DNA of 61,285 nt. Source: Phaeobacter sp. CECT 5382. Its GTDB lineage: Bacteria > Pseudomonadota > Alphaproteobacteria > Rhodobacterales > Rhodobacteraceae. A program made the translations under genes and the position numbers. The stretch's first letter is position 1, and the number at the start of each line of letters is the position of its first letter. Below are positions 1 through 61,285 of the stretch, piece after piece. The stretch covers positions 1-61,285 of the forward strand of contig NZ_CYSG01000022.1 of NCBI RefSeq assembly GCF_001457775.1. Reading direction: 5' to 3'. The notes below the pieces were generated by a model, which was not told where the DNA came from, did not search any database, and worked only from the letters and a program-made list of their open reading frames with translations.

Positions 1-55
1 ATTCCGTCCGGGGAAAGGGGAAGTCCCCTCAGAAACCGATTTGTGCAACAAAGCC
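1..55. mobile_element. End of an IS5-family-like insertion sequence (rest lies outside the window)
   Basis: Read on the minus strand the segment starts GGCTTTGTTGCACAAA and runs into a GGGGACTTCCCCTTTCCCC stretch, which resembles the terminal repeat of IS5/IS903-group elements common in Rhodobacterales. It abuts position 56, where the reading frame of a substrate-binding protein stops making sense. Only this end is in the window, so neither the transposase nor the target duplication can be seen. Confidence 0.6.
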
Positions 56-323
56 TGGTCTTGTCGTCATATGAGATGATCTCAACAGGGCGCCGTGCCC
101 CATCCACCATGAGGCCACCGCGATCATTGACCTGCTTGGACCACAGTTCGATATTTGGAATGTGAGTCACAGCATCGCCACCGGCCAAAGGCCCGGTCAG
201 ATGCGACACCACACCGATTTTGATCGGATCAGCGGCTACAGCGGTTGTCGCCATTAATGCGGTCAGCCCCAAAGCTGCACCGGAGCCCAACACCAGCGAA
301 CGGCGAATTTTGTCAAAGGTCAT
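56..323 (-). pseudogene. Branched-chain amino acid-type ABC transporter substrate-binding protein, N-terminal fragment cut by an IS
   Basis: The fragment codes for 89 residues. A twin-Arg-like or Sec signal (MTFDKIRRSLVLG followed by a hydrophobic run ending AVAA) leads into IKIGVVSHLTGPLAGGD and then EIISYDDK, which is the start of a periplasmic LivK/type-1 binding fold. After YDDKT the frame enters IS sequence. The start overlaps the aldehyde dehydrogenase stop (ATGA), and GGGAGG precedes the ATG, so the two were translationally coupled. The binding protein probably fed a Liv-type importer whose substrate may relate to the aldehyde dehydrogenase and AraC regulator upstream (inference). The rest of the gene should lie beyond the IS, outside the window. 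Confidence 0.75.
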
Positions 324-1777
324 AACGTTTCCTCCCATTTCCTTTGGTTTGTCGTCTCGGTCTCTACTGCGCGGGTCACCCACCGCAGTTCAGTAAACTC
401 GTGAATTGCCCAACGCCCACCAAACCGGCCATAACCGCTCGATTTTACGCCCCCAAAAGGCGCGTGTGGCGAGTCGTTTACAGTGCTACGATTGATATGG
501 CAGATGCCGCTTTGGACTTGCGCAGCCAGTTTTTCAGCGCGTTCAATGTTTTGACTGAACACGGAACAGGCCAGACCATACTCGCTGTCATTGGCAACGG
601 TTATGGCCTCAAGATCATTGGCAACGCGGGTGATTGATAGGATCGGGCCAAAGACCTCTTCGTTGTAGATGCGCATGTCGGTCTCGACGTCATCCAGCAA
701 TGTAGGCTCGACATATGCCTCGCGAAGTTTCCCACCTCCAACAAGCTTGGCCCCCTTTGAAACCGCGTCACTGATCATCCCGGAGAGGCGCTCGGCCGCA
801 GCCAAACTAATAACCGGCCCAATATCCGTTTCCGGTTTGCGAGGGTCCCCAAGAACCAGAGTTCTGCGACCTGCCTCGATCCGCTCGATCAGTGCATCCG
901 CAACAGAATGTGAAACAATCAATCGTTCTGTCGACATGCAGATCTGACCCTGGTTACGAAAGGCCCCCTTCAGGGCCATGTCCGCCGCGAGATCTATGTC
1001 CGCGTCATCCAGTACGACCATTGTAGATTGGCCACCCAGTTCCAGAAGGGGACGCTTCAGGTGTTTTGCACACAGCTCTGCGACACGCCGCCCGACCCGT
1101 GTCGACCCGGTAAAGTTCACACGTTGCACGACCGGAGATGAAATCAGCGCTTCGACAATTTCCTCACTGTCTTCCGCGCGGGTTTGGACCACCGCAGCAA
1201 CATCTGCTGGAAGATGCGATGCATCCAGCACCTCAGCGATGAGCCGGAAAGTACGCGGCGCAAACTCGCTTCCCTTGAGTAGAACAGTGTTGCCGCACAG
1301 CAAGGGCATTGCGATTGCGCGAAACCCTAAAACGAGGGGCGCGTTCCAAGGCGCGATACCAAGGCAAACACCGCAGGGCACCCTTACCGCTTTGCTCTCG
1401 ATATTCGGAGCGCTTTCGATGCGTTCAACATGGTTAACGTCATCGGCGTAAGAGGCCGTATGACGCAGAATTTCACTCGCAAACCGGACATTGCTTTCTG
1501 CCCACTCGATCGGTGTGCCGATTTCTTCGGTCATAGCCGAAATGAACGCGTCACGTCGTTGTTCGAGTTGAACAGCAATATCAAGAAGATTATCTGCACG
1601 GTCGGTTGCAGAACGTGCTGACCATGCGGGAAATGCAGCGGCTGCCCGAGCAGCAGCTGCCAGACCGGAGGACCGATCATGAGCAGCCTCAATGCTTACA
1701 ACCTGACCACTTACGGGACTGATGCTTTCAATAACCAAGCCACTTTGAACAAGCGGCACTGCTGACGTGATCGCCAT
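320..1777 (-). CDS. NAD(P)-dependent aldehyde dehydrogenase, aromatic-aldehyde type
   Basis: This 485-residue ALDH-superfamily protein oxidises an aldehyde to the acid in the cytoplasm. The cofactor-binding segment (APWNAP), the general-base Glu in LELGGQS and the catalytic Cys in NQGQICMSTER are present, followed by the EEVFGP motif. The QGQICMSTER form is typical of salicylaldehyde, vanillin and benzaldehyde dehydrogenases, so an aromatic substrate is likely but unproven. I chose the ATG at 1777 (MAITSAV) because an AAGGGGGGGGAT tract sits right before it; the open frame extends to 1927 but would overlap the divergent AraC gene. The stop overlaps the start of a substrate-binding protein, which suggests one transcript for uptake and oxidation of the same compound. 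Confidence 0.88.
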   Translation of the reverse strand: MAITSAVPLVQSGLVIESISPVSGQVVSIEAAHDRSSGLAAAARAAAAFPAWSARSATDRADNLLDIAVQLEQRRDAFISAMTEEIGTPIEWAESNVRFASEILRHTASYADDVNHVERIESAPNIESKAVRVPCGVCLGIAPWNAPLVLGFRAIAMPLLCGNTVLLKGSEFAPRTFRLIAEVLDASHLPADVAAVVQTRAEDSEEIVEALISSPVVQRVNFTGSTRVGRRVAELCAKHLKRPLLELGGQSTMVVLDDADIDLAADMALKGAFRNQGQICMSTERLIVSHSVADALIERIEAGRRTLVLGDPRKPETDIGPVISLAAAERLSGMISDAVSKGAKLVGGGKLREAYVEPTLLDDVETDMRIYNEEVFGPILSITRVANDLEAITVANDSEYGLACSVFSQNIERAEKLAAQVQSGICHINRSTVNDSPHAPFGGVKSSGYGRFGGRWAIHEFTELRWVTRAVETETTNQRKWEETL

Positions 1778-1789
1778 ATCCCCCCCCTT
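1778..1789 (-). promoter_or_regulatory. Ribosome binding site made of a G8 homopolymer before the aldehyde dehydrogenase
   Basis: On the minus strand the bases before the ATG are AAGGGGGGGGAT. The homopolymer is itself the Shine-Dalgarno region and lies only two bases from the start codon. Length changes in such a tract would alter spacing. This supports the 1777 start. Confidence 0.5.
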
Positions 1790-1891
1790 GAGCCGAAACC
1801 CGGCTCCTCCTGCACTCAACAATAACTCTTGCATATTTGCATGAAATGCTAATTTTTGGGCATTCATTGTTAAATTCTGGGAGGTTTTGAC

Positions 1892-2755
1892 GTGAAACAG
1901 TCCTACGCAGTCATCCAAGCGGAGCAAGTCGCATTACACAGCCGTACAATACGGTCACGTTTCCCAGATAGGTTTTCCAACCTCATGTTTCTGGAGCAGG
2001 GCCATTTGACTTCCGGCGAAGCAGAAATTGTTACCGTCGGTCCAGCTCTTTGTTTTTGGCCACAAAACCAACATCAAACTCTGAGCCTGAATGCAGGGTC
2101 CCGCGCTGTTATTCTGGGTTTGAGTGACACGATTGTTCTCGATGCGATCGGCGCCCGCTCCGAATCGGTGCACCTAAGAATGCTCGTTGAACAGACGTTT
2201 GCCGCTCCGCTGCCCCATGACACAGACATCGACCAGATTCGCACACTTTTCACTTGGTTTGCTGCAGAGCAGGCGAAGGAAGAAGGGCAGTCACCCATGA
2301 CTCTCGCGGCCTATTTGCGTCTTATGCTCATCTGCGCGCTAAGGGCCCACCAACCCGAACCCATCGCAAAAGGTGCAGAGAAAACGAGTATTCTGCGACG
2401 GTTTCGACATCTGGTCGAACTACAATATCGAGATCACTGGCCGGTCTCCCGCTATGCGACAGAATTGGGAATAGACTACGATCGGCTGCACCGAACCTGC
2501 AAAAGAAAAACTGGCCGTAGCCCCGCCGAACTTGTTCATGAGCGACTGACAGCAGAGGCCAAGGCCCGCCTTGAAAACTCTGGCTCCCCTCTGAAAAAGA
2601 TCGCCGCTGATCTGGGCTTTGCGGACGCCACACGGTTTTCACACTTCTTCAAACGCCGCACCGACATGTCTCCGGGAGCATATCGTGCGATTGTTTCACG
2701 GCCAGACGGAGAAGACCTTGTTGAACTAAGACGTGGATTCTCTGACTGGCCATAA
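1892..2755 (+). CDS. AraC-family transcriptional regulator (PobR-like)
   Basis: The protein has 287 residues. The N-terminal 150 or so look like a cupin-type ligand-sensing domain. The C-terminal 100 carry the double helix-turn-helix of AraC/XylS proteins, with YATELGIDYDRLHRTCK, then IAADLGFADATRFSHFFKRR and TDMSPGAYR. The spacing and wording resemble PobR-type activators of aromatic-compound genes. The start is GTG at 1892, with GGGAGG ten bases upstream. It is divergent from the aldehyde dehydrogenase (about 115 bp apart) and most likely controls that gene and the coupled transport gene. The effector cannot be read from the sequence. Confidence 0.88.
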   Translation: MKQSYAVIQAEQVALHSRTIRSRFPDRFSNLMFLEQGHLTSGEAEIVTVGPALCFWPQNQHQTLSLNAGSRAVILGLSDTIVLDAIGARSESVHLRMLVEQTFAAPLPHDTDIDQIRTLFTWFAAEQAKEEGQSPMTLAAYLRLMLICALRAHQPEPIAKGAEKTSILRRFRHLVELQYRDHWPVSRYATELGIDYDRLHRTCKRKTGRSPAELVHERLTAEAKARLENSGSPLKKIAADLGFADATRFSHFFKRRTDMSPGAYRAIVSRPDGEDLVELRRGFSDWP

Positions 2756-2961
2756 TGGCCACTCCACTCACCTGGAAATTGAAAAGCATTAACAAGTGAA
2801 AGCATCACAAGTCTAAAAGGAAATCCTTCTCATTGAGCGACACTTCCATACTTCTCCGGCTGTCCGCTGCGATAAAGTCGATTTTACAGTTACTATCCCA
2901 TGACCTGAGCCCCAAGTTCCCACCAGCTTTACGCGGAGTCCTTGGGGTTAAATCTTTGGCG

Positions 2962-3800
2962 TTAGGCCGCCATCTTGTCCATCGCTTTTCTCTGTAAAAA
3001 TTCCATGGGTGTCAGGTTGCCCAAGGCTGAATGTGGTCTGCGCCAGTTGTAATCCTCCTGCCATTCTTCGAGCGTTTCGCGCGCATCGCCTAAGGTGCCA
3101 AACAGTGTTTCGTTGAGGCATTCATCCCGCAGTTTACCGTTGAAGCTTTCAATGAAACCGTTCTGCTGGGGCTTTCCAGGCGCAATGTAGTGCCAATCGA
3201 TACCTGTATCCTGAACCCACTTCAGAATTGCCATGCTGGTGAACTCTGTGCCGCTATCAGAAACGATTGTCTTTGGCATGCCTCGCTCAGCGATCACGCG
3301 GTCCAGTTCACGCGCAACCCGTTGGCCCGACAAGGATGTATCTGCGACCAGCACCAAGCTCTCGCGGCTGAAGTCGTCAACAACCGCAAGAATGCGAAAG
3401 CGGCGGCCATCCGTCAGCGCATCGGACACGAAATCCAAACTCCAGCGCTGGTTTGGGCCGTCTGGCAACACCATCGCTTCCTCGTGCCCAATGCGCACTT
3501 CCTGCCGCCCCTACGGCGCACCTGAAGCCTCTCTTCGGTATAAATGCGTCTGACCTTCTTGTGGTTCACGACAAAACCCTCCCGCGCAATCATCACGTGG
3601 ACACGACGACAACCAAACCGTCGTCTCTCCCGCGAAACCCGTTTGATAGCATCGCGCAGATCAGCATCATCGCCACGGCGCGACAGATACCGCACCGATG
3701 ACCGGTCCACTTGCAACACATGGCACGCCCGTCGTTGACTGACCTGATGTCGCGCCATCAGATGCATCACCGCTTTCCGCTTCGCTACGGGCGTCACCAC
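2962..3800 (-). pseudogene. IS3-family transposase OrfB, frameshifted
   Basis: The 3414-3800 frame holds the HTH_21-like part (SQRRACHVLQVDRSSVRYL, RRFGCRRVHVMI). The integrase domain continues in another frame from about 3475 down to 2962, with [25 protein letters not shown] and [19 protein letters not shown] giving the DDE residues. The two frames join at ALGTRK / MVLPDG. One missing base near 3475 (AAGCGATG where AAGCCGATG would give KPMVLPDG) explains the break. No intact transposase can be made from this copy unless the ribosome shifts frame. Confidence 0.85.
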
Positions 3801-4056
3801 TTTTTGAATTGATGTCTCGCAGCATGGCGTTGTCCAACATCTGTTCTGCCAGCAGCTTCTTCAACTTGCCGTTCTCATCTTCAAGCGCACGCAGTCGCTT
3901 CGCATCCGACGGTTCCATGCCACCATACTTCGATTTGTATTTGTAGAACGTCGCTGAGCTGATCCCGTGCCGCCGATATACATCAGCAGTCTTCTCACCA
4001 GATTCCTGTTCCTTGATCATCGCAATGATCTGCTCATCCGTGAATCGTGCCTTCAT
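3667..4056 (-). pseudogene. IS3-family transposase OrfA, frame disturbed at its 3' end
   Basis: The first 85 or so residues form the HTH protein of IS407 elements (FTDEQIIAMIKEQESGEKT, YRRHGISSATFYKYKSKYGG) with a leucine-rich tail (LEDENGKLKKLLAEQMLDNA). The family normally ends in KKW and a stop beside an A6G slippery site used to make the OrfAB fusion. Here the run at 3801-3805 has five A residues, so the frame reads past the expected stop for about 45 extra residues. Loss of one A is the simplest explanation (inference). Confidence 0.8.
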
Positions 4057-4221
4057 TTGTCCGTCCTTCTGTTGGGCGGACTCTACACAAATTTGGAGGA
4101 GTTTTAGGGGCTCAGGTCAGAATGATTGCAAGTCGAGAACCGCCGCCATTTGCAATCACGTCTGCAAACTAGGAAAAGGACCGGCGAGGCTGTTGATACT
4201 ACCGCCCGACTCACTGATTTT

Positions 4222-5583
4222 TCAGTTTGTGCCTTCGATACTGTCACGGAGTGCGTGAAGCTCTTCGTGCTGATATACTTGGGTAGTTCCACTTGTGCTG
4301 ATCTGCACATTCGTAGCAGACGCGATAACGTTTAGTCGAATGTCTCCAATTTCAAATCGCCAATGGATATTGTTGGGTTCGGCCAACTCAAGTCGCCATT
4401 TGACGGGAGCTGTGTTGTCCGGTGTCTGCTCGAGCCAAAGCGCTAAGGCTTCTGCCAGGTGGAAGCGCCTGTTGAGTGCTGCTATCTCCTCTCCGACAGA
4501 GTTGGCGACCTTACCTAATTTGCGGGTTCTACGGACCACTTTTTGGCGAGCTAGGCGCTTGAAGGCCCGCTCCGTGCGCCGTTTCGGGTCAATGAAATAG
4601 AACAGCCGGGAGACGAGCCCGCTAGGGGGAGAGGGAAAGTTGATTCCGTTTTCAAGCACAGCATCTGGGTCGCCTGTGGCCTCAAAGACCGACAGGCTAT
4701 CTTTGCCCAGCTCAACAACATAGGCATGATCACCTCGTGTCGTTGCCAACACGCCGGCGCGTTCCGGGCGGCGAGTTTTGGCAGCACCAGTGCGCAGAAA
4801 CTCCGCAGCTGGCAGATGCGCGCCTTCAGCGAATAGACTGAGGGCCGCACAGGTTGCGGGTTTGGGTAGAGCCTGCGCCAGGTCGGTCAATTGTGCGGCA
4901 ATGCGCTGAACCCGTGCAACAGGATCAGCAGTGACGGCGGCCTTTACCTCGGCCTCAAACGTGTCATCAGAGACGATCTTCACGGGGCTGACCGCAAGCA
5001 AGAGTCGAAGTTCTTCAATCTCTGAAACGATTGCGGGAAAACGCACATATCCCTCATCGTAGCTGCACATGTGCAGGAATGCTTGTGCATGCGTCTTTGG
5101 CAAAGTGTTCACACGGGCGAGCCAAGTTTCTTCGTCCACTGTATCGGCCTCGTACAAAGCAGTGTCAAAGAGTCTGAGATCAGGCGAGACATATGGAGTG
5201 AAGCCTTTCTGCAATAACGCTTCTTTTGGGTTTTTCGCCATCCAAGCCTGTACATCGCGCATGATACTCAGGGTTTCGGGCATCTCGTAGCGTTCGGCAG
5301 CCTCCATCGCCCAGTCGAGAAAACGCGACGGGTCACCGTCATAGAAATTGCGCGCATTGCCCATGAACTGGCTATGGCCACCGTTGCGAACATTGCCGAG
5401 GTAATAGCCGAGTAAAAACGCAGCGCGAAGATCAGAATTTATTCGATCCCATGAAACACCGCCCCCTAGCAGAATGTGCATTTGCTTATTCAGATAGTAT
5501 GAGGGAAGAGTTGCACCTGCTTGTGCGGCAGGGGGCAGGAAGAAGGGAAATGTGTCGGTCGAGCGGCTCTGTGATGCTGGCAA
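4222..5583 (-). CDS. Uncharacterised protein with a DMP19/DUF4375-like N-terminal region
   Basis: The frame gives 453 residues. Around residues 60-80 the GNVRNGGHSQFMGN stretch, followed by a helical segment with RFLDWAMEAAERYEMPETL, resembles the DMP19 (DUF4375) fold. The C-terminal half is rich in Arg/Lys and Leu and is not recognised. There is no signal peptide or membrane helix. The 5583 start is TTG (MPASQSR) without a strong ribosome site, and a later start such as the Met of NKQMHILLGGG is possible. It lies alone between a decayed IS and a gene-poor stretch, as expected for island cargo. No function is assigned. Confidence 0.5.
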   Translation of the reverse strand: MPASQSRSTDTFPFFLPPAAQAGATLPSYYLNKQMHILLGGGVSWDRINSDLRAAFLLGYYLGNVRNGGHSQFMGNARNFYDGDPSRFLDWAMEAAERYEMPETLSIMRDVQAWMAKNPKEALLQKGFTPYVSPDLRLFDTALYEADTVDEETWLARVNTLPKTHAQAFLHMCSYDEGYVRFPAIVSEIEELRLLLAVSPVKIVSDDTFEAEVKAAVTADPVARVQRIAAQLTDLAQALPKPATCAALSLFAEGAHLPAAEFLRTGAAKTRRPERAGVLATTRGDHAYVVELGKDSLSVFEATGDPDAVLENGINFPSPPSGLVSRLFYFIDPKRRTERAFKRLARQKVVRRTRKLGKVANSVGEEIAALNRRFHLAEALALWLEQTPDNTAPVKWRLELAEPNNIHWRFEIGDIRLNVIASATNVQISTSGTTQVYQHEELHALRDSIEGTN

Positions 5584-6551
5584 TTGAATTATTCCGATAA
5601 ATCGATCTTCGAACCTCTATCTACATCAGCAAGACTTAGCTTGGGAAGCAGACATTAGTGCATTCTGCAGCAGCGATCAAAGTGGGCTCGCTACCGACAT
5701 TGAGGGCAAATGCCGCGTTTGACAGCTTGAATGTCCGGTTCCGGGAAGTCGAGGCGCGATTTGTGCTAGTGCAGCAACGAGAACAAACCTCGCTTCGCAC
5801 CGGTCACTTTGGGCTGCGAGCTGCCGTTGACGTGTTTTCTTCGACGACAGGCCTGAGCCGTTCTAGATGGCCGATGGAGACTTTTCCCGAGGCGTTCCAA
5901 AGTTTGACTTCTTCACTTCCAAGACATTGGCTTGCCTGAATGGTCACCAATCTTAGATCGCATGGGTGTGAACGTCATCATCCCCAAGCCATCCTTTGGG
6001 ACACTTTTTTCGCGCCGGAGATTTGAAAATCCCGTAAGAAAGCTCCGCAACCTACGGGCGTGCGTCAGGAAAGTATATTTTAATATCAATACATTGAGAT
6101 AAGATTAGTCAGAAAACCTTCTTCACTATGAACCCAGGGTCGCCCACCACGCTTGTGTTACACGCATTTGGGAACCAGCAATGATTCTGCGGTAAGTTCC
6201 TTTCTTGGTGCGTTTATTCTGCTCGTAGCCTCCTACAACAAAGCCCGCAACAAAACCCGTAACAATCCAAGGCAATTTTCTCCACAACCAAATGATTTAA
6301 ATAGGTATTTACGTCAAGGTTTAATCCCTTTGTCTCCGCCACCTGCCCGGTGTCGAAACACATTTACCAAAGACACTCAGCTACAGACATCGCCCCGAGC
6401 GACCGAAAACTTCGCCAGCGAAGGCAGTTGTTCCCGCTTTGGTATGCTCACACATCTCACCGGTTAGAAAGCGACGGTTACGCTGCTTTCACGGCATGAT
6501 TTTGCTGGCAGGATCGGGGAGCTAGAGAAAAGGGACGGCTTCCGCTAAAGG
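5584..6551. other. About 970 bp without a convincing gene
   Basis: Short frames exist on both strands (for example 5658-5939 and 6153-6467), but none has a ribosome site, coding-like composition or a recognisable domain. Base composition is lower in GC around 6060-6330 than in the genes to the right. The stretch holds the tRNA-Ser-like 3' piece at 6323-6341. The left part may be degraded gene remnants. Confidence 0.5.
6323..6341 (+). other. tRNA-Ser 3'-end-like fragment, possible attachment site (attR)
   Basis: AATCCCTTTGTCTCCGCCA looks like the T-arm 3' side, acceptor stem and CCA of a bacterial tRNA-Ser. The rest of the tRNA is absent. Such 3' pieces are left at the distal end of elements that integrate into tRNA genes. 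The left side holds accessory genes and IS elements and the right side holds core genes, which fits a boundary here. No integrase gene is visible, so the call is tentative. Confidence 0.4.
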
Positions 6552-7472
6552 CTAAGGAAGGAGTGCCAAACGTTTCAAGAAAAGGGACTTCACCCCACCT
6601 GCCTCTACACCCATACAAACCGAAATCTCACCCCGGCAGCTTGGGCCGGCTATGAGGGTTGCCCCAAGCGCCTCCCCTTCACAGGCGACTTTGACCGCCA
6701 CTTTGCGCCTGTCAAAAAGCTGCGGATGACTGCAGGCGATGACTGCAGCCGGATCATGAAGGGAACAGCCGTCAAATTTCCCCACGGTCTCGTAAAACGC
6801 CAGATAGAACTCCGACATCTTCTGCAGCACCCCTCCCAGCTCGGGGGATTGAGCAGCGATAGCGCCAAAATCCGCCTTGGTGCAGAGTATGCGATGCGTG
6901 ACATCCAGGCCCACCATCTCGACCTTGCCGCCAGCGGCAAAGACGACATCCGCCGCATGTGGATCATGATAGATATTTGCCTCGGCATGAGCCGTGATAT
7001 TGCCCCCTTCCTCTAGAGAGCCGCCCATGATGACAATGCGTTTGACGTTTTTGACAAAATCAGGATCTCGCTGAATGGCCAGGGCAATGTTGGTCAGGGG
7101 CCCGATCGGGCAAAGCACCAGCTCGCCCCTGTGTTCGCGCGCCATGCGGATCAGAAAATCAGCGGCATCTTCCTCAATGGCGTTGCCACGCGGGGTCTGC
7201 GCCGGGATATCGCCGAAGCCTTCGTCACCATGAACATAGGCCGAAGGCGCAAAGGGAGCCAGGATCAGAGGCGCCTCTGCCCCACGGGCAACCGGCAGGT
7301 CAAGTTCGGCCATTTCAAGCAAGCGCAGGGCATTGCGGGTAGCGATCTCGGTGGTGACATTGCCAAAAATCGTGGTCAGGCCCAACAGCTCGATGTCCGG
7401 TGCTGCCGCGGCATAAAAAATCGCCATGGCATCATCGATACCGGGATCTGTGTCGATAATCAGCTTGATCAT
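6552..7472 (-). CDS. Nucleoside hydrolase (ribonucleoside N-glycosidase)
   Basis: The protein has 306 residues, the usual size for the inosine/uridine-preferring nucleoside hydrolase family, which splits nucleosides into ribose and base for salvage. The N-terminal DTDPGIDDA motif supplies the calcium-binding aspartates, CPIGPLTN and IVIMGGS follow, and a His/Asp pair (SLHDPAAV) lies near residue 240. The ATG at 7472 (MIKLIID) has GGAG upstream; the longer frame to 7562 adds a tail foreign to the family. It is cytoplasmic and stands alone between the gene-poor stretch and ychF. The base preference cannot be told. Confidence 0.9.
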   Translation of the reverse strand: MIKLIIDTDPGIDDAMAIFYAAAAPDIELLGLTTIFGNVTTEIATRNALRLLEMAELDLPVARGAEAPLILAPFAPSAYVHGDEGFGDIPAQTPRGNAIEEDAADFLIRMAREHRGELVLCPIGPLTNIALAIQRDPDFVKNVKRIVIMGGSLEEGGNITAHAEANIYHDPHAADVVFAAGGKVEMVGLDVTHRILCTKADFGAIAAQSPELGGVLQKMSEFYLAFYETVGKFDGCSLHDPAAVIACSHPQLFDRRKVAVKVACEGEALGATLIAGPSCRGEISVCMGVEAGGVKSLFLKRLALLP

Positions 7473-7584
7473 AAAGGTCTCCACTAGGTCTTTTCCGTCA
7501 GGGCTATACCAATATCTGGGCTGCACCAATAGATGCCCCTGGCAAGGCCCTGACCCAGACACAATTTCATCGCGACCAGCAAGG

Positions 7585-7621
7585 AAAAACGCCCAGGCAG
7601 TATCACTGCCCGGGCGTTTTT
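7585..7621 (-). terminator. Rho-independent terminator of ychF
   Basis: AAAAACGCCC and GGGCGTTTTT pair around an inner GGCAG/CTGCC stem with a five-base loop. The T run on the minus strand follows the ychF stop directly. The structure is symmetrical and could also work in the other direction. Confidence 0.85.
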
Positions 7622-7647
7622 CTGTCTGGCAACGTGGTGACTGCCGA

Positions 7648-8745
7648 TCAGGTGTTGAACAGGAAATGCATCACATCACCATCCTGAACGATGTAGGACT
7701 TGCCTTCGGCGCGCATCTTACCGCTTTCTTTGGCGCCTTGTTCGCCATTGCTGGCGATATAGTCGTCATAGGCGATGGTTTCAGCCCGAATGAAGCCCTT
7801 CTCAAAGTCCCCATGAATGACGCCCGCCGCCTGCGGAGCCGAGGTGCCCTGACGAATGGTCCAGGCACGAGCTTCCTTGGGGCCTACGGTGAAATAGGTT
7901 TCCAGGTGCAGCAGCTCATAGCCCGCTCGGATCAAGCGATCGAGACCGGCCTCTTCGAGCCCCATTTCCTCGAGGAACATCTGGGCTTCATCGGCTTCGA
8001 GCTGGCTGATCTCTTCTTCGATCTGTGCTGAAATGATCACATGTGCGTTGCCCTGCGCGGCTGCCATTTCTGCAACTTTTCCAGAGTGTTCATTTCCGTC
8101 GACAGATTCCGATTCGCCAACGTTGCAGACATAAAGCACCGGCTTGGTGCTCAGCAGTTGCAGCATTTTCCAGGCTTTGGCATCCTCTTCGTCGACCTCA
8201 ACAAGCCGCGCGGGTTTGCCTTCTTCGAGCATCGCCTGTGCTTCAGCCAGCAATCGGTCCTGCTGCTGGGCGTCTTTGTCGTTGCCCTTGATCTTGCGCA
8301 CCAGTCCGGCGCGGCGCTTTTCGATGCTTTCCAGATCGGCAAGCATCAACTCTGTTTCGATGGTTTCGGCATCTGCAACGGGATCAACGCGCCCATCCAC
8401 ATGGGTCACGTCACCGTCTTCGAAACAGCGCAAAACATGAGCGATTGCATCGGTTTCGCGGATGTTCGCCAGGAACTGATTGCCCAGGCCCTCGCCTTTG
8501 GACGCGCCTTTGACGAGGCCTGCAATATCCACAAAGGTCATCCGGGTCGGGATGATCTGTTTGGAGCCCGCAATCGCTGCCAGCTTGTCCAGACGCGCAT
8601 CCGGAACACCGACTTCACCCACGTTGGGTTCAATCGTACAGAACGGGAAATTCGCCGCCTGTGCCGATGCGGTTTTGGTCAATGCGTTGAACAAGGTCGA
8701 CTTGCCGACATTCGGCAGGCCCACAATTCCCATTTTAAAGCCCAT
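7648..8745 (-). CDS. ychF: Redox-regulated ATPase YchF (Obg-related)
   Basis: The 365 residues match the family length. The G1 motif is [10 protein letters not shown]3 is [20 protein letters not shown], and the atypical G4 NVGE-type segment explains preference for ATP over GTP. A coiled-coil insertion (residues about 130-200) and the C-terminal TGS domain ([23 protein letters not shown]) follow. YchF binds ribosomes and is linked to stress responses; that is family knowledge. The start at 8745 has GGAGG eight bases upstream. It is monocistronic, with a terminator just after the stop. Confidence 0.97.
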
Positions 8746-8949
8746 ATCGGCCTCCTGATGCCACTTGGGAGTGGCTTCTAGGCAGCATTGGCGCAAGGCG
8801 CAAGCTGAACTGCACGACCTCTCTGTCCTGTGCGCCTTGAAAAAATTCGAAAATCAGGTCACGTTAGGTCGCAATTTCGTGTGCAACCATTTATTTTGAC
8901 ACACACTATCCCATTTCTCCGTGACACCAATGTTTTGCCTGAGGTTTGC

Positions 8950-9444
8950 ATGAAACGTTTTACTCTTATCTGCGCTGCTGTTGCAGGCTTCGCCGCTCCT
9001 GCTTTAGGGCAGGAAATTGTCCTTGGGGCTGGCTATACAGACTACTCCCGCGCAGGCTCCGAAGATGGGGTGCTTTTGTCACTGGAATATATCCACAGTC
9101 CCTTTTTTGAGAAAAACCGGTTTTCAGCCCGATTTGGCGGTGCGCTGGAAGTGGTGGAAACCGGAGACGCGTTCATCGGCGGTGGCATCAGCGGTAACTG
9201 GGATCTGAACCGCAACTGGTTCATCGAAGCCAGTGTCATGCCCGGAGCCTTCTTTGAGGGGCCGACGCTGAACGACCTTGGCTCCTCTTTTGAGATCCGC
9301 AGCCAGCTTGCGGTCGGTAAGCGGTTTGACAATGGCAAGGCGCTGTCCCTCGCCATTAGTCACAAATCCAATGCCTCGACCGCGGATACCAACCCCGGCG
9401 TCAATACCCTGTCGCTGCGCTGGCATATGCCGATCGGGAACTGA
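8950..9444 (+). CDS. Acyloxyacyl hydrolase / lipid A 3-O-deacylase, PagL-like
   Basis: The protein has 164 residues with a clear signal peptide (MKRFTLICAAVAGFAAPALG). An amphipathic beta-barrel pattern follows (LGAGYTDYS, FSARFGGALE, FIGGGISGNW). The segment SLAISHKSNASTADTNPG carries the His-x-Ser pair used by outer-membrane PagL enzymes, which remove the 3-O acyl chain of lipid A. The aromatic end typical of barrel proteins is only partly present (LRWHMPIGN). The ATG at 8950 has GAGG ten bases before it; longer frames add a non-signal leader. It is probably its own transcript between ychF (divergent) and trpA. Confidence 0.82.
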   Translation: MKRFTLICAAVAGFAAPALGQEIVLGAGYTDYSRAGSEDGVLLSLEYIHSPFFEKNRFSARFGGALEVVETGDAFIGGGISGNWDLNRNWFIEASVMPGAFFEGPTLNDLGSSFEIRSQLAVGKRFDNGKALSLAISHKSNASTADTNPGVNTLSLRWHMPIGN

Positions 9445-9530
9445 GTTTCGGGCCATTCGCAAACAGGTCGGGATTGATTTCCCCCGGATCTTTCGGCACA
9501 CCGGAGCTGTAAGTTGCAAGAGGCCCGATC

Positions 9531-10322
9531 ATGACCCGCATTGACGCAAAATTCGCCGAACTCAAAGCCGCCGGAAAAAAGGCCTTTGTGTCCTATGTTA
9601 TGGCGGGAGATCCGAACTATGACAGCTCATTGGAGCTGGTAAAGGGCCTGCCCGGTGCCGGTGTTGATATCATCGAACTGGGCCTGCCCTTTACCGACCC
9701 GATGGCTGATGGTCCCACCATTCAGCTGGCCGGCCAGCGTGCCCTTGATGGCGGCATGACTTTGGAGAAAACGCTGCAACTGGCCAGCGAATTCCGCCAG
9801 ACTGACGACAGCACTCCGATCGTTTTGATGGGGTATTACAACCCGATCTACAATCGCGGCGTCGACAAATTTCTGGTGGATGCCAAGGCCGCTGGCATCG
9901 ATGGGCTAATCGTTGTGGATCTGCCTCCGGAAGAAGACGACGAGCTGTGCATCCCCGCGCAAAAGGCTGGCCTGAACTTCATCCGCCTGGCGACCCCGAC
10001 CACAGATGACGCACGCCTTCCCAAGGTGCTGCAGAACACATCGGGTTTTGTCTACTACGTGTCGATCACCGGCATCACCGGGTCAGCCGAGGCCGAAAGC
10101 GCTGATGTCGCGCCCGAAGTTGCCCGGATCAAGGCAGCCACCGATATTCCGGTGATCGTCGGTTTCGGGATCAACACGCCGGAAAAGGCCCAGAACATTG
10201 CCGCGATCTCGGATGGGGCGGTTGTTGGCAGCGCCATTGTCAGCCAAATGGCTGCCGGAAAGTCAGTAAACGAGGTTCTCGCTTTCGTGAAAACCCTGTC
10301 AGATGGTGCCCACCGGGCCTAA
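9531..10322 (+). CDS. trpA: Tryptophan synthase alpha subunit
   Basis: The 263-residue TIM barrel cleaves indole-3-glycerol phosphate to indole and glyceraldehyde 3-phosphate and passes the indole to TrpB. The catalytic Glu lies in [19 protein letters not shown] together with the substrate-binding Asp. [10 protein letters not shown] and [11 protein letters not shown] are the phosphate-binding loops. The start at 9531 has AGAGG upstream. The gene stands about 9 kb from trpB and on the opposite strand, so it is not in a trpFBA operon here. A terminator follows at 10355. Confidence 0.97.
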
Positions 10323-10354
10323 AATTTACCCCAACGCGGCAAATCTACTATCGC

Positions 10355-10390
10355 AAGGCCCTTGGAGAAGACACCTTCAGGGGCCTTTTT
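10355..10390 (+). terminator. Rho-independent terminator after trpA
   Basis: AAGGCCC pairs with GGGCCTT around a shorter imperfect inner stem, followed by a T run. It lies between the convergent trpA and histidine kinase genes, whose last codons overlap it. Confidence 0.65.
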
Positions 10391-11846
10391 CAGACGGGTG
10401 TCCGGCTGTTGATAGCGCTGGTGTTTGCAGCAGGCATCCGCTGGCAGACAAGTCCCCTGCCGCAGCCAAAACCTCTCCCATCGCCTGAATCAGATCCGTC
10501 CGGCGAAAGGGTTTTGCCACATGGGCCATCATCCCCTTCGCCAAATAGGCTGCGACCTGGTGGTGCATCGCATTGGCTGACACCGCAATGACCGGCACAG
10601 GCACCAAGCCCCGCCTCTGCTCTTCGGTCCGGATCACCGCAGTGGCGGATAAACCGTCAAGAACCGGCATATTCACATCCATCAAAATCAGGTCAAAACC
10701 TGTTTGGCGCCAGTGGTGAATGGCCTCCTCACCAGTTTCAACAAAAGTGATATCCAGATCAAGTGGGCGTAGAAAATGCCGTATTACCAGTTGGTTTGTC
10801 CGACTGTCCTCGGCCACGAGAATGCGCCAACGGCGCTGCGAAAGAACCGCTTCATAGCTGCTCGCTCTGGTATCCACAGGGGGCTTTGCAGGTTCTTTGG
10901 GGGCTTCGGCTCGCGGCACGTCCAAAGACACGGTGAACGTGCTACCTTGGCCTGCCGCACTGACAAACCGGATATCGCCCGCCATTTGTTGGCAAATTTG
11001 CTGCGACACCACCAGCCCCAGACCTGTGCCCCCGTGACTGCGCGCAATACTGGCATCCGCCTGCGAGAAGGGTTGGAACAGCCGGGCCTGCTGCGCCTCG
11101 GCGATGCCCCGGCCAGTATCAGCGATGCTGAATTCAAGGTGTAGCCGACCCAGCGGCAACGCTTCGGCTTTGGCCGACAGTGTAATTCCACCCGTTTCTG
11201 TGAACTTCAGCGCATTGGACATAAGGTTGCCCAACACCTGCCGAAGCCGTGTTGGATCCAGCTGCGCCCAAAGCGTGTCCTGAGCCAACAACTTTGTAGG
11301 CAGATAAGCAAACGACAGACCTTTTTCCCGTATCGCCACTTCGAATTGTTGGCATACAGCAGCCAGAACCCCGTCGACCGGACTTGGCAAAAACTCGAGC
11401 TCCAGCTTTCCGGCCTCGACCTTGGCAAGGTCCAGAATGTCATTGATGATCGTGAGTAACATGTCCCCGCTGGAGAGAATGACCTCCAGGGCTTCTGTCT
11501 GTTCCTGTGATGTCTCGCTCTCTGCCAGACAACTCGCCATACCCAGAATCCCGTTCAAAGGCGTTCTGATTTCGTGGCTCATGACCGCCAGAAAGTTGGA
11601 TTTGGCCAGACTGGCAGCTTCGGCCTCAAGTTTTGCCCGTTCAAGATCCCGAGTTCTTTCGCGAACAACCGCATCCAGTGTCTGTGCGTGTTTATTCAGA
11701 GCCTCATTGGCCTGCACCAACTCCCTGCATTTAACTTCCAACAGATTTTCAGCTTCTTGGCGAGCGGCCTGTTCACGGGCGTAGCGGCGGCGCGAAACCC
11801 GATCCGTCGCAGATGGCACTGTCGGTTCTTTTTGTTCCTGGCACAT
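10377..11846 (-). CDS. Hybrid histidine kinase with receiver domain (HnoK-like)
   Basis: The protein has 489 residues. It begins with a coiled-coil of about 80 residues, then a HisKA domain with the phospho-acceptor His in MSHEIRTPLNG, a HATPase domain (NLMSNALKFT, DTGRGI, GGTGLGLVVSQQ) and a C-terminal receiver with the Asp in LILMDVNMPVLDG. No transmembrane helix or PAS/GAF sensor is present, so it needs a partner for input. The gene starts three bases after an H-NOX-like gene, an arrangement typical of H-NOX/HnoK pairs in which nitric oxide binding to the haem protein controls the kinase. That partner appears damaged here. No separate output gene lies next to it. Confidence 0.88.
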   Translation of the reverse strand: MCQEQKEPTVPSATDRVSRRRYAREQAARQEAENLLEVKCRELVQANEALNKHAQTLDAVVRERTRDLERAKLEAEAASLAKSNFLAVMSHEIRTPLNGILGMASCLAESETSQEQTEALEVILSSGDMLLTIINDILDLAKVEAGKLELEFLPSPVDGVLAAVCQQFEVAIREKGLSFAYLPTKLLAQDTLWAQLDPTRLRQVLGNLMSNALKFTETGGITLSAKAEALPLGRLHLEFSIADTGRGIAEAQQARLFQPFSQADASIARSHGGTGLGLVVSQQICQQMAGDIRFVSAAGQGSTFTVSLDVPRAEAPKEPAKPPVDTRASSYEAVLSQRRWRILVAEDSRTNQLVIRHFLRPLDLDITFVETGEEAIHHWRQTGFDLILMDVNMPVLDGLSATAVIRTEEQRRGLVPVPVIAVSANAMHHQVAAYLAKGMMAHVAKPFRRTDLIQAMGEVLAAAGDLSASGCLLQTPALSTAGHPSEKGP

Positions 11847-11849
11847 GGG

Positions 11850-12113
11850 CTACGATACCCGCTCGATCAAAAACTCGACCATCTCCGGCTCCTTTTCAGG
11901 ATAATCCGTCAAGGAGATCACCGCCTTCTCTGCAAACTGCGCAAGACAGGCCCCGATCAGGGTCAGCAGTTCCTCGCTGGGGTACGTCCCGCCTCTGGTA
12001 TAGGTTCCGCCACTGGGCAAATCCGCCGCATCGATAATCTCGTCAATCTCGTCTTCGCTCAACACCGTCTCGGCCATTTCAAGCAACTCAGTAAAAACCA
12101 AACCCTTCACCAC
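11850..12113 (-). CDS. H-NOX (haem NO-binding) protein with an internal in-frame deletion
   Basis: The product has 87 residues, whereas H-NOX proteins have about 180-190. The first 45 residues (KGLVFTELLEM, EIIDAADLPSGGTYT, GTYPSEELL) match the N-terminal subdomain of alphaproteobacterial H-NOX. The last 38 (LIGACLAQFAEKAVISL and a final beta strand) match the C-terminal end. The middle, which would hold the proximal haem-ligand His and the YxSxR porphyrin clamp, is missing while the frame is kept. Haem binding is therefore not expected. It lies three bases upstream of the hybrid kinase. It is either a degenerating gene or a haem-free remnant that still contacts the kinase. The start codon context (ATG at 12113) is ordinary. 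Confidence 0.72.
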   Translation of the reverse strand: MVKGLVFTELLEMAETVLSEDEIDEIIDAADLPSGGTYTRGGTYPSEELLTLIGACLAQFAEKAVISLTDYPEKEPEMVEFLIERVS

Positions 12114-12274
12114 ATGCCTCCAATCAACACTCCAATCTCATTTTGATACCACATTTTCTCACTGATGGCATTTGCAACGAAAATCATCGGCAAAAGCCAC
12201 GATTGCACCGCGGAGTAAAAATTGGTAAGGAAACTTGACCACGCTAGGGCCGCATTAGGGCAAGGAGGCATTCA

Positions 12275-13441
12275 GTGCCGGTAATTACCAATATCCAGGA
12301 CCTCAAACGCATCTACGAGCGGCGCGTGCCGCGGATGTTCTTTGACTACGCAGAAAGCGGCAGCTGGACAGAACAGACCTTTCGCGAAAACACCTCTGAT
12401 TTTGAAAAAATCCGCCTGCGCCAGCGCGTCGCCGTGGATATGTCCGGGCGCACCACCAGCGGCAAAATGATCGGCGAAGACGTCGCCATGCCCGTGGCGC
12501 TGGCCCCTGTCGGCCTCACCGGAATGCAGCACGCAGATGGTGAAATCAAAGCCGCCAAGGCAGCTGAAGACTTTGGCGTCCCCTTTACACTTTCGACCAT
12601 GTCGATCAACTCGATCGAAGATGTTGCCGAGGCCACGACCAAACCGTTCTGGTTTCAGCTCTATACCATGAACGACGAAGACTATGTGCGCCGTCTGATC
12701 CAGCGGGCCAAAGATGCCAAATGCTCTGCTTTGGTGATCACGCTGGATCTGCAAATTCTCGGTCAGCGCCACAAGGATCTGAAAAACGGCCTGTCCGCCC
12801 CGCCGAAACTGACGCCCAAAACCATTGCCAATCTGATGACAAAATGGGCCTGGGGCATTGAAATGTTGGGAGCTAAGCGGCGTGAGTTTGGCAATATTGT
12901 CGGCCATGTCGAAGGCATCTCGGACGCCTCGTCGCTTGGGGCCTGGACATCGGAACAGTTCGATCTCTCGCTGGATTGGGGCAAGATCGCTAAGCTGAAA
13001 GAGATGTGGGGCGGCAAGGTGATCCTCAAGGGAATTCTTGACGCCGAAGACGCCAAAATGGCTGTCAAAGTTGGTGCTGACGCCATTGTTGTGTCCAACC
13101 ACGGCGGCCGCCAGCTAGACGGGGCACTCAGCTCGATCCGGATGCTGCCACAAATCATGGACGCGGTCGGCGGTGAGGTCGAGGTGATCCTGGATAGCGG
13201 TATTCGCTCTGGTCAGGACGTGCTCAAATCCCTGGCTCTGGGCGCATCCGGCACCATGATCGGTCGTGCCTTTGTCTATGGTCTTGGAGCCATGGGGCAA
13301 AAGGGCGTAACCACCGCGCTGGAAGTGATACACAAGGAGCTGGACACCACCATGGCCCTGTGTGGAGAACGCAAGGTCAGCGATCTGGGGCGTCACAACC
13401 TGCTGATCCCCCAAAATTTTGAAGGCGAGTGGCAGGACTAG
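12275..13441 (+). CDS. lldD: FMN-dependent alpha-hydroxy-acid (L-lactate) dehydrogenase
   Basis: The 388-residue FMN barrel oxidises L-lactate or a related 2-hydroxy acid to the keto acid and feeds the quinone pool. The N-terminal RRVPRMFFDYAESGS motif, the flavin-binding APVGLTGMQH, LSTMS and WFQLY segments, and the catalytic His with Arg in VVSNHGGRQLDG are all present, then DSGIRSGQDVLK for FMN phosphate. The start is GTG at 12275 with AAGGAGG seven bases upstream. It stands alone, and no lactate regulator or permease adjoins it. Other 2-hydroxy acids, such as glycolate or mandelate, cannot be excluded as substrate. Confidence 0.92.
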   Translation: MPVITNIQDLKRIYERRVPRMFFDYAESGSWTEQTFRENTSDFEKIRLRQRVAVDMSGRTTSGKMIGEDVAMPVALAPVGLTGMQHADGEIKAAKAAEDFGVPFTLSTMSINSIEDVAEATTKPFWFQLYTMNDEDYVRRLIQRAKDAKCSALVITLDLQILGQRHKDLKNGLSAPPKLTPKTIANLMTKWAWGIEMLGAKRREFGNIVGHVEGISDASSLGAWTSEQFDLSLDWGKIAKLKEMWGGKVILKGILDAEDAKMAVKVGADAIVVSNHGGRQLDGALSSIRMLPQIMDAVGGEVEVILDSGIRSGQDVLKSLALGASGTMIGRAFVYGLGAMGQKGVTTALEVIHKELDTTMALCGERKVSDLGRHNLLIPQNFEGEWQD

Positions 13442-13456
13442 GCTGCCGCTGCCGCA

Positions 13457-14173
13457 TCAAAAAACCCGGTCCTGAAACCAGATCAGGGCCGGATAAGCGC
13501 AAAGCCAAATCCAGAAAAACCGGTTGAGGCCAAAAAAGCAGGCGTTGGAAAAATGGAACCCTGCCGCACAGAGCAGTGCCAGTTTCAGCGCCACAGGATG
13601 CAAGAGCGCAAGCGGAAAAACCAGCTCGAACAGCACCACAGACCAGCCCATGACTAACAGAAAACGTGGATGATCAGACAAGCTGCGCAGCGCCTCACTG
13701 ACCGGGTAGGCTGAAAACCGGAAGACATCGCGCAGGGCTTCGCCCCGCTGCCATTCCGGATTGATCACCTTGATCCAGCCAGAAACGAAATAGGACAGCA
13801 CCAGCTGCACCGCGAGATACGATAGCGCCATTTCCTGCCAAAAAATGTCCGGCGCCAAATGCGCTAGGCTCAGGCAAGTCAGGATCAGCAGAGTCATCTT
13901 ATCACTGCCACCATTATATGGCCCCTGATACCGCCAGAGCATAGCCAGCCCCAGCCCCCAGAGCCCCCAAACGGTCCATCCCCCTCCTATTCCCAGCGCC
14001 AGAAACAGGCTCAGCACCAGGCGCGGCACAAAAATCATCCGATCACCGCGGGCCAGATGCTCCAGGCTTTGCTGTGCCAGCGCAAAGGAGAGCAGCAACT
14101 CGATCCAGCGCATCACCTCGGTCACCGAATGCCCCTGCCCCAGTCCCAGCAAGGTCACAACCAACTCATTCAT
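13457..14173 (-). CDS. HTTM-domain-like integral membrane protein
   Basis: The protein has 238 residues with about six hydrophobic helices. The pattern (WIELLLSFALAQQSLEHL near the start, a GPYNGGSD loop, then YFVSGWIKVINPEWQRGEAL and FHFSNACFFGLNRFFWIW) is that of HTTM proteins, relatives of the vitamin K-dependent gamma-carboxylase transmembrane part. The biochemical role in bacteria is unknown. It shares a four-base ATGA overlap with the preceding gene (14170-14595), so the two are probably made together. The stop lies 15 bases from the convergent lldD stop. Confidence 0.7.
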   Translation of the reverse strand: MNELVVTLLGLGQGHSVTEVMRWIELLLSFALAQQSLEHLARGDRMIFVPRLVLSLFLALGIGGGWTVWGLWGLGLAMLWRYQGPYNGGSDKMTLLILTCLSLAHLAPDIFWQEMALSYLAVQLVLSYFVSGWIKVINPEWQRGEALRDVFRFSAYPVSEALRSLSDHPRFLLVMGWSVVLFELVFPLALLHPVALKLALLCAAGFHFSNACFFGLNRFFWIWLCAYPALIWFQDRVF

Positions 14174-14595
14174 GCCGCCACCCTCTGCAGTTGCTGCAAT
14201 GGCACCGGCGTGCTTTCATATTCCACCATCTTGACGATCCGGCTGCCCTCGCGGGAGACAAAGACCAGCCGAAACTGCAGATCCCCGGATCCGCTAGGCA
14301 AAAGCCGCGCCACACGGGTGTTGATCTCATCTACACTGTGCTGACTGGGGGCATCGATCAGCCGTTCGGAACAGCTGACCAGAAACAGCTGTTCGTTCCA
14401 GTCCGGGTTCCACAGCATCCGCCGCAGCATCGTTGCAATCGACAGGCTGGCCGGTCGCGGACGATCTTCGCGCCAATCGCCCCGCTTTCCATCGCAAATC
14501 AGGCGGTATTCAATCCGCGGCGATGGTGCCACGGTTTTGAAAAACCGCCAGGAGGGAATCACCGCGGGCAAAAACAGGGAAATCAGGCGCAGCAC
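14170..14595 (-). CDS. Small protein encoded with the HTTM membrane protein, function unknown
   Basis: The protein has 141 residues. A hydrophobic N-terminal segment (MLRLISLFLPAVIPSW) could be a signal anchor; the rest is a soluble alpha/beta stretch (IEYRLICDGKRGDW, LVSCSERLIDAP, FRLVFVSREGSRIVKMVEY). The start is GTG at 14595 with GAGG upstream. Its stop overlaps the ATG of the HTTM gene, so the two proteins likely work together at the membrane. I do not recognise a catalytic motif. Confidence 0.6.
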   Translation of the reverse strand: MLRLISLFLPAVIPSWRFFKTVAPSPRIEYRLICDGKRGDWREDRPRPASLSIATMLRRMLWNPDWNEQLFLVSCSERLIDAPSQHSVDEINTRVARLLPSGSGDLQFRLVFVSREGSRIVKMVEYESTPVPLQQLQRVAA

Positions 14596-14803
14596 TGGCG
14601 AGCCTCATAAGAAATCAGGGTTCAACCAGCATAAAGGCCGGGTTTTAACAGAGCGTTCCCAGCCTTTGCACCTGTTTTGCCTGCCGCCTGTGCCGCCGCC
14701 GGGGATAGAGACTTTTCAAAGCACACAATCTGGTGTAAGCGCAGGCCTTCACTCGGGGTGACAGCCTTGGAGGCACCCCGCCTAGTTATATTGGAGAATT
14801 CGA

Positions 14804-15433
14804 ATGGCAAATGAGATTCCTGATCTCGTCGCCCAGGCACGTGCGGGGACAGGCAAGGGCGCCGCTCGCGCAGCACGTCGTGCTGGCATGGTCCCTGGTG
14901 TTGTTTACGGTGGCGAAGCTGACCCCGTTGCGATCCAGATCCCTTTCAACGAGCTGTTGAAAAAGTTGAAAGCCGGCAAATTCAAGTCCACCCTGTGGAA
15001 CCTGAAGGTCGAAGGCCACGATGATGTGCGCGTGATCTGCCGTGACGTCCAGCGCGATGTTGTCAAAGATCTGCCAACACACCTGGACCTGATGCGCCTG
15101 CGTCGTACGTCCGAAATCAACCTGTTCATCCCGGTTGAGTTCCTGAACGAAGACAGCTGCCCCGGCATCAAAAAAGGCGGCATGCTGGCCGTCGTACGTC
15201 CCGAAGTCGAGCTGGTTGTGACCGCCGGCGAGATCCCCGAGAAGATCGTTGTGGATCTGGCAGAAGCTTCCATTGGCGATGTGATCACCATCTCGTCGAT
15301 CGAACTGCCCAGCGGCGCACGTCCAACAATCGACCGTGACTTCGTTGTAGCAAACATTGCCGCTCCTGGCGGCATCTCGGCTGCGGACGAAGAAGAAGAA
15401 GAAGCCGGCGAAGAAGCCGCTGCTGAAGAATAA
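14804..15433 (+). CDS. rplY: 50S ribosomal protein L25 (long, general-stress Ctc type)
   Basis: The protein has 209 residues, the long form with an L25 domain binding 5S rRNA ([25 protein letters not shown]) and a C-terminal TL5/CTC beta domain ([19 protein letters not shown]). It ends in an acidic tail of Glu and Ala. The start is at 14804 with TTGGAGA upstream. The order rplY-pth is common in bacteria and fits here. A strong terminator follows. Confidence 0.96.
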
Positions 15434-15460
15434 GACCCTCCCCGTTTCAGGGGATGGTGA

Positions 15461-15490
15461 AACGGGGTCCTTCGGGGCCCCGTTTTTTTT
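15461..15490 (+). terminator. Rho-independent terminator of rplY
   Basis: ACGGGG pairs with CCCCGT around a TTCG tetraloop stem, followed by eight T residues. It starts about 27 bases after the rplY stop. Confidence 0.92.
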
Positions 15491-15975
15491 CGTCAGATCG
15501 CATTTTCGACTGCGTCCTTCGTGGCGTAGGAACAATCAGGCCAAAAGTAGAAACAAAATCAAAAGATTTTCCTGCTCCCCACACACGGATCCTTTGCCAT
15601 TTCCCTGCAGGCTGCTGGTTGGGAAAATTACGGGGGTACCTGAGATGTCAAACAGACTGGATCGCGAAGAGGCCAAACTGCGCCGCAGACTTCTTTTTCG
15701 CCTTTTGCGGGGCTTCAATTTCGACGCTCCCAGATTTCGCAGCGAAATCATTTCCGATCCGGTCCCACGCGGATTGATGACCGGAGAATACCACTCGACC
15801 AATCGGCGCGGGTCGTAATTTTTCGCTCGCCTGCCCTGCACCTATGGCCGCAGAGCACAGAGGCTGGATATTTGGCTCAAAACAGGCCATGTAGCGCCAA
15901 AGCCCCTTTCCGGGCCGTGCCCCAGGTCCGGCCCACAGAAGTGGGGACAGCCATGGAACACAGGCGAGGCAAGCC
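15491..15975. other. Spacer of about 485 bp before pth
   Basis: Apart from the weak small frame at 15645-15818 nothing is recognised. Longer minus-strand frames in this stretch show no domain and no ribosome site. It probably contains the pth promoter. Confidence 0.4.
15645..15818 (+). CDS. Possible 57-residue basic small protein
   Basis: The frame (MSNRLDREEAKLRRRLLFRL...) is strongly basic at its N-terminal half and could form an amphipathic helix. A GGGGG run lies about nine bases before the ATG. There is no similarity I can name. It may be chance, since it sits in the long rplY-pth spacer. Confidence 0.25.
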   Translation: MSNRLDREEAKLRRRLLFRLLRGFNFDAPRFRSEIISDPVPRGLMTGEYHSTNRRGS

Positions 15976-16659
15976 ATGAAACTTTTTGTTGGGCTCGGAA
16001 ATCCCGGTGCCAAATACGCGCAGAACCGCCACAATATCGGCTTCATGGCGCTGGATGAGATCGCCTCGGCACATGGGTTTTCTCCCTGGAAAAGCAAGTT
16101 TCAGGCGCAGGTCTGCGAAGGAACCCTGGGCGACGTCAAGGTGCTGCTGCTAAAACCCCAGACCTTCATGAATCTGTCCGGCCAGGCGGTCGGAGAGGCG
16201 ATGCGGTTTTACAAACTGACGCCACAGGACGTGACTGTCCTGCATGACGAACTAGATCTGGCCCCCGGAAAATGTCGTGTAAAACAAGGCGGCGGTCATG
16301 CCGGACACAACGGACTGCGCTCCATCCATTCGCATATCGGGGCAGACTACCACCGTGTGCGTCTCGGCATTGGTCACCCCGGACACAAAGATGCAGTTGC
16401 AGGCTATGTGCTGCGCGATTTTCCCAAGGCCGATGAAGGCTGGCTGGACGATCTGATGCGCGGGATTTCCGATGGCGCGGCGGCACTGGCCGCCGGAGAT
16501 GGCGGTAAATTCATGAATGCGGTCTCATTGCGCACAGCTCCACCGCGCAGCTCAAATACAGCCAAACCCAAAATCGACACTGCAACAACCACAGTGGCCC
16601 CCGAACCAGCGCCGGACACCCGCTCTGCCATGGAAAAGCTGGTCGACAAGTTCAAATAG
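15976..16659 (+). CDS. pth: Peptidyl-tRNA hydrolase
   Basis: The protein has 227 residues. It frees tRNA from peptidyl-tRNAs that fall off the ribosome. [22 protein letters not shown] carries the catalytic His and Asn, [10 protein letters not shown], the Asp in [10 protein letters not shown] and [13 protein letters not shown] complete the active site. The C-terminal 45 residues (Pro/Thr/Ala-rich, ending MEKLVDKFK) are an extension seen in alphaproteobacterial members. The start at 15976 has GGCGAGG upstream. Confidence 0.96.
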
Positions 16660-16803
16660 CGGCCCCGGCTTCCGTCGCGTCTCTCTTTGTTGCATGCGGT
16701 GCCCCGGTCTATTCCTGTTGAGACCTCCGCCCACAGTCATCTCGGTCTACGGTCATCTGGGCCTGAGGGTGTCTGGGTCTGAAGCGAACTCGGAGGATGC
16801 GAC

Positions 16804-17967
16804 ATGGGAAGAATTTTCAAACTACTGCTACGGGGCCTTCTGGTTCTCGTGGTTCTGGCCCTGGCCTTCGGGCTCTGGAAACGAGAAGAAATCCAGCGCC
16901 TGCTGGCAGTAAATTCCCTGTTTTCCCCTGAAAAGATCGTCGACAATTTCTCCAACATGGACGCAGCCTTTCTGACCACGCCTGTTGGCCGTGGCAACGG
17001 TCCCGTCAGCCCCTTGCCACAGGGGGCCGAAATGGCGTTGCCCACAGGAACTGACCAATGGATCAGCGATCGCGCAGTCACCTCGCTTTTGGTTCTGAAG
17101 GCCGGCGAAATCCGTCACGAGAGCTATCATCTGGGAACCAGACCAGCGGATAGGCGGATCTCCTGGTCGGTGGCAAAAAGCTATCTGTCCGCGCTGTTTG
17201 GTGTATTGCTGGACGAAGGCAAGATTGCCTCTCTTGATGATCCGGTCACTAAATATGCGCCCGCGCTCACTGGTGGGGCCTACGACGGTGCGACGATCCG
17301 CAATGTCCTGAACATGGCCAGTGGCGTCACCTTCGACGAGGATTATCTCGACTACAACTCCGACATCAATCAGATGGGGCGCGAAATTGCGCTCGGCGGC
17401 ACCCTGGATCAGTTTACTGCTGATCTTACCGAGGTCTTTGCCGGCGCAGGTGAGACCTGGAAATACGTCTCCATCGATACCCATGTGATCGGGATGGTTA
17501 TCCGCGGAGCCACCGGGCAGCCAATCGCACGCCTCCTGCAAGAAAAGATCATCGCGCCCTTGGGACTGGATCGCGACCTTTATTATGTCACCGATGGCGA
17601 GGGTGTCGCCTTTGTTTTGGGTGGCCTCAACATCACCACCCGCGATTACGCCAGATTTGGACTGATGGTCGAACAAGACGGCGCCTATAATGGGCGCCAG
17701 ATTGTACCGGCCGCCTGGATCAAGGCCTCAACCAGACCTTCCGCCCCGACCAAGCCCGACAAGATTTCCTATGGGTATCAGTGGTGGGTCCCGGTGGGAG
17801 CAGAGCCCGGTGAGTTTCTCGCTCGGGGCGTTTATGGCCAGTATATCTATATTGACCAAGCCCGAGACGTGGTCATTGTCAGCACCGCTGCCGACCGGAA
17901 GTTCCGTGATGCGGGCGTCAGCGAGATCAACATCGAAATGTTTCGAAAGCTCGCCCGAATCCTGTAG
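16804..17967 (+). CDS. Membrane-anchored serine hydrolase, class C beta-lactamase-like
   Basis: The protein has 387 residues with an N-terminal transmembrane anchor (LLLRGLLVLVVLALAFGLW) that places the domain outside the membrane. The nucleophile Ser and Lys of the SxxK motif appear as SWSVAKSY, and the second catalytic position reads WKYVSID in place of the usual YxN. Late in the domain YGYQWWV and GVYGQYIYID form the active-site edge. The family includes esterases, D-aminopeptidases and penicillin-binding-like proteins, so the substrate is open. GGAGG lies eight bases before the ATG. A DUF2237 gene follows ten bases downstream, probably on the same transcript. Confidence 0.85.
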   Translation: MGRIFKLLLRGLLVLVVLALAFGLWKREEIQRLLAVNSLFSPEKIVDNFSNMDAAFLTTPVGRGNGPVSPLPQGAEMALPTGTDQWISDRAVTSLLVLKAGEIRHESYHLGTRPADRRISWSVAKSYLSALFGVLLDEGKIASLDDPVTKYAPALTGGAYDGATIRNVLNMASGVTFDEDYLDYNSDINQMGREIALGGTLDQFTADLTEVFAGAGETWKYVSIDTHVIGMVIRGATGQPIARLLQEKIIAPLGLDRDLYYVTDGEGVAFVLGGLNITTRDYARFGLMVEQDGAYNGRQIVPAAWIKASTRPSAPTKPDKISYGYQWWVPVGAEPGEFLARGVYGQYIYIDQARDVVIVSTAADRKFRDAGVSEINIEMFRKLARIL

Positions 17968-17977
17968 GCTGACAGCC

Positions 17978-18358
17978 ATGGAACAAGACAAAAGCATCAA
18001 CGTACTTGGCGGGGCGCTCGCGCCCTGCTCTCAGAATCCGCTCACAGGCTATTTCCGCGACGGATCCTGCAACACCTGCGCCGAGGATGAAGGCAGCCAT
18101 ACGGTCTGCGCGGTCATGACGGCAGAATTCCTCGCCTATTCCAAATATGTCGGCAATGATCTGTCCACGTCGCGCCCGCAGTATCAGTTTTCCGGGCTGA
18201 AACCCGGGGATCAGTGGTGCCTCTGTGCCGCGCGCTTTCTGCAAGCAGCAGACGAGGGCTGTGCGCCACTGGTCAGCTTGGAAGCGACGCATTACCGCGC
18301 CCTGGAGATTGTGCCGCTGGCTCTGCTGCAACGACACGCAGCCTCGCCGCAAAGCTGA
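17978..18358 (+). CDS. DUF2237 family protein
   Basis: The 126-residue protein matches the small DUF2237 family, with NVLGGALAPCSQNPLTGYFRDG near the start, followed by CNTCAEDEGSHTVCAVMT and GDQWCLCAARFLQA. Conserved cysteines and the Asp/Glu cluster suggest a metal site, but no function is established. The ATG at 17978 was taken because the N-terminal motif starts immediately after it. It follows the serine hydrolase closely and may share its transcript. Confidence 0.82.
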   Translation: MEQDKSINVLGGALAPCSQNPLTGYFRDGSCNTCAEDEGSHTVCAVMTAEFLAYSKYVGNDLSTSRPQYQFSGLKPGDQWCLCAARFLQAADEGCAPLVSLEATHYRALEIVPLALLQRHAASPQS

Positions 18359-18386
18359 TCCCCGGAAAGTTGCCCCTCCGGCTAAG

Positions 18387-18419
18387 CCCCAGTCGGACCC
18401 CAGTCGGGCCCCAGTCGAC
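18387..18419. repeat. Three tandem 11-bp units
   Basis: CCCCAGTCGGA, CCCCAGTCGGG and CCCCAGTCGAC follow one another in the spacer between the DUF2237 and IsdG-like genes. They differ only in the last two bases. No promoter or hairpin role is evident. Confidence 0.8.
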
Positions 18420-18589
18420 CTCAAGCTGGCTCCGGCTTTAGCCCAGACTTGGATCTCACTTGCCGCGTCAGCACCCAGATATGATTGCCCCCAAGGGGCT
18501 TTGCCGCTATGGCTTCCTCATAGCCAGCCCCGCGATCCCTCGGTCGCCTTCGCCAGCCTTCTCACACAACACTGACAGAGGAGACCGGC

Positions 18590-18910
18590 ATGAGCTACAT
18601 CGCCATGAACCGTTTCAAGATCCGCCCTGGACGCGACGCTGATTTCGAAGACATCTGGAAAACGCGGGAATCCCACCTGAACGAACTGAAGGGGTTTCGA
18701 GAGTTCCGCCTGCTAAAAGGCCCTGAATCCGAAGAGTACCACCTCTATTCCAGCCATGTCGTCTGGGACAGTCGGGAGGATTTCGAGGCCTGGACCAAAT
18801 CCGAACAGTTCCGTGCCTCGCACCGCAATGTCGGCAAGCGGGAAGGCGAAAGCCCGATCCTGGGTCATCCTCAGTTCGAGGGCTTTGAAACCGTCCTGCA
18901 CGAAGCCTGA
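18590..18910 (+). CDS. IsdG/ABM-family haem-degrading monooxygenase
   Basis: The 106-residue dimeric alpha-beta barrel protein carries the IsdG triad at the expected places: Asn7 (AMNRFKI), Trp68 (FEAWTKSEQF) and His78 (RASHRN). The Trp-His spacing of ten equals that of Staphylococcus IsdG (Trp66, His76). Members open the haem ring and release iron in the cytoplasm. Other ABM-fold proteins act as quinol monooxygenases, so biochemistry is needed. GAGGAGACC precedes the ATG. It is a single gene with its own terminator and no haem transport genes beside it. Confidence 0.78.
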   Translation: MSYIAMNRFKIRPGRDADFEDIWKTRESHLNELKGFREFRLLKGPESEEYHLYSSHVVWDSREDFEAWTKSEQFRASHRNVGKREGESPILGHPQFEGFETVLHEA

Positions 18911-18919
18911 CACGCACAA

Positions 18920-18946
18920 AAAAGGCGCCCTCTCGGGCGCCTTTCT
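18920..18946. terminator. Bidirectional terminator between the IsdG-like gene and trpB
   Basis: AAAAGGCGCCC and GGGCGCCTTT pair around a short TCTC loop. A and T runs on the two sides let it serve both convergent genes. Confidence 0.88.
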
Positions 18947-18969
18947 GTTTCATGAGCCTCAGCTCCGTA

Positions 18970-20229
18970 TCAATCTTCGAAGGAGCGGCCTTCTTCAGTG
19001 TCGGACATGTCAAAACCGAGGTGTTTGGCTACGGTAAAGACATCCTTGTCGCCGCGTCCGCACATATTCATCACGATGATATGATCTGCGGGCAGGTCCG
19101 GCGCGATTTTCATCACATGGGCCAGCGCGTGGCTTGGCTCAAGGGCCGGAATGATGCCTTCCATGGCACAGGACAGCTGGAACGCCTCCAGGGCTTCCTT
19201 ATCGGTGATCGAGACATATTCGGCGCGACCAGTGTCATGCAGCCAGGAATGCTCAGGGCCAATGCCAGGATAGTCGAGCCCGGCCGAGATCGAGAAGCCT
19301 TCCATGATCTGGCCATCGTCATCCTGCAGTAGATAGGTGCGGTTGCCGTGGAGCACGCCGGGACGACCACCAGTCAAGGATGCGCAGTGCTGCATCCGGT
19401 CATCGACGCCTTTGCCACCAGCTTCGACGCCAATGATGTTGACGGATTTGTCGTCCAGGAAGGGATGAAACAGGCCAATCGCGTTGGAGCCCCCCCCGAT
19501 CGCGGCGATCACGGTGTCTGGCAGACGCCCCTCGCCTTCCTGTTCGGCCAGCTGCCAGCGGACTTCTTTGCCGATAATCGACTGAAAATCGCGGACCAGC
19601 GCCGGATAAGGATGTGGGCCAGCGGCTGTGCCGATGCAATAGAACGTATCTTTGACATTGGTCACCCAGTCGCGAAGCGCGTCGTTCATCGCATCCTTCA
19701 GCGTGCCGCGCCCAGAGGTAACGGGGATCACCTCGGCGCCCAGAAGACGCATGCGGAACACATTGGGAGCCTGGCGCTTCACATCATGAGCGCCCATGTA
19801 GACCACACATTTCAGACCGAACTTGGCGCAAACCGTCGCCGTTGCAACACCATGCTGGCCCGCTCCGGTCTCGGCAATGATCCGGGTCTTGCCCATGCGC
19901 CGTGCCAGTAGAATCTGCCCCAACACATTGTTGATTTTATGGGCCCCGGTATGGTTCAGCTCGTCCCGCTTCATGTAGATCTTGGCACCGCCAAGATGCG
20001 CCGTCAGACGCTCAGCGTAGTACAGCGGGCTGGGGCGCCCCACATAGTGTTTCCACAGATCATCCATCTCGGCCCAGAAGGATGCATCATCCTTGGCCCG
20101 GTTGTATTCCTCTTCGAGGCTCAGGATCAGTGGCATCAGGGTCTCAGAGACAAACCGCCCCCCGAAAATGCCAAAACGTCCCTGTTCATTGGGCCCGTTC
20201 ATAAAGCTGTTGAAAAGATCGTCGGCCAT
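18970..20229 (-). CDS. trpB: Tryptophan synthase beta subunit
   Basis: The 419-residue PLP enzyme condenses indole with serine. [14 protein letters not shown] starts the conserved part; the PLP Lys is in [14 protein letters not shown], followed by the [13 protein letters not shown] catalytic loop and the phosphate-binding GGGSNAIG. The start at 20229 (MADDLFN) has GGGAAG upstream; longer frames translate the tandem repeats before it. A terminator separates it from trpF, so it has its own promoter in the 236-bp spacer. Confidence 0.97.
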
Positions 20230-20242
20230 GGTTCTTCCCCTT

Positions 20243-20299
20243 GTCACAGCGCTAAGTGTCACAGCACTGGGTGTCACGGCGCTGGGTGACAGCGCTGGA
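20243..20299. repeat. 15-bp tandem repeats in the trpB leader
   Basis: Units GTCACAGCGCTAAGT, GTCACAGCACTGGGT and GTCACGGCGCTGGGT are followed by a partial fourth (GACAGCGCTGGA). Each contains an imperfect AGCGCT palindrome core. They end 13 bases before the trpB start and would be in the 5' leader or at its promoter. Confidence 0.85.
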
Positions 20300-20392
20300 T
20301 ATGACTAGCGCGCAGGCGGCGGCGGGTAAAGAGAGACAGGACAGGATTCGCATCGCTGACCTCGGGTTTCAGGCGGCGGCAGGCAGCGCGCG

Positions 20393-20419
20393 TAAAAAGA
20401 CCGGCAAGACTGCCGGTCT
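20393..20419 (-). terminator. Terminator after trpF
   Basis: On the minus strand AGACCGGCA pairs with TGCCGGTCT across a four-base loop and is followed by TTTTTA. It lies about 45 bases downstream of the trpF stop. Confidence 0.88.
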
Positions 20420-20465
20420 GGTTCTCAAATATGGAATGAGGTCTCGGCCACAAGCCGCGAGAGTA

Positions 20466-21119
20466 TCAGCTGCTCACTGCCAGAGCCGCAGCGGTGAAGC
20501 TGGCAATCAGGGTTGGATCCTTCTCTCCTGGAGCGCTTTCCACACCAGAGGAGACATCGACCTGACGTGCACCAGTCAGCCGAATCGCCTCGGCTACGTT
20601 GTCAGGGGTCAGCCCGCCCGCCAGCATCCAGGGGCACTGCCAGTACTTACGTCCGGCCAGCAAGCGCCAGTCAAAGGCCAACCCATTGCCGCCCGGCAGA
20701 TCCGCACCTTTTGGAGGCTTCGCATCAATCAACAACTGGTCGGCAACCTGCGAATAAAGGTCGATCTGCTGCAGATCTGCTGCCTCCGAGATGCCAATCG
20801 CCTTCATCACCGGCAGACCGTAGCGCGCTTTGACCTCACGTATCCGTTCCGGGCTTTCGGATCCATGCAGCTGCAGCATGTCCAGTGGCACGGCATTCGT
20901 GATCGCGTCGAGAGTGGCATCATCAGCATTGACCGTCAGCGCCACCTTGCACAGCCCCACAGGCACTTCGAGCGCCAGCGCACGCGCCTGCTCAAGCGAA
21001 ACATTGCGGGGAGATTTAGCAAAGAACACAAAGCCGACATAGGCCGCCTGCGCCTTGGCGGCGGCAGCGACATCCTGCGGGCTGCGCAGCCCGCAGATTT
21101 TGACCCGAATAGCACTCAT
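20466..21119 (-). CDS. trpF: Phosphoribosylanthranilate isomerase
   Basis: The 217-residue TIM barrel turns N-(5-phosphoribosyl)anthranilate into the ribulose form. The catalytic Cys is in [11 protein letters not shown] and the Asp in [31 protein letters not shown] and [12 protein letters not shown] mark the other loops. It is eight bases downstream of lapA in the block cmk-rpsA-ihfB-lapA-trpF, usual in Rhodobacterales. Confidence 0.96.
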
Positions 21120-21127
21120 GATTTGGC

Positions 21128-21478
21128 TCAGCTGGTTTCTTCCAGAAGAGCCAGAACTTCGTCCTTGCCCTCATGTTTCTGCTTCTTCAGCTTTTGCACT
21201 TCGCGCGAAAGCTTTTTCACTTCGCGGCTGTGATCTCCAGCTGCACGACGATGCTTGTGTTCACGCAACCATTCCCAGATGAAGCCAATCACCAGGCCAG
21301 CGCCAAGCCCGCCAATCACCACGACGAACAGCGGCAACGAAATAGCCGGGTTCACCCCTAACAGCTCTGCCACGGCATTTGGCAGAAGCTTCAGGTCAAC
21401 GATGGCACGGTTTGCCAGGCAAACCGAGACCAGCACAATTCCCAGAACTCCCAGGATAGCATAGCGAATATAGCGCAT
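21128..21478 (-). CDS. lapA: LapA (DUF1049) family membrane protein
   Basis: The protein has 116 residues with two membrane helices ([19 protein letters not shown] and [20 protein letters not shown]) and a C-terminal charged coiled coil ([18 protein letters not shown]). LapA-like proteins help assemble lipopolysaccharide, together with LapB, at the inner membrane of E. coli. The stop-start junction with ihfB leaves no gap, so it belongs to the ihfB transcript. Confidence 0.85.
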
Positions 21479-21763
21479 TTAGGCCTTTCCGTTCAGGCGG
21501 TCCCTCAAGAGCTTACCGGTCTTGAAGAACGGAACATGTTTCTCTTCAACCTGGACCGTTTCACCAGTACGTGGATTGCGGCCAACCCGCGAATCCCGCT
21601 GTTTCACCGAAAAAGCGCCAAACCCGCGCAATTCGACCCGGTCTCCCCGGGACATTGCGTCGGTCACTTCCTCGAAAACCGTGTTTACGATCCTTTCGAC
21701 ATCCCGCTGATACAGGTGCGGGTTTTCGTCTGCAATCTTCTGAATCAATTCAGAACGGATCAT
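21479..21763 (-). CDS. ihfB: Integration host factor subunit beta
   Basis: The 94-residue DNA-bending protein has the DNABII signature [14 protein letters not shown] and the beta-arm Pro in [10 protein letters not shown]. It pairs with Ihf[12 protein letters not shown] is the family N-terminus, and GGGCAGGA lies before the ATG at 21763. The gene follows rpsA (after a terminator-containing spacer), the widespread rpsA-ihfB order. Confidence 0.96.
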
Positions 21764-22186
21764 ACTTCCTGCCCTCCCAAAACTACGCAAACCTTTGCTG
21801 GCTAACGACAACTATAGGTACAAAAGCCCGTTCAAGGAACCAAAACAGCCGCCGTCATATGGCTATTTTCCCTGCTAATTTGGGCAATCGGGCAGAATTT
21901 TTTGTTTTCGCCTCAGAAAAAGAGGTCATAAGCCTGCGCCAAAGCCTGAAAGCCCGGTCCGGTCGCGGATAAGAAATGATTGATTCGCAATCAGTTATCA
22001 ATGTGCCCGTCGCGCGCTACACGCCCGGCCGTTAGGCTAAAGCTTCTGAAATTCGCATTCATCCAGCCCCACCTTCGGAGCCTTTCCTGCATCGCTTGGG
22101 TGGTGGAAATCCGCTCAAAACAAAAAACGCCCCCGCCAAAAGGCAGGGCCGTTCAAGTCTACAGGTACCATAGTACCGGTCGAAAC
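21764..22186. other. Spacer of about 420 bp between rpsA and ihfB
   Basis: It holds the rpsA terminator at 22122-22152 and presumably the ihfB promoter. No gene is seen; the short plus-strand frames are antisense or spacer artefacts. It contains a low-GC section around 21810-21910. Confidence 0.5.
22122..22152 (-). terminator. Rho-independent terminator of rpsA
   Basis: On the minus strand GGCCCTGCC pairs imperfectly with GGCGGGGGC around TTTT and is followed by GTTTTTTG. It lies about 40 bases after the rpsA stop. Confidence 0.8.
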
Positions 22187-23863
22187 TTAGTCGTTGTTCA
22201 GAGCTGCGCCCAGGATATCGCCCAGCGATGCGCCGGAATCCGAGGAACCATACTGCTCAACAGCTTCTTTTTCTTCTGCGATCTCGCGTGCTTTGATCGA
22301 CAGACCCAAACGGCGGGTCTTGCTGTCAACGTTGGTGACGCGAACGTCAACTTTGTCGCCAACATTGAAGCGCTCTGGGCGCTGCTCAGCACGATCACGC
22401 GACAGGTCGGAACGACGGATGAAGCTCTTCATGCCTTCGTATTCAACCTCAACGCCGCCTTCTTCGATGGCAGTGACGTTCACGGTGATGATTGAGCCAC
22501 GCTTCACGCCGCCAACGGCTTCAGCGAACTTGTCGCCGCCCAGGGCTTTGATCGACAGAGAGATACGCTCTTTTTCAACATCCACTTCGGAGACAACGGC
22601 CGAAACCATGTCGCCTTTGCGGTAGTTCTGGATCGCATCTTCGCCGCGCTCGTCCCAGGACAGGTCGGACAGGTGAACCATGCCGTCGATGTCGCCTTCG
22701 AGGCCGATGAACAGACCGAATTCGGTGATGTTCTTGACTTCGCCTTCGACTTCGGTGCCCTCGGGATGTGTCTCAGCAAAGACTTCCCATGGGTTGCGCT
22801 GTGTCTGCTTGAGACCCAGGGAAACGCGGCGCTTGGAGCCGTCGATTTCCAGAACCATAACGTCGACTTCCTGCGAAGTGGAGACGATCTTGCCGGGGTG
22901 CACGTTCTTCTTTGTCCAGGACATTTCGGAAACGTGGACCAGACCTTCGACACCAGGCTCCAGCTCAACAAATGCACCGTAATCGGTGATGTTGGTAACA
23001 CGGCCTTTGTGGACCGATGCCAGTGGGTACTTGGCGCCAACCAGATCCCATGGATCTTCCTGCAGCTGCTTCATGCCGAGGGAGATACGGTGGGTCTCTT
23101 TGTTGATCTTGATGACCTGAACCTTGACGGTTTCGCCGATCGACAGAATCTCGGAGGGGTGGTTCACACGACGCCATGCCATGTCGGTGACGTGCAGCAG
23201 GCCGTCTACGCCGCCCAGGTCAACAAATGCACCATATTCGGTGATGTTCTTGACCACACCGTCAACGGAATCACCTTCGGAGAGCTTGCCGATGACTTCG
23301 GCGCGCTGCTCGGCGCGGGATTCTTCGAGGATCGCACGACGGGAAACAACGATGTTGCCACGACGACGGTCCATTTTCAGGATCTGGAACGGCTGCTTCA
23401 GACCCATCAGAGGGCCAGCGTCGCGCACGGGGCGCACGTCAACTTGCGAACCTGGCAGGAAGGCAACTGCGCCACCCAGATCGACGGTAAAGCCACCTTT
23501 GACACGACCAAAGATCGCGCCTTCGACGCGCTCGTCGTCGGCGTAGGCTTTTTCCAGACGGTCCCAGGCTTCTTCGCGGCGCGCCATCTCACGGGAGATA
23601 ACAGCTTCGCCACGGGCATTCTCAGCGGAACGCAGGTAGACTTCTACCTCGTCACCAACTGCGATTTCAGGAGCTTCGCCAGGGTTTGCGAATTCTTTAA
23701 GGTCGACGCGGCCTTCCATCTTGTAGCCTACGTCGATCAGGGCCTGGCCCGCTTCAATCGCGATAACCTTGCCTTTAACAACGGACCCCTCGTTAGGGGT
23801 GTCCATTTCGAAGCTTTCATTCAGAAGGGCTTCGAAGTCCTCCATAGATACGTTTTGAGCCAT
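22187..23863 (-). CDS. rpsA: 30S ribosomal protein S1
   Basis: The 558-residue protein consists of six S1/OB-fold repeats; the recurring GxVxNITxYGAFVxLG cores are visible at about residues 195, 280, 365 and 455. Ribosome binding uses the first two repeats and mRNA is held by the others. It follows the pattern of alphaproteobacterial S1 in length. The start at 23863 (MAQNVSMEDF) is preceded by a purine-rich AGGAAACCTGAGACC. The cmk-rpsA neighbourhood common to many bacteria is broken here by two inserted genes. Confidence 0.97.
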   Translation of the reverse strand: MAQNVSMEDFEALLNESFEMDTPNEGSVVKGKVIAIEAGQALIDVGYKMEGRVDLKEFANPGEAPEIAVGDEVEVYLRSAENARGEAVISREMARREEAWDRLEKAYADDERVEGAIFGRVKGGFTVDLGGAVAFLPGSQVDVRPVRDAGPLMGLKQPFQILKMDRRRGNIVVSRRAILEESRAEQRAEVIGKLSEGDSVDGVVKNITEYGAFVDLGGVDGLLHVTDMAWRRVNHPSEILSIGETVKVQVIKINKETHRISLGMKQLQEDPWDLVGAKYPLASVHKGRVTNITDYGAFVELEPGVEGLVHVSEMSWTKKNVHPGKIVSTSQEVDVMVLEIDGSKRRVSLGLKQTQRNPWEVFAETHPEGTEVEGEVKNITEFGLFIGLEGDIDGMVHLSDLSWDERGEDAIQNYRKGDMVSAVVSEVDVEKERISLSIKALGGDKFAEAVGGVKRGSIITVNVTAIEEGGVEVEYEGMKSFIRRSDLSRDRAEQRPERFNVGDKVDVRVTNVDSKTRRLGLSIKAREIAEEKEAVEQYGSSDSGASLGDILGAALNND

Positions 23864-24205
23864 GAGGTCTCAGGTTTCCTTTACAAAGTTTTCTGGCCGT
23901 GCGGTTGTCTCCGCCGGTCTTGGGGTTTGGTCGTACAAAGCGTAGCCCGAGCGCATCTGCAGCAAACAAACACAAAGGGCCGGAAGTGATCCCGACCCTG
24001 CTCAGATTGTCATTCGTGCGTTAGCCGCCTCTATACAGACAGCGCGGTTATTAAGCGGATTCCCTCTGACACGCAAGTGAAACCATAGCCACACCCCAAA
24101 ACAGGCCTTATTTTTCTGGTCTCACGCGAGAAAATGACCATCAGCGCCCACTTCACACGCCGCCAAAATTGGGGCACCCCTGCTAGGATGCCCCAAGACA
24201 TTTGA
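23864..24205. other. rpsA leader and promoter region
   Basis: About 340 bp hold the leader of rpsA and the terminator of the nitroreductase gene (24165-24196). No coding frame is supported. S1 mRNA leaders often carry an autoregulatory structure, but I could not identify one by eye. Confidence 0.4.
24165..24196 (-). terminator. Terminator of the nitroreductase gene
   Basis: TTGGGGCA pairs with TGCCCCAA around a 16-base loop, and AATTTT follows on the minus strand. It starts ten bases after the nitroreductase stop. Confidence 0.75.
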
Positions 24206-24838
24206 TCAGTCGATATTGGTGACAAAGGTGCTCAGCGGCTTGCGCACCTTCTTGAGGTTCAACAACCAATCGCCGCTTTCGTCGCGGTAGCCGAGTGGCA
24301 GCAACAGAACCGAGCGCAGGCCTTTTGCCTTCAGCCCGAGGATTTCATCGACCTGTGCTGGGTCAAAACCTTCCATCGGAGTGCTGTCCACTTCCAGCTC
24401 AGCTGCGGCCGCCAAAGCAAAACCCAGACCAATATAGGCCTGACGTGCCGCATGGGCATAGTTTTCCTCAGCTGTACGCGGCAGATACATCGCTTTCAGG
24501 CGATCATAATACCCCTGCAGCAGATCATTCATGCCACCACGTTCTGCCGCCATCTGATCAACCACTGCATCAATGCGTTCTTCGCTGTAGTTGTCCCAAG
24601 CGGCAAACACCAACAAGTGCGAGCCTTCGGTGATCTGGGCCTGATCCCAGGCGACGGGGCGAATGGCAGCGCGGATATCGTCGTTGCGCACAACCAGCAG
24701 TTCATAAGGCTGCAGACCACTGGAGGTAGGTGCCATCTGAACCGCCTCGACGATCTTGGCAACCTTGTCTTCCGGAACCGATTTCGAGGGGTCCATCTTC
24801 TTGGTCGCATAGCGCCAGTTCAGCTTGTCTAGAAACAT
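24206..24838 (-). CDS. NAD(P)H-dependent nitroreductase (FMN) family protein
   Basis: The 210-residue protein is an NfsB/YdgI-like flavoenzyme. Near the N-terminus WRYATKKMDPSK and EAVQMAPTSSGLQPYELLVV give the FMN phosphate and ring contacts; ARQAYIGLGFALAAAAELEVDSTPMEGFD is broken here into the usual helix and substrate loop. Substrates may be nitro compounds or quinones. GGGAAAGACT before the ATG at 24838 decides the start. It is divergent from a serine hydrolase, with a 17-bp palindrome between them, and both sit in the normally contiguous cmk-rpsA interval. Confidence 0.88.
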   Translation of the reverse strand: MFLDKLNWRYATKKMDPSKSVPEDKVAKIVEAVQMAPTSSGLQPYELLVVRNDDIRAAIRPVAWDQAQITEGSHLLVFAAWDNYSEERIDAVVDQMAAERGGMNDLLQGYYDRLKAMYLPRTAEENYAHAARQAYIGLGFALAAAAELEVDSTPMEGFDPAQVDEILGLKAKGLRSVLLLPLGYRDESGDWLLNLKKVRKPLSTFVTNID

Positions 24839-24880
24839 AGTCTTTCCCGTCATTGGAAGGTTTGTGTCTCTCTTATTTAT

Positions 24881-24897
24881 AACTAAACTGTTTAGTT
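24881..24897. promoter_or_regulatory. Perfect palindrome, probable operator
   Basis: AACTAAACTGTTTAGTT is an 8-1-8 palindrome located 42 bases upstream of the nitroreductase start and 54 bases from the divergent serine hydrolase start. Its size suits a dimeric repressor of the TetR, MarR or HxlR type. No such regulator gene is present nearby. Confidence 0.6.
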
Positions 24898-24951
24898 CAA
24901 TACTTGGCTGGCAAATTTCTTTCCTGTTCGGTCAGAACGCGGGAATGAGAC

Positions 24952-26109
24952 ATGGCTCTCGTACTCTCTTGGTTGCAGAAAGTGTCTGCTTTGCGCCATT
25001 GTCAGCAGGGAATGGGGATAGGAAAGACACAAATGCGTCAATCAAGCTACCGGTTTTCCGAGAAAATTTTGGCCCCTTACAGAGGGGAGGAAACGGCTAT
25101 TGTGACCATGCTGCTCAATGGCGGAAACATGGATGTCGCCGCCTCTGGAACATTTGGCACAAGAGAAAAAACCGCGCCCGCAGATATGATCTTCGAAATC
25201 GGATCAATCACAAAAGTCTTCACGGCTCTTCTTCTCGCCGTTCTCATCGAAGAAGGAAAGGTTGATCCCAATCGTCCAATCAAGGACTTCATTGCAGGCC
25301 TGTCAGACGTCCCGCATTGGATCACACTGCAGGCTCTTGCGACGCACACCAGCGGTCTGCCAAGAATTCATATGCCGCTATGGAAAGCACTGATTTCGTC
25401 ATTGCCAGACGACCCTTATGGGTCTTTCTCCAGAGACGATCTTCTTGATTGGTTGCGCGTTAGAAAGGACGCAACACCTCCCCGGCGCCTGCGGTATGCC
25501 TATTCCAATCTGGGTTTCGGGCTTTTGGGCGAGGCCATGGCGATGAGCGAGGGCAAGCCCTACCTGGGTCTACTGACGGAAAAGGTAATAGCGCCGCTCG
25601 GGCTGGTTGATACCACCTCGGATTTGACGCAATCGCAGCAGGCGCGATTCATGCAGCCCTTCAATACTAAAGGCAAACCCGTCGTGCCCTGGACTTTCCA
25701 GGCCATTGCTGGTGCTGGGTGCCTACGCTCAACAGCACGTGATCTGGGTCATTTTTCTGCCTTTGTGTTGAAGGCTTTGGAAAACCCCAAAACTTCGCTA
25801 GACCGCTCAATTTGCAGAAGTGTTGAGCCGCTGTTTGGTTTGGGAAGACGCGGTGCAATGGAGCCTGTCGCTCAATGCCTGGGCTGGCTTTCGATAAAAA
25901 CAGCACCAGAGGCACCCCAAATGCTCTTTCACAATGGGGGCACTGCCGGTTCAACTTGCGCACTTTACATCTGCCCCGAAGCAATGTCTGGCGCGTTGAT
26001 CTTGTCCAACCGGGGTGTTGCCGCCAACCTGTGGTCAAGTTTAAGGCTTAGCAGGTCCGATCCCCACGGCGCGACAAACGATTTGTTTGCGAGCCTGGAC
26101 AGGACCTAA
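24952..26109 (+). CDS. Serine hydrolase, class C beta-lactamase-like (cytoplasmic form)
   Basis: The frame codes for 385 residues. The active-site motifs are complete: SxxK as FEIGSITKVFTALL, YxN as RYAYSNLGFG and the HxG motif as LFHNGGTAGS. No signal peptide is evident, unlike true beta-lactamases, so an esterase or peptidase role is more likely. A second start at 25033 (MRQSSYRF), with AGGAAAG before it, is at least as plausible; the extra 27 residues of the longer form look non-conserved. It is divergent from the nitroreductase and shares its palindrome. Confidence 0.8.
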   Translation: MALVLSWLQKVSALRHCQQGMGIGKTQMRQSSYRFSEKILAPYRGEETAIVTMLLNGGNMDVAASGTFGTREKTAPADMIFEIGSITKVFTALLLAVLIEEGKVDPNRPIKDFIAGLSDVPHWITLQALATHTSGLPRIHMPLWKALISSLPDDPYGSFSRDDLLDWLRVRKDATPPRRLRYAYSNLGFGLLGEAMAMSEGKPYLGLLTEKVIAPLGLVDTTSDLTQSQQARFMQPFNTKGKPVVPWTFQAIAGAGCLRSTARDLGHFSAFVLKALENPKTSLDRSICRSVEPLFGLGRRGAMEPVAQCLGWLSIKTAPEAPQMLFHNGGTAGSTCALYICPEAMSGALILSNRGVAANLWSSLRLSRSDPHGATNDLFASLDRT

Positions 26110-26210
26110 CAACGTATTTCAGCTACTTAGACAACTGTCTGTCCTCAGAGCCGCCTTTCTAGCCCCCCAGACACGCATCCAGTCGAGGCCAAAAGCACCT
26201 TGAAAGCGCC

Positions 26211-26822
26211 TCAACGAAGCGTGGCGACCACTTTCAGGGCCTGTGTCACGGCCTCTTCGATGGACAACGTGCTGCTGTCGATGATCACCGCATCCTCGGC
26301 AGGCTTAAGCGGCGCTTCGGCGCGGTTCATGTCACGCTCATCGCGGGCCTTCACATCGGCCAGAACTTCCTCCAGCGTTTCCGCCAGCCCTTTGGCAGAG
26401 AGCTCCAGAAAGCGCCGCTTGGCGCGCACTTCGGGGCTGGCGGTGACAAAGAGCTTCACCTCAGCCTGCGGGCAAATCACCGTGCCGATGTCACGGCCAT
26501 CCAGAACGGCGCCCCCGGCGCGGCGGGCAAAGGCACGCTGAAAATCCACCAATGCGGCCCGCACCTCGGCAATCACCGCCACTTTGGAGGCAGCCTGTGC
26601 GGCCTCTGGCCCGCGCAAATCACCCCGTTCAAGATCTTCAGCAGTCAGCGTCCGCGCTGCCTCAATGGCTGGGGTGCCCTCGAGCGTCTTGGCCCCGACA
26701 GCCCGATACAGCAGCCCGGTATCCAGATGCGCCAAGTCCAAGGCCTCGGCCACGGCTTTGGAAATCGTGCCCTTGCCAGCAGCAGCCGGCCCGTCGATTG
26801 CAATGGTGAAACTGGCGGTCAT
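26211..26822 (-). CDS. cmk: Cytidylate kinase
   Basis: The 203-residue NMP kinase phosphorylates CMP and d[23 protein letters not shown] is the P-loop, [11 protein letters not shown] and [20 protein letters not shown] are the nucleotide-binding segments, and [16 protein letters not shown] is the lid. GGAGG precedes the ATG at 26822. It follows aroA by 36 bases and is probably co-transcribed with it. Confidence 0.96.
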
Positions 26823-26858
26823 CGGAAATACCTCCTGCAAGGATCAGTCCTACGGGAA

Positions 26859-28205
26859 TCAGTCTTGGCTAAGCTTGGCACCCAGACCTGTCATCAAGGG
26901 CTCAAAGATCGGAAACGACGTGGTGATCGGGCTGCCGTCGTCCACCGTGACCGGGTTTTGTGCGCCCATACCCATCACCATGAATGACATGGCGATGCGG
27001 TGATCGAGGAAGCTTTCGCAGGTGCCGCCACCGGGAACACCATCGGGCCCCAGGCCTTCGACGGACCACCAGTCTTCGCCCTCTTCCACGGTGACGCCAT
27101 TGGCCCGCAGTCCCCGCGCCATCGCATCAATCCGGTCGCTTTCCTTGACGCGTAGCTCTTTCACGCCCGCCATCATGGTTTTGCCTGTGGCAAAGGAGGC
27201 CACAACGGACAGCACCGGATATTCATCGATCATCGAGGCAGCGCGGTCTGGCGGCACTGCTATGCCCTTCATGGCGGAGGAATATTTGGCCCGCAGGTCA
27301 GCCACCGGCTCACCACCCTCTTCGCGCATGTTTTCGAATGTCAGATCCGCACCCATATCCTGCAGGGTATAGAACAGACCTGCCCGGGTGGGGTTGAGGC
27401 CGATGCCCGGCACCAGCACATCAGATCCCGGCGTGATCAGGGCCGCACAGACCGGAAAAGCCGCACTGGAGGGGTCACGGGGCACCGCTATGACCTGCGG
27501 TTTCAGCTCGGGCTGCCCCGTCAGGGTGATCTCCCGGCCCTCCTCTGTGTCCGCAACAGTGATCTCGGCGCCAAAGCCTGCAAGCATCCGTTCGGAATGG
27601 TCGCGGGTGGCTTCTTTCTCGATCACCACAGTTTGGCCGGGCGCGTTCAGCCCCGCCAGCAGCACAGCGGATTTCACCTGCGCCGAAGGCACTGGCACCA
27701 CATAGCGCACCGGGGTCGGCTCAGCGGCGCCCACGATGGTCATTGGCAAACGGCCGCCTTTGCGCCCCACCGTTTTAGCACCAAACAGCGCCAGCGGATC
27801 GGTCACTCGTGCCATGGGACGTCCGTTAAGACTGGAGTCACCGGTAAAAGTGACAGTGATGGGCGAGGTCGCCATGCAGCCCATGATCAGCCGCACCCCA
27901 GTGCCGGAGTTGCCGCAATCAATGACCTGATCCGGCTCGGCAAAGCCGCCGACACCCACGCCAAAGACCGACCAGTTGCCGCCACCATGATTGACCACCT
28001 CGGCACCGAAGGCCTGCATCGCCTTGGCGGTGTCGAGCACATCGTCGCCTTCCAGCAGGCCGGAAATCTTGGTCTCGCCAATTGCCATGGCCCCCAGGAT
28101 CAGCGAGCGGTGGGAGATCGACTTGTCGCCCGGCACCTCGGCCACTCCGCTCAGAGGTGCGGCGCGGTGAGAGGTCATCGGGATGGGCGTACCGTGTCCG
28201 GACAT
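26859..28205 (-). CDS. aroA: 3-phosphoshikimate 1-carboxyvinyltransferase (EPSP synthase)
   Basis: The 448-residue enzyme makes EPSP in the shikimate pathway. [17 protein letters not shown] carries the first catalytic Lys, followed by [28 protein letters not shown], and the [14 protein letters not shown] and DHRIAMSF motifs near the end. The sequence is of the alphaproteobacterial class II kind by its GNSGTGVR and RPMARV wording; whether it is inhibitor-insensitive is not readable with certainty. The start ATG is at 28205. trmB lies upstream and cmk downstream. Confidence 0.96.
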
Positions 28206-28325
28206 GGCGCTTCCTTTGTGAAAATCGTGATGATCTGTTCTGTTTCCGCTATCGGTAACGAATAGTCTCGGGGCGGTCCAGCATGGATGCGCCCCGAAGA
28301 CAGCCCAAACCGTCAGCCAAGACCG

Positions 28326-29150
28326 TCAACCAAGACGGCGGAAGGTCAGATAGGTCGGGGTGCGCCCCTCGCGCAGGGCTTTTTGCTCATAACGAGTAGA
28401 GATCCAGTCCTCCCAGGGCTCGCGCCAATCGGCGGCCTCTGATGCCAGCCACTCAAACCCTGCCTTTGGCACCTCTTCCAGCGTCTGGCGCACATAGTCG
28501 GGAATATCGGTAGCCACCCTGAAGATCGCGCCGGGTTTGAGGCAGCGTGCCAGTGGCTCCAGGTGTTCCTGGGTCACAAACCGGCGGCGGTGATGACGGG
28601 TTTTAGGCCAGGGATCAGGATACAGCAGGAACGCTTTGGCGATCGATTGTGGCGGGATCACATCCATCAGATCGCGGGCATCGCCGGGATGTACTGCGAT
28701 ATTGTCACAGCCCGCCTTGCGGATCTTGCCCAGTAGCATCGCCACGCCATTGATAAAGGGTTCTGCGCCAATGATGCCCACATCCGGATTGGCACTGGCC
28801 TGATGCACCAGATGTTCGCCACCACCAAAGCCGATCTCGAGCCAGGTCTCACGCCCACCAAACAGCGCCGCAAGGTCCAGCGGTGTACGGTCGGGGTTTT
28901 CATCCCAGCCCACAGCACCGGGGCTGAGGCGCGCCAGGTCCTCATCAAGATAGCGCCGCTGGCTGTCTTTCAGCGTTTTCCCGCTGAAACGGCCATAAAA
29001 ATTGCGCCATGGCGCACCACTGACATGGGTACCATCTGCGGTCTCTGTTCCGACCGCCAGTTCGGGTTTCCGGCTGGAAGGAGCGCCGATGGGCGACCCG
29101 CCAGGTGCATCCGCAGAGGCGGCGGTTTTGGGCGTTTTGTCATCAGCCAT
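28326..29150 (-). CDS. trmB: tRNA (guanine-N7-)-methyltransferase
   Basis: The 274-residue enzyme methylates G46 of tRNA. WLEIGFGGGEHLVHQA is the SAM site, IIGAEPFINGVAMLLGKI follows, FLLYPDPWPKTRHHRRRFV is the active-site loop, and ISTRYEQKALREGRTPTYL ends the domain. The first 45 residues are a low-complexity Ala/Pro/Ser tail. I used the ATG at 29150; the open frame runs to 29324 but with a sequence unlike the family. It follows metK in many Rhodobacterales, but two genes separate them here. Confidence 0.94.
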   Translation of the reverse strand: MADDKTPKTAASADAPGGSPIGAPSSRKPELAVGTETADGTHVSGAPWRNFYGRFSGKTLKDSQRRYLDEDLARLSPGAVGWDENPDRTPLDLAALFGGRETWLEIGFGGGEHLVHQASANPDVGIIGAEPFINGVAMLLGKIRKAGCDNIAVHPGDARDLMDVIPPQSIAKAFLLYPDPWPKTRHHRRRFVTQEHLEPLARCLKPGAIFRVATDIPDYVRQTLEEVPKAGFEWLASEAADWREPWEDWISTRYEQKALREGRTPTYLTFRRLG

Positions 29151-29266
29151 GGACTGGGTGCATCCTTTGTTCGGGCAAAATGGGACGACCCGCCATATTT
29201 CACAGGTCACAAGTTGGCCGCCCATCTGCCGCAACTGGCCCCGCAGGTCAAGGTCACGCGCCTTTG

Positions 29267-29276
29267 CCCCCCCCCC
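29267..29276. repeat. Homopolymer of ten C (G on the minus strand)
   Basis: This C10 tract lies in the spacer between the ClpP-like gene stop and the trmB start. It is a candidate slippage site but is not in a coding frame. Confidence 0.8.
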
Positions 29277-29292
29277 TGCCTTGGCTGTGACG

Positions 29293-29931
29293 CTAATCTT
29301 CTGGGGCCTCTTCGCGCAGCACACCTGCCGCGATCAACTGCAATCGCGACGGATACCATTCTTCACTGGAGATGGCCTGCATCGACTTGATGGCAAACCC
29401 CGGATCAACCCCGCGCGACACCATAAAGGTCAGGTGTTCGTAGATCTCCGCCTGCGTGTCGCCATAGATCCAAGCGCCAAATTCAAACGGCGTGGCCCAG
29501 TCCTTGCGTTTGCGCCATTCACGATAATAGTTCTGCACCGCTTTAGGCCCCCAGCTGCGGTGGTGAAACCCAAGTTTCGACCCAAAGGTCATACGCCGCC
29601 GCTTGCCTGCCAGAAACAGATCAATGCAGGCACTGATGCATTCCCCATCGACCCGAGTGTCGAGCCCGTAGTCCATCACGATCCAGGCCATCTCGCTGCC
29701 GGCATAGACACTGCCGCCGGTGCTGTTCAGCCTGAGCTCGGTGATGCCGGAATGCTCATTCAACACCTGTTTCAACGCATCGATATCTTCGTCGCGGATC
29801 TCGCCTTTCAGCTTTTCGGTATCATAGATCAGCACGCTTCCCTTAACTTCGAACTTCTCCGAAAGCGGCTCCTTCGCCATGGTTCCCATAGGCAGGAGTG
29901 CAAGACATGTGGCGGCGAATAATCGGATCAT
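29293..29931 (-). CDS. Exported ClpP/crotonase-fold protein (COG3904-like)
   Basis: The 212-residue protein has a signal peptide (MIRLFAATCLALLPMGTMA). The ClpP-like core shows the oxyanion segment ELRLNSTGGSVYAG, a Ser in GECISACIDLFLAGKRR at the nucleophile position, and LGFHHRSWG at the His position, so an active serine hydrolase is possible in the periplasm. The usual ClpP function in a barrel with an ATPase is excluded by location. The start at 29931 has GGAGG eleven bases before it; 29976 is possible. It lies between trmB and the BASS transporter. Confidence 0.72.
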   Translation of the reverse strand: MIRLFAATCLALLPMGTMAKEPLSEKFEVKGSVLIYDTEKLKGEIRDEDIDALKQVLNEHSGITELRLNSTGGSVYAGSEMAWIVMDYGLDTRVDGECISACIDLFLAGKRRRMTFGSKLGFHHRSWGPKAVQNYYREWRKRKDWATPFEFGAWIYGDTQAEIYEHLTFMVSRGVDPGFAIKSMQAISSEEWYPSRLQLIAAGVLREEAPED

Positions 29932-30092
29932 TTGTCTCGGGTCCTCCGGTCCATTTGCGTTGCCTTGTCTCATCATGGACCATGTATTGGTCTCAAACCA
30001 AGAGGGGAATCCGCGAGACGTACTGGCTAATTGTTGTTCCTGTGCTTGTGCCTACCCCCTGCAGGCTGTCCCCTGCCGCGTGTTTTTTGGGA

Positions 30093-30953
30093 TCAAACCT
30101 TGTCAAAAATGGCGCGCAGGACAAACATGCCGGGAATGGTCACAATATATGTCGAAATACCATAAACCGCTGCCGGTACGGCATATTCGGGGATGCCGCT
30201 CGCCTGCGCCACCAAACCGGCCACTGCAATGCCAAGCGCCGCGTTCTGCACGCCCATCTCAATCGAGATGCACAGGCCATCGCTGCCGGTCAGCCCAATT
30301 GCGCGGGCGCAAAGCATCCCGACAAGCAATAGCACCGCATTCAATCCCATCAAGATCGGGCCAAGTACCGCGATACTGTTCACAAACAAATCCCAATTGG
30401 TGACCAGAGCCACCACAACGACCACCATAAACAGCACTGTCGCAATCAAGGAGACCGCACTCTCCGTCCGGGTCGCAAAATCCGCCACCAAAAAACGGAC
30501 CACGAGGCCAACCACAACCGGCACAACTGTAATCGCAACCATCGACAGGGCGATCGATGTCACATCGATCTCCGGCGCGTCTGCCCCCAAAAACTGCTCT
30601 GCCGCCCAGGCAATCAAGACTGGCATCGTGAGAACAGACAGCAGGCTGACAATCGCTGTCAGTGTAATCGACAGGGCAACGGTACCGCCAACAAGTTTGG
30701 TCAGGATATTGGAGGTCACGCCACCGGGGCAAAACGACAAGAGCATGACGCCAAAGGCCAGTGCAGGCGGCAGCTCAAACACCAAAAGCGCCAGAAATGC
30801 CAGCACAGGCACGGCCACAACCTGCAAGAAAAGACCCGTCAACACGGCGCGTGGCAGGATCAGAACCCGCCCGAAATCGGCAAGGGTCAGCCCATAGCCC
30901 AGTGAAAACATGATAAAGGCCAGAGACAGCGGCAAAGCCACATCAATCAACAT
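30093..30953 (-). CDS. Bile acid:sodium symporter (BASS) family transporter
   Basis: The 286-residue protein has about nine hydrophobic helices. The family signatures SLGYGLTLADF, LLSFCPGGVTSNILTKL and the crossover segment IEMGVQNAALGIAVAG (sodium-binding region) are present. Substrates of bacterial members include bile acids, pantoate and other organic anions, and none can be picked here. The start at 30953 has GGAGGAA upstream. It lies between metK (terminated just before) and the ClpP-like gene. Confidence 0.88.
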   Translation of the reverse strand: MLIDVALPLSLAFIMFSLGYGLTLADFGRVLILPRAVLTGLFLQVVAVPVLAFLALLVFELPPALAFGVMLLSFCPGGVTSNILTKLVGGTVALSITLTAIVSLLSVLTMPVLIAWAAEQFLGADAPEIDVTSIALSMVAITVVPVVVGLVVRFLVADFATRTESAVSLIATVLFMVVVVVALVTNWDLFVNSIAVLGPILMGLNAVLLLVGMLCARAIGLTGSDGLCISIEMGVQNAALGIAVAGLVAQASGIPEYAVPAAVYGISTYIVTIPGMFVLRAIFDKV

Positions 30954-31000
30954 CGCGCATTTCCTCCCAGAAATCTGGGGCAAAGCGTGACATGGAAAGG

Positions 31001-31042
31001 CAAAAGGGCCAAAGCATTCCGTCACGGAATACCTTGGCCCCA
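31001..31042 (-). terminator. Strong terminator of metK
   Basis: On the minus strand GGGCCAAGGTATTCCG pairs with CGGAATGCTTTGGCCC around a three-base loop, followed by TTTTG. It is about 50 bases after the metK stop and 55 before the BASS start. Confidence 0.85.
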
Positions 31043-31091
31043 GCGTAACCCCGCAGGGTCAGGCGCTCAAAGGCGCCCAGATTTGTCAGCC

Positions 31092-32273
31092 TTAAACAGC
31101 CTTTTTCAAAGCCTCTGCCAGGTCTGTGCGCTCCCAGCTGAACCCGCCATCGGCATCGGGTTCGCGGCCAAAGTGGCCATAGGCAGCCGTACGCTGATAG
31201 ATCGGCTTGTTCAGACCCAGATGCCGGCGAATGCCGCGCGGGGTCAGATCCATGGCCTGATCAATGGCGTTTTCGATAGCTGCCGGGGCAACTTCGCCGG
31301 TGCCATGGGTATCCGCATAGATCGACAGCGGCTTGGACACGCCAATCGCATAGGACAGCTGAATGGTGCATTTTTCAGCCATGCCAGCCGCCACGACGTT
31401 TTTCGCCAAGTAGCGCGCCGCATAGGCTGCCGAGCGGTCAACCTTGGTTGGGTCTTTACCAGAGAAAGCGCCACCACCATGGGGGGCCGCGCCGCCATAG
31501 GTATCCACGATGATCTTACGGCCGGTCAGACCGGCATCGCCATCAGGGCCGCCAATGACAAACTTGCCGGTCGGGTTCACGTGCCAGACAGTGTCATCCG
31601 TCAGCCAACCCTCAGGCAGGACTTCGTGGAAATAGGGGGCAACGATGGCGCGGATATCAGCAGAACTCAGGGTTTCATCCAGGTGCTGTGTCGACAGCAC
31701 CAAAGAGCTGACCCGGACGGGCTTGCCATCTTCGTAAACGACGGAGAGCTGCGATTTCGCATCGGGGCCCAGCGCGGGCTCGGTCCCATTCTTGCGCACT
31801 TCAGCCAGGCGACGCAGAACAGCGTGGCTGTACTGGATCGGTGCTGGCATCAACTGTGGCGTCTCGGTGGTGGCATAGCCGAACATGATACCCTGATCGC
31901 CGGCACCTTCGTCCTTGTCACCAGAGGCGTCGACACCCTGGGCAATATGAGCGGACTGTTCGTGCAGCAGGTTGGTCACTTCCACGGTCTCGTGGTGGAA
32001 CTTATCCTGCTCATAGCCGATGTCTTTGATGCAGGCGCGGGTGATATCTTCGATCCGCCCCATGTAGTCATGCAGCTTGTCCTGATCTGACAGGCCGACT
32101 TCGCCGCCGATCACCACGCGGTTGGTGGTGGCAAAGGTCTCTGCGGCAACGCGCGCCTCGGGTTCTTCAGCCAGAAAGGCGTCGAGAACGGCATCGGAGA
32201 TCTGATCACAGACCTTATCCGGGTGACCTTCGGAAACGGATTCCGAAGTGAAGGTGTAGTTATTACGGGTCAT
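31092..32273 (-). CDS. metK: S-adenosylmethionine synthetase
   Basis: The 393-residue enzyme makes SAM from methionine and [57 protein letters not shown] and the Lys/His residues around ATP and triphosphate are all present. The gene is the downstream target of the SAM/SAH riboswitch at 32279-32327, which covers its Shine-Dalgarno region, so translation should fall when SAM is high. lnt lies 116 bases upstream. Confidence 0.97.
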
Positions 32274-32278
32274 GAAAG

Positions 32279-32327
32279 TGCTCCATTGGATTTCACCTCG
32301 CCACGCCAGGAAGCCGTTGTGTGAGGT
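32279..32327 (-). promoter_or_regulatory. SAM/SAH riboswitch controlling metK
   Basis: On the minus strand the leader holds ACCTCACACAACGGCTTCCT, then GGCGTGG, GGTGAAAT and CCAATGGAGCA directly before the metK ATG. These match the SAM/SAH class (ACAACGGCTTCCTGGCGTG core with a 3' ATTGGAGCA pseudoknot that hides the ribosome site). The class is described from Rhodobacterales, upstream of metK. It binds SAM or SAH and lowers translation. Identification rests on the conserved sequence read by eye. Confidence 0.88.
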
Positions 32328-32389
32328 ATCAATTCGCTCTACGCGGGGTTACCCTGAGGGTCAATCTATAATTGCCAGAGGTTAAGCAG

Positions 32390-33928
32390 CTATGAGTGCC
32401 GTGCAACGGCTGCACCACGAAACCAGAAGAACGGACCCAAAGCGATGCAAAGCAGAAACACCGGCCAGTCACCAGTGCGGCTATAGAGCGTCGCCGCCAA
32501 GGGCTTTGGCAGCAGCGCATCCACTGCCCCGGCCTCTCCGAGCGGGATATTCTCCCGTATTTGGCCATAGGGATCGATCATCGCCGTAATTCCGGTATTG
32601 GCCGCGCGCAGCATCGGCAACCCCTGTTCTGCGGCGCGCATCTGGGCCTGCACCAAGTGCTGATACGGGCCAGAACGGGCACCGAACCAGGCATCATTGG
32701 TTATCTGGATCAGCATCTCGGGGCGTTGCTTCACCGCATTCACATCCTGGGCAAAAACGGCCTCGTAGCAGATCAACGGCAAAGCCGTGCCAATCGGCAG
32801 GTCCATCACCTGCGGCCCTGCACCAGCGCTGTAGCCCGCCCCGGCCTGCGAGGCAAAGCCATAGATGCCAAAGCGCGCCATGGTATCGCCAAAGGGAACA
32901 TATTCACCAAAGGGCACCAGATGAGCCTTGTCATAGATCTGGACCGCCACCCCTGCCTGATCCACCAGAGCCGCAGAATTGAAAAAGCGCCCGTCTTCTT
33001 CGCGCTGGATCCCGACCAACAGGGGAACGCCACCGATCTGGGCCATGATTGCCGCCAGAGTCTCGTCGGCATGGTTCAATAGCTGTGGCACAGCGGTCTC
33101 AGGCCAGACGATCAGCTCAGGTTGCGGGGCCGTCGTGCCCTGGCCTTTGGCGCTCAGCTCTACGGCACGACGGGCGAACTCCCAGCGTTTCTTGGGCAGC
33201 CATTTTTCCGCCTGCGGTGCATTGGGCTGCACCAGACGCACCAGACGCGTTGTCATTTCAGCCGCGGGCGGAGCAGGCAACAGCAGCACCATGGCCGTAG
33301 TCACGACCAGCGGCGATAGCGCCAAAACGGGTTTCCTGCGTAACAGGGCCAGAGGCAAACAGACAGCAAGCGTTAGAAATGCTAGCCCCTGCGCCCCGAT
33401 CCAGGGCAGCAACTGCGCCATGGGTGTGTCGATCCAGAACTGGCCAAATCCCGCCCAGGGAAACCCGGTCAGCAAATAGGCGCGGCCAAATTCGGCCAGC
33501 GACCAAAAAACAAGGAGCACCAACAGCCGCCGCTGCCCAACCGCCCATCTTGCAGCCAATGCAAAGGTCGCGCCCCAGAACAGGGCCAACCCACCCGCAA
33601 GAAACACCAGCGCAAAAGGGGCCATCCAGGCGTAGCGTTCAGCGTCAATCTGAAACGGTTCGATAATCCAGGACAGACCAAAGCCGAAATACCCCAGCCC
33701 AAAGGCCCAGCCAATCAGGGCCGCTTGGCGCCACCCAACTGCCCGTAGCGCCAGAACGCCAATGCCGCCCAGCGCAAGGGGCAGCGTCCACAAGATGTGC
33801 AAAGGTGCCAGAGACAGCGACAGAACCCCGCCAAGCCCCAGCGCCAAAACAAGGGCGAGCCAAAGACTGGCCCGCCCGGAGTTTTTTACCAGAGTCGCAA
33901 GACCACTCGCAAAACCTCCCGGTGTCAT
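32390..33928 (-). CDS. lnt: Apolipoprotein N-acyltransferase
   Basis: The 512-residue protein has an N-terminal set of about six helices and a C-terminal nitrilase domain. The catalytic Glu is in IVWPETAVPQ, Lys in IYDKAHLVPFGEYVP and Cys in LPLICYEAVFAQ. It adds the third acyl chain to lipoproteins in the inner membrane. The ATG overlaps the corC stop by four bases (ATGA), the usual corC-lnt coupling. Confidence 0.96.
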   Translation of the reverse strand: MTPGGFASGLATLVKNSGRASLWLALVLALGLGGVLSLSLAPLHILWTLPLALGGIGVLALRAVGWRQAALIGWAFGLGYFGFGLSWIIEPFQIDAERYAWMAPFALVFLAGGLALFWGATFALAARWAVGQRRLLVLLVFWSLAEFGRAYLLTGFPWAGFGQFWIDTPMAQLLPWIGAQGLAFLTLAVCLPLALLRRKPVLALSPLVVTTAMVLLLPAPPAAEMTTRLVRLVQPNAPQAEKWLPKKRWEFARRAVELSAKGQGTTAPQPELIVWPETAVPQLLNHADETLAAIMAQIGGVPLLVGIQREEDGRFFNSAALVDQAGVAVQIYDKAHLVPFGEYVPFGDTMARFGIYGFASQAGAGYSAGAGPQVMDLPIGTALPLICYEAVFAQDVNAVKQRPEMLIQITNDAWFGARSGPYQHLVQAQMRAAEQGLPMLRAANTGITAMIDPYGQIRENIPLGEAGAVDALLPKPLAATLYSRTGDWPVFLLCIALGPFFWFRGAAVARHS

Positions 33929-34824
33929 GCAGGAGTTTCGGGCAGCATAACCCGCAAGCGCTTGATCCGGCGTGGGTCTGCATCCATCACTTCGAATTCA
34001 GGGCCATCCGGATGCACGATCACCTCACCACGGGCAGGCACCTTGCCGGACAGCATGAAGACAAGACCGCCAAGCGTGTCGATCTCTTCAGCGTCGACAT
34101 CCTCATGACTGGTAAGCGATTGGCCGATTTCCGCCTCAAATTCATCCAAAGGCGTGCGCGCCAAAGCGATATAACAACCCGCCTTTTCCTGATACCAGGT
34201 CTGGTCTTCTCCGGGGTCATGCTCGTCTTCGATCTCGCCAATGACCTGTTCGATGAGGTCTTCGATAGTGACCAGACCATCGACGCCGCCATATTCATCG
34301 ATGACCAGCGCCATATGGCGCCGCTCTGCCTGCATTTTGGCCAAAAGCACCCCAATGGGCATCGATGGCGGTACAAAAAGCAAAGGCCGCAGCATCTGGG
34401 ACAGATCAAAGGGTTTACTGCCACCGTTAAAGCCGTGCGTGAGCGCAAAATCCTTTAGGTGCGCAAAGCCAAGCGGCGTATCCAGCGTGCCTTCATAAAC
34501 GGGAATACGCGTATAGCCGCTGTCACGAAACACCTGCACCAGATCGTCACGATCAATCGACACCGGAACCGACAGGATTTCCGCCGAGGGAATTGCCACA
34601 TCTTCGACCCGCATCCGGCGCAGGTTCATCATGCCGTGAGGCTGAACCTCGACGGTCGGCCCATGCGCGGCTTCCGGCTCCGCTATCGGCGCCGCTGGTG
34701 TAAAAGAGCCAAAGAGTCGCCCCCAAAGCCCCGGTCTCTCTGCAGCACCGGCTTCTGCCGGGGTGCTGCCAATGTTCTGCTGCGCGCCATGCGCTGCGTT
34801 AGAACTGCCTTCTATATCGCCCAT
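33925..34824 (-). CDS. corC: Hemolysin-family CBS-domain protein CorC/TlyC
   Basis: The 299-residue soluble form has two CBS domains (VPVSIDRDDLVQVFRDSGYTRIPV and MALVIDEYGGVDGLVTIEDLIEQ) and a C-terminal CorC_HlyC transporter-associated domain (TLGGLVFMLSGKVPARGEV). The DUF21 membrane part is absent. Its role is linked to magnesium/cobalt balance in some bacteria. It overlaps lnt and follows ybeY by 21 bases; miaB-phoH-ybeY-corC-lnt is a typical alphaproteobacterial order. Confidence 0.93.
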   Translation of the reverse strand: MGDIEGSSNAAHGAQQNIGSTPAEAGAAERPGLWGRLFGSFTPAAPIAEPEAAHGPTVEVQPHGMMNLRRMRVEDVAIPSAEILSVPVSIDRDDLVQVFRDSGYTRIPVYEGTLDTPLGFAHLKDFALTHGFNGGSKPFDLSQMLRPLLFVPPSMPIGVLLAKMQAERRHMALVIDEYGGVDGLVTIEDLIEQVIGEIEDEHDPGEDQTWYQEKAGCYIALARTPLDEFEAEIGQSLTSHEDVDAEEIDTLGGLVFMLSGKVPARGEVIVHPDGPEFEVMDADPRRIKRLRVMLPETPA

Positions 34825-34845
34825 TTGTCCTATCCAAAATGCCCC

Positions 34846-35358
34846 TCAGAGGCTGTCATCTATAGTATATGGGTCATCAATACCCATTTTGCCAAGTATC
34901 TCGACCTCCAAGCCTTCCATCACTGTGGCGTCAGGGTCGCGAATGTGGTCATAACCCAAAAGATGCAACACTCCGTGAACAACCAGATGTCGCAAATGAT
35001 CAGCCAGCGGCTTACCTGCGGCAGCGGCCTCTGCGGCGCAGGTGTCATAGGCAATGGCAATATCGCCCAGCGGGATCTCGCCGGTGAAATCTGCTTCTGG
35101 CATGTCGGGTATTCCACCCGGCTCTTCGGCCGCCAGAACCTCTGCAGGCCAGCTCAGAACATTGGTCGCAACAGGTTTGCCGCGAAATTCCGAATTCAAC
35201 TCGGCGATGCGGTCATCATCGCAAGCCAGCAGGGCAATCTCGCAGGTTTCCAGATCCAGTCCGAAATGAACCAGAGTCCTTGCGATAGCATCCTGTGCCA
35301 CCTCTTCGACGCCCAGTGACGTCCAACGTTCATCTTCAATTGCAATTTCAAGTGTCAT
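34846..35358 (-). CDS. ybeY: rRNA maturation endoribonuclease YbeY
   Basis: The 170-residue zinc enzyme has the HLVVHGVLHLLGYDH triple-His motif. It acts in 16S rRNA 3'-end maturation and ribosome quality control. A short extra loop (EEPGGIPDMPEADF) precedes GEIPLGDIAIAYDTC. The neighbour phoH is normally adjacent, but a cytochrome gene lies between them here. Confidence 0.95.
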   Translation of the reverse strand: MTLEIAIEDERWTSLGVEEVAQDAIARTLVHFGLDLETCEIALLACDDDRIAELNSEFRGKPVATNVLSWPAEVLAAEEPGGIPDMPEADFTGEIPLGDIAIAYDTCAAEAAAAGKPLADHLRHLVVHGVLHLLGYDHIRDPDATVMEGLEVEILGKMGIDDPYTIDDSL

Positions 35359-35409
35359 ACCCGGCTTGGAGCGGAATTATACGACCCCGTCAAGGCAAGG
35401 ATTCCGTTT

Positions 35410-35919
35410 CTAGCGCCCGCCCGCCAGAATGGCCGACAACGCGGCAGTCATCCGCAGCGCCTGATCGGCCGTCATGCGGGCATGACCGGGGAGGAACTCA
35501 GCCACGGGGCGCGCACTATAGCGCCCCCAAAGCACGCCATCCCGTTCGATCAGAAACAACTTGGCAAAATCATGGGCGCGCCCATGGCAGATCTTGCAGG
35601 TATCGTTGAAAAAACTACCCGCTTCGAGCTGCGACAGGAACATGTCCAACAGGCCGCGGATCTGTTCAGCAGGCAGTCCCCCTTTGTGCACAGACAGGAA
35701 GGGTTCCAGATTCTGCCCTGCACTGCCAAGGACCACACCATCCTGAACCTGCAGATGCTCCCGTGCGAAAGCCCCCGCATGACCATGACAGGCGGTACAG
35801 CGTTCCTCGAAGAGTGCGTGGTAGTCGAGATCTTCGGCCAAGGCAGCAGTTCCCGCGATCATAACCAGCCCTGCAATTGCTGCCGATAAGAAATTCTTGG
35901 TCCAGCGTTGTTTGATCAT
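35410..35919 (-). CDS. Periplasmic di-haem c-type cytochrome-like protein
   Basis: The 169-residue protein has a signal peptide (LSAAIAGLVMIAGTAALA) and two CxxCH haem sites, CTACHGHAG and CKICHGRAHD. Possible distal ligands are Met or His residues in the tail (PGHARMTADQALRM). It likely carries electrons in the periplasm. The ATG at 35919 has GAGG upstream. It is placed between phoH and ybeY, where no cytochrome is expected, 116 bases after the phoH stop and terminator. Confidence 0.85.
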   Translation of the reverse strand: MIKQRWTKNFLSAAIAGLVMIAGTAALAEDLDYHALFEERCTACHGHAGAFAREHLQVQDGVVLGSAGQNLEPFLSVHKGGLPAEQIRGLLDMFLSQLEAGSFFNDTCKICHGRAHDFAKLFLIERDGVLWGRYSARPVAEFLPGHARMTADQALRMTAALSAILAGGR

Positions 35920-35979
35920 ACCGGCCTCCTATAGCCATCCGCGACAAATTTGGCCGCGCAATCGCGCTAGCCTAGGACG

Positions 35980-36007
35980 AAAAAAGGGGCGCCACATTGA
36001 CGCCCCT
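35980..36007 (-). terminator. Terminator of phoH
   Basis: On the minus strand GGGGCG pairs with CGCCCC around TCAATGTGG, followed by TTTTTTCG. It lies 30 bases after the phoH stop and separates phoH from the cytochrome gene. Confidence 0.88.
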
Positions 36008-36036
36008 CAATTCACGAAATCTTTTCACGGGATCTT

Positions 36037-37044
36037 TCAGCCAGCAGGGGTTTCCGCATCATAGGCCTCGATGATCGCCGCTACCAAGGGATGGCGAACG
36101 ACATCGCGCGATGTGAAATAGTTGAAGCTGATCTTGGAAATCGGGCTCAGAAGGCGTTCTGCATCTGCCAGCCCCGAAGGCACACCGCGTGGCAAATCGA
36201 TCTGCGTTCGGTCGCCTGTGATCACCATGCGCGACCCCTCGCCCAAACGGGTGAGAAACATCTTCATCTGCATCGATGTGGCATTCTGCGCCTCGTCCAG
36301 CACCACAAAGGCATTGGACAGCGTGCGCCCGCGCATAAAGGCCAAGGGCGCGATTTCGATCTGCTTTTCCTCCAGCAGTTTGGCCAGTTGCTTGCCGGGA
36401 AGGAAATCATTCAGCGCATCATAAAGCGGCTGCATGTAGGGATCGACCTTGTCCTTCATGTCACCAGGCAGGTAGCCCAGCTTTTCGCCCGCCTCGACTG
36501 CAGGACGTGACAGGATGATCTTGTCGACCTGACCGGTGATGAACAGATTTACCCCAACCGCCACCGCCAGATAGGTCTTGCCGGTACCTGCAGGCCCGAT
36601 GCCAAAGGCAAGTTCATGCTCAAACAGCGACCGGACATAGGCCTTTTGGGCGTCGGTGCGCGGCTCGACCAGCTTTTTGCGGGTCTTGATTTCCACCTGA
36701 CCGCCCTTGAACATTTCCAGCTGGTCGTCAGCAGGCGCGTCCTGTTCGTGCCCCATGCGCAACTCGCGATCAACGTCACCGCGTTCGACACTGCGCCCTG
36801 TTTCCAGCCTGTCATACAGAGAGATCAAAACTTCGGCAGCCTGCTCGCGCTGCTCAGCCTCACCAAGAACAGAGAGCTGATTGCCCCGGCGAATGATCTG
36901 AACGCCTATCTTCTGCTCTATATCCGCAAGATTGCGATCATATTCACCGCAAAGATCAATCAACAAGCGGTTGTCAGGGAATTCAAGCAGCACTTCGTGC
37001 GAGCTGTCGGTGTCTGGCGTCTGGATCCGGGCGCTGGTGGCCAA
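36037..37044 (-). CDS. ybeZ: PhoH-family ATPase (YbeZ)
   Basis: The 335-residue protein has an N-terminal KH-like part and a P-loop ATPase. GIGPAGTGKTYLAVAV is Walker A, FVVLDEAQNATSMQMK Walker B, and RMVITGDRTQIDLP sensor 1. It is thought to act with YbeY in RNA metabolism. The start is TTG at 37044 (MATSARIQ) with AGGAG seven bases before it, an unusual codon. Separate from the lipoprotein gene by a terminator. Confidence 0.93.
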   Translation of the reverse strand: MATSARIQTPDTDSSHEVLLEFPDNRLLIDLCGEYDRNLADIEQKIGVQIIRRGNQLSVLGEAEQREQAAEVLISLYDRLETGRSVERGDVDRELRMGHEQDAPADDQLEMFKGGQVEIKTRKKLVEPRTDAQKAYVRSLFEHELAFGIGPAGTGKTYLAVAVGVNLFITGQVDKIILSRPAVEAGEKLGYLPGDMKDKVDPYMQPLYDALNDFLPGKQLAKLLEEKQIEIAPLAFMRGRTLSNAFVVLDEAQNATSMQMKMFLTRLGEGSRMVITGDRTQIDLPRGVPSGLADAERLLSPISKISFNYFTSRDVVRHPLVAAIIEAYDAETPAG

Positions 37045-37136
37045 TTGGGGACTCCTGTTCTTGAGTTACCCCCTCAGTTTGCCTCTGCCACCGAGCGGGC
37101 GCAAGCACAGGCCGCGCAAATTCACAGGAATGAAAC

Positions 37137-37170
37137 AAAAAAGGCGGCCCCTCCGATAAGGCGCCACCTT
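37137..37170 (-). terminator. Terminator of the lipoprotein/OmpA genes
   Basis: On the minus strand AAGGTGGCGCC pairs (with one G-T pair) with GGGGCCGCCTT across ATCGGA and is followed by six T. It lies about 120 bases after the lipoprotein stop, just before phoH. Confidence 0.75.
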
Positions 37171-37288
37171 CTGCTGCATCTTGCACGCAGCATAACTCAA
37201 AGGATCAGGTCGGGCAGACTGAGGCGTCAGCCCTGTCCAGTTCCAATTTGTGGTTCGGTCTCTCGATACAGATCACACCGAACAGAGA

Positions 37289-37588
37289 TCAGATGGGATC
37301 CTCGAACGAAGACCCGGATTTAAAAGGACCAGTCGCAGTATTGATCGGCAATTCGCTATTGCAGACCGGTTTGCCGTCCGGCGTGCGCCGCAAATCAGCG
37401 TAGCCTTCGACACCATCATCAATGATCCAGTGTTCGCAGCCATTGGGATCGACCCAGATACCGGCGGTCAGTTGTGACAGATCCTTGCCGTCAAAGCCGC
37501 GATCAACCGTCTTGTCGCGCTTTGGTGAATCACAGGCCGATAGCGCTACAGCACCAACGAGAAGAACAAGCCCCAGAGTTTTTTTCAT
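37289..37588 (-). CDS. Small lipoprotein with the WVDPxGCEHW module
   Basis: The 99-residue protein has a lipobox (LVGAVALSAC) after a short signal peptide, so it is lipid-anchored. Its mature part is mainly a 35-residue module: IWVDPNGCEHWIIDD, EGY and PDGKPVC. The same module is present in the OmpA-family gene upstream, separated by only 11 bases. Two conserved Cys could form a disulfide. The ATG at 37588 has GGATAGG before it. The function is unknown. Confidence 0.75.
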   Translation of the reverse strand: MKKTLGLVLLVGAVALSACDSPKRDKTVDRGFDGKDLSQLTAGIWVDPNGCEHWIIDDGVEGYADLRRTPDGKPVCNSELPINTATGPFKSGSSFEDPI

Positions 37589-37599
37589 GATGCCTATCC

Positions 37600-38178
37600 T
37601 TATCGCAGACAATAGATTTCGACGCGGCGATTCTGCGCCATATTGGACGCATTGGTATTAGGCACACGTGGGTCCCGCTCTCCATAAGCACGCACATCTG
37701 CGATCCGCGCCCCTACAGACTTGCCCACCTTTGCCACCGCATTGGCCCGGCGCTTGGACAGACGAATATTGTATTCGTCCGAGGCGCGGCTGTCAGTATG
37801 ACCGGCGACAATAAAGTAGCGCACACTGGCCATTTTTGAGGTGAAAAACTCCATCAGGCGCGCCTTGCCTGCCGCATTGATATAGGACTTGTCAGTGGCA
37901 AAGAAATGGTCTGCCTCCAGCACACCGCACATGCTGCCACTTCGGCAGACGGGTTTGCCATCCGGTTTTACATGCGGCGTCATGAACCCCTCGGTGCCGT
38001 CGTCCATCACCCAGTGTTCACAGCCATCCGGGTCAACCCAGATCGTTGGCACGTAGCGCTCACCAACGATTGCGACCTGCCCCGTAGCAGCCTGCGCCTG
38101 CACAGAAGCGGCCGACAGGCCCAGTGCTGCAAAACCAACCGCCAACAAGCCAAGCATGTTTTTTGCGTTCAATGTCAT
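37600..38178 (-). CDS. OmpA-family protein with an N-terminal WVDPxGCEHW module
   Basis: The 192-residue protein has a signal peptide (GLLAVGFAALGLSAASVQAQA). Residues 45-80 carry IWVDPDGCEHWVMDD, EGF and PDGKPVC. The C-terminal OmpA domain shows VAGHTDSRASDEYNIRLSKR and GERDPRV with NRRVEI, which binds peptidoglycan in this family. There is no N-terminal barrel, so it is a periplasmic linker type. I used ATG at 38178 (MTLNAKN); the open frame extends to 38232. Confidence 0.85.
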   Translation of the reverse strand: MTLNAKNMLGLLAVGFAALGLSAASVQAQAATGQVAIVGERYVPTIWVDPDGCEHWVMDDGTEGFMTPHVKPDGKPVCRSGSMCGVLEADHFFATDKSYINAAGKARLMEFFTSKMASVRYFIVAGHTDSRASDEYNIRLSKRRANAVAKVGKSVGARIADVRAYGERDPRVPNTNASNMAQNRRVEIYCLR

Positions 38179-38460
38179 CACAATCAGATTTCCTTCACCA
38201 AAGCCCTCTCGAAGACGAGAGCTCACCACCAAATGCTTTCAAACCCGGAGCATCAGCAGCGACTTACACATACACGGAGACTTACATAGCGATTTTGTTA
38301 AATTTCCACGTAGAGACAGCCATTTCGAGCAGAATAGGCTTCTTTGCAGGACACTCAAACCCACTGGCGCGAATTGTGCGGCCTACGCGGCAATAATGAC
38401 TCACTTTACAGCCTTACTTCATGGCCTCACTTCCACGGCACAGGCCTTGCTGGCCTCACC

Positions 38461-39783
38461 TCACTCGATCAGCTCACCCGCCAAAGAGTTGGTGCGCGAT
38501 GACACGATGCGAACCCGCGCCAAATCGCCAATTTCGCGATCGCAATCGGCCACATGCACCGCGTGCAGATAGTCCGATTTGCCGAGCATCTGCCCAGCCT
38601 GGCGTCCTGGCTTTTCAAACAGCACGCCGACCTCACGGCCGACCATGCTATCCTGAATCTCTCGCTGCTGCCGCGTCAGCAAAGCCTGCAGCCGCTGCAG
38701 GCGATCATCCGCCTCTGCGGGATCTACCTGAGGACGCTCTGCGGCTGGGGTGCCGGGGCGGGTGGAATATTTAAAGGAATAGGCGGTGCCGTATTTGACC
38801 TCTTCGACCAGATCGAGGGTCGCCTGAAAATCTGCTTCGGTCTCTTCGGGAAAGCCGACGATGAAATCGCCCGAGATCAGAATATCGGGCCGTGCGGCGC
38901 GGATACGTTCGATCAGACGCAGATAGCTTTCAGCGGTGTGGCTGCGGTTCATCCGCTTCAGGATCTTGTCCGAGCCTGCCTGCACTGGCAAATGTAGATA
39001 GGGCATCAGCTTTTTGCAGCTCGCATGCGCCTCGATCAAATCATCCATCATGTCGTTGGGGTGACTGGTTGTGAACCGGATACGTTCCAGCCCATCCACC
39101 TTGTCCAGCTCCCAGATCAGCTGCGCCAAGGTCAGATCACCGTTGGCACCAGCCCCATGATAGGCATTCACATTCTGGCCCAGCAGGGTGATTTCGCGCA
39201 CGCCGCGCTCCACCAGATCGCGGGCTTCGGTCAGGATACGATCCGCCGGACGCGACACTTCGGCGCCACGGGTGTAGGGCACCACGCAAAAGGCGCAGAA
39301 CTTGTCGCAGCCTTCCTGCACCGTAAGAAAGGCTGCAGGGCCACGCTTGGCCATAGGGCGACGCTTCAGCTTCTCAAACTTGTCTTCTTCGGGGAAATCC
39401 GTGTCGAGCACCTTTTCCCCGGAGCGCGCCTTTTCTTCCATCTCGGGCAAGCGATGGTAGCTTTGCGGCCCCACCACCAGATCTACCAGCGGCTGACGAC
39501 GCATGATCTCCTGCCCCTCGGCCTGGGCGACACAACCCGCAACCCCGATCTTCAGATCCGGTTTTTTCGCCTTCAGCTTTTTGAAACGCCCAAGTTCGGA
39601 ATAGACTTTTTCAGCGGCCTTTTCGCGAATGTGGCAAGTGTTGAGCAGGATCATATCGGCGTCATCCGCCGATTTGGTCTCGACATAGCCCTGCCCGCCC
39701 AGCGCTTCGGACATGCGTTCACTGTCATAGACATTCATCTGACAACCGTAGGTCTTGATAAACAGCTTCTTGGGGGCGCTCAT
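38461..39783 (-). CDS. miaB: tRNA-2-methylthio-N6-dimethylallyladenosine synthase
   Basis: The 440-residue radical-SAM enzyme adds the methylthio group to i6A37 of tRNA. The N-terminal domain ([36 protein letters not shown]) gives three Cys for the auxiliary cluster. The CxxxCxxC core [15 protein letters not shown] follows, then a TRAM domain at the C-terminus. Start at 39783. It begins the miaB-phoH-ybeY-corC-lnt neighbourhood, although the OmpA pair lies between it and phoH. Confidence 0.96.
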
Positions 39784-39924
39784 GTCTCTACTTAGCCTTC
39801 CAGCCTGATATGGGATCAGCGGATTGCCTTAACGGCAAATCTCGCGGCTTGCAATGCAGGCGGGATTACCCGATTTTAGCAGCAATTGCCAGAAAGGCAG
39901 CAATACAGGCCGGGACATGAGCGC

Positions 39925-40794
39925 ATGATGTATTCTTCGCTGGATGATTTTCTCAAACAACAACAGGCCCTGCTGACCAAGGGGCCAGTGGCACTGATCT
40001 TTGTCGAAGACGATGTCGAGGTGGCCACGACCCTGCGCCACCACCTGCAAAGCGGCTTCAAAGCCGTGGTTGCACTGATGCCGGATGCCTTTGATCTGCC
40101 CCGTGACATCAAGAATAAAGTCCACCGGGTGCCCTTTGATTGCAGCGCGCCGGAACGTCCCTTTCACGCCATCAATCAGGTCATCGCAGCCGCCACCCCT
40201 GGATGCTGGCTCTATTATTGCTACAACGCCGAATTCCTGTTCTTTCCCTTCTGCGAGACCCGGTCAGTGACCGAAATGCTGGCCTTTCACGGCGAGGAAC
40301 GCCGCTCGGCCATGCTGAGCTATGTGATTGATCTATACGCGGGGGACCTCAGCGAACATCCCAGCGCGGTCTCGCTGGATACTGCCTACCTGGATAAATC
40401 CGGCTACTACGCCCAGGCCCGGCCCGACCTGCCGGATGGCAGCACCCCAGAGCGCCAGCTGGATTTCTTTGGCGGCGTGCGTTGGCGGCACGAGGAACAC
40501 ATCCCCGAAGCCAGCCGCAAGATCGACCGCATTTCACTGTTTCAGGCCAAACCGGGTTTAGAACTGCTGCCCAATCACACCTTCAACGAGCAGGAGTACA
40601 ACACCTATTCCTGTCCCTGGCACCATAACCTGACCGCCGCCGTGTGTTCGTTCCGCACCGCCAAAGCGCTGAAACGAAACCCAGAATCAGACTATGCCAT
40701 CCACAGCTTTCGCTGGCACAACTCCACCCCCTTTGAATGGCATTCACGGCAGCTGCTGGACCTTGGCCTGATGGAGCCAGGACAGTGGTTTTAA
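39925..40794 (+). CDS. Conserved protein of Roseobacter type, possibly glycosyltransferase 2-like
   Basis: The 289-residue protein has no signal peptide. IFVEDDVEVATTL near the start resembles a nucleotide-sugar DxD region, and RQLDFFGGVRW, NEQEYNTYSCPWHHN and FRWHNSTPFEWHSR are strong conserved-looking blocks. I recall similar Rhodobacterales proteins annotated as glycosyltransferase family 2, but no catalytic motif settles this. The ATG at 39925 (MMYSS) is preferred over a TTG at 39886. The gene is single and divergent from miaB. Confidence 0.5.
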   Translation: MMYSSLDDFLKQQQALLTKGPVALIFVEDDVEVATTLRHHLQSGFKAVVALMPDAFDLPRDIKNKVHRVPFDCSAPERPFHAINQVIAAATPGCWLYYCYNAEFLFFPFCETRSVTEMLAFHGEERRSAMLSYVIDLYAGDLSEHPSAVSLDTAYLDKSGYYAQARPDLPDGSTPERQLDFFGGVRWRHEEHIPEASRKIDRISLFQAKPGLELLPNHTFNEQEYNTYSCPWHHNLTAAVCSFRTAKALKRNPESDYAIHSFRWHNSTPFEWHSRQLLDLGLMEPGQWF

Positions 40795-40864
40795 CACCTA
40801 CTGCCCCCTCTTGCACCACAAGATCCCCCCAATGATGCGACACATCGGGGAGTAAGACTATGAT

Positions 40865-41662
40865 TCAACGCTGCAGCAGTACCGGGAACCAATCTTCGCG
40901 CAGGCGCTGTCCGGGTTGCATCTCATGCCCCGGATAGGGCGGCGAGGTTGGGCCGGGACGTTCTACATAGCGGGCGTCTTCACCGACCAGACGCAGTGAA
41001 AAGGCCCGGCGGCGGCTGTCGCTGGTATTGCCACGCGCCCCATGCAAGGTCTTGTAGTTGAAAGCCACTGCATCACCGGGCTCCATCGTCCATTCGCGGA
41101 TCGTCATCCCTTCGGCCTCGGGATCGGGAACCTGCATGTACTGGCCTTCGTCGGCAAAGAATCCCTCGTTCGAGACCCAACGGGTCGGCAACACTTCTTT
41201 TTCCCATTTATGCGAGCCTGCAACGCAGCGAAGCGAGGCATCTTTTACCGGATCCAGCGGCGACCAAAAGCTGACGGTCTGCGCACCTTCGACGAAATAA
41301 TATGGCCCATCCTGGTGCCAGGGCGTCGGCATCGATGTTCCGGGTTCTTTAACCAGCACGTGATCGTGAAACATCTGCACCCGATCTGATTGCATCAGGT
41401 CTGCCGCAACTTCAGCCACCGGCGAGGTCTTGATCGCCTGTTCAAAGGTGGGGATTCGCGTCCAGTTGCAATAGTCATCAAAGAACCGCCCGGTCTGCCC
41501 CGCCTTTTCATTGTTCGAGGCATAGGGGCCCGGTTCCGCCATGTTCTGGTCGACACCAGCGCGCAGCATGTCGACCTGATCCTTGAACAGACCTTTGATA
41601 AACACCACGCCGTCGCGCTGGAACTGATCAATATGATCCTGGGTAATTAGGGGGTGCACCAT
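40865..41662 (-). CDS. Phytanoyl-CoA dioxygenase (PhyH) family Fe(II)/2-oxoglutarate oxygenase
   Basis: The 265-residue protein has the 2-His-1-Asp iron site: TPWHQDGPYYFVEG and the later His in KTLHGARGN, with Arg in SRRRAFSLRLV for 2-oxoglutarate. Residues 1-110 (FQRDGVVFIKGLF, MFHDHVLVKEPGT) match the PhyH fold. Substrate is unknown; family members hydroxylate acyl chains, ectoine and other small molecules. GGAGG before the ATG at 41662. Divergent LysR gene at 41771 probably regulates it. Confidence 0.85.
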   Translation of the reverse strand: MVHPLITQDHIDQFQRDGVVFIKGLFKDQVDMLRAGVDQNMAEPGPYASNNEKAGQTGRFFDDYCNWTRIPTFEQAIKTSPVAEVAADLMQSDRVQMFHDHVLVKEPGTSMPTPWHQDGPYYFVEGAQTVSFWSPLDPVKDASLRCVAGSHKWEKEVLPTRWVSNEGFFADEGQYMQVPDPEAEGMTIREWTMEPGDAVAFNYKTLHGARGNTSDSRRRAFSLRLVGEDARYVERPGPTSPPYPGHEMQPGQRLREDWFPVLLQR

Positions 41663-41770
41663 GCGGGCCTCCGTCTGAGAGTGGGCTGAAAGATGTATTA
41701 TTGCTGTCGCGACCCTGCCTGCAGCCATAAATAGTTTCAAATCATATATTTCTAAGTTAGGGATAAGCTG

Positions 41771-42682
41771 ATGTTATACCTTACCCTACGCCACTATGAA
41801 TACGTTTGCGCTGTTGCCCATCACGGCAGCCTTTCAGCCGCCGCCGAAGCGCTGCATGTCAGCCAGCCCGCCCTGTCGGCGGCCCTTTCACGCATTGAAG
41901 AACATTTGGGACATGCGCTTTTCCTGCGCCGTCGTGGCGCCCCACTGGCCCTGACACCGCAGGGGCGCAGCTTCACCAAACGCGCCCAGAGCCTGGTCGA
42001 TCAGGCGGCACAACTGGAAAGCCCCAACGCGACCGCACCAATCGCACAGAAACTTGTATTAGGCTGCTTTTCAGATCTTGCCCCTTTTTTGCTAGCCCCC
42101 GCTCTGCAGCATCTGCGCAGCGCCCTGCCCGACCTGGCCATCACCCCACGTGTTGGCGACTTCGCAACACTGACAGAGGCCATGTTGCAGGGCGAAATCG
42201 ACTTCGCCTTCACCTATGATTTGGGTCTGGATGCGGGGTTCGCGCGGCAGATCATGGATCATCGCCGCCCGCATATCCTAGTACAGCCCGGACACAGGCT
42301 GGCAGACCACCCCGCAGTTGCTCTGGCCGATGTCGCACCGGAACCGCTGATTCTGTCACAGGAAGGTCTGTCGGTTCAGCATATGCTGTCCTTGTTCAAA
42401 TCCCGGAACCTTTCACCCAGAATTGCCCATCGCGCCGCCTCACTGGAGCTGCTGCGCAGCCTCGCTGCCAATGGCGAGGGCGTCGGCATCAGCTACAGCG
42501 CGCCGCCCCTTGATCTGAGCTATGACGGCAAGCCACTGATTTCTGTGCCAGTCAGCGACGAGATCGCTCGCGAACCGGTGATCCTCACAAGTCACGGCAT
42601 GCCCCACCCCGAATCGTCACAGGCGATGGCAACATCTCTGCTCACGGAATTGTTCACCAAACCAGACCGGAACCAAAACTGA
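41771..42682 (+). CDS. LysR-family transcriptional regulator
   Basis: The 303-residue protein has an N-terminal winged helix (FEYVCAVAHHGSLSAAAEAL-like, HVSQPALSAALSRIEEHLG) and a periplasmic-binding-type effector domain. Divergent from the PhyH gene with a 108-bp spacer, which holds an AT-rich imperfect dyad (AAATA and TATTT 13 bases apart) that could be a LysR site. Autoregulation and control of the dioxygenase are the natural guess. Effector not known. Confidence 0.88.
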   Translation: MLYLTLRHYEYVCAVAHHGSLSAAAEALHVSQPALSAALSRIEEHLGHALFLRRRGAPLALTPQGRSFTKRAQSLVDQAAQLESPNATAPIAQKLVLGCFSDLAPFLLAPALQHLRSALPDLAITPRVGDFATLTEAMLQGEIDFAFTYDLGLDAGFARQIMDHRRPHILVQPGHRLADHPAVALADVAPEPLILSQEGLSVQHMLSLFKSRNLSPRIAHRAASLELLRSLAANGEGVGISYSAPPLDLSYDGKPLISVPVSDEIAREPVILTSHGMPHPESSQAMATSLLTELFTKPDRNQN

Positions 42683-42729
42683 GGGAACAAACCGGTACGT
42701 CAGTTTGTGCGGCTTCAAATCTTGCGCCT

Positions 42730-43146
42730 TCAGATTTTGCGGAGGCGGATCACCACATCAACCGAGGCAATCTCCATGCCCTCGGGCGCATCTGGCAGAC
42801 GCTGGATGACCAGTTGATCAGAGGGCGCATCGGTGACGTGACTGCCATCTTCCCAGAAGTAATGCGGATGATCATGGGTATTGGTATCAAAGTAGCTTTT
42901 TGACCCATCCACAGTGATTTCCTGCAACACACCAGCGTCACAAAAGGCCCGCAAGGTGTTGTACACCGTCGCCAGAGACACCGCAGCGCCTTTGGTTTTG
43001 GCCGCGTCAAACAGGCTTTCGGCGGTGACATGGCGATGATTGCCATCCCCGACCAGAAGCTCCGCCAGAGCAACCCGCTGACGGGTTGGGCGCAAACCGG
43101 CCTCGACCAGCCAATTGGTTGCCACGTCTTCGCTGTTTGGCGTCAT
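42730..43146 (-). CDS. irr: Iron response regulator Irr (Fur family)
   Basis: The 138-residue protein has a Fur-type winged helix ([34 protein letters not shown]) and a dimer domain with [18 protein letters not shown]. Alphaproteobacterial Irr represses iron-using genes at low iron and is controlled by haem. The ATG at 43146 (MTPNSED) has AGGA eight bases upstream; 43161 is possible. It is divergent from fabA, the usual Rhodobacterales order. Confidence 0.88.
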
Positions 43147-43378
43147 GTGCGGTTCCTGCATCGCGTTGCTACCCACGTTTATACAGTCAAAGAGTTGTGT
43201 TTTTCAAACGGAATTCCCAGCCCCCGCTGCCATACAGGCAGGCATTGCGCAGCGCCTTTGCACTTTCTGGTGGTACAATCTCCCTGCCCCGCGACTTTCA
43301 GCACCCTTGCAGGACCCTTTGGGCGGGTGCTACAGGAAGGAAAACATAGTAAACACCACAGGCAGGAGACGCGCCAGC

Positions 43379-43888
43379 ATGGCCGATTACCCCAGCAGCT
43401 TTGACAAAGACGACCTGTTGAAATGTGCCCGCGGAGAGCTTTTTGGCCCCGGCAACGCCCAGCTTCCAGCCCCACCAATGCTGATGATGGACCGCATCAC
43501 CGAAGTCAGCGCCGATGGCGGCGCCCATGGCAAGGGTCACATCGTTGCAGAATTCGATATCAACCCGGACCTGTGGTTTTTTGAATGCCACTTCCCCGGC
43601 AATCCGATCATGCCCGGCTGTCTGGGTCTTGATGGTCTGTGGCAGCTGACTGGTTTCAACCTCGGCTGGCGCGGCTGGAAAGGTCGCGGCATGGCCGTTG
43701 GTGTGGGTGAAGTAAAGCTCACCGGCATGGTGCGCCCCGAACGCAAGATGCTGACCTATAAAATCGACTTCAAAAAAGCGATCCAAACCCGCCGTCTGAC
43801 TATGGGCGTGGCGGATGGCATCGTCGAGGCCGATGGCGAGATGATCTATGACGTCAAGGACATGAAGGTCGTTCTGTCCGAGGCCTAG
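43379..43888 (+). CDS. fabA: 3-hydroxydecanoyl-ACP dehydratase/isomerase
   Basis: The 169-residue hotdog-fold enzyme introduces the double bond of unsaturated fatty acids. [24 protein letters not shown] has the catalytic His and Asp, and [10 protein letters not shown] is an N-terminal marker. GGAGACGCGCC before the ATG at 43379. It pairs with fabB downstream; usually in one operon but a terminator and an opposed gene lie between them here. Confidence 0.96.
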
Positions 43889-43911
43889 TTCGCTCGGATA
43901 ATCCAAGATTG

Positions 43912-43940
43912 AAGAAGAGGCCCCCGGGCCTCTTTTTTTT
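43912..43940 (+). terminator. Terminator of fabA
   Basis: GAGGCCC pairs with GGGCCTC around CC, followed by eight T. It lies about 25 bases after the fabA stop, so fabB must have its own promoter. Confidence 0.9.
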
Positions 43941-43982
43941 GTTATTGAGAGGATATTTACTTCTGAGCCCGTTTGGATGGGT

Positions 43983-44672
43983 CTATGGACATAGAGTTGG
44001 CAGGTATGGATTTCGTTTTGTGTCGAGAATTTCAAAGCGCATTCGCCTTTTTGACCAGTTGTAAACTTCAGTTCGCTCGTGAGCTGGTGCAACAAGGATA
44101 GCGTGATAGTCGAAAACGATTGTACCAGTCGGGCCTGTTCTACTGGTCGCGACGTGGGGAAGGCGCATTTCCCAGATAGAGCTTAGCTCGGTGCCATAGC
44201 GAACAGGTTTGGGCACCAGAATACACGCCCCATCGGTGTTGCCAGAGGCCCCACGGTGAACGAACATGCCTAGCGCTGAAACCCAAGACCAACTGGCAAG
44301 AAGAAACAGAACCCAGAACCCTGTTCCAAAGTGCAAATCAGGGGCTTGTCCGGGCGTCAAAACCCTAGAAATCATATGTAGATAACCGGCAAAACCCACG
44401 ACGTAGAAAAATGTAATTGCCCCATCTACTGATGTTCCTATACTCCACGCGAGAATAGCGAGAAACGCTCCGCTAATCAGAACTAGGACTGCTAGTACCC
44501 GCAACATCTTTGCTGGCCAACGACGATCCTTCAGTCGCTCTTGGGCGACAAATGCCGCGCATAGTCCAAATATACAGACGAAGCTTAAAGAGAGAGGCCA
44601 TTTATCCAGTGAGGTTGGAAGCCAACTGCTGATCCAGCAAACAAGCACAAGAAATGGCGATGCGAACTTCAT
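43983..44672 (-). CDS. Uncharacterised membrane protein between fabA and fabB
   Basis: The 229-residue protein has about five hydrophobic helices (FLVLVCWISSWLP, LSLSFVCIFGLCAAFVA, VLAVLVLISGAFLAILAW, ITFFYVVGFAGYLHM, FWVLFLLASWSWVSALGMF) and a soluble C-terminal tail of about 70 residues. No motif recognised. GC and codon use look lower than in the fab genes (more TTT, AAA, ATA), suggesting recent gain. On the opposite strand to the fab genes. Confidence 0.55.
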   Translation of the reverse strand: MKFASPFLVLVCWISSWLPTSLDKWPLSLSFVCIFGLCAAFVAQERLKDRRWPAKMLRVLAVLVLISGAFLAILAWSIGTSVDGAITFFYVVGFAGYLHMISRVLTPGQAPDLHFGTGFWVLFLLASWSWVSALGMFVHRGASGNTDGACILVPKPVRYGTELSSIWEMRLPHVATSRTGPTGTIVFDYHAILVAPAHERTEVYNWSKRRMRFEILDTKRNPYLPTLCP

Positions 44673-44883
44673 TCGGAATTGTGCTCCATACTAAACTATC
44701 CTCTATCATGAAAATGGGTATGTGTTGGATACCTTATCTGGGCGCGTTTCCCAAGGTTAGCTCCCTCCGCAAAGCTGCCAACCACCGCAATCCCGTCAGT
44801 CAACCACCACCTCTCCGCCAACCCATCTTGCACCCCTCCCCTGCAACGCATACTAAGACATAAGCAATTAAGGGAGTGCACGT

Positions 44884-46113
44884 ATGCGTCGTGTCGTCGT
44901 CACCGGTCTGGGGATCGTCTCCTCCATCGGAAACAATGCCGAAGAAGTCATCGCCTCGCTGAAGGCCGGGAAATCCGGGATCGAGGCGAGCCCCGAAATG
45001 ACCGAGCACGGCTTTCGCAGTCAGATCGCGGGCACTCTGAAGATTGATACCAAGGAACTGGTGGACAAACGCACGCTGCGTTTTATGGGCGATGGCGCCG
45101 CCTATGCCCATATCGCCATGAGCCAGGCCATTGCCGACGCGGGACTTTCTGAGGACCAGATCGTCAACACCCGCACTGGACTGGTGGCGGGCTCTGGTGG
45201 GCCGTCCACCTCGGCCATGTTGGCGGCGCATCAAGTGGTTGCCAAGACTGGCGCCACCAAACGCATCGGGCCTTTTGCGGTGCCAAAATGCATGTCCTCT
45301 ACGGTCTCGGCCAACCTTGCGACCGCCTTCAAGATCAAGGGCATCAACTATTCCATCACCTCGGCCTGTTCGACCTCATTGCACTGTATCGGCAATGCGG
45401 CTGAACAGATCATGATGGGCAAACAGGATGTTATGTTTGCCGGCGGCGGCGAAGAGCTGGACTGGACCCTGTCCTGCCTGTTCGATGCCATGGGTGCGAT
45501 GTCCTCGAAGAAAAACGACGCCCCCACAGCCGCCAGCCGCGCCTTCGATCAGGACCGCGACGGTTTTGTCATCTCTGGCGGCGGCGGCATCGTGGTGCTG
45601 GAAGATCTCGACCATGCGCTGGCACGTGGTGCCAAGATCTACGCCGAAGTTGTTGGCTATGCCGCGACTTCGGACGGGCACGACATGGTCGCCCCTTCTG
45701 GCGAAGGCGGCGAACGCGCCATGCGTCTGGCGCTATCGACCGTGCCCGAGGGCCGCAAGATCGGCTATATCAACGCCCACGGCACATCGACCCCAGTTGG
45801 CGACGTTGGCGAAGTCGAAGCCGTCCGCCGTGTCTTTGGCGAAGGCCAAACGCCGCCTATTTCATCCACGAAATCAATGACCGGACACGCACAGGGTGCC
45901 GCCGGCGCATTGGAGGCGATCTTTTGCCTATTGATGCTGGACAATGATTTCATCGCTCCCTCGATCAATGTGGACACACTGGCCGAGGGCATTCTCCCCG
46001 GCGAGATCGCCACTGACCTCGTGGAAAATGCAGGCCTCGACTCTGTCATGACCAACAGCTTTGGCTTTGGCGGCACCAATGGGTCGATGGTTCTGAGCAA
46101 ATACAAAGGATAA
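44884..46113 (+). CDS. fabB: 3-oxoacyl-ACP synthase I
   Basis: The 409-residue condensing enzyme elongates unsaturated acyl-ACP. Catalytic Cys in [13 protein letters not shown], His in [12 protein letters not shown], Lys-His in [30 protein letters not shown] is the N-terminus. GGGAGTGCACGT lies before the ATG. fabI follows by 7 bases, so the two form an operon. Confidence 0.96.
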
Positions 46114-46120
46114 CCCGACA

Positions 46121-46912
46121 ATGTCAGGAATTTTGACAGGCAAACGCGGATTGATCATGGGCGTAGCCAATGATCGCTCCATCGCCTGGGGCATTGCCAA
46201 GGCCATGTCCGAGGCCGGTGCTGAGCTGGCCTTCACCTATCAGGGTGAGGCCTTTGGTAAACGCCTGGCACCGCTGGCGCAAAGCGTTGGCAGTGATTTC
46301 ATGGTCGATGTCGACGTCACCGATGATGCCTCGCTGGACACAGCCTTTGACCAGCTGGCAACCCGTTGGCCGACGATTGATTTTGTCGTCCATGCCATTG
46401 CCTATTCGGACAAATCCGAACTGACTGGGCGGTTCCTCGATACCAGCCGGGCGAACTTCAAAAACTCGATGGATATCTCGGCCTATTCTTTCATCGAAGT
46501 GGCGCGCCGCGCCCATCCCATGATGGTCGAAAATGGCGGCACTCTGCTGACCCTGACCTATCAGGGCTCCAACCGGGTGGTTCCCAACTACAACGTCATG
46601 GGCGTGGCCAAGGCCGCATTGGAAAGCGCCACCCGCTATCTGGCCAATGACCTTGGCCCTGAAGGCATCCGCGTCAATGCAATCTCTCCTGGTCCGATGA
46701 AGACCCTTGCGGGAGCTGCCATTGGTGGTGCCCGCAAGACCTTCAAGCACACAGCGCAGAACGCGCCGATGCGCGACAATGCCACGCTCGAAGCCGTAGG
46801 CGGCACCGCTGTCTATCTGGCATCTGACGCTGGGGCCTGCACAACTGGCGAAATCATCCGGGTCGACGGTGGCTTTCACGTGTTGGGAATGCCGCAACAG
46901 GATCATCTGTGA
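46121..46912 (+). CDS. fabI: Enoyl-ACP reductase (NADH), FabI type
   Basis: The 263-residue short-chain dehydrogenase reduces enoyl-ACP. GKRGLIMGVANDRSIAWGIA is the NAD site, and the Tyr/Lys pair with the FabI spacing lies in TYQGSNRVVPNYNVMGVAKA. It is co-transcribed with fabB and followed by a terminator. FabI is the target of triclosan and diazaborine in other bacteria. Confidence 0.96.
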   Translation: MSGILTGKRGLIMGVANDRSIAWGIAKAMSEAGAELAFTYQGEAFGKRLAPLAQSVGSDFMVDVDVTDDASLDTAFDQLATRWPTIDFVVHAIAYSDKSELTGRFLDTSRANFKNSMDISAYSFIEVARRAHPMMVENGGTLLTLTYQGSNRVVPNYNVMGVAKAALESATRYLANDLGPEGIRVNAISPGPMKTLAGAAIGGARKTFKHTAQNAPMRDNATLEAVGGTAVYLASDAGACTTGEIIRVDGGFHVLGMPQQDHL

Positions 46913-46941
46913 AGACCTGAACACCAGAGAGAATTTAAACG

Positions 46942-46976
46942 AAAGAGGGCGCCCAACACATGGGCGCCCTCTTTTT
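46942..46976 (+). terminator. Terminator of fabB-fabI
   Basis: AAAGAGGGCGCCC pairs with GGGCGCCCTCTTT around AACACAT, followed by further T. About 30 bases after the fabI stop. It is symmetrical, and the convergent slyD-like gene could use it too. Confidence 0.92.
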
Positions 46977-47016
46977 AGTCGATGCAGTTTAGTCAATGCA
47001 GTGGCTCAAACCCAGA

Positions 47017-47445
47017 TCAGCCGATCGAGACAAGCTCGATGTCAAAGTTGAGATCTTTGCCCGCCAGCGGGTGGTTTGCATCCAAAGTCACGGTCGCCTC
47101 AGTAACCTCAACCACGGTCACAGGCAGCACATGGCCTTCGGGGCTTTGCATCTGCAGCTGAATGCCCACTTCAAGCGGGATATCATCAGGAATGCCTTCG
47201 CGCGGGATGGCTTGACGCGCCTCGGGGTTCAGGGGGCCATAGGCATCTTCCGCCGCAATCTCGAGCCGCTTCTTGTCGCCAACCTTCATGCCTGGAAGGC
47301 CTGCATCCATGCCGCCAATCACATGACCGGCGCCAACGGTGAACTCCAGCGGATCGCGCCCTTCGGAGCTGTCAAAGACAGACCCATCCGTCAATGTGCC
47401 AGTGTAGTGGATCTTGACGGTGTCGCCGTTCTTTACCTCGGTCAT
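47017..47445 (-). CDS. FKBP-type peptidyl-prolyl isomerase, SlyD-like
   Basis: The 142-residue protein begins VKNGDTVKIHYTGTLTDGSVFDSS and keeps the FKBP core (EFTVGAGHVIGGMDAGLPGM). An inserted flap domain (AAEDAYGPLNPEARQAIPRE, LPVTVVEVTEATVTLDANHPLAGK) is the SlyD kind, which adds chaperone activity. The His-rich metal tail of E. coli SlyD is absent. GGAGG before the ATG. Cytoplasmic. Confidence 0.93.
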   Translation of the reverse strand: MTEVKNGDTVKIHYTGTLTDGSVFDSSEGRDPLEFTVGAGHVIGGMDAGLPGMKVGDKKRLEIAAEDAYGPLNPEARQAIPREGIPDDIPLEVGIQLQMQSPEGHVLPVTVVEVTEATVTLDANHPLAGKDLNFDIELVSIG

Positions 47446-47727
47446 AGGACCTCCAGTTGATATACAGGGAAACTAAAGGCGCGCACCCTACAGCCCTTGG
47501 GAACAATGTAAACCCGACTTGCTGCCGCATCTGCGCGTCAATTTCGCTGATTCAACCGCTCAAATCCCCGCATATCGCTATCCTGATTTCTATCCACGTC
47601 TCTATCCAGGCCCAAGTGCAGATCCCCGGATCGTGCAGGAACTGACTGCAAGGAATTGTAACCATCACAACTTCGCACTTTGCGCGTCCACCTTCTCCGT
47701 GACAGGATGCAGGGAACGGAGGATTAC

Positions 47728-48414
47728 ATGCCCATTACCACCTGTGTTTTTGACGCCTATGGCACTCTTTTCGACGTCGCGGCCGCCGCGCGTCAGGCCG
47801 CCGCGGAACCTGAATTTCCGCATCTGCAAGACAGCTGGGTTGAACTGGCCAATCACTGGCGCCTGAAGCAGCTGCAATATACTTGGTTGCGCGCCATAAC
47901 GGATGCCCATTGCGACTTTTGGCAAGTCACCCAAGACGGGCTTGACTGGGCGCTGGAGGCTGCAGCCCTGGCAGGCGATCCCAAACTTCGCCAGCGTCTG
48001 CTGGATCTCTATTGGGAGCTACAGGCCTATGCCGAAGTCCCCGCCATGCTTGCGGCCCTCAAAGAAGCTGGCATGAACACTGCCATTCTGTCCAATGGAT
48101 CACCAAAGATGCTGGATGGGGCAGTGCAGTCCGCAGGTATCGGCGCGGTCCTGGATGATGTGCTCTCGGTGGAAAGCGTCGGTATTTTCAAGCCAGATCA
48201 TAGGGTTTATGATCTGGTCGGTCAGCGCTTTGACTGCGCCAGGGACGAGGTGCTGTTTGTCTCATCCAATGGCTGGGACGCGGCCGGGGCCTCGGGCTAT
48301 GGGTTCACCACCGCCTGGGTCAACCGCGCGGGCGAGCCTGTGGACCGCCTACCCTGGACCCCGGCCCATATCCTGCCCAACCTCATCACCATTCCCGATC
48401 TGGCCAAGCGCTGA
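47728..48414 (+). CDS. HAD-superfamily hydrolase, (S)-2-haloacid dehalogenase type II
   Basis: The 228-residue protein has the nucleophile Asp in CVFDAYGTLFDVAAAA, a Thr/Ser in LSNGSPKML, Lys in GIFKPDHRVYDL and SSNGWDAAGASGYGF for the remaining acids. These match L-2-haloacid dehalogenases that replace halogen with hydroxyl. The ATG at 47728 follows GGAGGATTAC. It is the first of a plus-strand series; a dehalogenase fits marine haloacids, but phosphatase activity is not excluded. Confidence 0.88.
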   Translation: MPITTCVFDAYGTLFDVAAAARQAAAEPEFPHLQDSWVELANHWRLKQLQYTWLRAITDAHCDFWQVTQDGLDWALEAAALAGDPKLRQRLLDLYWELQAYAEVPAMLAALKEAGMNTAILSNGSPKMLDGAVQSAGIGAVLDDVLSVESVGIFKPDHRVYDLVGQRFDCARDEVLFVSSNGWDAAGASGYGFTTAWVNRAGEPVDRLPWTPAHILPNLITIPDLAKR

Positions 48415-48441
48415 CCGATCCAGCGTTTAAGGACCAAGGAT

Positions 48442-49275
48442 ATGAGTAATTTCACCACCACAGACGGGCTGTCGCTGTTATTTGAAGAAAGCGGCACCCC
48501 GACTGGCATACCACTGATCTGTCTTGCAGGTCTGACCCGTGACAGCCGCGATTTTCGTTATTTCGCTCCCCATGCACAGCGCTATCGCCTGATTACGCTC
48601 GATGCGCGCGGGCGGGGGCAGTCCGACCATGATCCGCAGTTTGAAAACTACAACGTACCGCGTGAGGCACAGGACGTGCTGGAACTGATGGACCACCTTG
48701 TCCTGCCTCAGGCCGCCCTCCTCGGGACGTCACGCGGCGGCATGGTTGCGATGATGCTGGCGGCAAGCGCCAAACCGCGCCTTATGGCGGTGATCCTGAA
48801 CGATGTCGGCCCGGTGATCCCGGCGAATGGGATCGAGCGCATCATGCAATACGTAGGCCGTCGCCCAGCTGCCAAAACCCAGGCACAGGCTGCCGAAACT
48901 CTGACGGCGCTGATGGCGCCCGCCTTTGCGGGTGTTCCCGCCCAACGCTGGCGCGAAGAGGTCGAAACCTTTTACGACAGCACACCCCAGGGGCTGCAAC
49001 TGCGCTATGATCCGCGTATCCGTGACGCGCTTCTGGCTCAGGCCGAGGCGGGACCGGTGCCGGATCTCTGGCCGCTGTTTCTGGCCCTGGACGGCCTGCC
49101 CTGCGGTGTCATTCGCGGTGCCAACTCTGATGTGCTCAGCCATGAGACCTATGTCGAAATGCAGGCCCGCCTACCCGCGCTTCAAGCGGTAGAACTGCCT
49201 GGTCGCGGCCATGTACCCTTTCTGGATGAGCCCGCCGCCCTTTCCCTGATACAATCCGTTCTGGAGCAGATCTGA
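48442..49275 (+). CDS. Alpha/beta hydrolase
   Basis: The 277-residue protein has the oxyanion segment LAGLTRDSRDF, the nucleophile Ser in LGTSRGGMVAM and the His in LPGRGHVPFLDEP. Fold length and order suit small-molecule esterases or lactonases. Its stop overlaps the ATG of the next gene by one base (TGATG), so they are coupled. Substrate unknown. Confidence 0.85.
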   Translation: MSNFTTTDGLSLLFEESGTPTGIPLICLAGLTRDSRDFRYFAPHAQRYRLITLDARGRGQSDHDPQFENYNVPREAQDVLELMDHLVLPQAALLGTSRGGMVAMMLAASAKPRLMAVILNDVGPVIPANGIERIMQYVGRRPAAKTQAQAAETLTALMAPAFAGVPAQRWREEVETFYDSTPQGLQLRYDPRIRDALLAQAEAGPVPDLWPLFLALDGLPCGVIRGANSDVLSHETYVEMQARLPALQAVELPGRGHVPFLDEPAALSLIQSVLEQI

Positions 49276-50252
49276 TGTCCAACTTTGCCATGATCCAAGC
49301 CGCCGCCGCCCGCCTGGACGGACAGGCCCGTGTCACGCCGATGCTCTCGTCTCCGTTTCTGGATGAGATCGCCGGACGCCGGGTTCTGGTCAAAGCTGAA
49401 TGCCTGCAGCACACGGGTTCGTTCAAGTTTCGCGGCGGCTGGGCGGCTGTCTCGGCGCTTTCACCGGCGGAGCGCGCGCGCGGTGTTATCGCCTATTCCA
49501 GCGGCAACCACGCCCAGGGTGTTGCCGCCGCCGCCAAAGCCCATGGGGTTGCTGCCGTCATTTTGATGCCCGCCGATGCACCGCAGTTGAAGATCGACAA
49601 CACCCGCGCCTTGGGCGCAGAGGTGGTGCTCTATGACCGCGCCGGGGGCGAAGACCGCGATGCCATTGGTCATGATCTGGCACAGGATCGCGGCTTGACG
49701 CTGATCAAACCCTACGACGAACCCGAAGTGATTGCAGGACAGGGGACTACCGGGTTGGAAATCGCCGAACAGGCCGCCGCCCAGGGGGTGACCAGCGGCG
49801 ATGTTCTGGTCTGCTGCGGCGGTGGTGGGCTGACCAGTGGTATCGCCCTGGCACTCGAAGGCCTCGGCTCGGATCTCAGGGTGCGCCCGGTGGAGCCAAA
49901 GGGTTTTGACGATGTGGCAAGATCGCTGGCCAGTGGCGAAATCCAGACCAATGCGCAGATCTCAGGCTCGATCTGCGACGCCATCCTGACACCCGCGCCC
50001 GGCGCGCTGACCTTTCCCGTGCTGCAACGCCTGTGTGGCGCCGGGATCACCGTGAGCGAAGACGAAGCCATGCACGCCATGGCACTTGCCTTTCTGCGCC
50101 TGAAGATCGTGATCGAACCCGGCGGCGCTGTCGCCCTAGCGGCAGCCCTGTTTCATGGCGACAAGATCGAGGGCAACGCGGTGATCGCACTGGCCACTGG
50201 TGGCAATGTCGACGCCGCCCTGTTCCAGCGTGCCCTCAGCACCTATGCTTGA
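49275..50252 (+). CDS. Threonine/serine dehydratase-like PLP enzyme
   Basis: The 325-residue fold type II PLP enzyme has the Schiff-base Lys in HTGSFKFRGGWA, SSGNHAQGVA for the substrate and CCGGGGLTSG for the PLP phosphate. There is no regulatory ACT domain, so it is a catabolic type. Substrate may be threonine, serine or 3-hydroxyaspartate. It is coupled to the alpha/beta hydrolase before it; the next gene follows after 36 bases. Confidence 0.88.
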   Translation: MSNFAMIQAAAARLDGQARVTPMLSSPFLDEIAGRRVLVKAECLQHTGSFKFRGGWAAVSALSPAERARGVIAYSSGNHAQGVAAAAKAHGVAAVILMPADAPQLKIDNTRALGAEVVLYDRAGGEDRDAIGHDLAQDRGLTLIKPYDEPEVIAGQGTTGLEIAEQAAAQGVTSGDVLVCCGGGGLTSGIALALEGLGSDLRVRPVEPKGFDDVARSLASGEIQTNAQISGSICDAILTPAPGALTFPVLQRLCGAGITVSEDEAMHAMALAFLRLKIVIEPGGAVALAAALFHGDKIEGNAVIALATGGNVDAALFQRALSTYA

Positions 50253-50288
50253 CGCAGCAGGTCAGAATTTTAGCGAAGGGAAACCCAG

Positions 50289-51500
50289 ATGAGCCGTTTC
50301 ACCATTGCCTCTTTCAACGTGAAAAACCTGATTGGCCCGGATCAGGAATATTACAAGTTCCAAAACTACACCCCCGAAGAATACGCCTGGAAATCCGACT
50401 GGATGGCAGACCAGTTGCTGACGCTGGACGCCGATATTGTCGGCTTTCAGGAGATCTTCGAAGAAGAGCCCCTACGCGCGGTGATCGCCGAGGCAGACAA
50501 GCGCGGCATAGAGGCCAATGCCGCCACGGTTCCCGACCGCTCCAAGCGCTATCACCGCAAGGCAATCTTTCGCAAATTGGCCTATGGCCCCTATGGTAGC
50601 GGCGGTCTGGCCTTTGCGCCCAACGTGAATGACACCGACACACCCGGCCAGCGCCGTCCTGGCCTCGCGATCCTGTCGCGCTTTGGCTTTGTCGGCACGC
50701 CTGAGGTGATCCAGGAGTTGGAACACCCGCTGGATATCCCGATGTCGGATCTGGGCGGCGACGAGGACGCGGGCTATTTCACCCTGCGCCGCCTGTCGCG
50801 ACCGATCCTCAAGGCGCGTATTCCCATCAATGGCCAGGTGGTCACCGTCTTCAACTGCCACCTGAAATCAAAATTGGGCGAATTCATCACCCCAGCAGGT
50901 GCACCCTTTGCGCCCGAAGCGGTGCTCACGGCCTATGATCCGGCGGGGCGGGCATTGGGCGCGTTGCGGGCCGCGCTGCGCCGCATGGGAGAGGCCTGGG
51001 TGCTGCGCCGCGCCATTCTGGACGAGCTGGAACAGGACCGGCCTGTTATGGTGCTCGGGGATTTCAACGATGGCGAACATGCCGTCAGCAGCGAAATCAT
51101 CTCAGGCGAGGTGCCGTTTCGCAACTATTCCTGGATGCTGCGACACGATGCCAAACACGGCAGTGATCGCTATAGCAGCAAGGAAAACACCCAGATCGTT
51201 GAAGCTATCGACAAGGTCCGACTGCGGGCTGCAGAAAAGATCTTTCTCAAACGCTCCCTGCGTGATGTGGTCTACACCACGGCTTTTGGCGGTGTGCATG
51301 AAAGCATCGACCAGATCTACATGTCGCGTCATTTCGACCCTGAATGGTCGGGTGCTACAGGCAAGATGCATTACTTCAGCGTCTTCAATGATCATCTGAC
51401 CGATGGCAGCCACCCCGAAGCACCCTACAATAAGCTTGCCTCGGACCACGGCCAGATCATGGCGCATATGGAGCTGCTTACCCCTGAAACGCCCGAATAG
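50289..51500 (+). CDS. Endonuclease/exonuclease/phosphatase (EEP) family protein
   Basis: The 403-residue protein has the EEP residues in SFNVKNL, VGFQEIFEE, NCHLKSKL, LGDFNDGEH and ASDHGQIMAH. The metal-dependent phosphodiesterase fold is therefore complete, with an insertion between residues 200 and 260. No signal peptide. Could be a nuclease or a lipid/small-molecule phosphodiesterase. AAGGGAAACCCAG before the ATG. Confidence 0.85.
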   Translation: MSRFTIASFNVKNLIGPDQEYYKFQNYTPEEYAWKSDWMADQLLTLDADIVGFQEIFEEEPLRAVIAEADKRGIEANAATVPDRSKRYHRKAIFRKLAYGPYGSGGLAFAPNVNDTDTPGQRRPGLAILSRFGFVGTPEVIQELEHPLDIPMSDLGGDEDAGYFTLRRLSRPILKARIPINGQVVTVFNCHLKSKLGEFITPAGAPFAPEAVLTAYDPAGRALGALRAALRRMGEAWVLRRAILDELEQDRPVMVLGDFNDGEHAVSSEIISGEVPFRNYSWMLRHDAKHGSDRYSSKENTQIVEAIDKVRLRAAEKIFLKRSLRDVVYTTAFGGVHESIDQIYMSRHFDPEWSGATGKMHYFSVFNDHLTDGSHPEAPYNKLASDHGQIMAHMELLTPETPE

Positions 51501-51578
51501 GCCAATCCGGGCTGGAACGGGCTTTACCCTGCTTAGGCACCTCCCTAAATTGCGCGCCATATTTACCGGAGAAAGTGC

Positions 51579-52370
51579 ATGCAGATCGCAGACCTGGGCG
51601 ATGTCCAGCTTCACTACCAAATCGATGGCGACCCAAACGGGGCGCCCATCGTTTTTGCCAATTCCCTTGGCACCGACCTGCGGGTTTGGGACGCCGTGGT
51701 GGAACGTCTGCCTGCCGGGTTGAAGGTCATTCGCTATGACAAGCGCGGCCACGGCCTGTCCTCTTGTCCGGATGCGCCCTATTCCATGGGTTCGCTGGTG
51801 CGAGATGCCGAACGGCTGCTGGATCATCTGGCGGTACGCGATTGCGTCTTTGTCGGCCTGTCTATTGGCGGCATGATCGCACAGGGGCTGGCGGTGAAAC
51901 GCCTGGATCAGGTGCGCGCATTGGTGCTCTCCAATACCGCCGCCAAGATCGGCACTGCCGAGATGTGGCAGGACCGGGTCAAAGCGGTCACCGATCATGG
52001 CATCGAGCCTTTGGCCGATAGCGTGATGGAACGCTGGTTTGCCCGTGGTTTTCGCGCCAAACCAGAGCTACAGCTCTGGCGCAATATGCTGGTGCAGCAA
52101 TCACGTAGTGGCTATGCAGGCTGCTGCGCCGCCATTGCAGGCACCGATTTTTACACTCCTACCAGCGGGTTACGCCTGCCTTGCCTTGGCTTTGCCGGTT
52201 CTGAGGATGGCGCAACCCCACCTGATCTGGTACGTGAAACCGTTGATCTGATCCCCGGTAGCCAGTTCCATCTGATCCGCCGCGCGGGCCACATTCCCTG
52301 CGTTGAGCAGCCCGATGAATATGCCATCCGCCTGACACAGTTTTTGCAGGAGACCGGACACATTGGCTGA
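51579..52370 (+). CDS. pcaD: 3-oxoadipate enol-lactonase
   Basis: The 263-residue alpha/beta hydrolase has the features of PcaD: FANSLGTDLRVWD, YDKRGHGLS, nucleophile in VGLSIGGMIAQGLA, and His in RAGHIPCVEQP. It opens the enol-lactone in the protocatechuate branch of the beta-ketoadipate pathway. CCGGAGAAA precedes the ATG. It overlaps the next hydrolase by eight bases. pcaB follows one gene later, which supports the call. Confidence 0.9.
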   Translation: MQIADLGDVQLHYQIDGDPNGAPIVFANSLGTDLRVWDAVVERLPAGLKVIRYDKRGHGLSSCPDAPYSMGSLVRDAERLLDHLAVRDCVFVGLSIGGMIAQGLAVKRLDQVRALVLSNTAAKIGTAEMWQDRVKAVTDHGIEPLADSVMERWFARGFRAKPELQLWRNMLVQQSRSGYAGCCAAIAGTDFYTPTSGLRLPCLGFAGSEDGATPPDLVRETVDLIPGSQFHLIRRAGHIPCVEQPDEYAIRLTQFLQETGHIG

Positions 52371-53085
52371 TATTCTATTGATCCACGGATCCTGCCATGG
52401 CGCCTGGTGCTGGCGTGATCTGACCCCAGCACTGGAGGCGCGCGGCCATACTGTGCGCACAATCGATCTCCCAGGAAACGGCAGCGGTCATGAAAACGAA
52501 CGCGATCTGGGCCAGGTCACCCTACAGGAAAGCGCTGAAGCGATCTTGGCAGCAACCACACCAGACACGTTGGTGCTGGGCCATTCTTGGGCTGGCTATC
52601 CCATCTCTGCCGCAGCCGAAATCAACCCACAGGCCATGCGCGGATTGATCTATCTTTGTGCCTATGTGCCGCGTTCAGACCTGTCGCTGATCGACATGCG
52701 CAAAGCCGGACCGCGCCAGACCATTGGCTCAGCTGCCATCAAGGATCCCACAGGCACCAGCTACACCATTGATACTGCTGAAGCGCCGCGTCTGTTCTAC
52801 CATGACTGCCCCGCCGAGGCCGTCGCCTATGCCCTGCCCCGGCTATGCCCGCAGGCCATCAAGCCACAGGACACCCCGCTGACGCTGGGCGAAAACTGGC
52901 AAAACACAGCCAAGGCCTATATTCGCTGCACGAATGACCAGACGATCCCGCCGGAGTATCAAGCCGAAATGGTGGCTGACTGGCCCCGGGACATGGTTCA
53001 CGACATGCACTGCTCTCATTCGCCCTTTTTCGCCGACCCAGAGGGTCTGGCTGATCTCATCGGGCAAATCGCAAAGGACATCTGA
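52363..53085 (+). CDS. Alpha/beta hydrolase, plant-esterase-like
   Basis: The 240-residue protein starts with ILLIHGSCHGAWCWRDL and has the nucleophile in LVLGHSWAGYPIS and His in DMHCSHSPFFADPEG, the arrangement of small esterases such as methyl-salicylate esterase or hydroxynitrile lyase. The start is TTG at 52363 in the 3' end of pcaD. It ends in TGATG with pcaB. In this place it may supply an aromatic acid from an ester (inference). Confidence 0.8.
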   Translation: MADILLIHGSCHGAWCWRDLTPALEARGHTVRTIDLPGNGSGHENERDLGQVTLQESAEAILAATTPDTLVLGHSWAGYPISAAAEINPQAMRGLIYLCAYVPRSDLSLIDMRKAGPRQTIGSAAIKDPTGTSYTIDTAEAPRLFYHDCPAEAVAYALPRLCPQAIKPQDTPLTLGENWQNTAKAYIRCTNDQTIPPEYQAEMVADWPRDMVHDMHCSHSPFFADPEGLADLIGQIAKDI

Positions 53086-54422
53086 TGGCGGCTTCGGTCT
53101 TTGACAGCCAGATCTATGGCGACCTCTTCACCTCTGGCGACGTTGGTCGCCTGTTCACCGATACTGCTGAAACCCGCGCTATGCTGCTGGTCGAGGGCGC
53201 ACTAGCCAAAGCGCAGGGTGCGCGCGGCGAGATCCCCGAGCTCAGCGCGGCGGCAATTGGCCGGGCAGTGATGGAAGTGGCAATGGATCCCGGCACCATC
53301 CGCAAGCCAACCGGTCAGAACGGCGTGCCGGTTCCCGGCCTTGTCGCCGCCTTTCGCGCCGAGATGAACGCGCCGGAACACGCGCAATATGTGCATTGGG
53401 GGGCCACCTCGCAGGATATCATGGACACAGGCCTGATGCTGCGACTGCGTCAGGCACTGGCGCTGATCGAGGATGATCTGAAACTGGCGCTGGCCTCTTT
53501 GGGCAAATTGGCCCGTGACCACGCCAAACTGCCGATGCCAGCGCGCACCTATGGCCAGCATGCCACTCCTACCAGTTTTGGCGCGACTGTCGCCGCTTGG
53601 GGGGCACCGCTGCTGGATCTGCTGGCAGAGCTGCCTGGTCTGCGCAAATCCTGCTTGCTGATCTCGCTGTCAGGCGCGGCAGGCACGGCTGGTGCTCTGG
53701 GCCCCAATGCGGCAGAAATTCGCGCCGATATGGCCAAGGCACTTGGTCTGAATGACCCGGAGCGCAGCTGGCACAGTGATCGCGGCCCCCTGTTGCGGCT
53801 GATGGACTGGATGGTGCGGGTGAACCTCGCGCTTGGGAAATTGGGCGAAGACTGCATCGCCCTGGTGCAGACTGGTATTGGCGAATTATCACTGGGTGGT
53901 TCTGGGGCGTCGTCGACTATGCCCCAAAAGCAGAACCCGGTCGCCCCTTCGGCGCTGGTGGCGCTGGCGCGTCAAGGCACTGGTCTGCTGTCGATCCTGC
54001 ACGGCAGCGCTGTGCAGCAGCATCAGCGCGACGGGGCCGCCTGGTTTAGCGAATGGCTGTGCCTGCCGCAGATCACGCTGGGCGCCGCAAGTTCTGCCCG
54101 CATTGGCCGGGATCTCTGTGCTGGGATCACCCCGGTGGAGGCCGCGATGACTGCGGCTCTTGCCTCGGGACTTGATATGATCAACGCCGAAGCGCTGAGC
54201 TTTGCCCTGGCTGAACCCCTGCCCCGCCCCGAAGCACAGGCGCAGGTCAAAACCCTGTGCCGCGAATCTGGCGCCACCGGGCGCGCTCTCAGCGAGCTGG
54301 TTGCGCGGGACTATCCGGATCTGGACAGCTCGCACCTGTTTGACCCGGCTGCCCAGCTTGGCGCTGCCCCTGCGGAAGCCTTGCGTTTTTCCAGTAAAGT
54401 GACGGAACTGTCTCAGACCTGA
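53085..54422 (+). CDS. pcaB: 3-carboxy-cis,cis-muconate cycloisomerase
   Basis: The 445-residue aspartase/fumarase-superfamily enzyme has YVHWGATSQDIMDTG, TYGQHATPTSFG and the signature SGASSTMPQKQNPVAPSA. It converts 3-carboxymuconate to the lactone in protocatechuate degradation. Length fits. It overlaps the previous stop. The protocatechuate dioxygenase (pcaGH) and pcaC are not in the window. Confidence 0.94.
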   Translation: MAASVFDSQIYGDLFTSGDVGRLFTDTAETRAMLLVEGALAKAQGARGEIPELSAAAIGRAVMEVAMDPGTIRKPTGQNGVPVPGLVAAFRAEMNAPEHAQYVHWGATSQDIMDTGLMLRLRQALALIEDDLKLALASLGKLARDHAKLPMPARTYGQHATPTSFGATVAAWGAPLLDLLAELPGLRKSCLLISLSGAAGTAGALGPNAAEIRADMAKALGLNDPERSWHSDRGPLLRLMDWMVRVNLALGKLGEDCIALVQTGIGELSLGGSGASSTMPQKQNPVAPSALVALARQGTGLLSILHGSAVQQHQRDGAAWFSEWLCLPQITLGAASSARIGRDLCAGITPVEAAMTAALASGLDMINAEALSFALAEPLPRPEAQAQVKTLCRESGATGRALSELVARDYPDLDSSHLFDPAAQLGAAPAEALRFSSKVTELSQT

Positions 54423-54479
54423 TGGCCAAGCCCGGCCGCTGCGTCACCAAGTCGTGATTTCATCAAAAGACGAGTGCTG

Positions 54480-55679
54480 ATGCGCCTGCCCCTGATCTTT
54501 GTACTCACCACCGTGATGATTGATGCCATGGGCATTGGTCTGATCATGCCAATCATGCCCAACCTTCTGGTCGAGGTGCAGGGCGGCAGTCTGGCGGATG
54601 CGGCGATCTGGGGTGGTATCCTCAGCACCGCCTTTGCGGTGATGCAGTTTCTGTTCAGCCCAGTACTGGGCTCCCTTTCGGATGCCTATGGGCGCCGTCC
54701 TGTGCTGCTGATCTCGCTATTCATCATGGCACTGGACTATCTGGTTATGGCGCTGGCGGGCTCGCTCTGGCTGCTGCTGATCGGGCGTCTGGTAGGTGGC
54801 ATCACTGCCGCCACCCATGCCACCGCCGGGGCCTATATCGCCGATATTTCCAAACCCGCGGAAAAGGCCGCCAATTTCGGCCTACTCGGCGCGGCCTTTG
54901 GCGCCGGATTTGTCCTCGGGCCGCTGATCGGCGGTCTGTTAGGAGAGATGGGCACCCGCGCGCCGTTTTATGCGGCTGCCGTTCTGGCCGGCCTCAACTT
55001 TGCCCTTGGCTGGTTCGTGATGCGCGAAACCGTCACGGATGATACCCGCCGGGCCTTTGACTGGCGCCGGGCCAATCCCTTTGGCGCTTTTCGCGCCATG
55101 GCCAGCATTCCGGGCATCAAAGGTCTGTTGTGGGTCTATTTCCTGTACTCCGTGGCGATCTATGTCTACCCGGCGATCTGGTCTTATTTCACCGCTGAAC
55201 AGTTTGGCTGGCAGCCGCAGATGATTGGCGTCTCGCTGGCGATCTATGGGATTTCCATGGCCTTGGTGCAGGGCTGGCTGCTGCGCCATGTGGTGCGCTG
55301 GGTCGGCGAACGGCGCACGGTGATCTGGGGGCAGGTCTTTGACTTTGTCGCTTTTGGCATCCTTGCCGTTATCACCAGCGGCAATCTGGCGCTGGCGCTG
55401 ATCCCAATCTCGGCCCTTGGTGCCTTGGTGCAGCCCGCGCTGCAGGGGTTAATGTCGCGCGCCGTCGCCGACAACCAGCAAGGTGAGCTGCAGGGCGTGA
55501 TGACGGCTGTCCATGCGCTGTCGATGGTGGTGTCGCCACTGATGATGACAGCCGCTTTCGCACAGTTCTCCGACAGGGATACCGCTTACTATCTGCCCGG
55601 TGCGCCGTTTCTTTTGGCACTGGTCCTGATGATCATCGGCTGCCTCGTCTTTTTGCGCACGCGCCCTTCCGTGACGTAA
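54480..55679 (+). CDS. MFS transporter, TetA-like (TCR family)
   Basis: The 399-residue protein has 12 hydrophobic helices and the loop 2-3 motif GSLSDAYGRRPVLL. Helix 1 reads FVLTTVMIDAMGIGLIMPIMP, helix 4 GRLVGGITAATHATAGAYIAD, as in TetA exporters. It may export a catabolic intermediate or drug. The ATG at 54480 is chosen over GTG 54474. It follows pcaB by about 55 bases. Confidence 0.88.
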   Translation: MRLPLIFVLTTVMIDAMGIGLIMPIMPNLLVEVQGGSLADAAIWGGILSTAFAVMQFLFSPVLGSLSDAYGRRPVLLISLFIMALDYLVMALAGSLWLLLIGRLVGGITAATHATAGAYIADISKPAEKAANFGLLGAAFGAGFVLGPLIGGLLGEMGTRAPFYAAAVLAGLNFALGWFVMRETVTDDTRRAFDWRRANPFGAFRAMASIPGIKGLLWVYFLYSVAIYVYPAIWSYFTAEQFGWQPQMIGVSLAIYGISMALVQGWLLRHVVRWVGERRTVIWGQVFDFVAFGILAVITSGNLALALIPISALGALVQPALQGLMSRAVADNQQGELQGVMTAVHALSMVVSPLMMTAAFAQFSDRDTAYYLPGAPFLLALVLMIIGCLVFLRTRPSVT

Positions 55680-55769
55680 AAACGGCAGCCTACGGCGCAG
55701 GCCTGACGGTTTCGCGCTTGCAGTAGATCTCCCCCCGCGCCACCGTGCATCAAAACAGGGAGTGAGATC

Positions 55770-56864
55770 ATGCAAACCATCAAAGCCGCCGTCTGTCATG
55801 CCTTTGGGGAACCGCTGGTGATCGAAGAGATCCAGATCGAAGACCCACGCATGGGAGAAGTGGAAGTCACCCTGGACGCGGTGGCGATCTGCCATAGCGA
55901 TATTTCTTTTGCCGAAGGCGCCTGGGGCGGGTTTTTGCCTTCGGTCTATGGTCACGAGGCCGCAGGGGTCGTCACTCAGGTCGGTGAAGGCGTCAGTGGG
56001 TTTGCCGAAGGTGACAGCGTTGTGGTCACGCTGATCCGGTCCTGTGGCAGCTGCCCCAGCTGCGCCAGTGGCAAGCCGACCATTTGTGAAACCCCCTATG
56101 ATGCCGTGAAATCCGGCCCGCTGAAGACTGCGGATGGCGCGCCGCTGATGCAGGCCATGGCCTGCGGTGCCTTTGCCGAAAAGGTCGTGGTGGATCAGCG
56201 CCAGATCGTGAAGATCCCCGAAACCCTGAGCAAAGAAGCAGCCGCGCTGATTTCCTGCGGTGTCATCACCGGCGTCGGCGCGGCCGTTAACGCCGCAGGC
56301 CTGCGCGCCGGGCAGGATGTGGTGGTGATTGGGGCTGGGGGCGTTGGCCTGAACGCCATACAGGGCGCGCGCATTGCTGGTGCACGGCGCATCGTAGCTA
56401 TTGATATGACCGAAGAAAAACTGGAGATCGCCAAGGAGTTCGGCGCCACCGATGGCGTTTTGGGTACACTGAAATCACCGTGGAAAGCTGCGTTCAAAGC
56501 ACTTGGCGGCAAGGGCGCTGATGTGGTTCTGGTCACCGTCGGGGCCATCCCGGCCTATGAACAGGCGCTGCGCTATCTTGGCTATGGCGGCAAAGCCGTG
56601 ATGATCGGCATGCCACACTCCGGCCAAAAAGCCACCTATGAGCCCGTCATCATGGCAGCCGTCGGTCAAGGCATGATCGGCTCTAAAATGGGTGATGTGG
56701 TCATCCAGCGGGATATTCCCTGGATGGTTGATCTATACGAGCAGGGTCGCCTGAAACTGGATGAGCTGATCTCTGGTCGTTGGGAGCTGGAGCAGATCAA
56801 CGAAGCCATTGCCGACACCAAGACCGGCAGTGCCAAACGCAATGTCATATTGTTCAACCGCTAG
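55770..56864 (+). CDS. Zinc-dependent alcohol dehydrogenase (MDR family)
   Basis: The 364-residue protein has the catalytic zinc Cys in AICHSDISFA and the His-Glu in VYGHEAAGVV, the structural zinc set CGSCPSCASGKPTIC, and the NAD loop VVVIGAGGVGLNAI. It resembles class III/S-(hydroxymethyl)glutathione-type dehydrogenases in shape. AGGGAGTGAG before the ATG. It lies just upstream of an enolase-superfamily enzyme, which suggests sugar-acid or polyol catabolism (inference). Confidence 0.9.
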   Translation: MQTIKAAVCHAFGEPLVIEEIQIEDPRMGEVEVTLDAVAICHSDISFAEGAWGGFLPSVYGHEAAGVVTQVGEGVSGFAEGDSVVVTLIRSCGSCPSCASGKPTICETPYDAVKSGPLKTADGAPLMQAMACGAFAEKVVVDQRQIVKIPETLSKEAAALISCGVITGVGAAVNAAGLRAGQDVVVIGAGGVGLNAIQGARIAGARRIVAIDMTEEKLEIAKEFGATDGVLGTLKSPWKAAFKALGGKGADVVLVTVGAIPAYEQALRYLGYGGKAVMIGMPHSGQKATYEPVIMAAVGQGMIGSKMGDVVIQRDIPWMVDLYEQGRLKLDELISGRWELEQINEAIADTKTGSAKRNVILFNR

Positions 56865-56923
56865 ATAAACGTCAGTATCGACCCACCCCGACGACGTCCA
56901 GACAACGCCCAGAGAGACACCCC

Positions 56924-58156
56924 ATGAAGCTGCAAGATCTCGATATCATCGTCACCGCCCCGCCTGCTCCCGGTTGGGGAGGGCGCTATTGGATCCTGGT
57001 AAAGGTAACCACAGATACCGGTATCACGGGCTGGGGTGAATGCTACGCGTCAACAATTGGACCTGCGGCGATGAAGCCGGTGATCCGCGATGTATTTGAT
57101 CGGCATATGGCAGGTGAAAACCCTGAAAACATTGAGCTGATGTTCCGCAGGGTCTATTCTTCGGGGTTTACCCAGCGCCCGGATTTGACCGTCATGGGCG
57201 CCTTCTCGGGCCTCGAGATTGCCTGCTGGGATATCCTCGGCAAGGATCGCGACCGTCCCGTGCATGCGCTGATTGGCGGCCGTATGAACGACCGCATTCG
57301 CGCCTACACCTACCTTTATCCCCTGCCACATCACGATATCGATGAATTCTGGAGCTCCCCCGAACTGGCAGCAGAATCCGCCGCCGAGATGGTTCGCCAG
57401 GGCTATACGGCGGTGAAATTTGACCCTGCAGGGCCCTATACCATGCGCGGCGGCCATATGCCTGCGATGCGTGACATCTCGCTCTCGGTGGAGTTTTGCA
57501 AGGCGATCCGTGGCGCTGTTGGCGACAAGGCGGACCTGTTGTTTGGCACCCATGGCCAGTTCAACACCGCTGGCGCCATTCGCCTCGGTCAGGCGCTGGA
57601 GCCCTATTCACCGCTTTGGTTCGAAGAGCCCACACCGCCCGACAATATCGAGGACATGGCCCGTGTCGCGCGCAACGTGCGCATCCCTGTCGCGACCGGC
57701 GAACGAATGACGACCAAGACCGAGTTCGCGGCCGTGTTACGCAGTGGTGCCGCCGAAATCCTGCAGCCCGCGCTGGGTCGGGCCGGTGGTATCTGGGAGA
57801 TGAAGAAAGTCGCCGCCCTGGCCGAGGTTTATAACGCACAGATGGCGCCACATCTTTACGCAGGCTCGGTGGAATGGGCTGCTAATATCCAGCTCGCCGC
57901 CTCGATCCCGAATATCCTGATGGCCGAAAGCATCGACACGCCCTTCCATGACGACCTGATCAAGGGCAGCATCCGCGTCGAAGATGGCTTTATCACCCCA
58001 CCGGGCACGCCGGGTCTGGGCATCGACGTCGACGAAGATCTCGCCCGCGCGCATCCCTTTGACGGTGACGATCTGCACCTCAACATGCGAGACGAAGCCT
58101 GCAGTTACACTGGTAACAATAGTTTCGCAGGCGGCGCGCCACCGCTCAAAACTTGA
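56924..58156 (+). CDS. Mandelate racemase/muconate lactonizing (enolase superfamily) enzyme
   Basis: The 410-residue protein has the N-terminal capping domain (VKVTTDTGITGWGECYA) and a barrel with Lys in AVKFDPAGPYTM, Glu in LWFEEPTPPDN, Glu in VATGERMTT and His in QMAPHLYAGSV. At the first metal position the segment reads LLFGTHGQFN where many members have an Asp. It resembles sugar-acid dehydratases of the galactonate type. ATG at 56924. Probably co-transcribed with the alcohol dehydrogenase. Confidence 0.85.
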   Translation: MKLQDLDIIVTAPPAPGWGGRYWILVKVTTDTGITGWGECYASTIGPAAMKPVIRDVFDRHMAGENPENIELMFRRVYSSGFTQRPDLTVMGAFSGLEIACWDILGKDRDRPVHALIGGRMNDRIRAYTYLYPLPHHDIDEFWSSPELAAESAAEMVRQGYTAVKFDPAGPYTMRGGHMPAMRDISLSVEFCKAIRGAVGDKADLLFGTHGQFNTAGAIRLGQALEPYSPLWFEEPTPPDNIEDMARVARNVRIPVATGERMTTKTEFAAVLRSGAAEILQPALGRAGGIWEMKKVAALAEVYNAQMAPHLYAGSVEWAANIQLAASIPNILMAESIDTPFHDDLIKGSIRVEDGFITPPGTPGLGIDVDEDLARAHPFDGDDLHLNMRDEACSYTGNNSFAGGAPPLKT

Positions 58157-58246
58157 CGCCTCTCTGTCTTGTGACCGGGAGGGGGTGACTTACGTTAGGA
58201 AAATGAGGCATTATGGCAAATACACCACTCGCAGGATTCAGGACAC

Positions 58247-58603
58247 GTGACGCTTCAGACCCTCAAATCGACCGAAGAGACATCTTCCGAAACTCTTCAT
58301 CCGGAAACACCAATCGACATGGCGCAGCGTGCCGCTGAGGCTGCGGCGTTTCTCAAGACCCTCGCCCATGAGGGCCGATTGATGATTCTCTGTCATCTGG
58401 GTACCGGAGAGAAATCCGTCGGCGCGCTCGAAGCTCTGCTCGAAATGCGCCAGGCTGCCGTCAGCCAGATGCTGGCACGCCTGCGCGATGAAGGGCTGGT
58501 GCAGACCCGGCGTGAGGGAAAGACAATCTACTACTCGCTGAAAAACAAAAACACCGAAGAAATCATTGCCCTGCTCTACCAGCAGTTTTGCTCCCCGGAC
58601 TAA
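58247..58603 (+). CDS. ArsR-family persulfide sensor, SqrR/BigR-like
   Basis: The 118-residue winged-helix protein reads ANAFLKTLAHEGRLMILCHL-like in its first helices (AAAFLKTLAHEGRLMILCHL) and ends ALLYQQFCSPD. Cys49 and Cys115 are 66 residues apart, the same spacing as Cys41 and Cys107 of Rhodobacter capsulatus SqrR, which form a tetrasulfide link and release DNA when sulfide is present. The start is GTG at 58247. Usual targets (sqr, sulfur dioxygenase, YeeE) are not in the window, so the regulon must lie elsewhere. Confidence 0.82.
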   Translation: MTLQTLKSTEETSSETLHPETPIDMAQRAAEAAAFLKTLAHEGRLMILCHLGTGEKSVGALEALLEMRQAAVSQMLARLRDEGLVQTRREGKTIYYSLKNKNTEEIIALLYQQFCSPD

Positions 58604-58767
58604 CACCCCAATCGACCTGAAAACCCAGTCTGATGCCCCATTTGCTACCCAGGTCAGGTGACGCCACCTGAGCACGCCTGAACTTTAGCACGCGTGTTCA
58701 CGTCTGGTGCACCTGTCCACGTCAAAGCTTTCTCCGAAGGTCAGGCTACGCGCGGTATGGTTTTGTG

Positions 58768-58797
58768 ATTTTCCTGCATAACATTTTCCTGCATAAC
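58768..58797. repeat. Perfect tandem duplication of 15 bp
   Basis: ATTTTCCTGCATAAC occurs twice in direct succession in the spacer between the SqrR-like gene and the ABC gene. Both copies are identical. Confidence 0.9.
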
Positions 58798-58899
58798 GAT
58801 GGGGAAGGCGGCTCGGCTGACCACTGCAGCCGCAAAACCGGCAAGCATATCCGCTAGCGTCCATCCTGCGGCCACCTATCCGGCTGCGCACAAAGCCTT

Positions 58900-61285
58900 C
58901 TAGTTTCCAACGTATCCGGAAACGACTTGCAGGAGCTTGAAGGCGGTATTGGCGTCATTCTCCACCACTGCCAGAAACTCTTCCTCACCGATCCGCAAAC
59001 AGCTCAGCTCGGTTGTCGCAACCATGCTCAGCGCCCGCGGTTCCTTGCGAATGAGTCCGAGCTCCCCAACCAAATGCCCAGGTCCGACATTGGTGATCAG
59101 ACGATCTTGCTGCCCGTCCTGTGGCAAATAAAGCCCCGCTTCGCCATCGATAATCATATAGACACCATCGCTGGCCACATCATCCTTGAGAAACACCACA
59201 TCGCCAGCCTTGGCCGCATACCAGCGCGCTCCAAAAGCCAGCAGCCGCAATTGCCGCCGGTTCAGACCAGAGAACAGTTCCGTTTGCTCCAGTGCCCGCA
59301 GCTTACGCGCCAGATCCTGGCTTGCGGCACTGTCTTCGGCCACCTCGTAATGCGGATCATCGCTCACCAGGCGCCCCTGGCGTAATTCGTAATGAACATC
59401 AAAAACATCCGGGCGTTCAAAGCTAGTATCCAAATAGACCAGAGTTGTCGCAGGCAGCAGCCGCCGCAGATTCTTGTGTACTGCAATCCGTGTATCAAGA
59501 TCGTAGCTTGTCAGCGCCGAATCGAGCAGCAGAATGTCAGGGCGTTTGATAGTCGCCCGCGCAAAAGCCAGCGGCTCTGCATAGCTGGCTGGCAGCCCTT
59601 GTCCGCCTAGGGCGATTGGCAGATCAAAGATCAGCTCGACCACCATGTCCCGGGCTCCGTTCTCGACCAGAACCTCAGAGACCAGGCGACGCAGTTCGTC
59701 TCCGCGCGCGCCAGCTCCATCGGAGATCTTGCCAAACAGCGCATTCTCCAGCACCGTCAGGCCCGGCGCAAATACCGCCCCATCAAGGTGCACAAAGATA
59801 TCCGACAGGGTCTCCATCAGCTCACCCGCGTGGCTTTTGCGGAACGACAGGATGCGCATCTTCATTTCATCGGTAAAGGCAGGACCGATCTGTTCGGCCG
59901 AGATGCTGAAGGGGACGATCATCAGCTGCGCCAACTCGTCCGGCCCCAGAGAGGCAGCCCCCTTGCTGCGGGTCTTGTCAACCAGAGCCGAGGCACGTTC
60001 GTAGGCCTTGGGATCCAGCCCCAACTTGCGAAACAGCGGATGGCCCGTGCCATCCATGCCAAAGATCTGGCGCAGAATATCCACCACATCCTGGGTCAGT
60101 GTGACCAGATCATCATCCAGTTTCAGCTCACGCAGACGTTCCAGGAATTCCACATGCCGCTGCAGCACCTCTTCGGTGATCGGTTCACACAGGGTGGCGT
60201 AAAGCAGGTTCTCCGCAACCGGCAGAGCCGGATTATAGGCGTCAGGTGCAAACCAATGCACCTGCGCTTCCAGACCAGCTGCAGCAACCGCTTCCTGAAC
60301 CTTGGGGCGCAGATCGATCAGGCATTGGGCCAATCGCGGATGCTGGTTCTGATCAAAAAGCTGCTCCATGCCGCGCCAGAACAGCGCACTATCAGTCCCG
60401 ATACCGGCCAAGAGCTGCACCCACCAATCCCGCAGATCATGCGCACTGGCAAACCCTGCCAGTTCCGGATCCAACCAGGGCGCGTCAAAAGGATCAGCAC
60501 TATTGCCGGCCAGCTGTGCGGCGAGAAATCGCCGCGTGTCTTGGGCGGCGCCCTTGGGGCGGTGTCGCATGGGCATCATCACATTGTCGCCGAAAGAGCC
60601 CTGAAACAGCACCGGTCGCGAGGTCACATAGCCGATACGCAAAGCCAGAACCGCCTGATGCAGGTCGCGCATGTCCTGACCCGCAACAGTCACCTGCCCC
60701 GCGGATGGCAGCACTTCACGGGTCAGCAGTTCGGCCAGTGCCCGCCGGTCTTCTTCAGACGGGGCCGCAATGCCAATCACTTGGCCAGCCGGCAGGGTCG
60801 CGTTCAGATCCTCCAGCACCAGATTGCCATCGGCATCCCGTACATTGACCCGCTGCAGCGCCACATCCCCCTTGAGGTGCGGGATCGTCTGCGGCTCGCC
60901 GAACATCAGCTCCTCGCGTACCATGCCCGCAGGGGCAAAGCGCTCCAGGATCACGTCCCAGCGCAGCGACATATCCTGCGTCTGGTTGTAATAGGCCAGC
61001 AGCTCCTTCCAGGGAGAAGCCAGATCTTTGTAGGCCGCCAACGCGGCCACCAGTGCCCCCAGTGACACCTGCCCCTCCAGCACAAGATAGCCACCGACAG
61101 CATAAAAGAAGAACGGCGTCAGATTGGTGATGAAGTTGTTGAGAAACTTCATGAAGAACTTTTTCTGGTAAATCTCGAAACGGATATCGTAGAGCCGCCC
61201 CAGCCGGTCGGTGATCGCCGCCATCCGATACCGCCAACCGCCATTGATCCGCAAAGTGGCCGCACCAGCCGCGCTTTCACCGATT
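58900..61285 (-). CDS. ABC transporter-like protein with degenerate ATPase and C-terminal cNMP-binding domain (start outside window)
   Basis: The open frame runs into the window edge, so the N-terminus is missing. The visible 795 residues begin in the ABC membrane domain (FLNNFITNLTPFFFYAVGGY, KDLASPWKELLAYYNQTQDM). In the nucleotide-binding domain the Walker A place reads GIAAPSEEDRRALAELL, without Gly-Lys-Thr; the signature reads GLPASYAEPLAFARA; Walker B is DILLLDSALTSYD without the catalytic Glu; the His switch is absent. A long helical insert lies between residues about 270 and 500. The tail is a cNMP-binding domain (VFLKDDVASDGVYMIIDGEA, GELGLIRKEPRALSMVA). A regulatory role at the membrane is more likely than active transport (inference). 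Confidence 0.8.
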   Translation of the reverse strand, partial: IGESAAGAATLRINGGWRYRMAAITDRLGRLYDIRFEIYQKKFFMKFLNNFITNLTPFFFYAVGGYLVLEGQVSLGALVAALAAYKDLASPWKELLAYYNQTQDMSLRWDVILERFAPAGMVREELMFGEPQTIPHLKGDVALQRVNVRDADGNLVLEDLNATLPAGQVIGIAAPSEEDRRALAELLTREVLPSAGQVTVAGQDMRDLHQAVLALRIGYVTSRPVLFQGSFGDNVMMPMRHRPKGAAQDTRRFLAAQLAGNSADPFDAPWLDPELAGFASAHDLRDWWVQLLAGIGTDSALFWRGMEQLFDQNQHPRLAQCLIDLRPKVQEAVAAAGLEAQVHWFAPDAYNPALPVAENLLYATLCEPITEEVLQRHVEFLERLRELKLDDDLVTLTQDVVDILRQIFGMDGTGHPLFRKLGLDPKAYERASALVDKTRSKGAASLGPDELAQLMIVPFSISAEQIGPAFTDEMKMRILSFRKSHAGELMETLSDIFVHLDGAVFAPGLTVLENALFGKISDGAGARGDELRRLVSEVLVENGARDMVVELIFDLPIALGGQGLPASYAEPLAFARATIKRPDILLLDSALTSYDLDTRIAVHKNLRRLLPATTLVYLDTSFERPDVFDVHYELRQGRLVSDDPHYEVAEDSAASQDLARKLRALEQTELFSGLNRRQLRLLAFGARWYAAKAGDVVFLKDDVASDGVYMIIDGEAGLYLPQDGQQDRLITNVGPGHLVGELGLIRKEPRALSMVATTELSCLRIGEEEFLAVVENDANTAFKLLQVVSGYVGN

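Follow-up and report, generated by a model that had tools for sequence, protein, structure and literature searches.

How a sensor kinase gene fares once its sensor has been cut down is the question raised by a locus in the window analysed here, a stretch of 61,285 nucleotides from the marine bacterium Phaeobacter sp. CECT 5382. Between trpA and a gene for an FMN-dependent dehydrogenase lie a hybrid histidine kinase gene and, directly upstream of it, a short open reading frame (ORF) made from the two ends of an H-NOX domain (Table 1). Judged from its sequence, the locus captures a signalling kinase in the course of uncoupling from its sensor. The reading examined here is that gas sensing was lost and the kinase kept, the remnant ORF surviving at least as the translational coupler of the kinase, and its chances seem to us about even.

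Table 1. Features of the trpA-FMN dehydrogenase locus, in positions of the window.
Feature	Position	Strand	Remarks
trpA, syntenic anchor	9531..10322	+	flanks kinase
Hybrid histidine kinase, 489 aa	10377..11846	-	HisKA, HATPase_c, receiver (Pfam; motif check)
Kinase N-terminal coil, VSRRRYAREQAARQEAENLLEVKCRELVQAN	11706..11798	-	typical of H-NOX-partnered kinases of this class; 53.3 bits on coil model
Spacer CCC	11847..11849	-	3 bases, remnant stop to kinase start
H-NOX remnant ORF	11850..12113	-	GTG start, 87 codons, TAG stop; 86 codons from second GTG at 12110
C-terminal H-NOX part of remnant	11853..11960	-	residues 52-87; end of helix G and last two strands; overlaps junction; profile match 146-179
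Deletion junction CTG ATC GGG GCC (LIGA)	11949..11960	-	codons 52-55; profile matches, alignment
N-terminal H-NOX part of remnant	11949..12110	-	residues 2-55; helices A, B and start of helix C; profile match 2-54, 68.9 bits; model
GGAGG ribosome binding site of remnant	12117..12121	-	duplex -9.3 kcal/mol
FMN-dependent dehydrogenase, other syntenic anchor	12275..13441	+	divergent from remnant

The remnant is not a chance ORF, since both of its halves are homologous to H-NOX. The Pfam HNOB model matched residues 3-60 at 25.3 bits, just below the cut-off of 25.5. A family profile of 36 full-length H-NOX proteins (from 34 of the 49 loci read, plus L120 and L121; 14 loci of other groups were excluded, as was L037, whose protein is identical to that of L014) matched the remnant twice, with residues 3-55 on profile positions 2-54 and residues 52-85 on positions 146-179, the latter at 10.5 bits. 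Taken alone, the C-terminal 39 residues scored 14.3 bits against 8.7 for the best shuffled version (5000 shuffles, 3535 scored), and this half is thus H-NOX too; the initial annotation had made its reading hang on just such similarity, which alignment and profile both show. The stub ends in EFLIER, its nearest full relatives, the 182-residue proteins of L120 and L121, in EFMIEW and EFLIER, and its GC3 is 0.70, little different from the 0.60-0.69 of five genes nearby. The frame and the three-base spacing to the kinase were preserved, as first annotated, with a GTG start, a TAG stop and CCC before the kinase ATG at 11846. The start was said to be kept as well, and a GTG does follow the GGAGG, but the likelier start is the second GTG, which lies 6 bases past GGAGG and aligns with H-NOX Met1; the preferred spacing between a GGAGG and its start codon entered into this choice. 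Similarly, two H-NOX ends are joined as described, but their lengths are about 54 residues on the N-terminal and about 32-35 on the C-terminal side, rather than about 45 and 38.

Alignment with L120 and L121 placed the loss at 95-96 residues, among them the proximal His and the YxSxR motif, in agreement with the initial estimate of about 95 residues carrying both. Among the 49 H-NOX proteins read, 48 have the proximal His at the haem position and 47 match YxSxR (the exceptions are L038 and L041). Since both are lost, the stub should be unable to hold haem in the H-NOX way, and the haem-based sensing step appears to be gone from it. The single protein read that departs at the His position, encoded at L025 (1501-2046, genome G097) beside an adjoining kinase gene, belongs to the same class, is full-length and has Gln in its place (GELQAEVHKLYP), possibly making it another haem-less form. 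In the window, the haem module was lost by an internal in-frame deletion, probably a single one, possibly via a short repeat around CTGATCG-GCC. The original N-side site (LVxA) and C-side site (LIEA or LIEG) are alike in some relatives; the two share 4-10 of 12 bases in 36 relatives (median 7), and a match as good as that of the junction pair is reached by 6% of the in-frame site pairs of the median relative. Such microhomology is compatible with slippage and falls short of proof.

The residues that were kept have diverged unevenly. Of the 23 sites in the N-half that at least 90% of 33 relatives conserve, the stub departs at 6 (5 of 22 without the start codon), no relative departs at more than 3 of the 23, and at two of the five departing sites (S18 and I22) the g305 proteins depart in the alignment too. 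Mean identity to 32 relatives was 0.576 for residues 2-35 (6 of the 32 lower), 0.444 for residues 36-45 (minimum of the other relatives 0.652), 0.448 for residues 46-54 (minimum of the others 0.341) and 0.246 for the C-terminal part (1 of the 32 lower). Divergence thus appears concentrated in residues 36-45, with residues 2-35 ordinary. Uniform decay at the rate of residues 36-54 predicts 10.7 extra changes in residues 2-35, and 1.6 were observed, a nominal P of 0.0004 for segments picked after the data had been seen and for changes that could predate the deletion. The stub carries changes unseen at the same columns in 33 full relatives, one of them at an invariant site (V40G); of its odd residues, R39 and T42 are found in H-NOX of other groups, and G40 is absent from those listed.

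An AlphaFold2 model of the stub, built with the family alignment (pLDDT 78, pTM 0.61), predicted helices A and B, one helix joining C and G, and the last two strands as a hairpin; the full L121 protein was modelled with its complete set of elements (pLDDT 88). The complete fold of about 180 residues in two subdomains exceeds what the 86-87 residues of the stub contain. The best Foldseek match of the stub model was the H-NOX of K. algicida (E 7e-3, TM 0.64 by query), and the search returned no match at E 0.001.

The adjoining kinase retains its H box, N box, both G boxes, the receiver D motif and the conserved K-P. A Pfam search at E up to 1 found nothing besides the three domains in Table 1, bearing out the initial statement that the kinase has no other sensor. 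Its distance relative to that of trpA and the FMN dehydrogenase was 6.9 (bootstrap 4.4-9.3) on a fixed tree of 18 of the 43 loci, the same ratio being 8.8 and 5.2 in full-H-NOX lineages, 8.3 in g294 and highest in g296, at 13.1 (bootstrap 8.9-20.2, overlapping the others). A test for acceleration of the window kinase against its flanks detected none, its ratio falling between 5.2 and 8.8; in absolute distance it stands at 1.6 times the g305 kinases (bootstrap 1.3-2.2). Motifs and rate alike suggest a kinase without sign of decay, whose synonymous sites were saturated in both dN/dS comparisons made. A sensor need not be present for such a kinase to be kept, because two other genera, g294 and g296, keep it with almost nothing or nothing of H-NOX. 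Among these orphan kinases dN/dS ranged from 0.07 to 0.16 across five pairs from g294 and from 0.10 to 0.13 across three from g296, rough values since dS was above 1 in 6 of the 8 pairs, and it was 0.058 in the full-H-NOX kinase pair L080/L120. The values point to purifying selection on the orphan kinases of both genera.

The N-terminal coil of the window kinase scores within the range of full-H-NOX kinases (46-68 bits for 26 kinases, left-one-out), the kinases of g294 scoring -16 to 0 and those of g296, in which the coil is shortened, 10-16. The motif [VL][SL]RxRY occurs in 26 of the 27 full-H-NOX kinases (L037 omitted as a duplicate) and in the one stub-associated kinase, but in none of 10 from g294 and none of 4 from g296. 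The VSRxRY coil thus tracks the presence of H-NOX and is a candidate docking segment, in a correlation that amounts to at most two independent events because the orphans represent two genera.

A search with the stub gave a match in 40 of 394 genomes of the family, its own included; from the named loci we infer this family to be Rhodobacteraceae. The other matches were open frames of at least 181 residues, with the sole exception of a 63-residue frame in genome G307. A second stub was found neither in 12 genomes of the genus nor in 340 relatives, the latter a set overlapping the other two, in searches at E 0.001 that would overlook remnants as short as those of g294. The deletion, which the initial annotation proposed to seek in other isolates, was thus seen in its own genome alone among those searched. 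In 11 of 11 sampled genus-mates trpA stands next to the FMN dehydrogenase gene with neither H-NOX nor kinase between them. In six named Rhodobacteraceae loci (L034, L036, L037, L040, L047 and L049, out of 20 named loci, the remaining 14 of which belong to other groups), trpA, kinase, H-NOX, FMN dehydrogenase and rplY occur together, and trpA adjoins the kinase gene at 21 of the 28 kinase loci whose H-NOX is full-length. This synteny with full H-NOX outside the genus makes an ancestral origin of the pair at the site the simplest account, and loss the simplest account of the vacant sites in the genus-mates. The gene order with full H-NOX also occurs in Mameliella and other genera, on which ground a horizontal gain of the pair by this species was rejected. 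Most of the genus-mate spacers compared (L067-L076) carry a repeat, TTGGTAA..TTACCA, upstream of the dehydrogenase gene, which looks like a putative operator for it; in the window the repeat lies at 12222-12242 in imperfect form (TTGACCA).

The genome of the stub encodes two further HNOB proteins. One (C7:75346-75810, minus strand; L002 1381-1968) has 195 residues, carries Pro where the haem His would stand and lacks YxSxR, and its gene has a 4-base overlap with that of a GGDEF protein. Its sequence fits group-5 H-NOX, which mostly have Pro at that site according to an excerpt of a review (PMC8738867), and the pair may resemble HNOX/Dgc1 of D. shibae as described in part of PMC7232146. Some HNOB match is present in 296 of the 394 family genomes, many of a strength similar to that of this protein. 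The other (C1:188583-189065, minus strand; L129 6521-7069) is a full-length H-NOX with haem His and YYSDR, perhaps the remaining H-NOX NO sensor of the genome; beside it lies a gene for a protein judged by eye to be GGDEF-EAL-like (L129 4679-6487). This paralogue was considered as a partner of the kinase in trans and judged unlikely, because its own GGDEF-EAL gene adjoins.

The same site is found in further states in related bacteria. Full H-NOX and kinase are present in 3 of 8 g305 genomes. In g294, which we infer to be Tritonibacter because the T. mobilis record L079 is nearly identical to L109 of g294, the search, with the limit applied, found the kinase in 9 of 18 genomes, and no H-NOX match was obtained in the nine loci or in L079. 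Upstream of these kinases lie mini-ORFs of 32 to 51 codons. In 9 of the 10 loci the mini-ORF begins at a GTG or ATG downstream of a GGAGG-like site and ends in an ATGA overlap with the kinase, at start-to-start distances of 95, 110, 116, 119, 131 and 137 bases, all 2 mod 3. In the tenth locus (L112, genome G410) the frame differs and the kinase starts further on, with an 8-base overlap of the ORFs kept (ATGTCTGA). The peptides have little in common except (V/M)xVVF, in 8 of 10, which resembles the H-NOX start MKGxVF; position and start suggest homology. In g296 the kinase is present in 4 of 4 genomes, with no H-NOX match and no common upstream ORF at the four loci. Genome G307 holds between trpA and the FMN dehydrogenase gene (contig C129; L131 2560-3400) an H-NOX gene broken by frameshift and a piece of the kinase gene in which residues 34-97 matched, so its 63-residue frame was rejected as a second stub and classed as a frameshifted pseudogene; here the pair appears to have decayed together, and another contig (C347) carries a full H-NOX with a more distant kinase.

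The kinase tree grouped stub, g294 and g296 (90/63). In the tree of trpA and the FMN dehydrogenase (36 of the 43 loci, L080 and L120 just 40% filled), the window clustered with g305, g296 and L083 (96/93), to the exclusion of g294. Kinase trees with the window, g305 and g296 together (AU p 0.22) or with the window and g305 together (AU p 0.13) were not rejected. That stub, g294 and g296 go back to a single loss was considered; this is favoured by the kinase tree, and the flank tree differs.

These states suggest a sequence of events in which an ancestral pair of H-NOX and hybrid kinase stood between trpA and the FMN dehydrogenase gene and then lost the haem module, the kinase being kept and presumably working without gas input. 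The remnant ORF would stay open because the stronger ribosome site is its own, and ribosomes ending there would start the kinase 3 bases on. Gaps between H-NOX and kinase genes in 28 relatives range from -13 to +15, with +3 commonest, and the window pair is co-directional at +3. Its kinase site is predicted at -6.2 kcal/mol, weaker than that of the remnant; means were -8.5 upstream and -4.3 for the kinase in 28 of the 36 full loci, and -10.0 for the mini-ORF and -5.2 for the kinase in 10 g294 loci. No sigma-70-like site turned up when 11700-12400 was scanned for promoters. The remnant has the stronger upstream site and very short gap of a CbrX-type leader. In P. putida the CbrA kinase needs translation of cbrX, whose peptide is dispensable (excerpt of PMC6591292), and coupling requires overlaps or very short distances, about 20 nt almost abolishing it (excerpt of PMC10666635). 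By analogy, termination and reinitiation across the 3-base gap is plausible, a coupler role being read from the anatomy of the locus and from its relatives. Several points speak against it: the kinase's own site is stronger than the relatives have on average, and in g294 a site of -6 or better precedes 3 of 10 kinases; for a single g294 mini-ORF, a frame of fixed length would be open by chance with a probability of 0.33-0.86, which is not small, and the g294 case consists of several non-independent loci in one genus; coupling would not be indispensable, because in g296 the kinase persists at all four loci with no upstream ORF shared among them. Conservation of the stub at the protein level also appears to exceed what a mere coupler would need, and the deletion may be recent, in which case no role is required.

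This last point leads to the chief rival, plain recent decay, in which a new deletion left a roleless remnant whose frame and coil have not yet degraded and the pair will go as it went in the genus, a reading that we consider rather unlikely. It draws on the restriction of the stub to one genome among those searched, the absence of both genes in all the sampled genus-mates, the broken pair at the same locus in G307, and the two further HNOB genes, one with its haem His. The intact kinase, not accelerated against its flanks, and the uneven divergence of the stub argue otherwise, as does G307 in showing that frameshifts occur here and that the kinase can go together with its partner; yet all these observations are compatible with a loop that had already changed when the deletion, a very recent one, took place. 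Collapse of a full-length gene by assembly or sequencing error would likewise explain why the deletion is known from a single isolate, with a draft genome of 56 contigs, but repeats of about 12 bases are rarely collapsed by assemblers and changes such as V40G are unusual for a working full-length gene, so that an artefact is very improbable.

The initial annotation offered either decay or a haem-free input; the kinase shows no decay and the coupler is a third role that it did not name, but a haem-free input keeps support from the coil and the uneven conservation. As a regulatory subunit, a mini-H-NOX of about 86 residues would dock on the kinase coil and fix the state of the kinase or relay another signal. 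In line with this are the retained coil, the contrast between residues 2-35, conserved as in full proteins, and the diverged loop 36-45, the compact model whose best Foldseek match is an H-NOX, and HDX and NMR data said to place partner contacts on both H-NOX subdomains (part of PMC8738867). About half of the domain is missing, however, and the model was built with the relatives' alignment at moderate confidence and found no Foldseek match at E 0.001; coil and conservation are also expected after a recent deletion, the 36-45 segment was chosen post hoc, and the coil correlation comes from two orphan genera. We regard such a regulatory subunit as doubtful. The more specific proposal that a mini-H-NOX with helix C joined to G docks on the VSRxRY coil and sets kinase activity without gas, as a fixed or differently tuned subunit, is unlikely; if true, it would place the pair partway along the path that leads from a gas sensor of two proteins to an orphan kinase. 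Docking of this kind could be compatible with the coupler role.

The wider interest of the locus lies in its range of states. In related bacteria the site between trpA and the FMN dehydrogenase gene is found with a full sensor, half a sensor, a short ORF, no sensor, a broken pair or nothing, a series that opens two questions to test: by what route a kinase comes free of its sensor and is still kept, and whether the frame of a sensor may persist after it as a device for translation. The open-licence literature searched yielded no description of a half-deleted H-NOX with a kinase or of coupler ORFs derived from H-NOX; His-less and apo H-NOX are already known (excerpts of PMC8738867 and PMC7108781), and according to the part available of the 2022 review, the complex of an H-NOX with its partner lacks a high-resolution structure (PMC8738867).

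Compared with known systems, the pair shares with the H-NOX/HnoK-type pairs, in their Rhodobacteraceae hybrid-kinase form, the locus, gene order, spacing, kinase architecture and coil, and both ends of the H-NOX are kept; unlike them, the stub has its haem module deleted together with the proximal His and YxSxR, which should make the known kind of gas sensing impossible. The apo H-NOX of V. cholerae (PMC7108781) and the group-5 H-NOX (PMC8738867), in the excerpts available, are likewise thought to act without haem, but they are full-length, whereas the stub is without about half of the domain. CbrX-CbrA of Pseudomonas putida, as presented in part of PMC6591292, similarly has a short ORF with a ribosome site directly before a histidine kinase gene; there cbrX and cbrA share 17 nt and their coupling is a measured one, whereas here the upstream ORF is a cut-down sensor gene, 3 nt away, with coupling suggested by the arrangement of the two genes.
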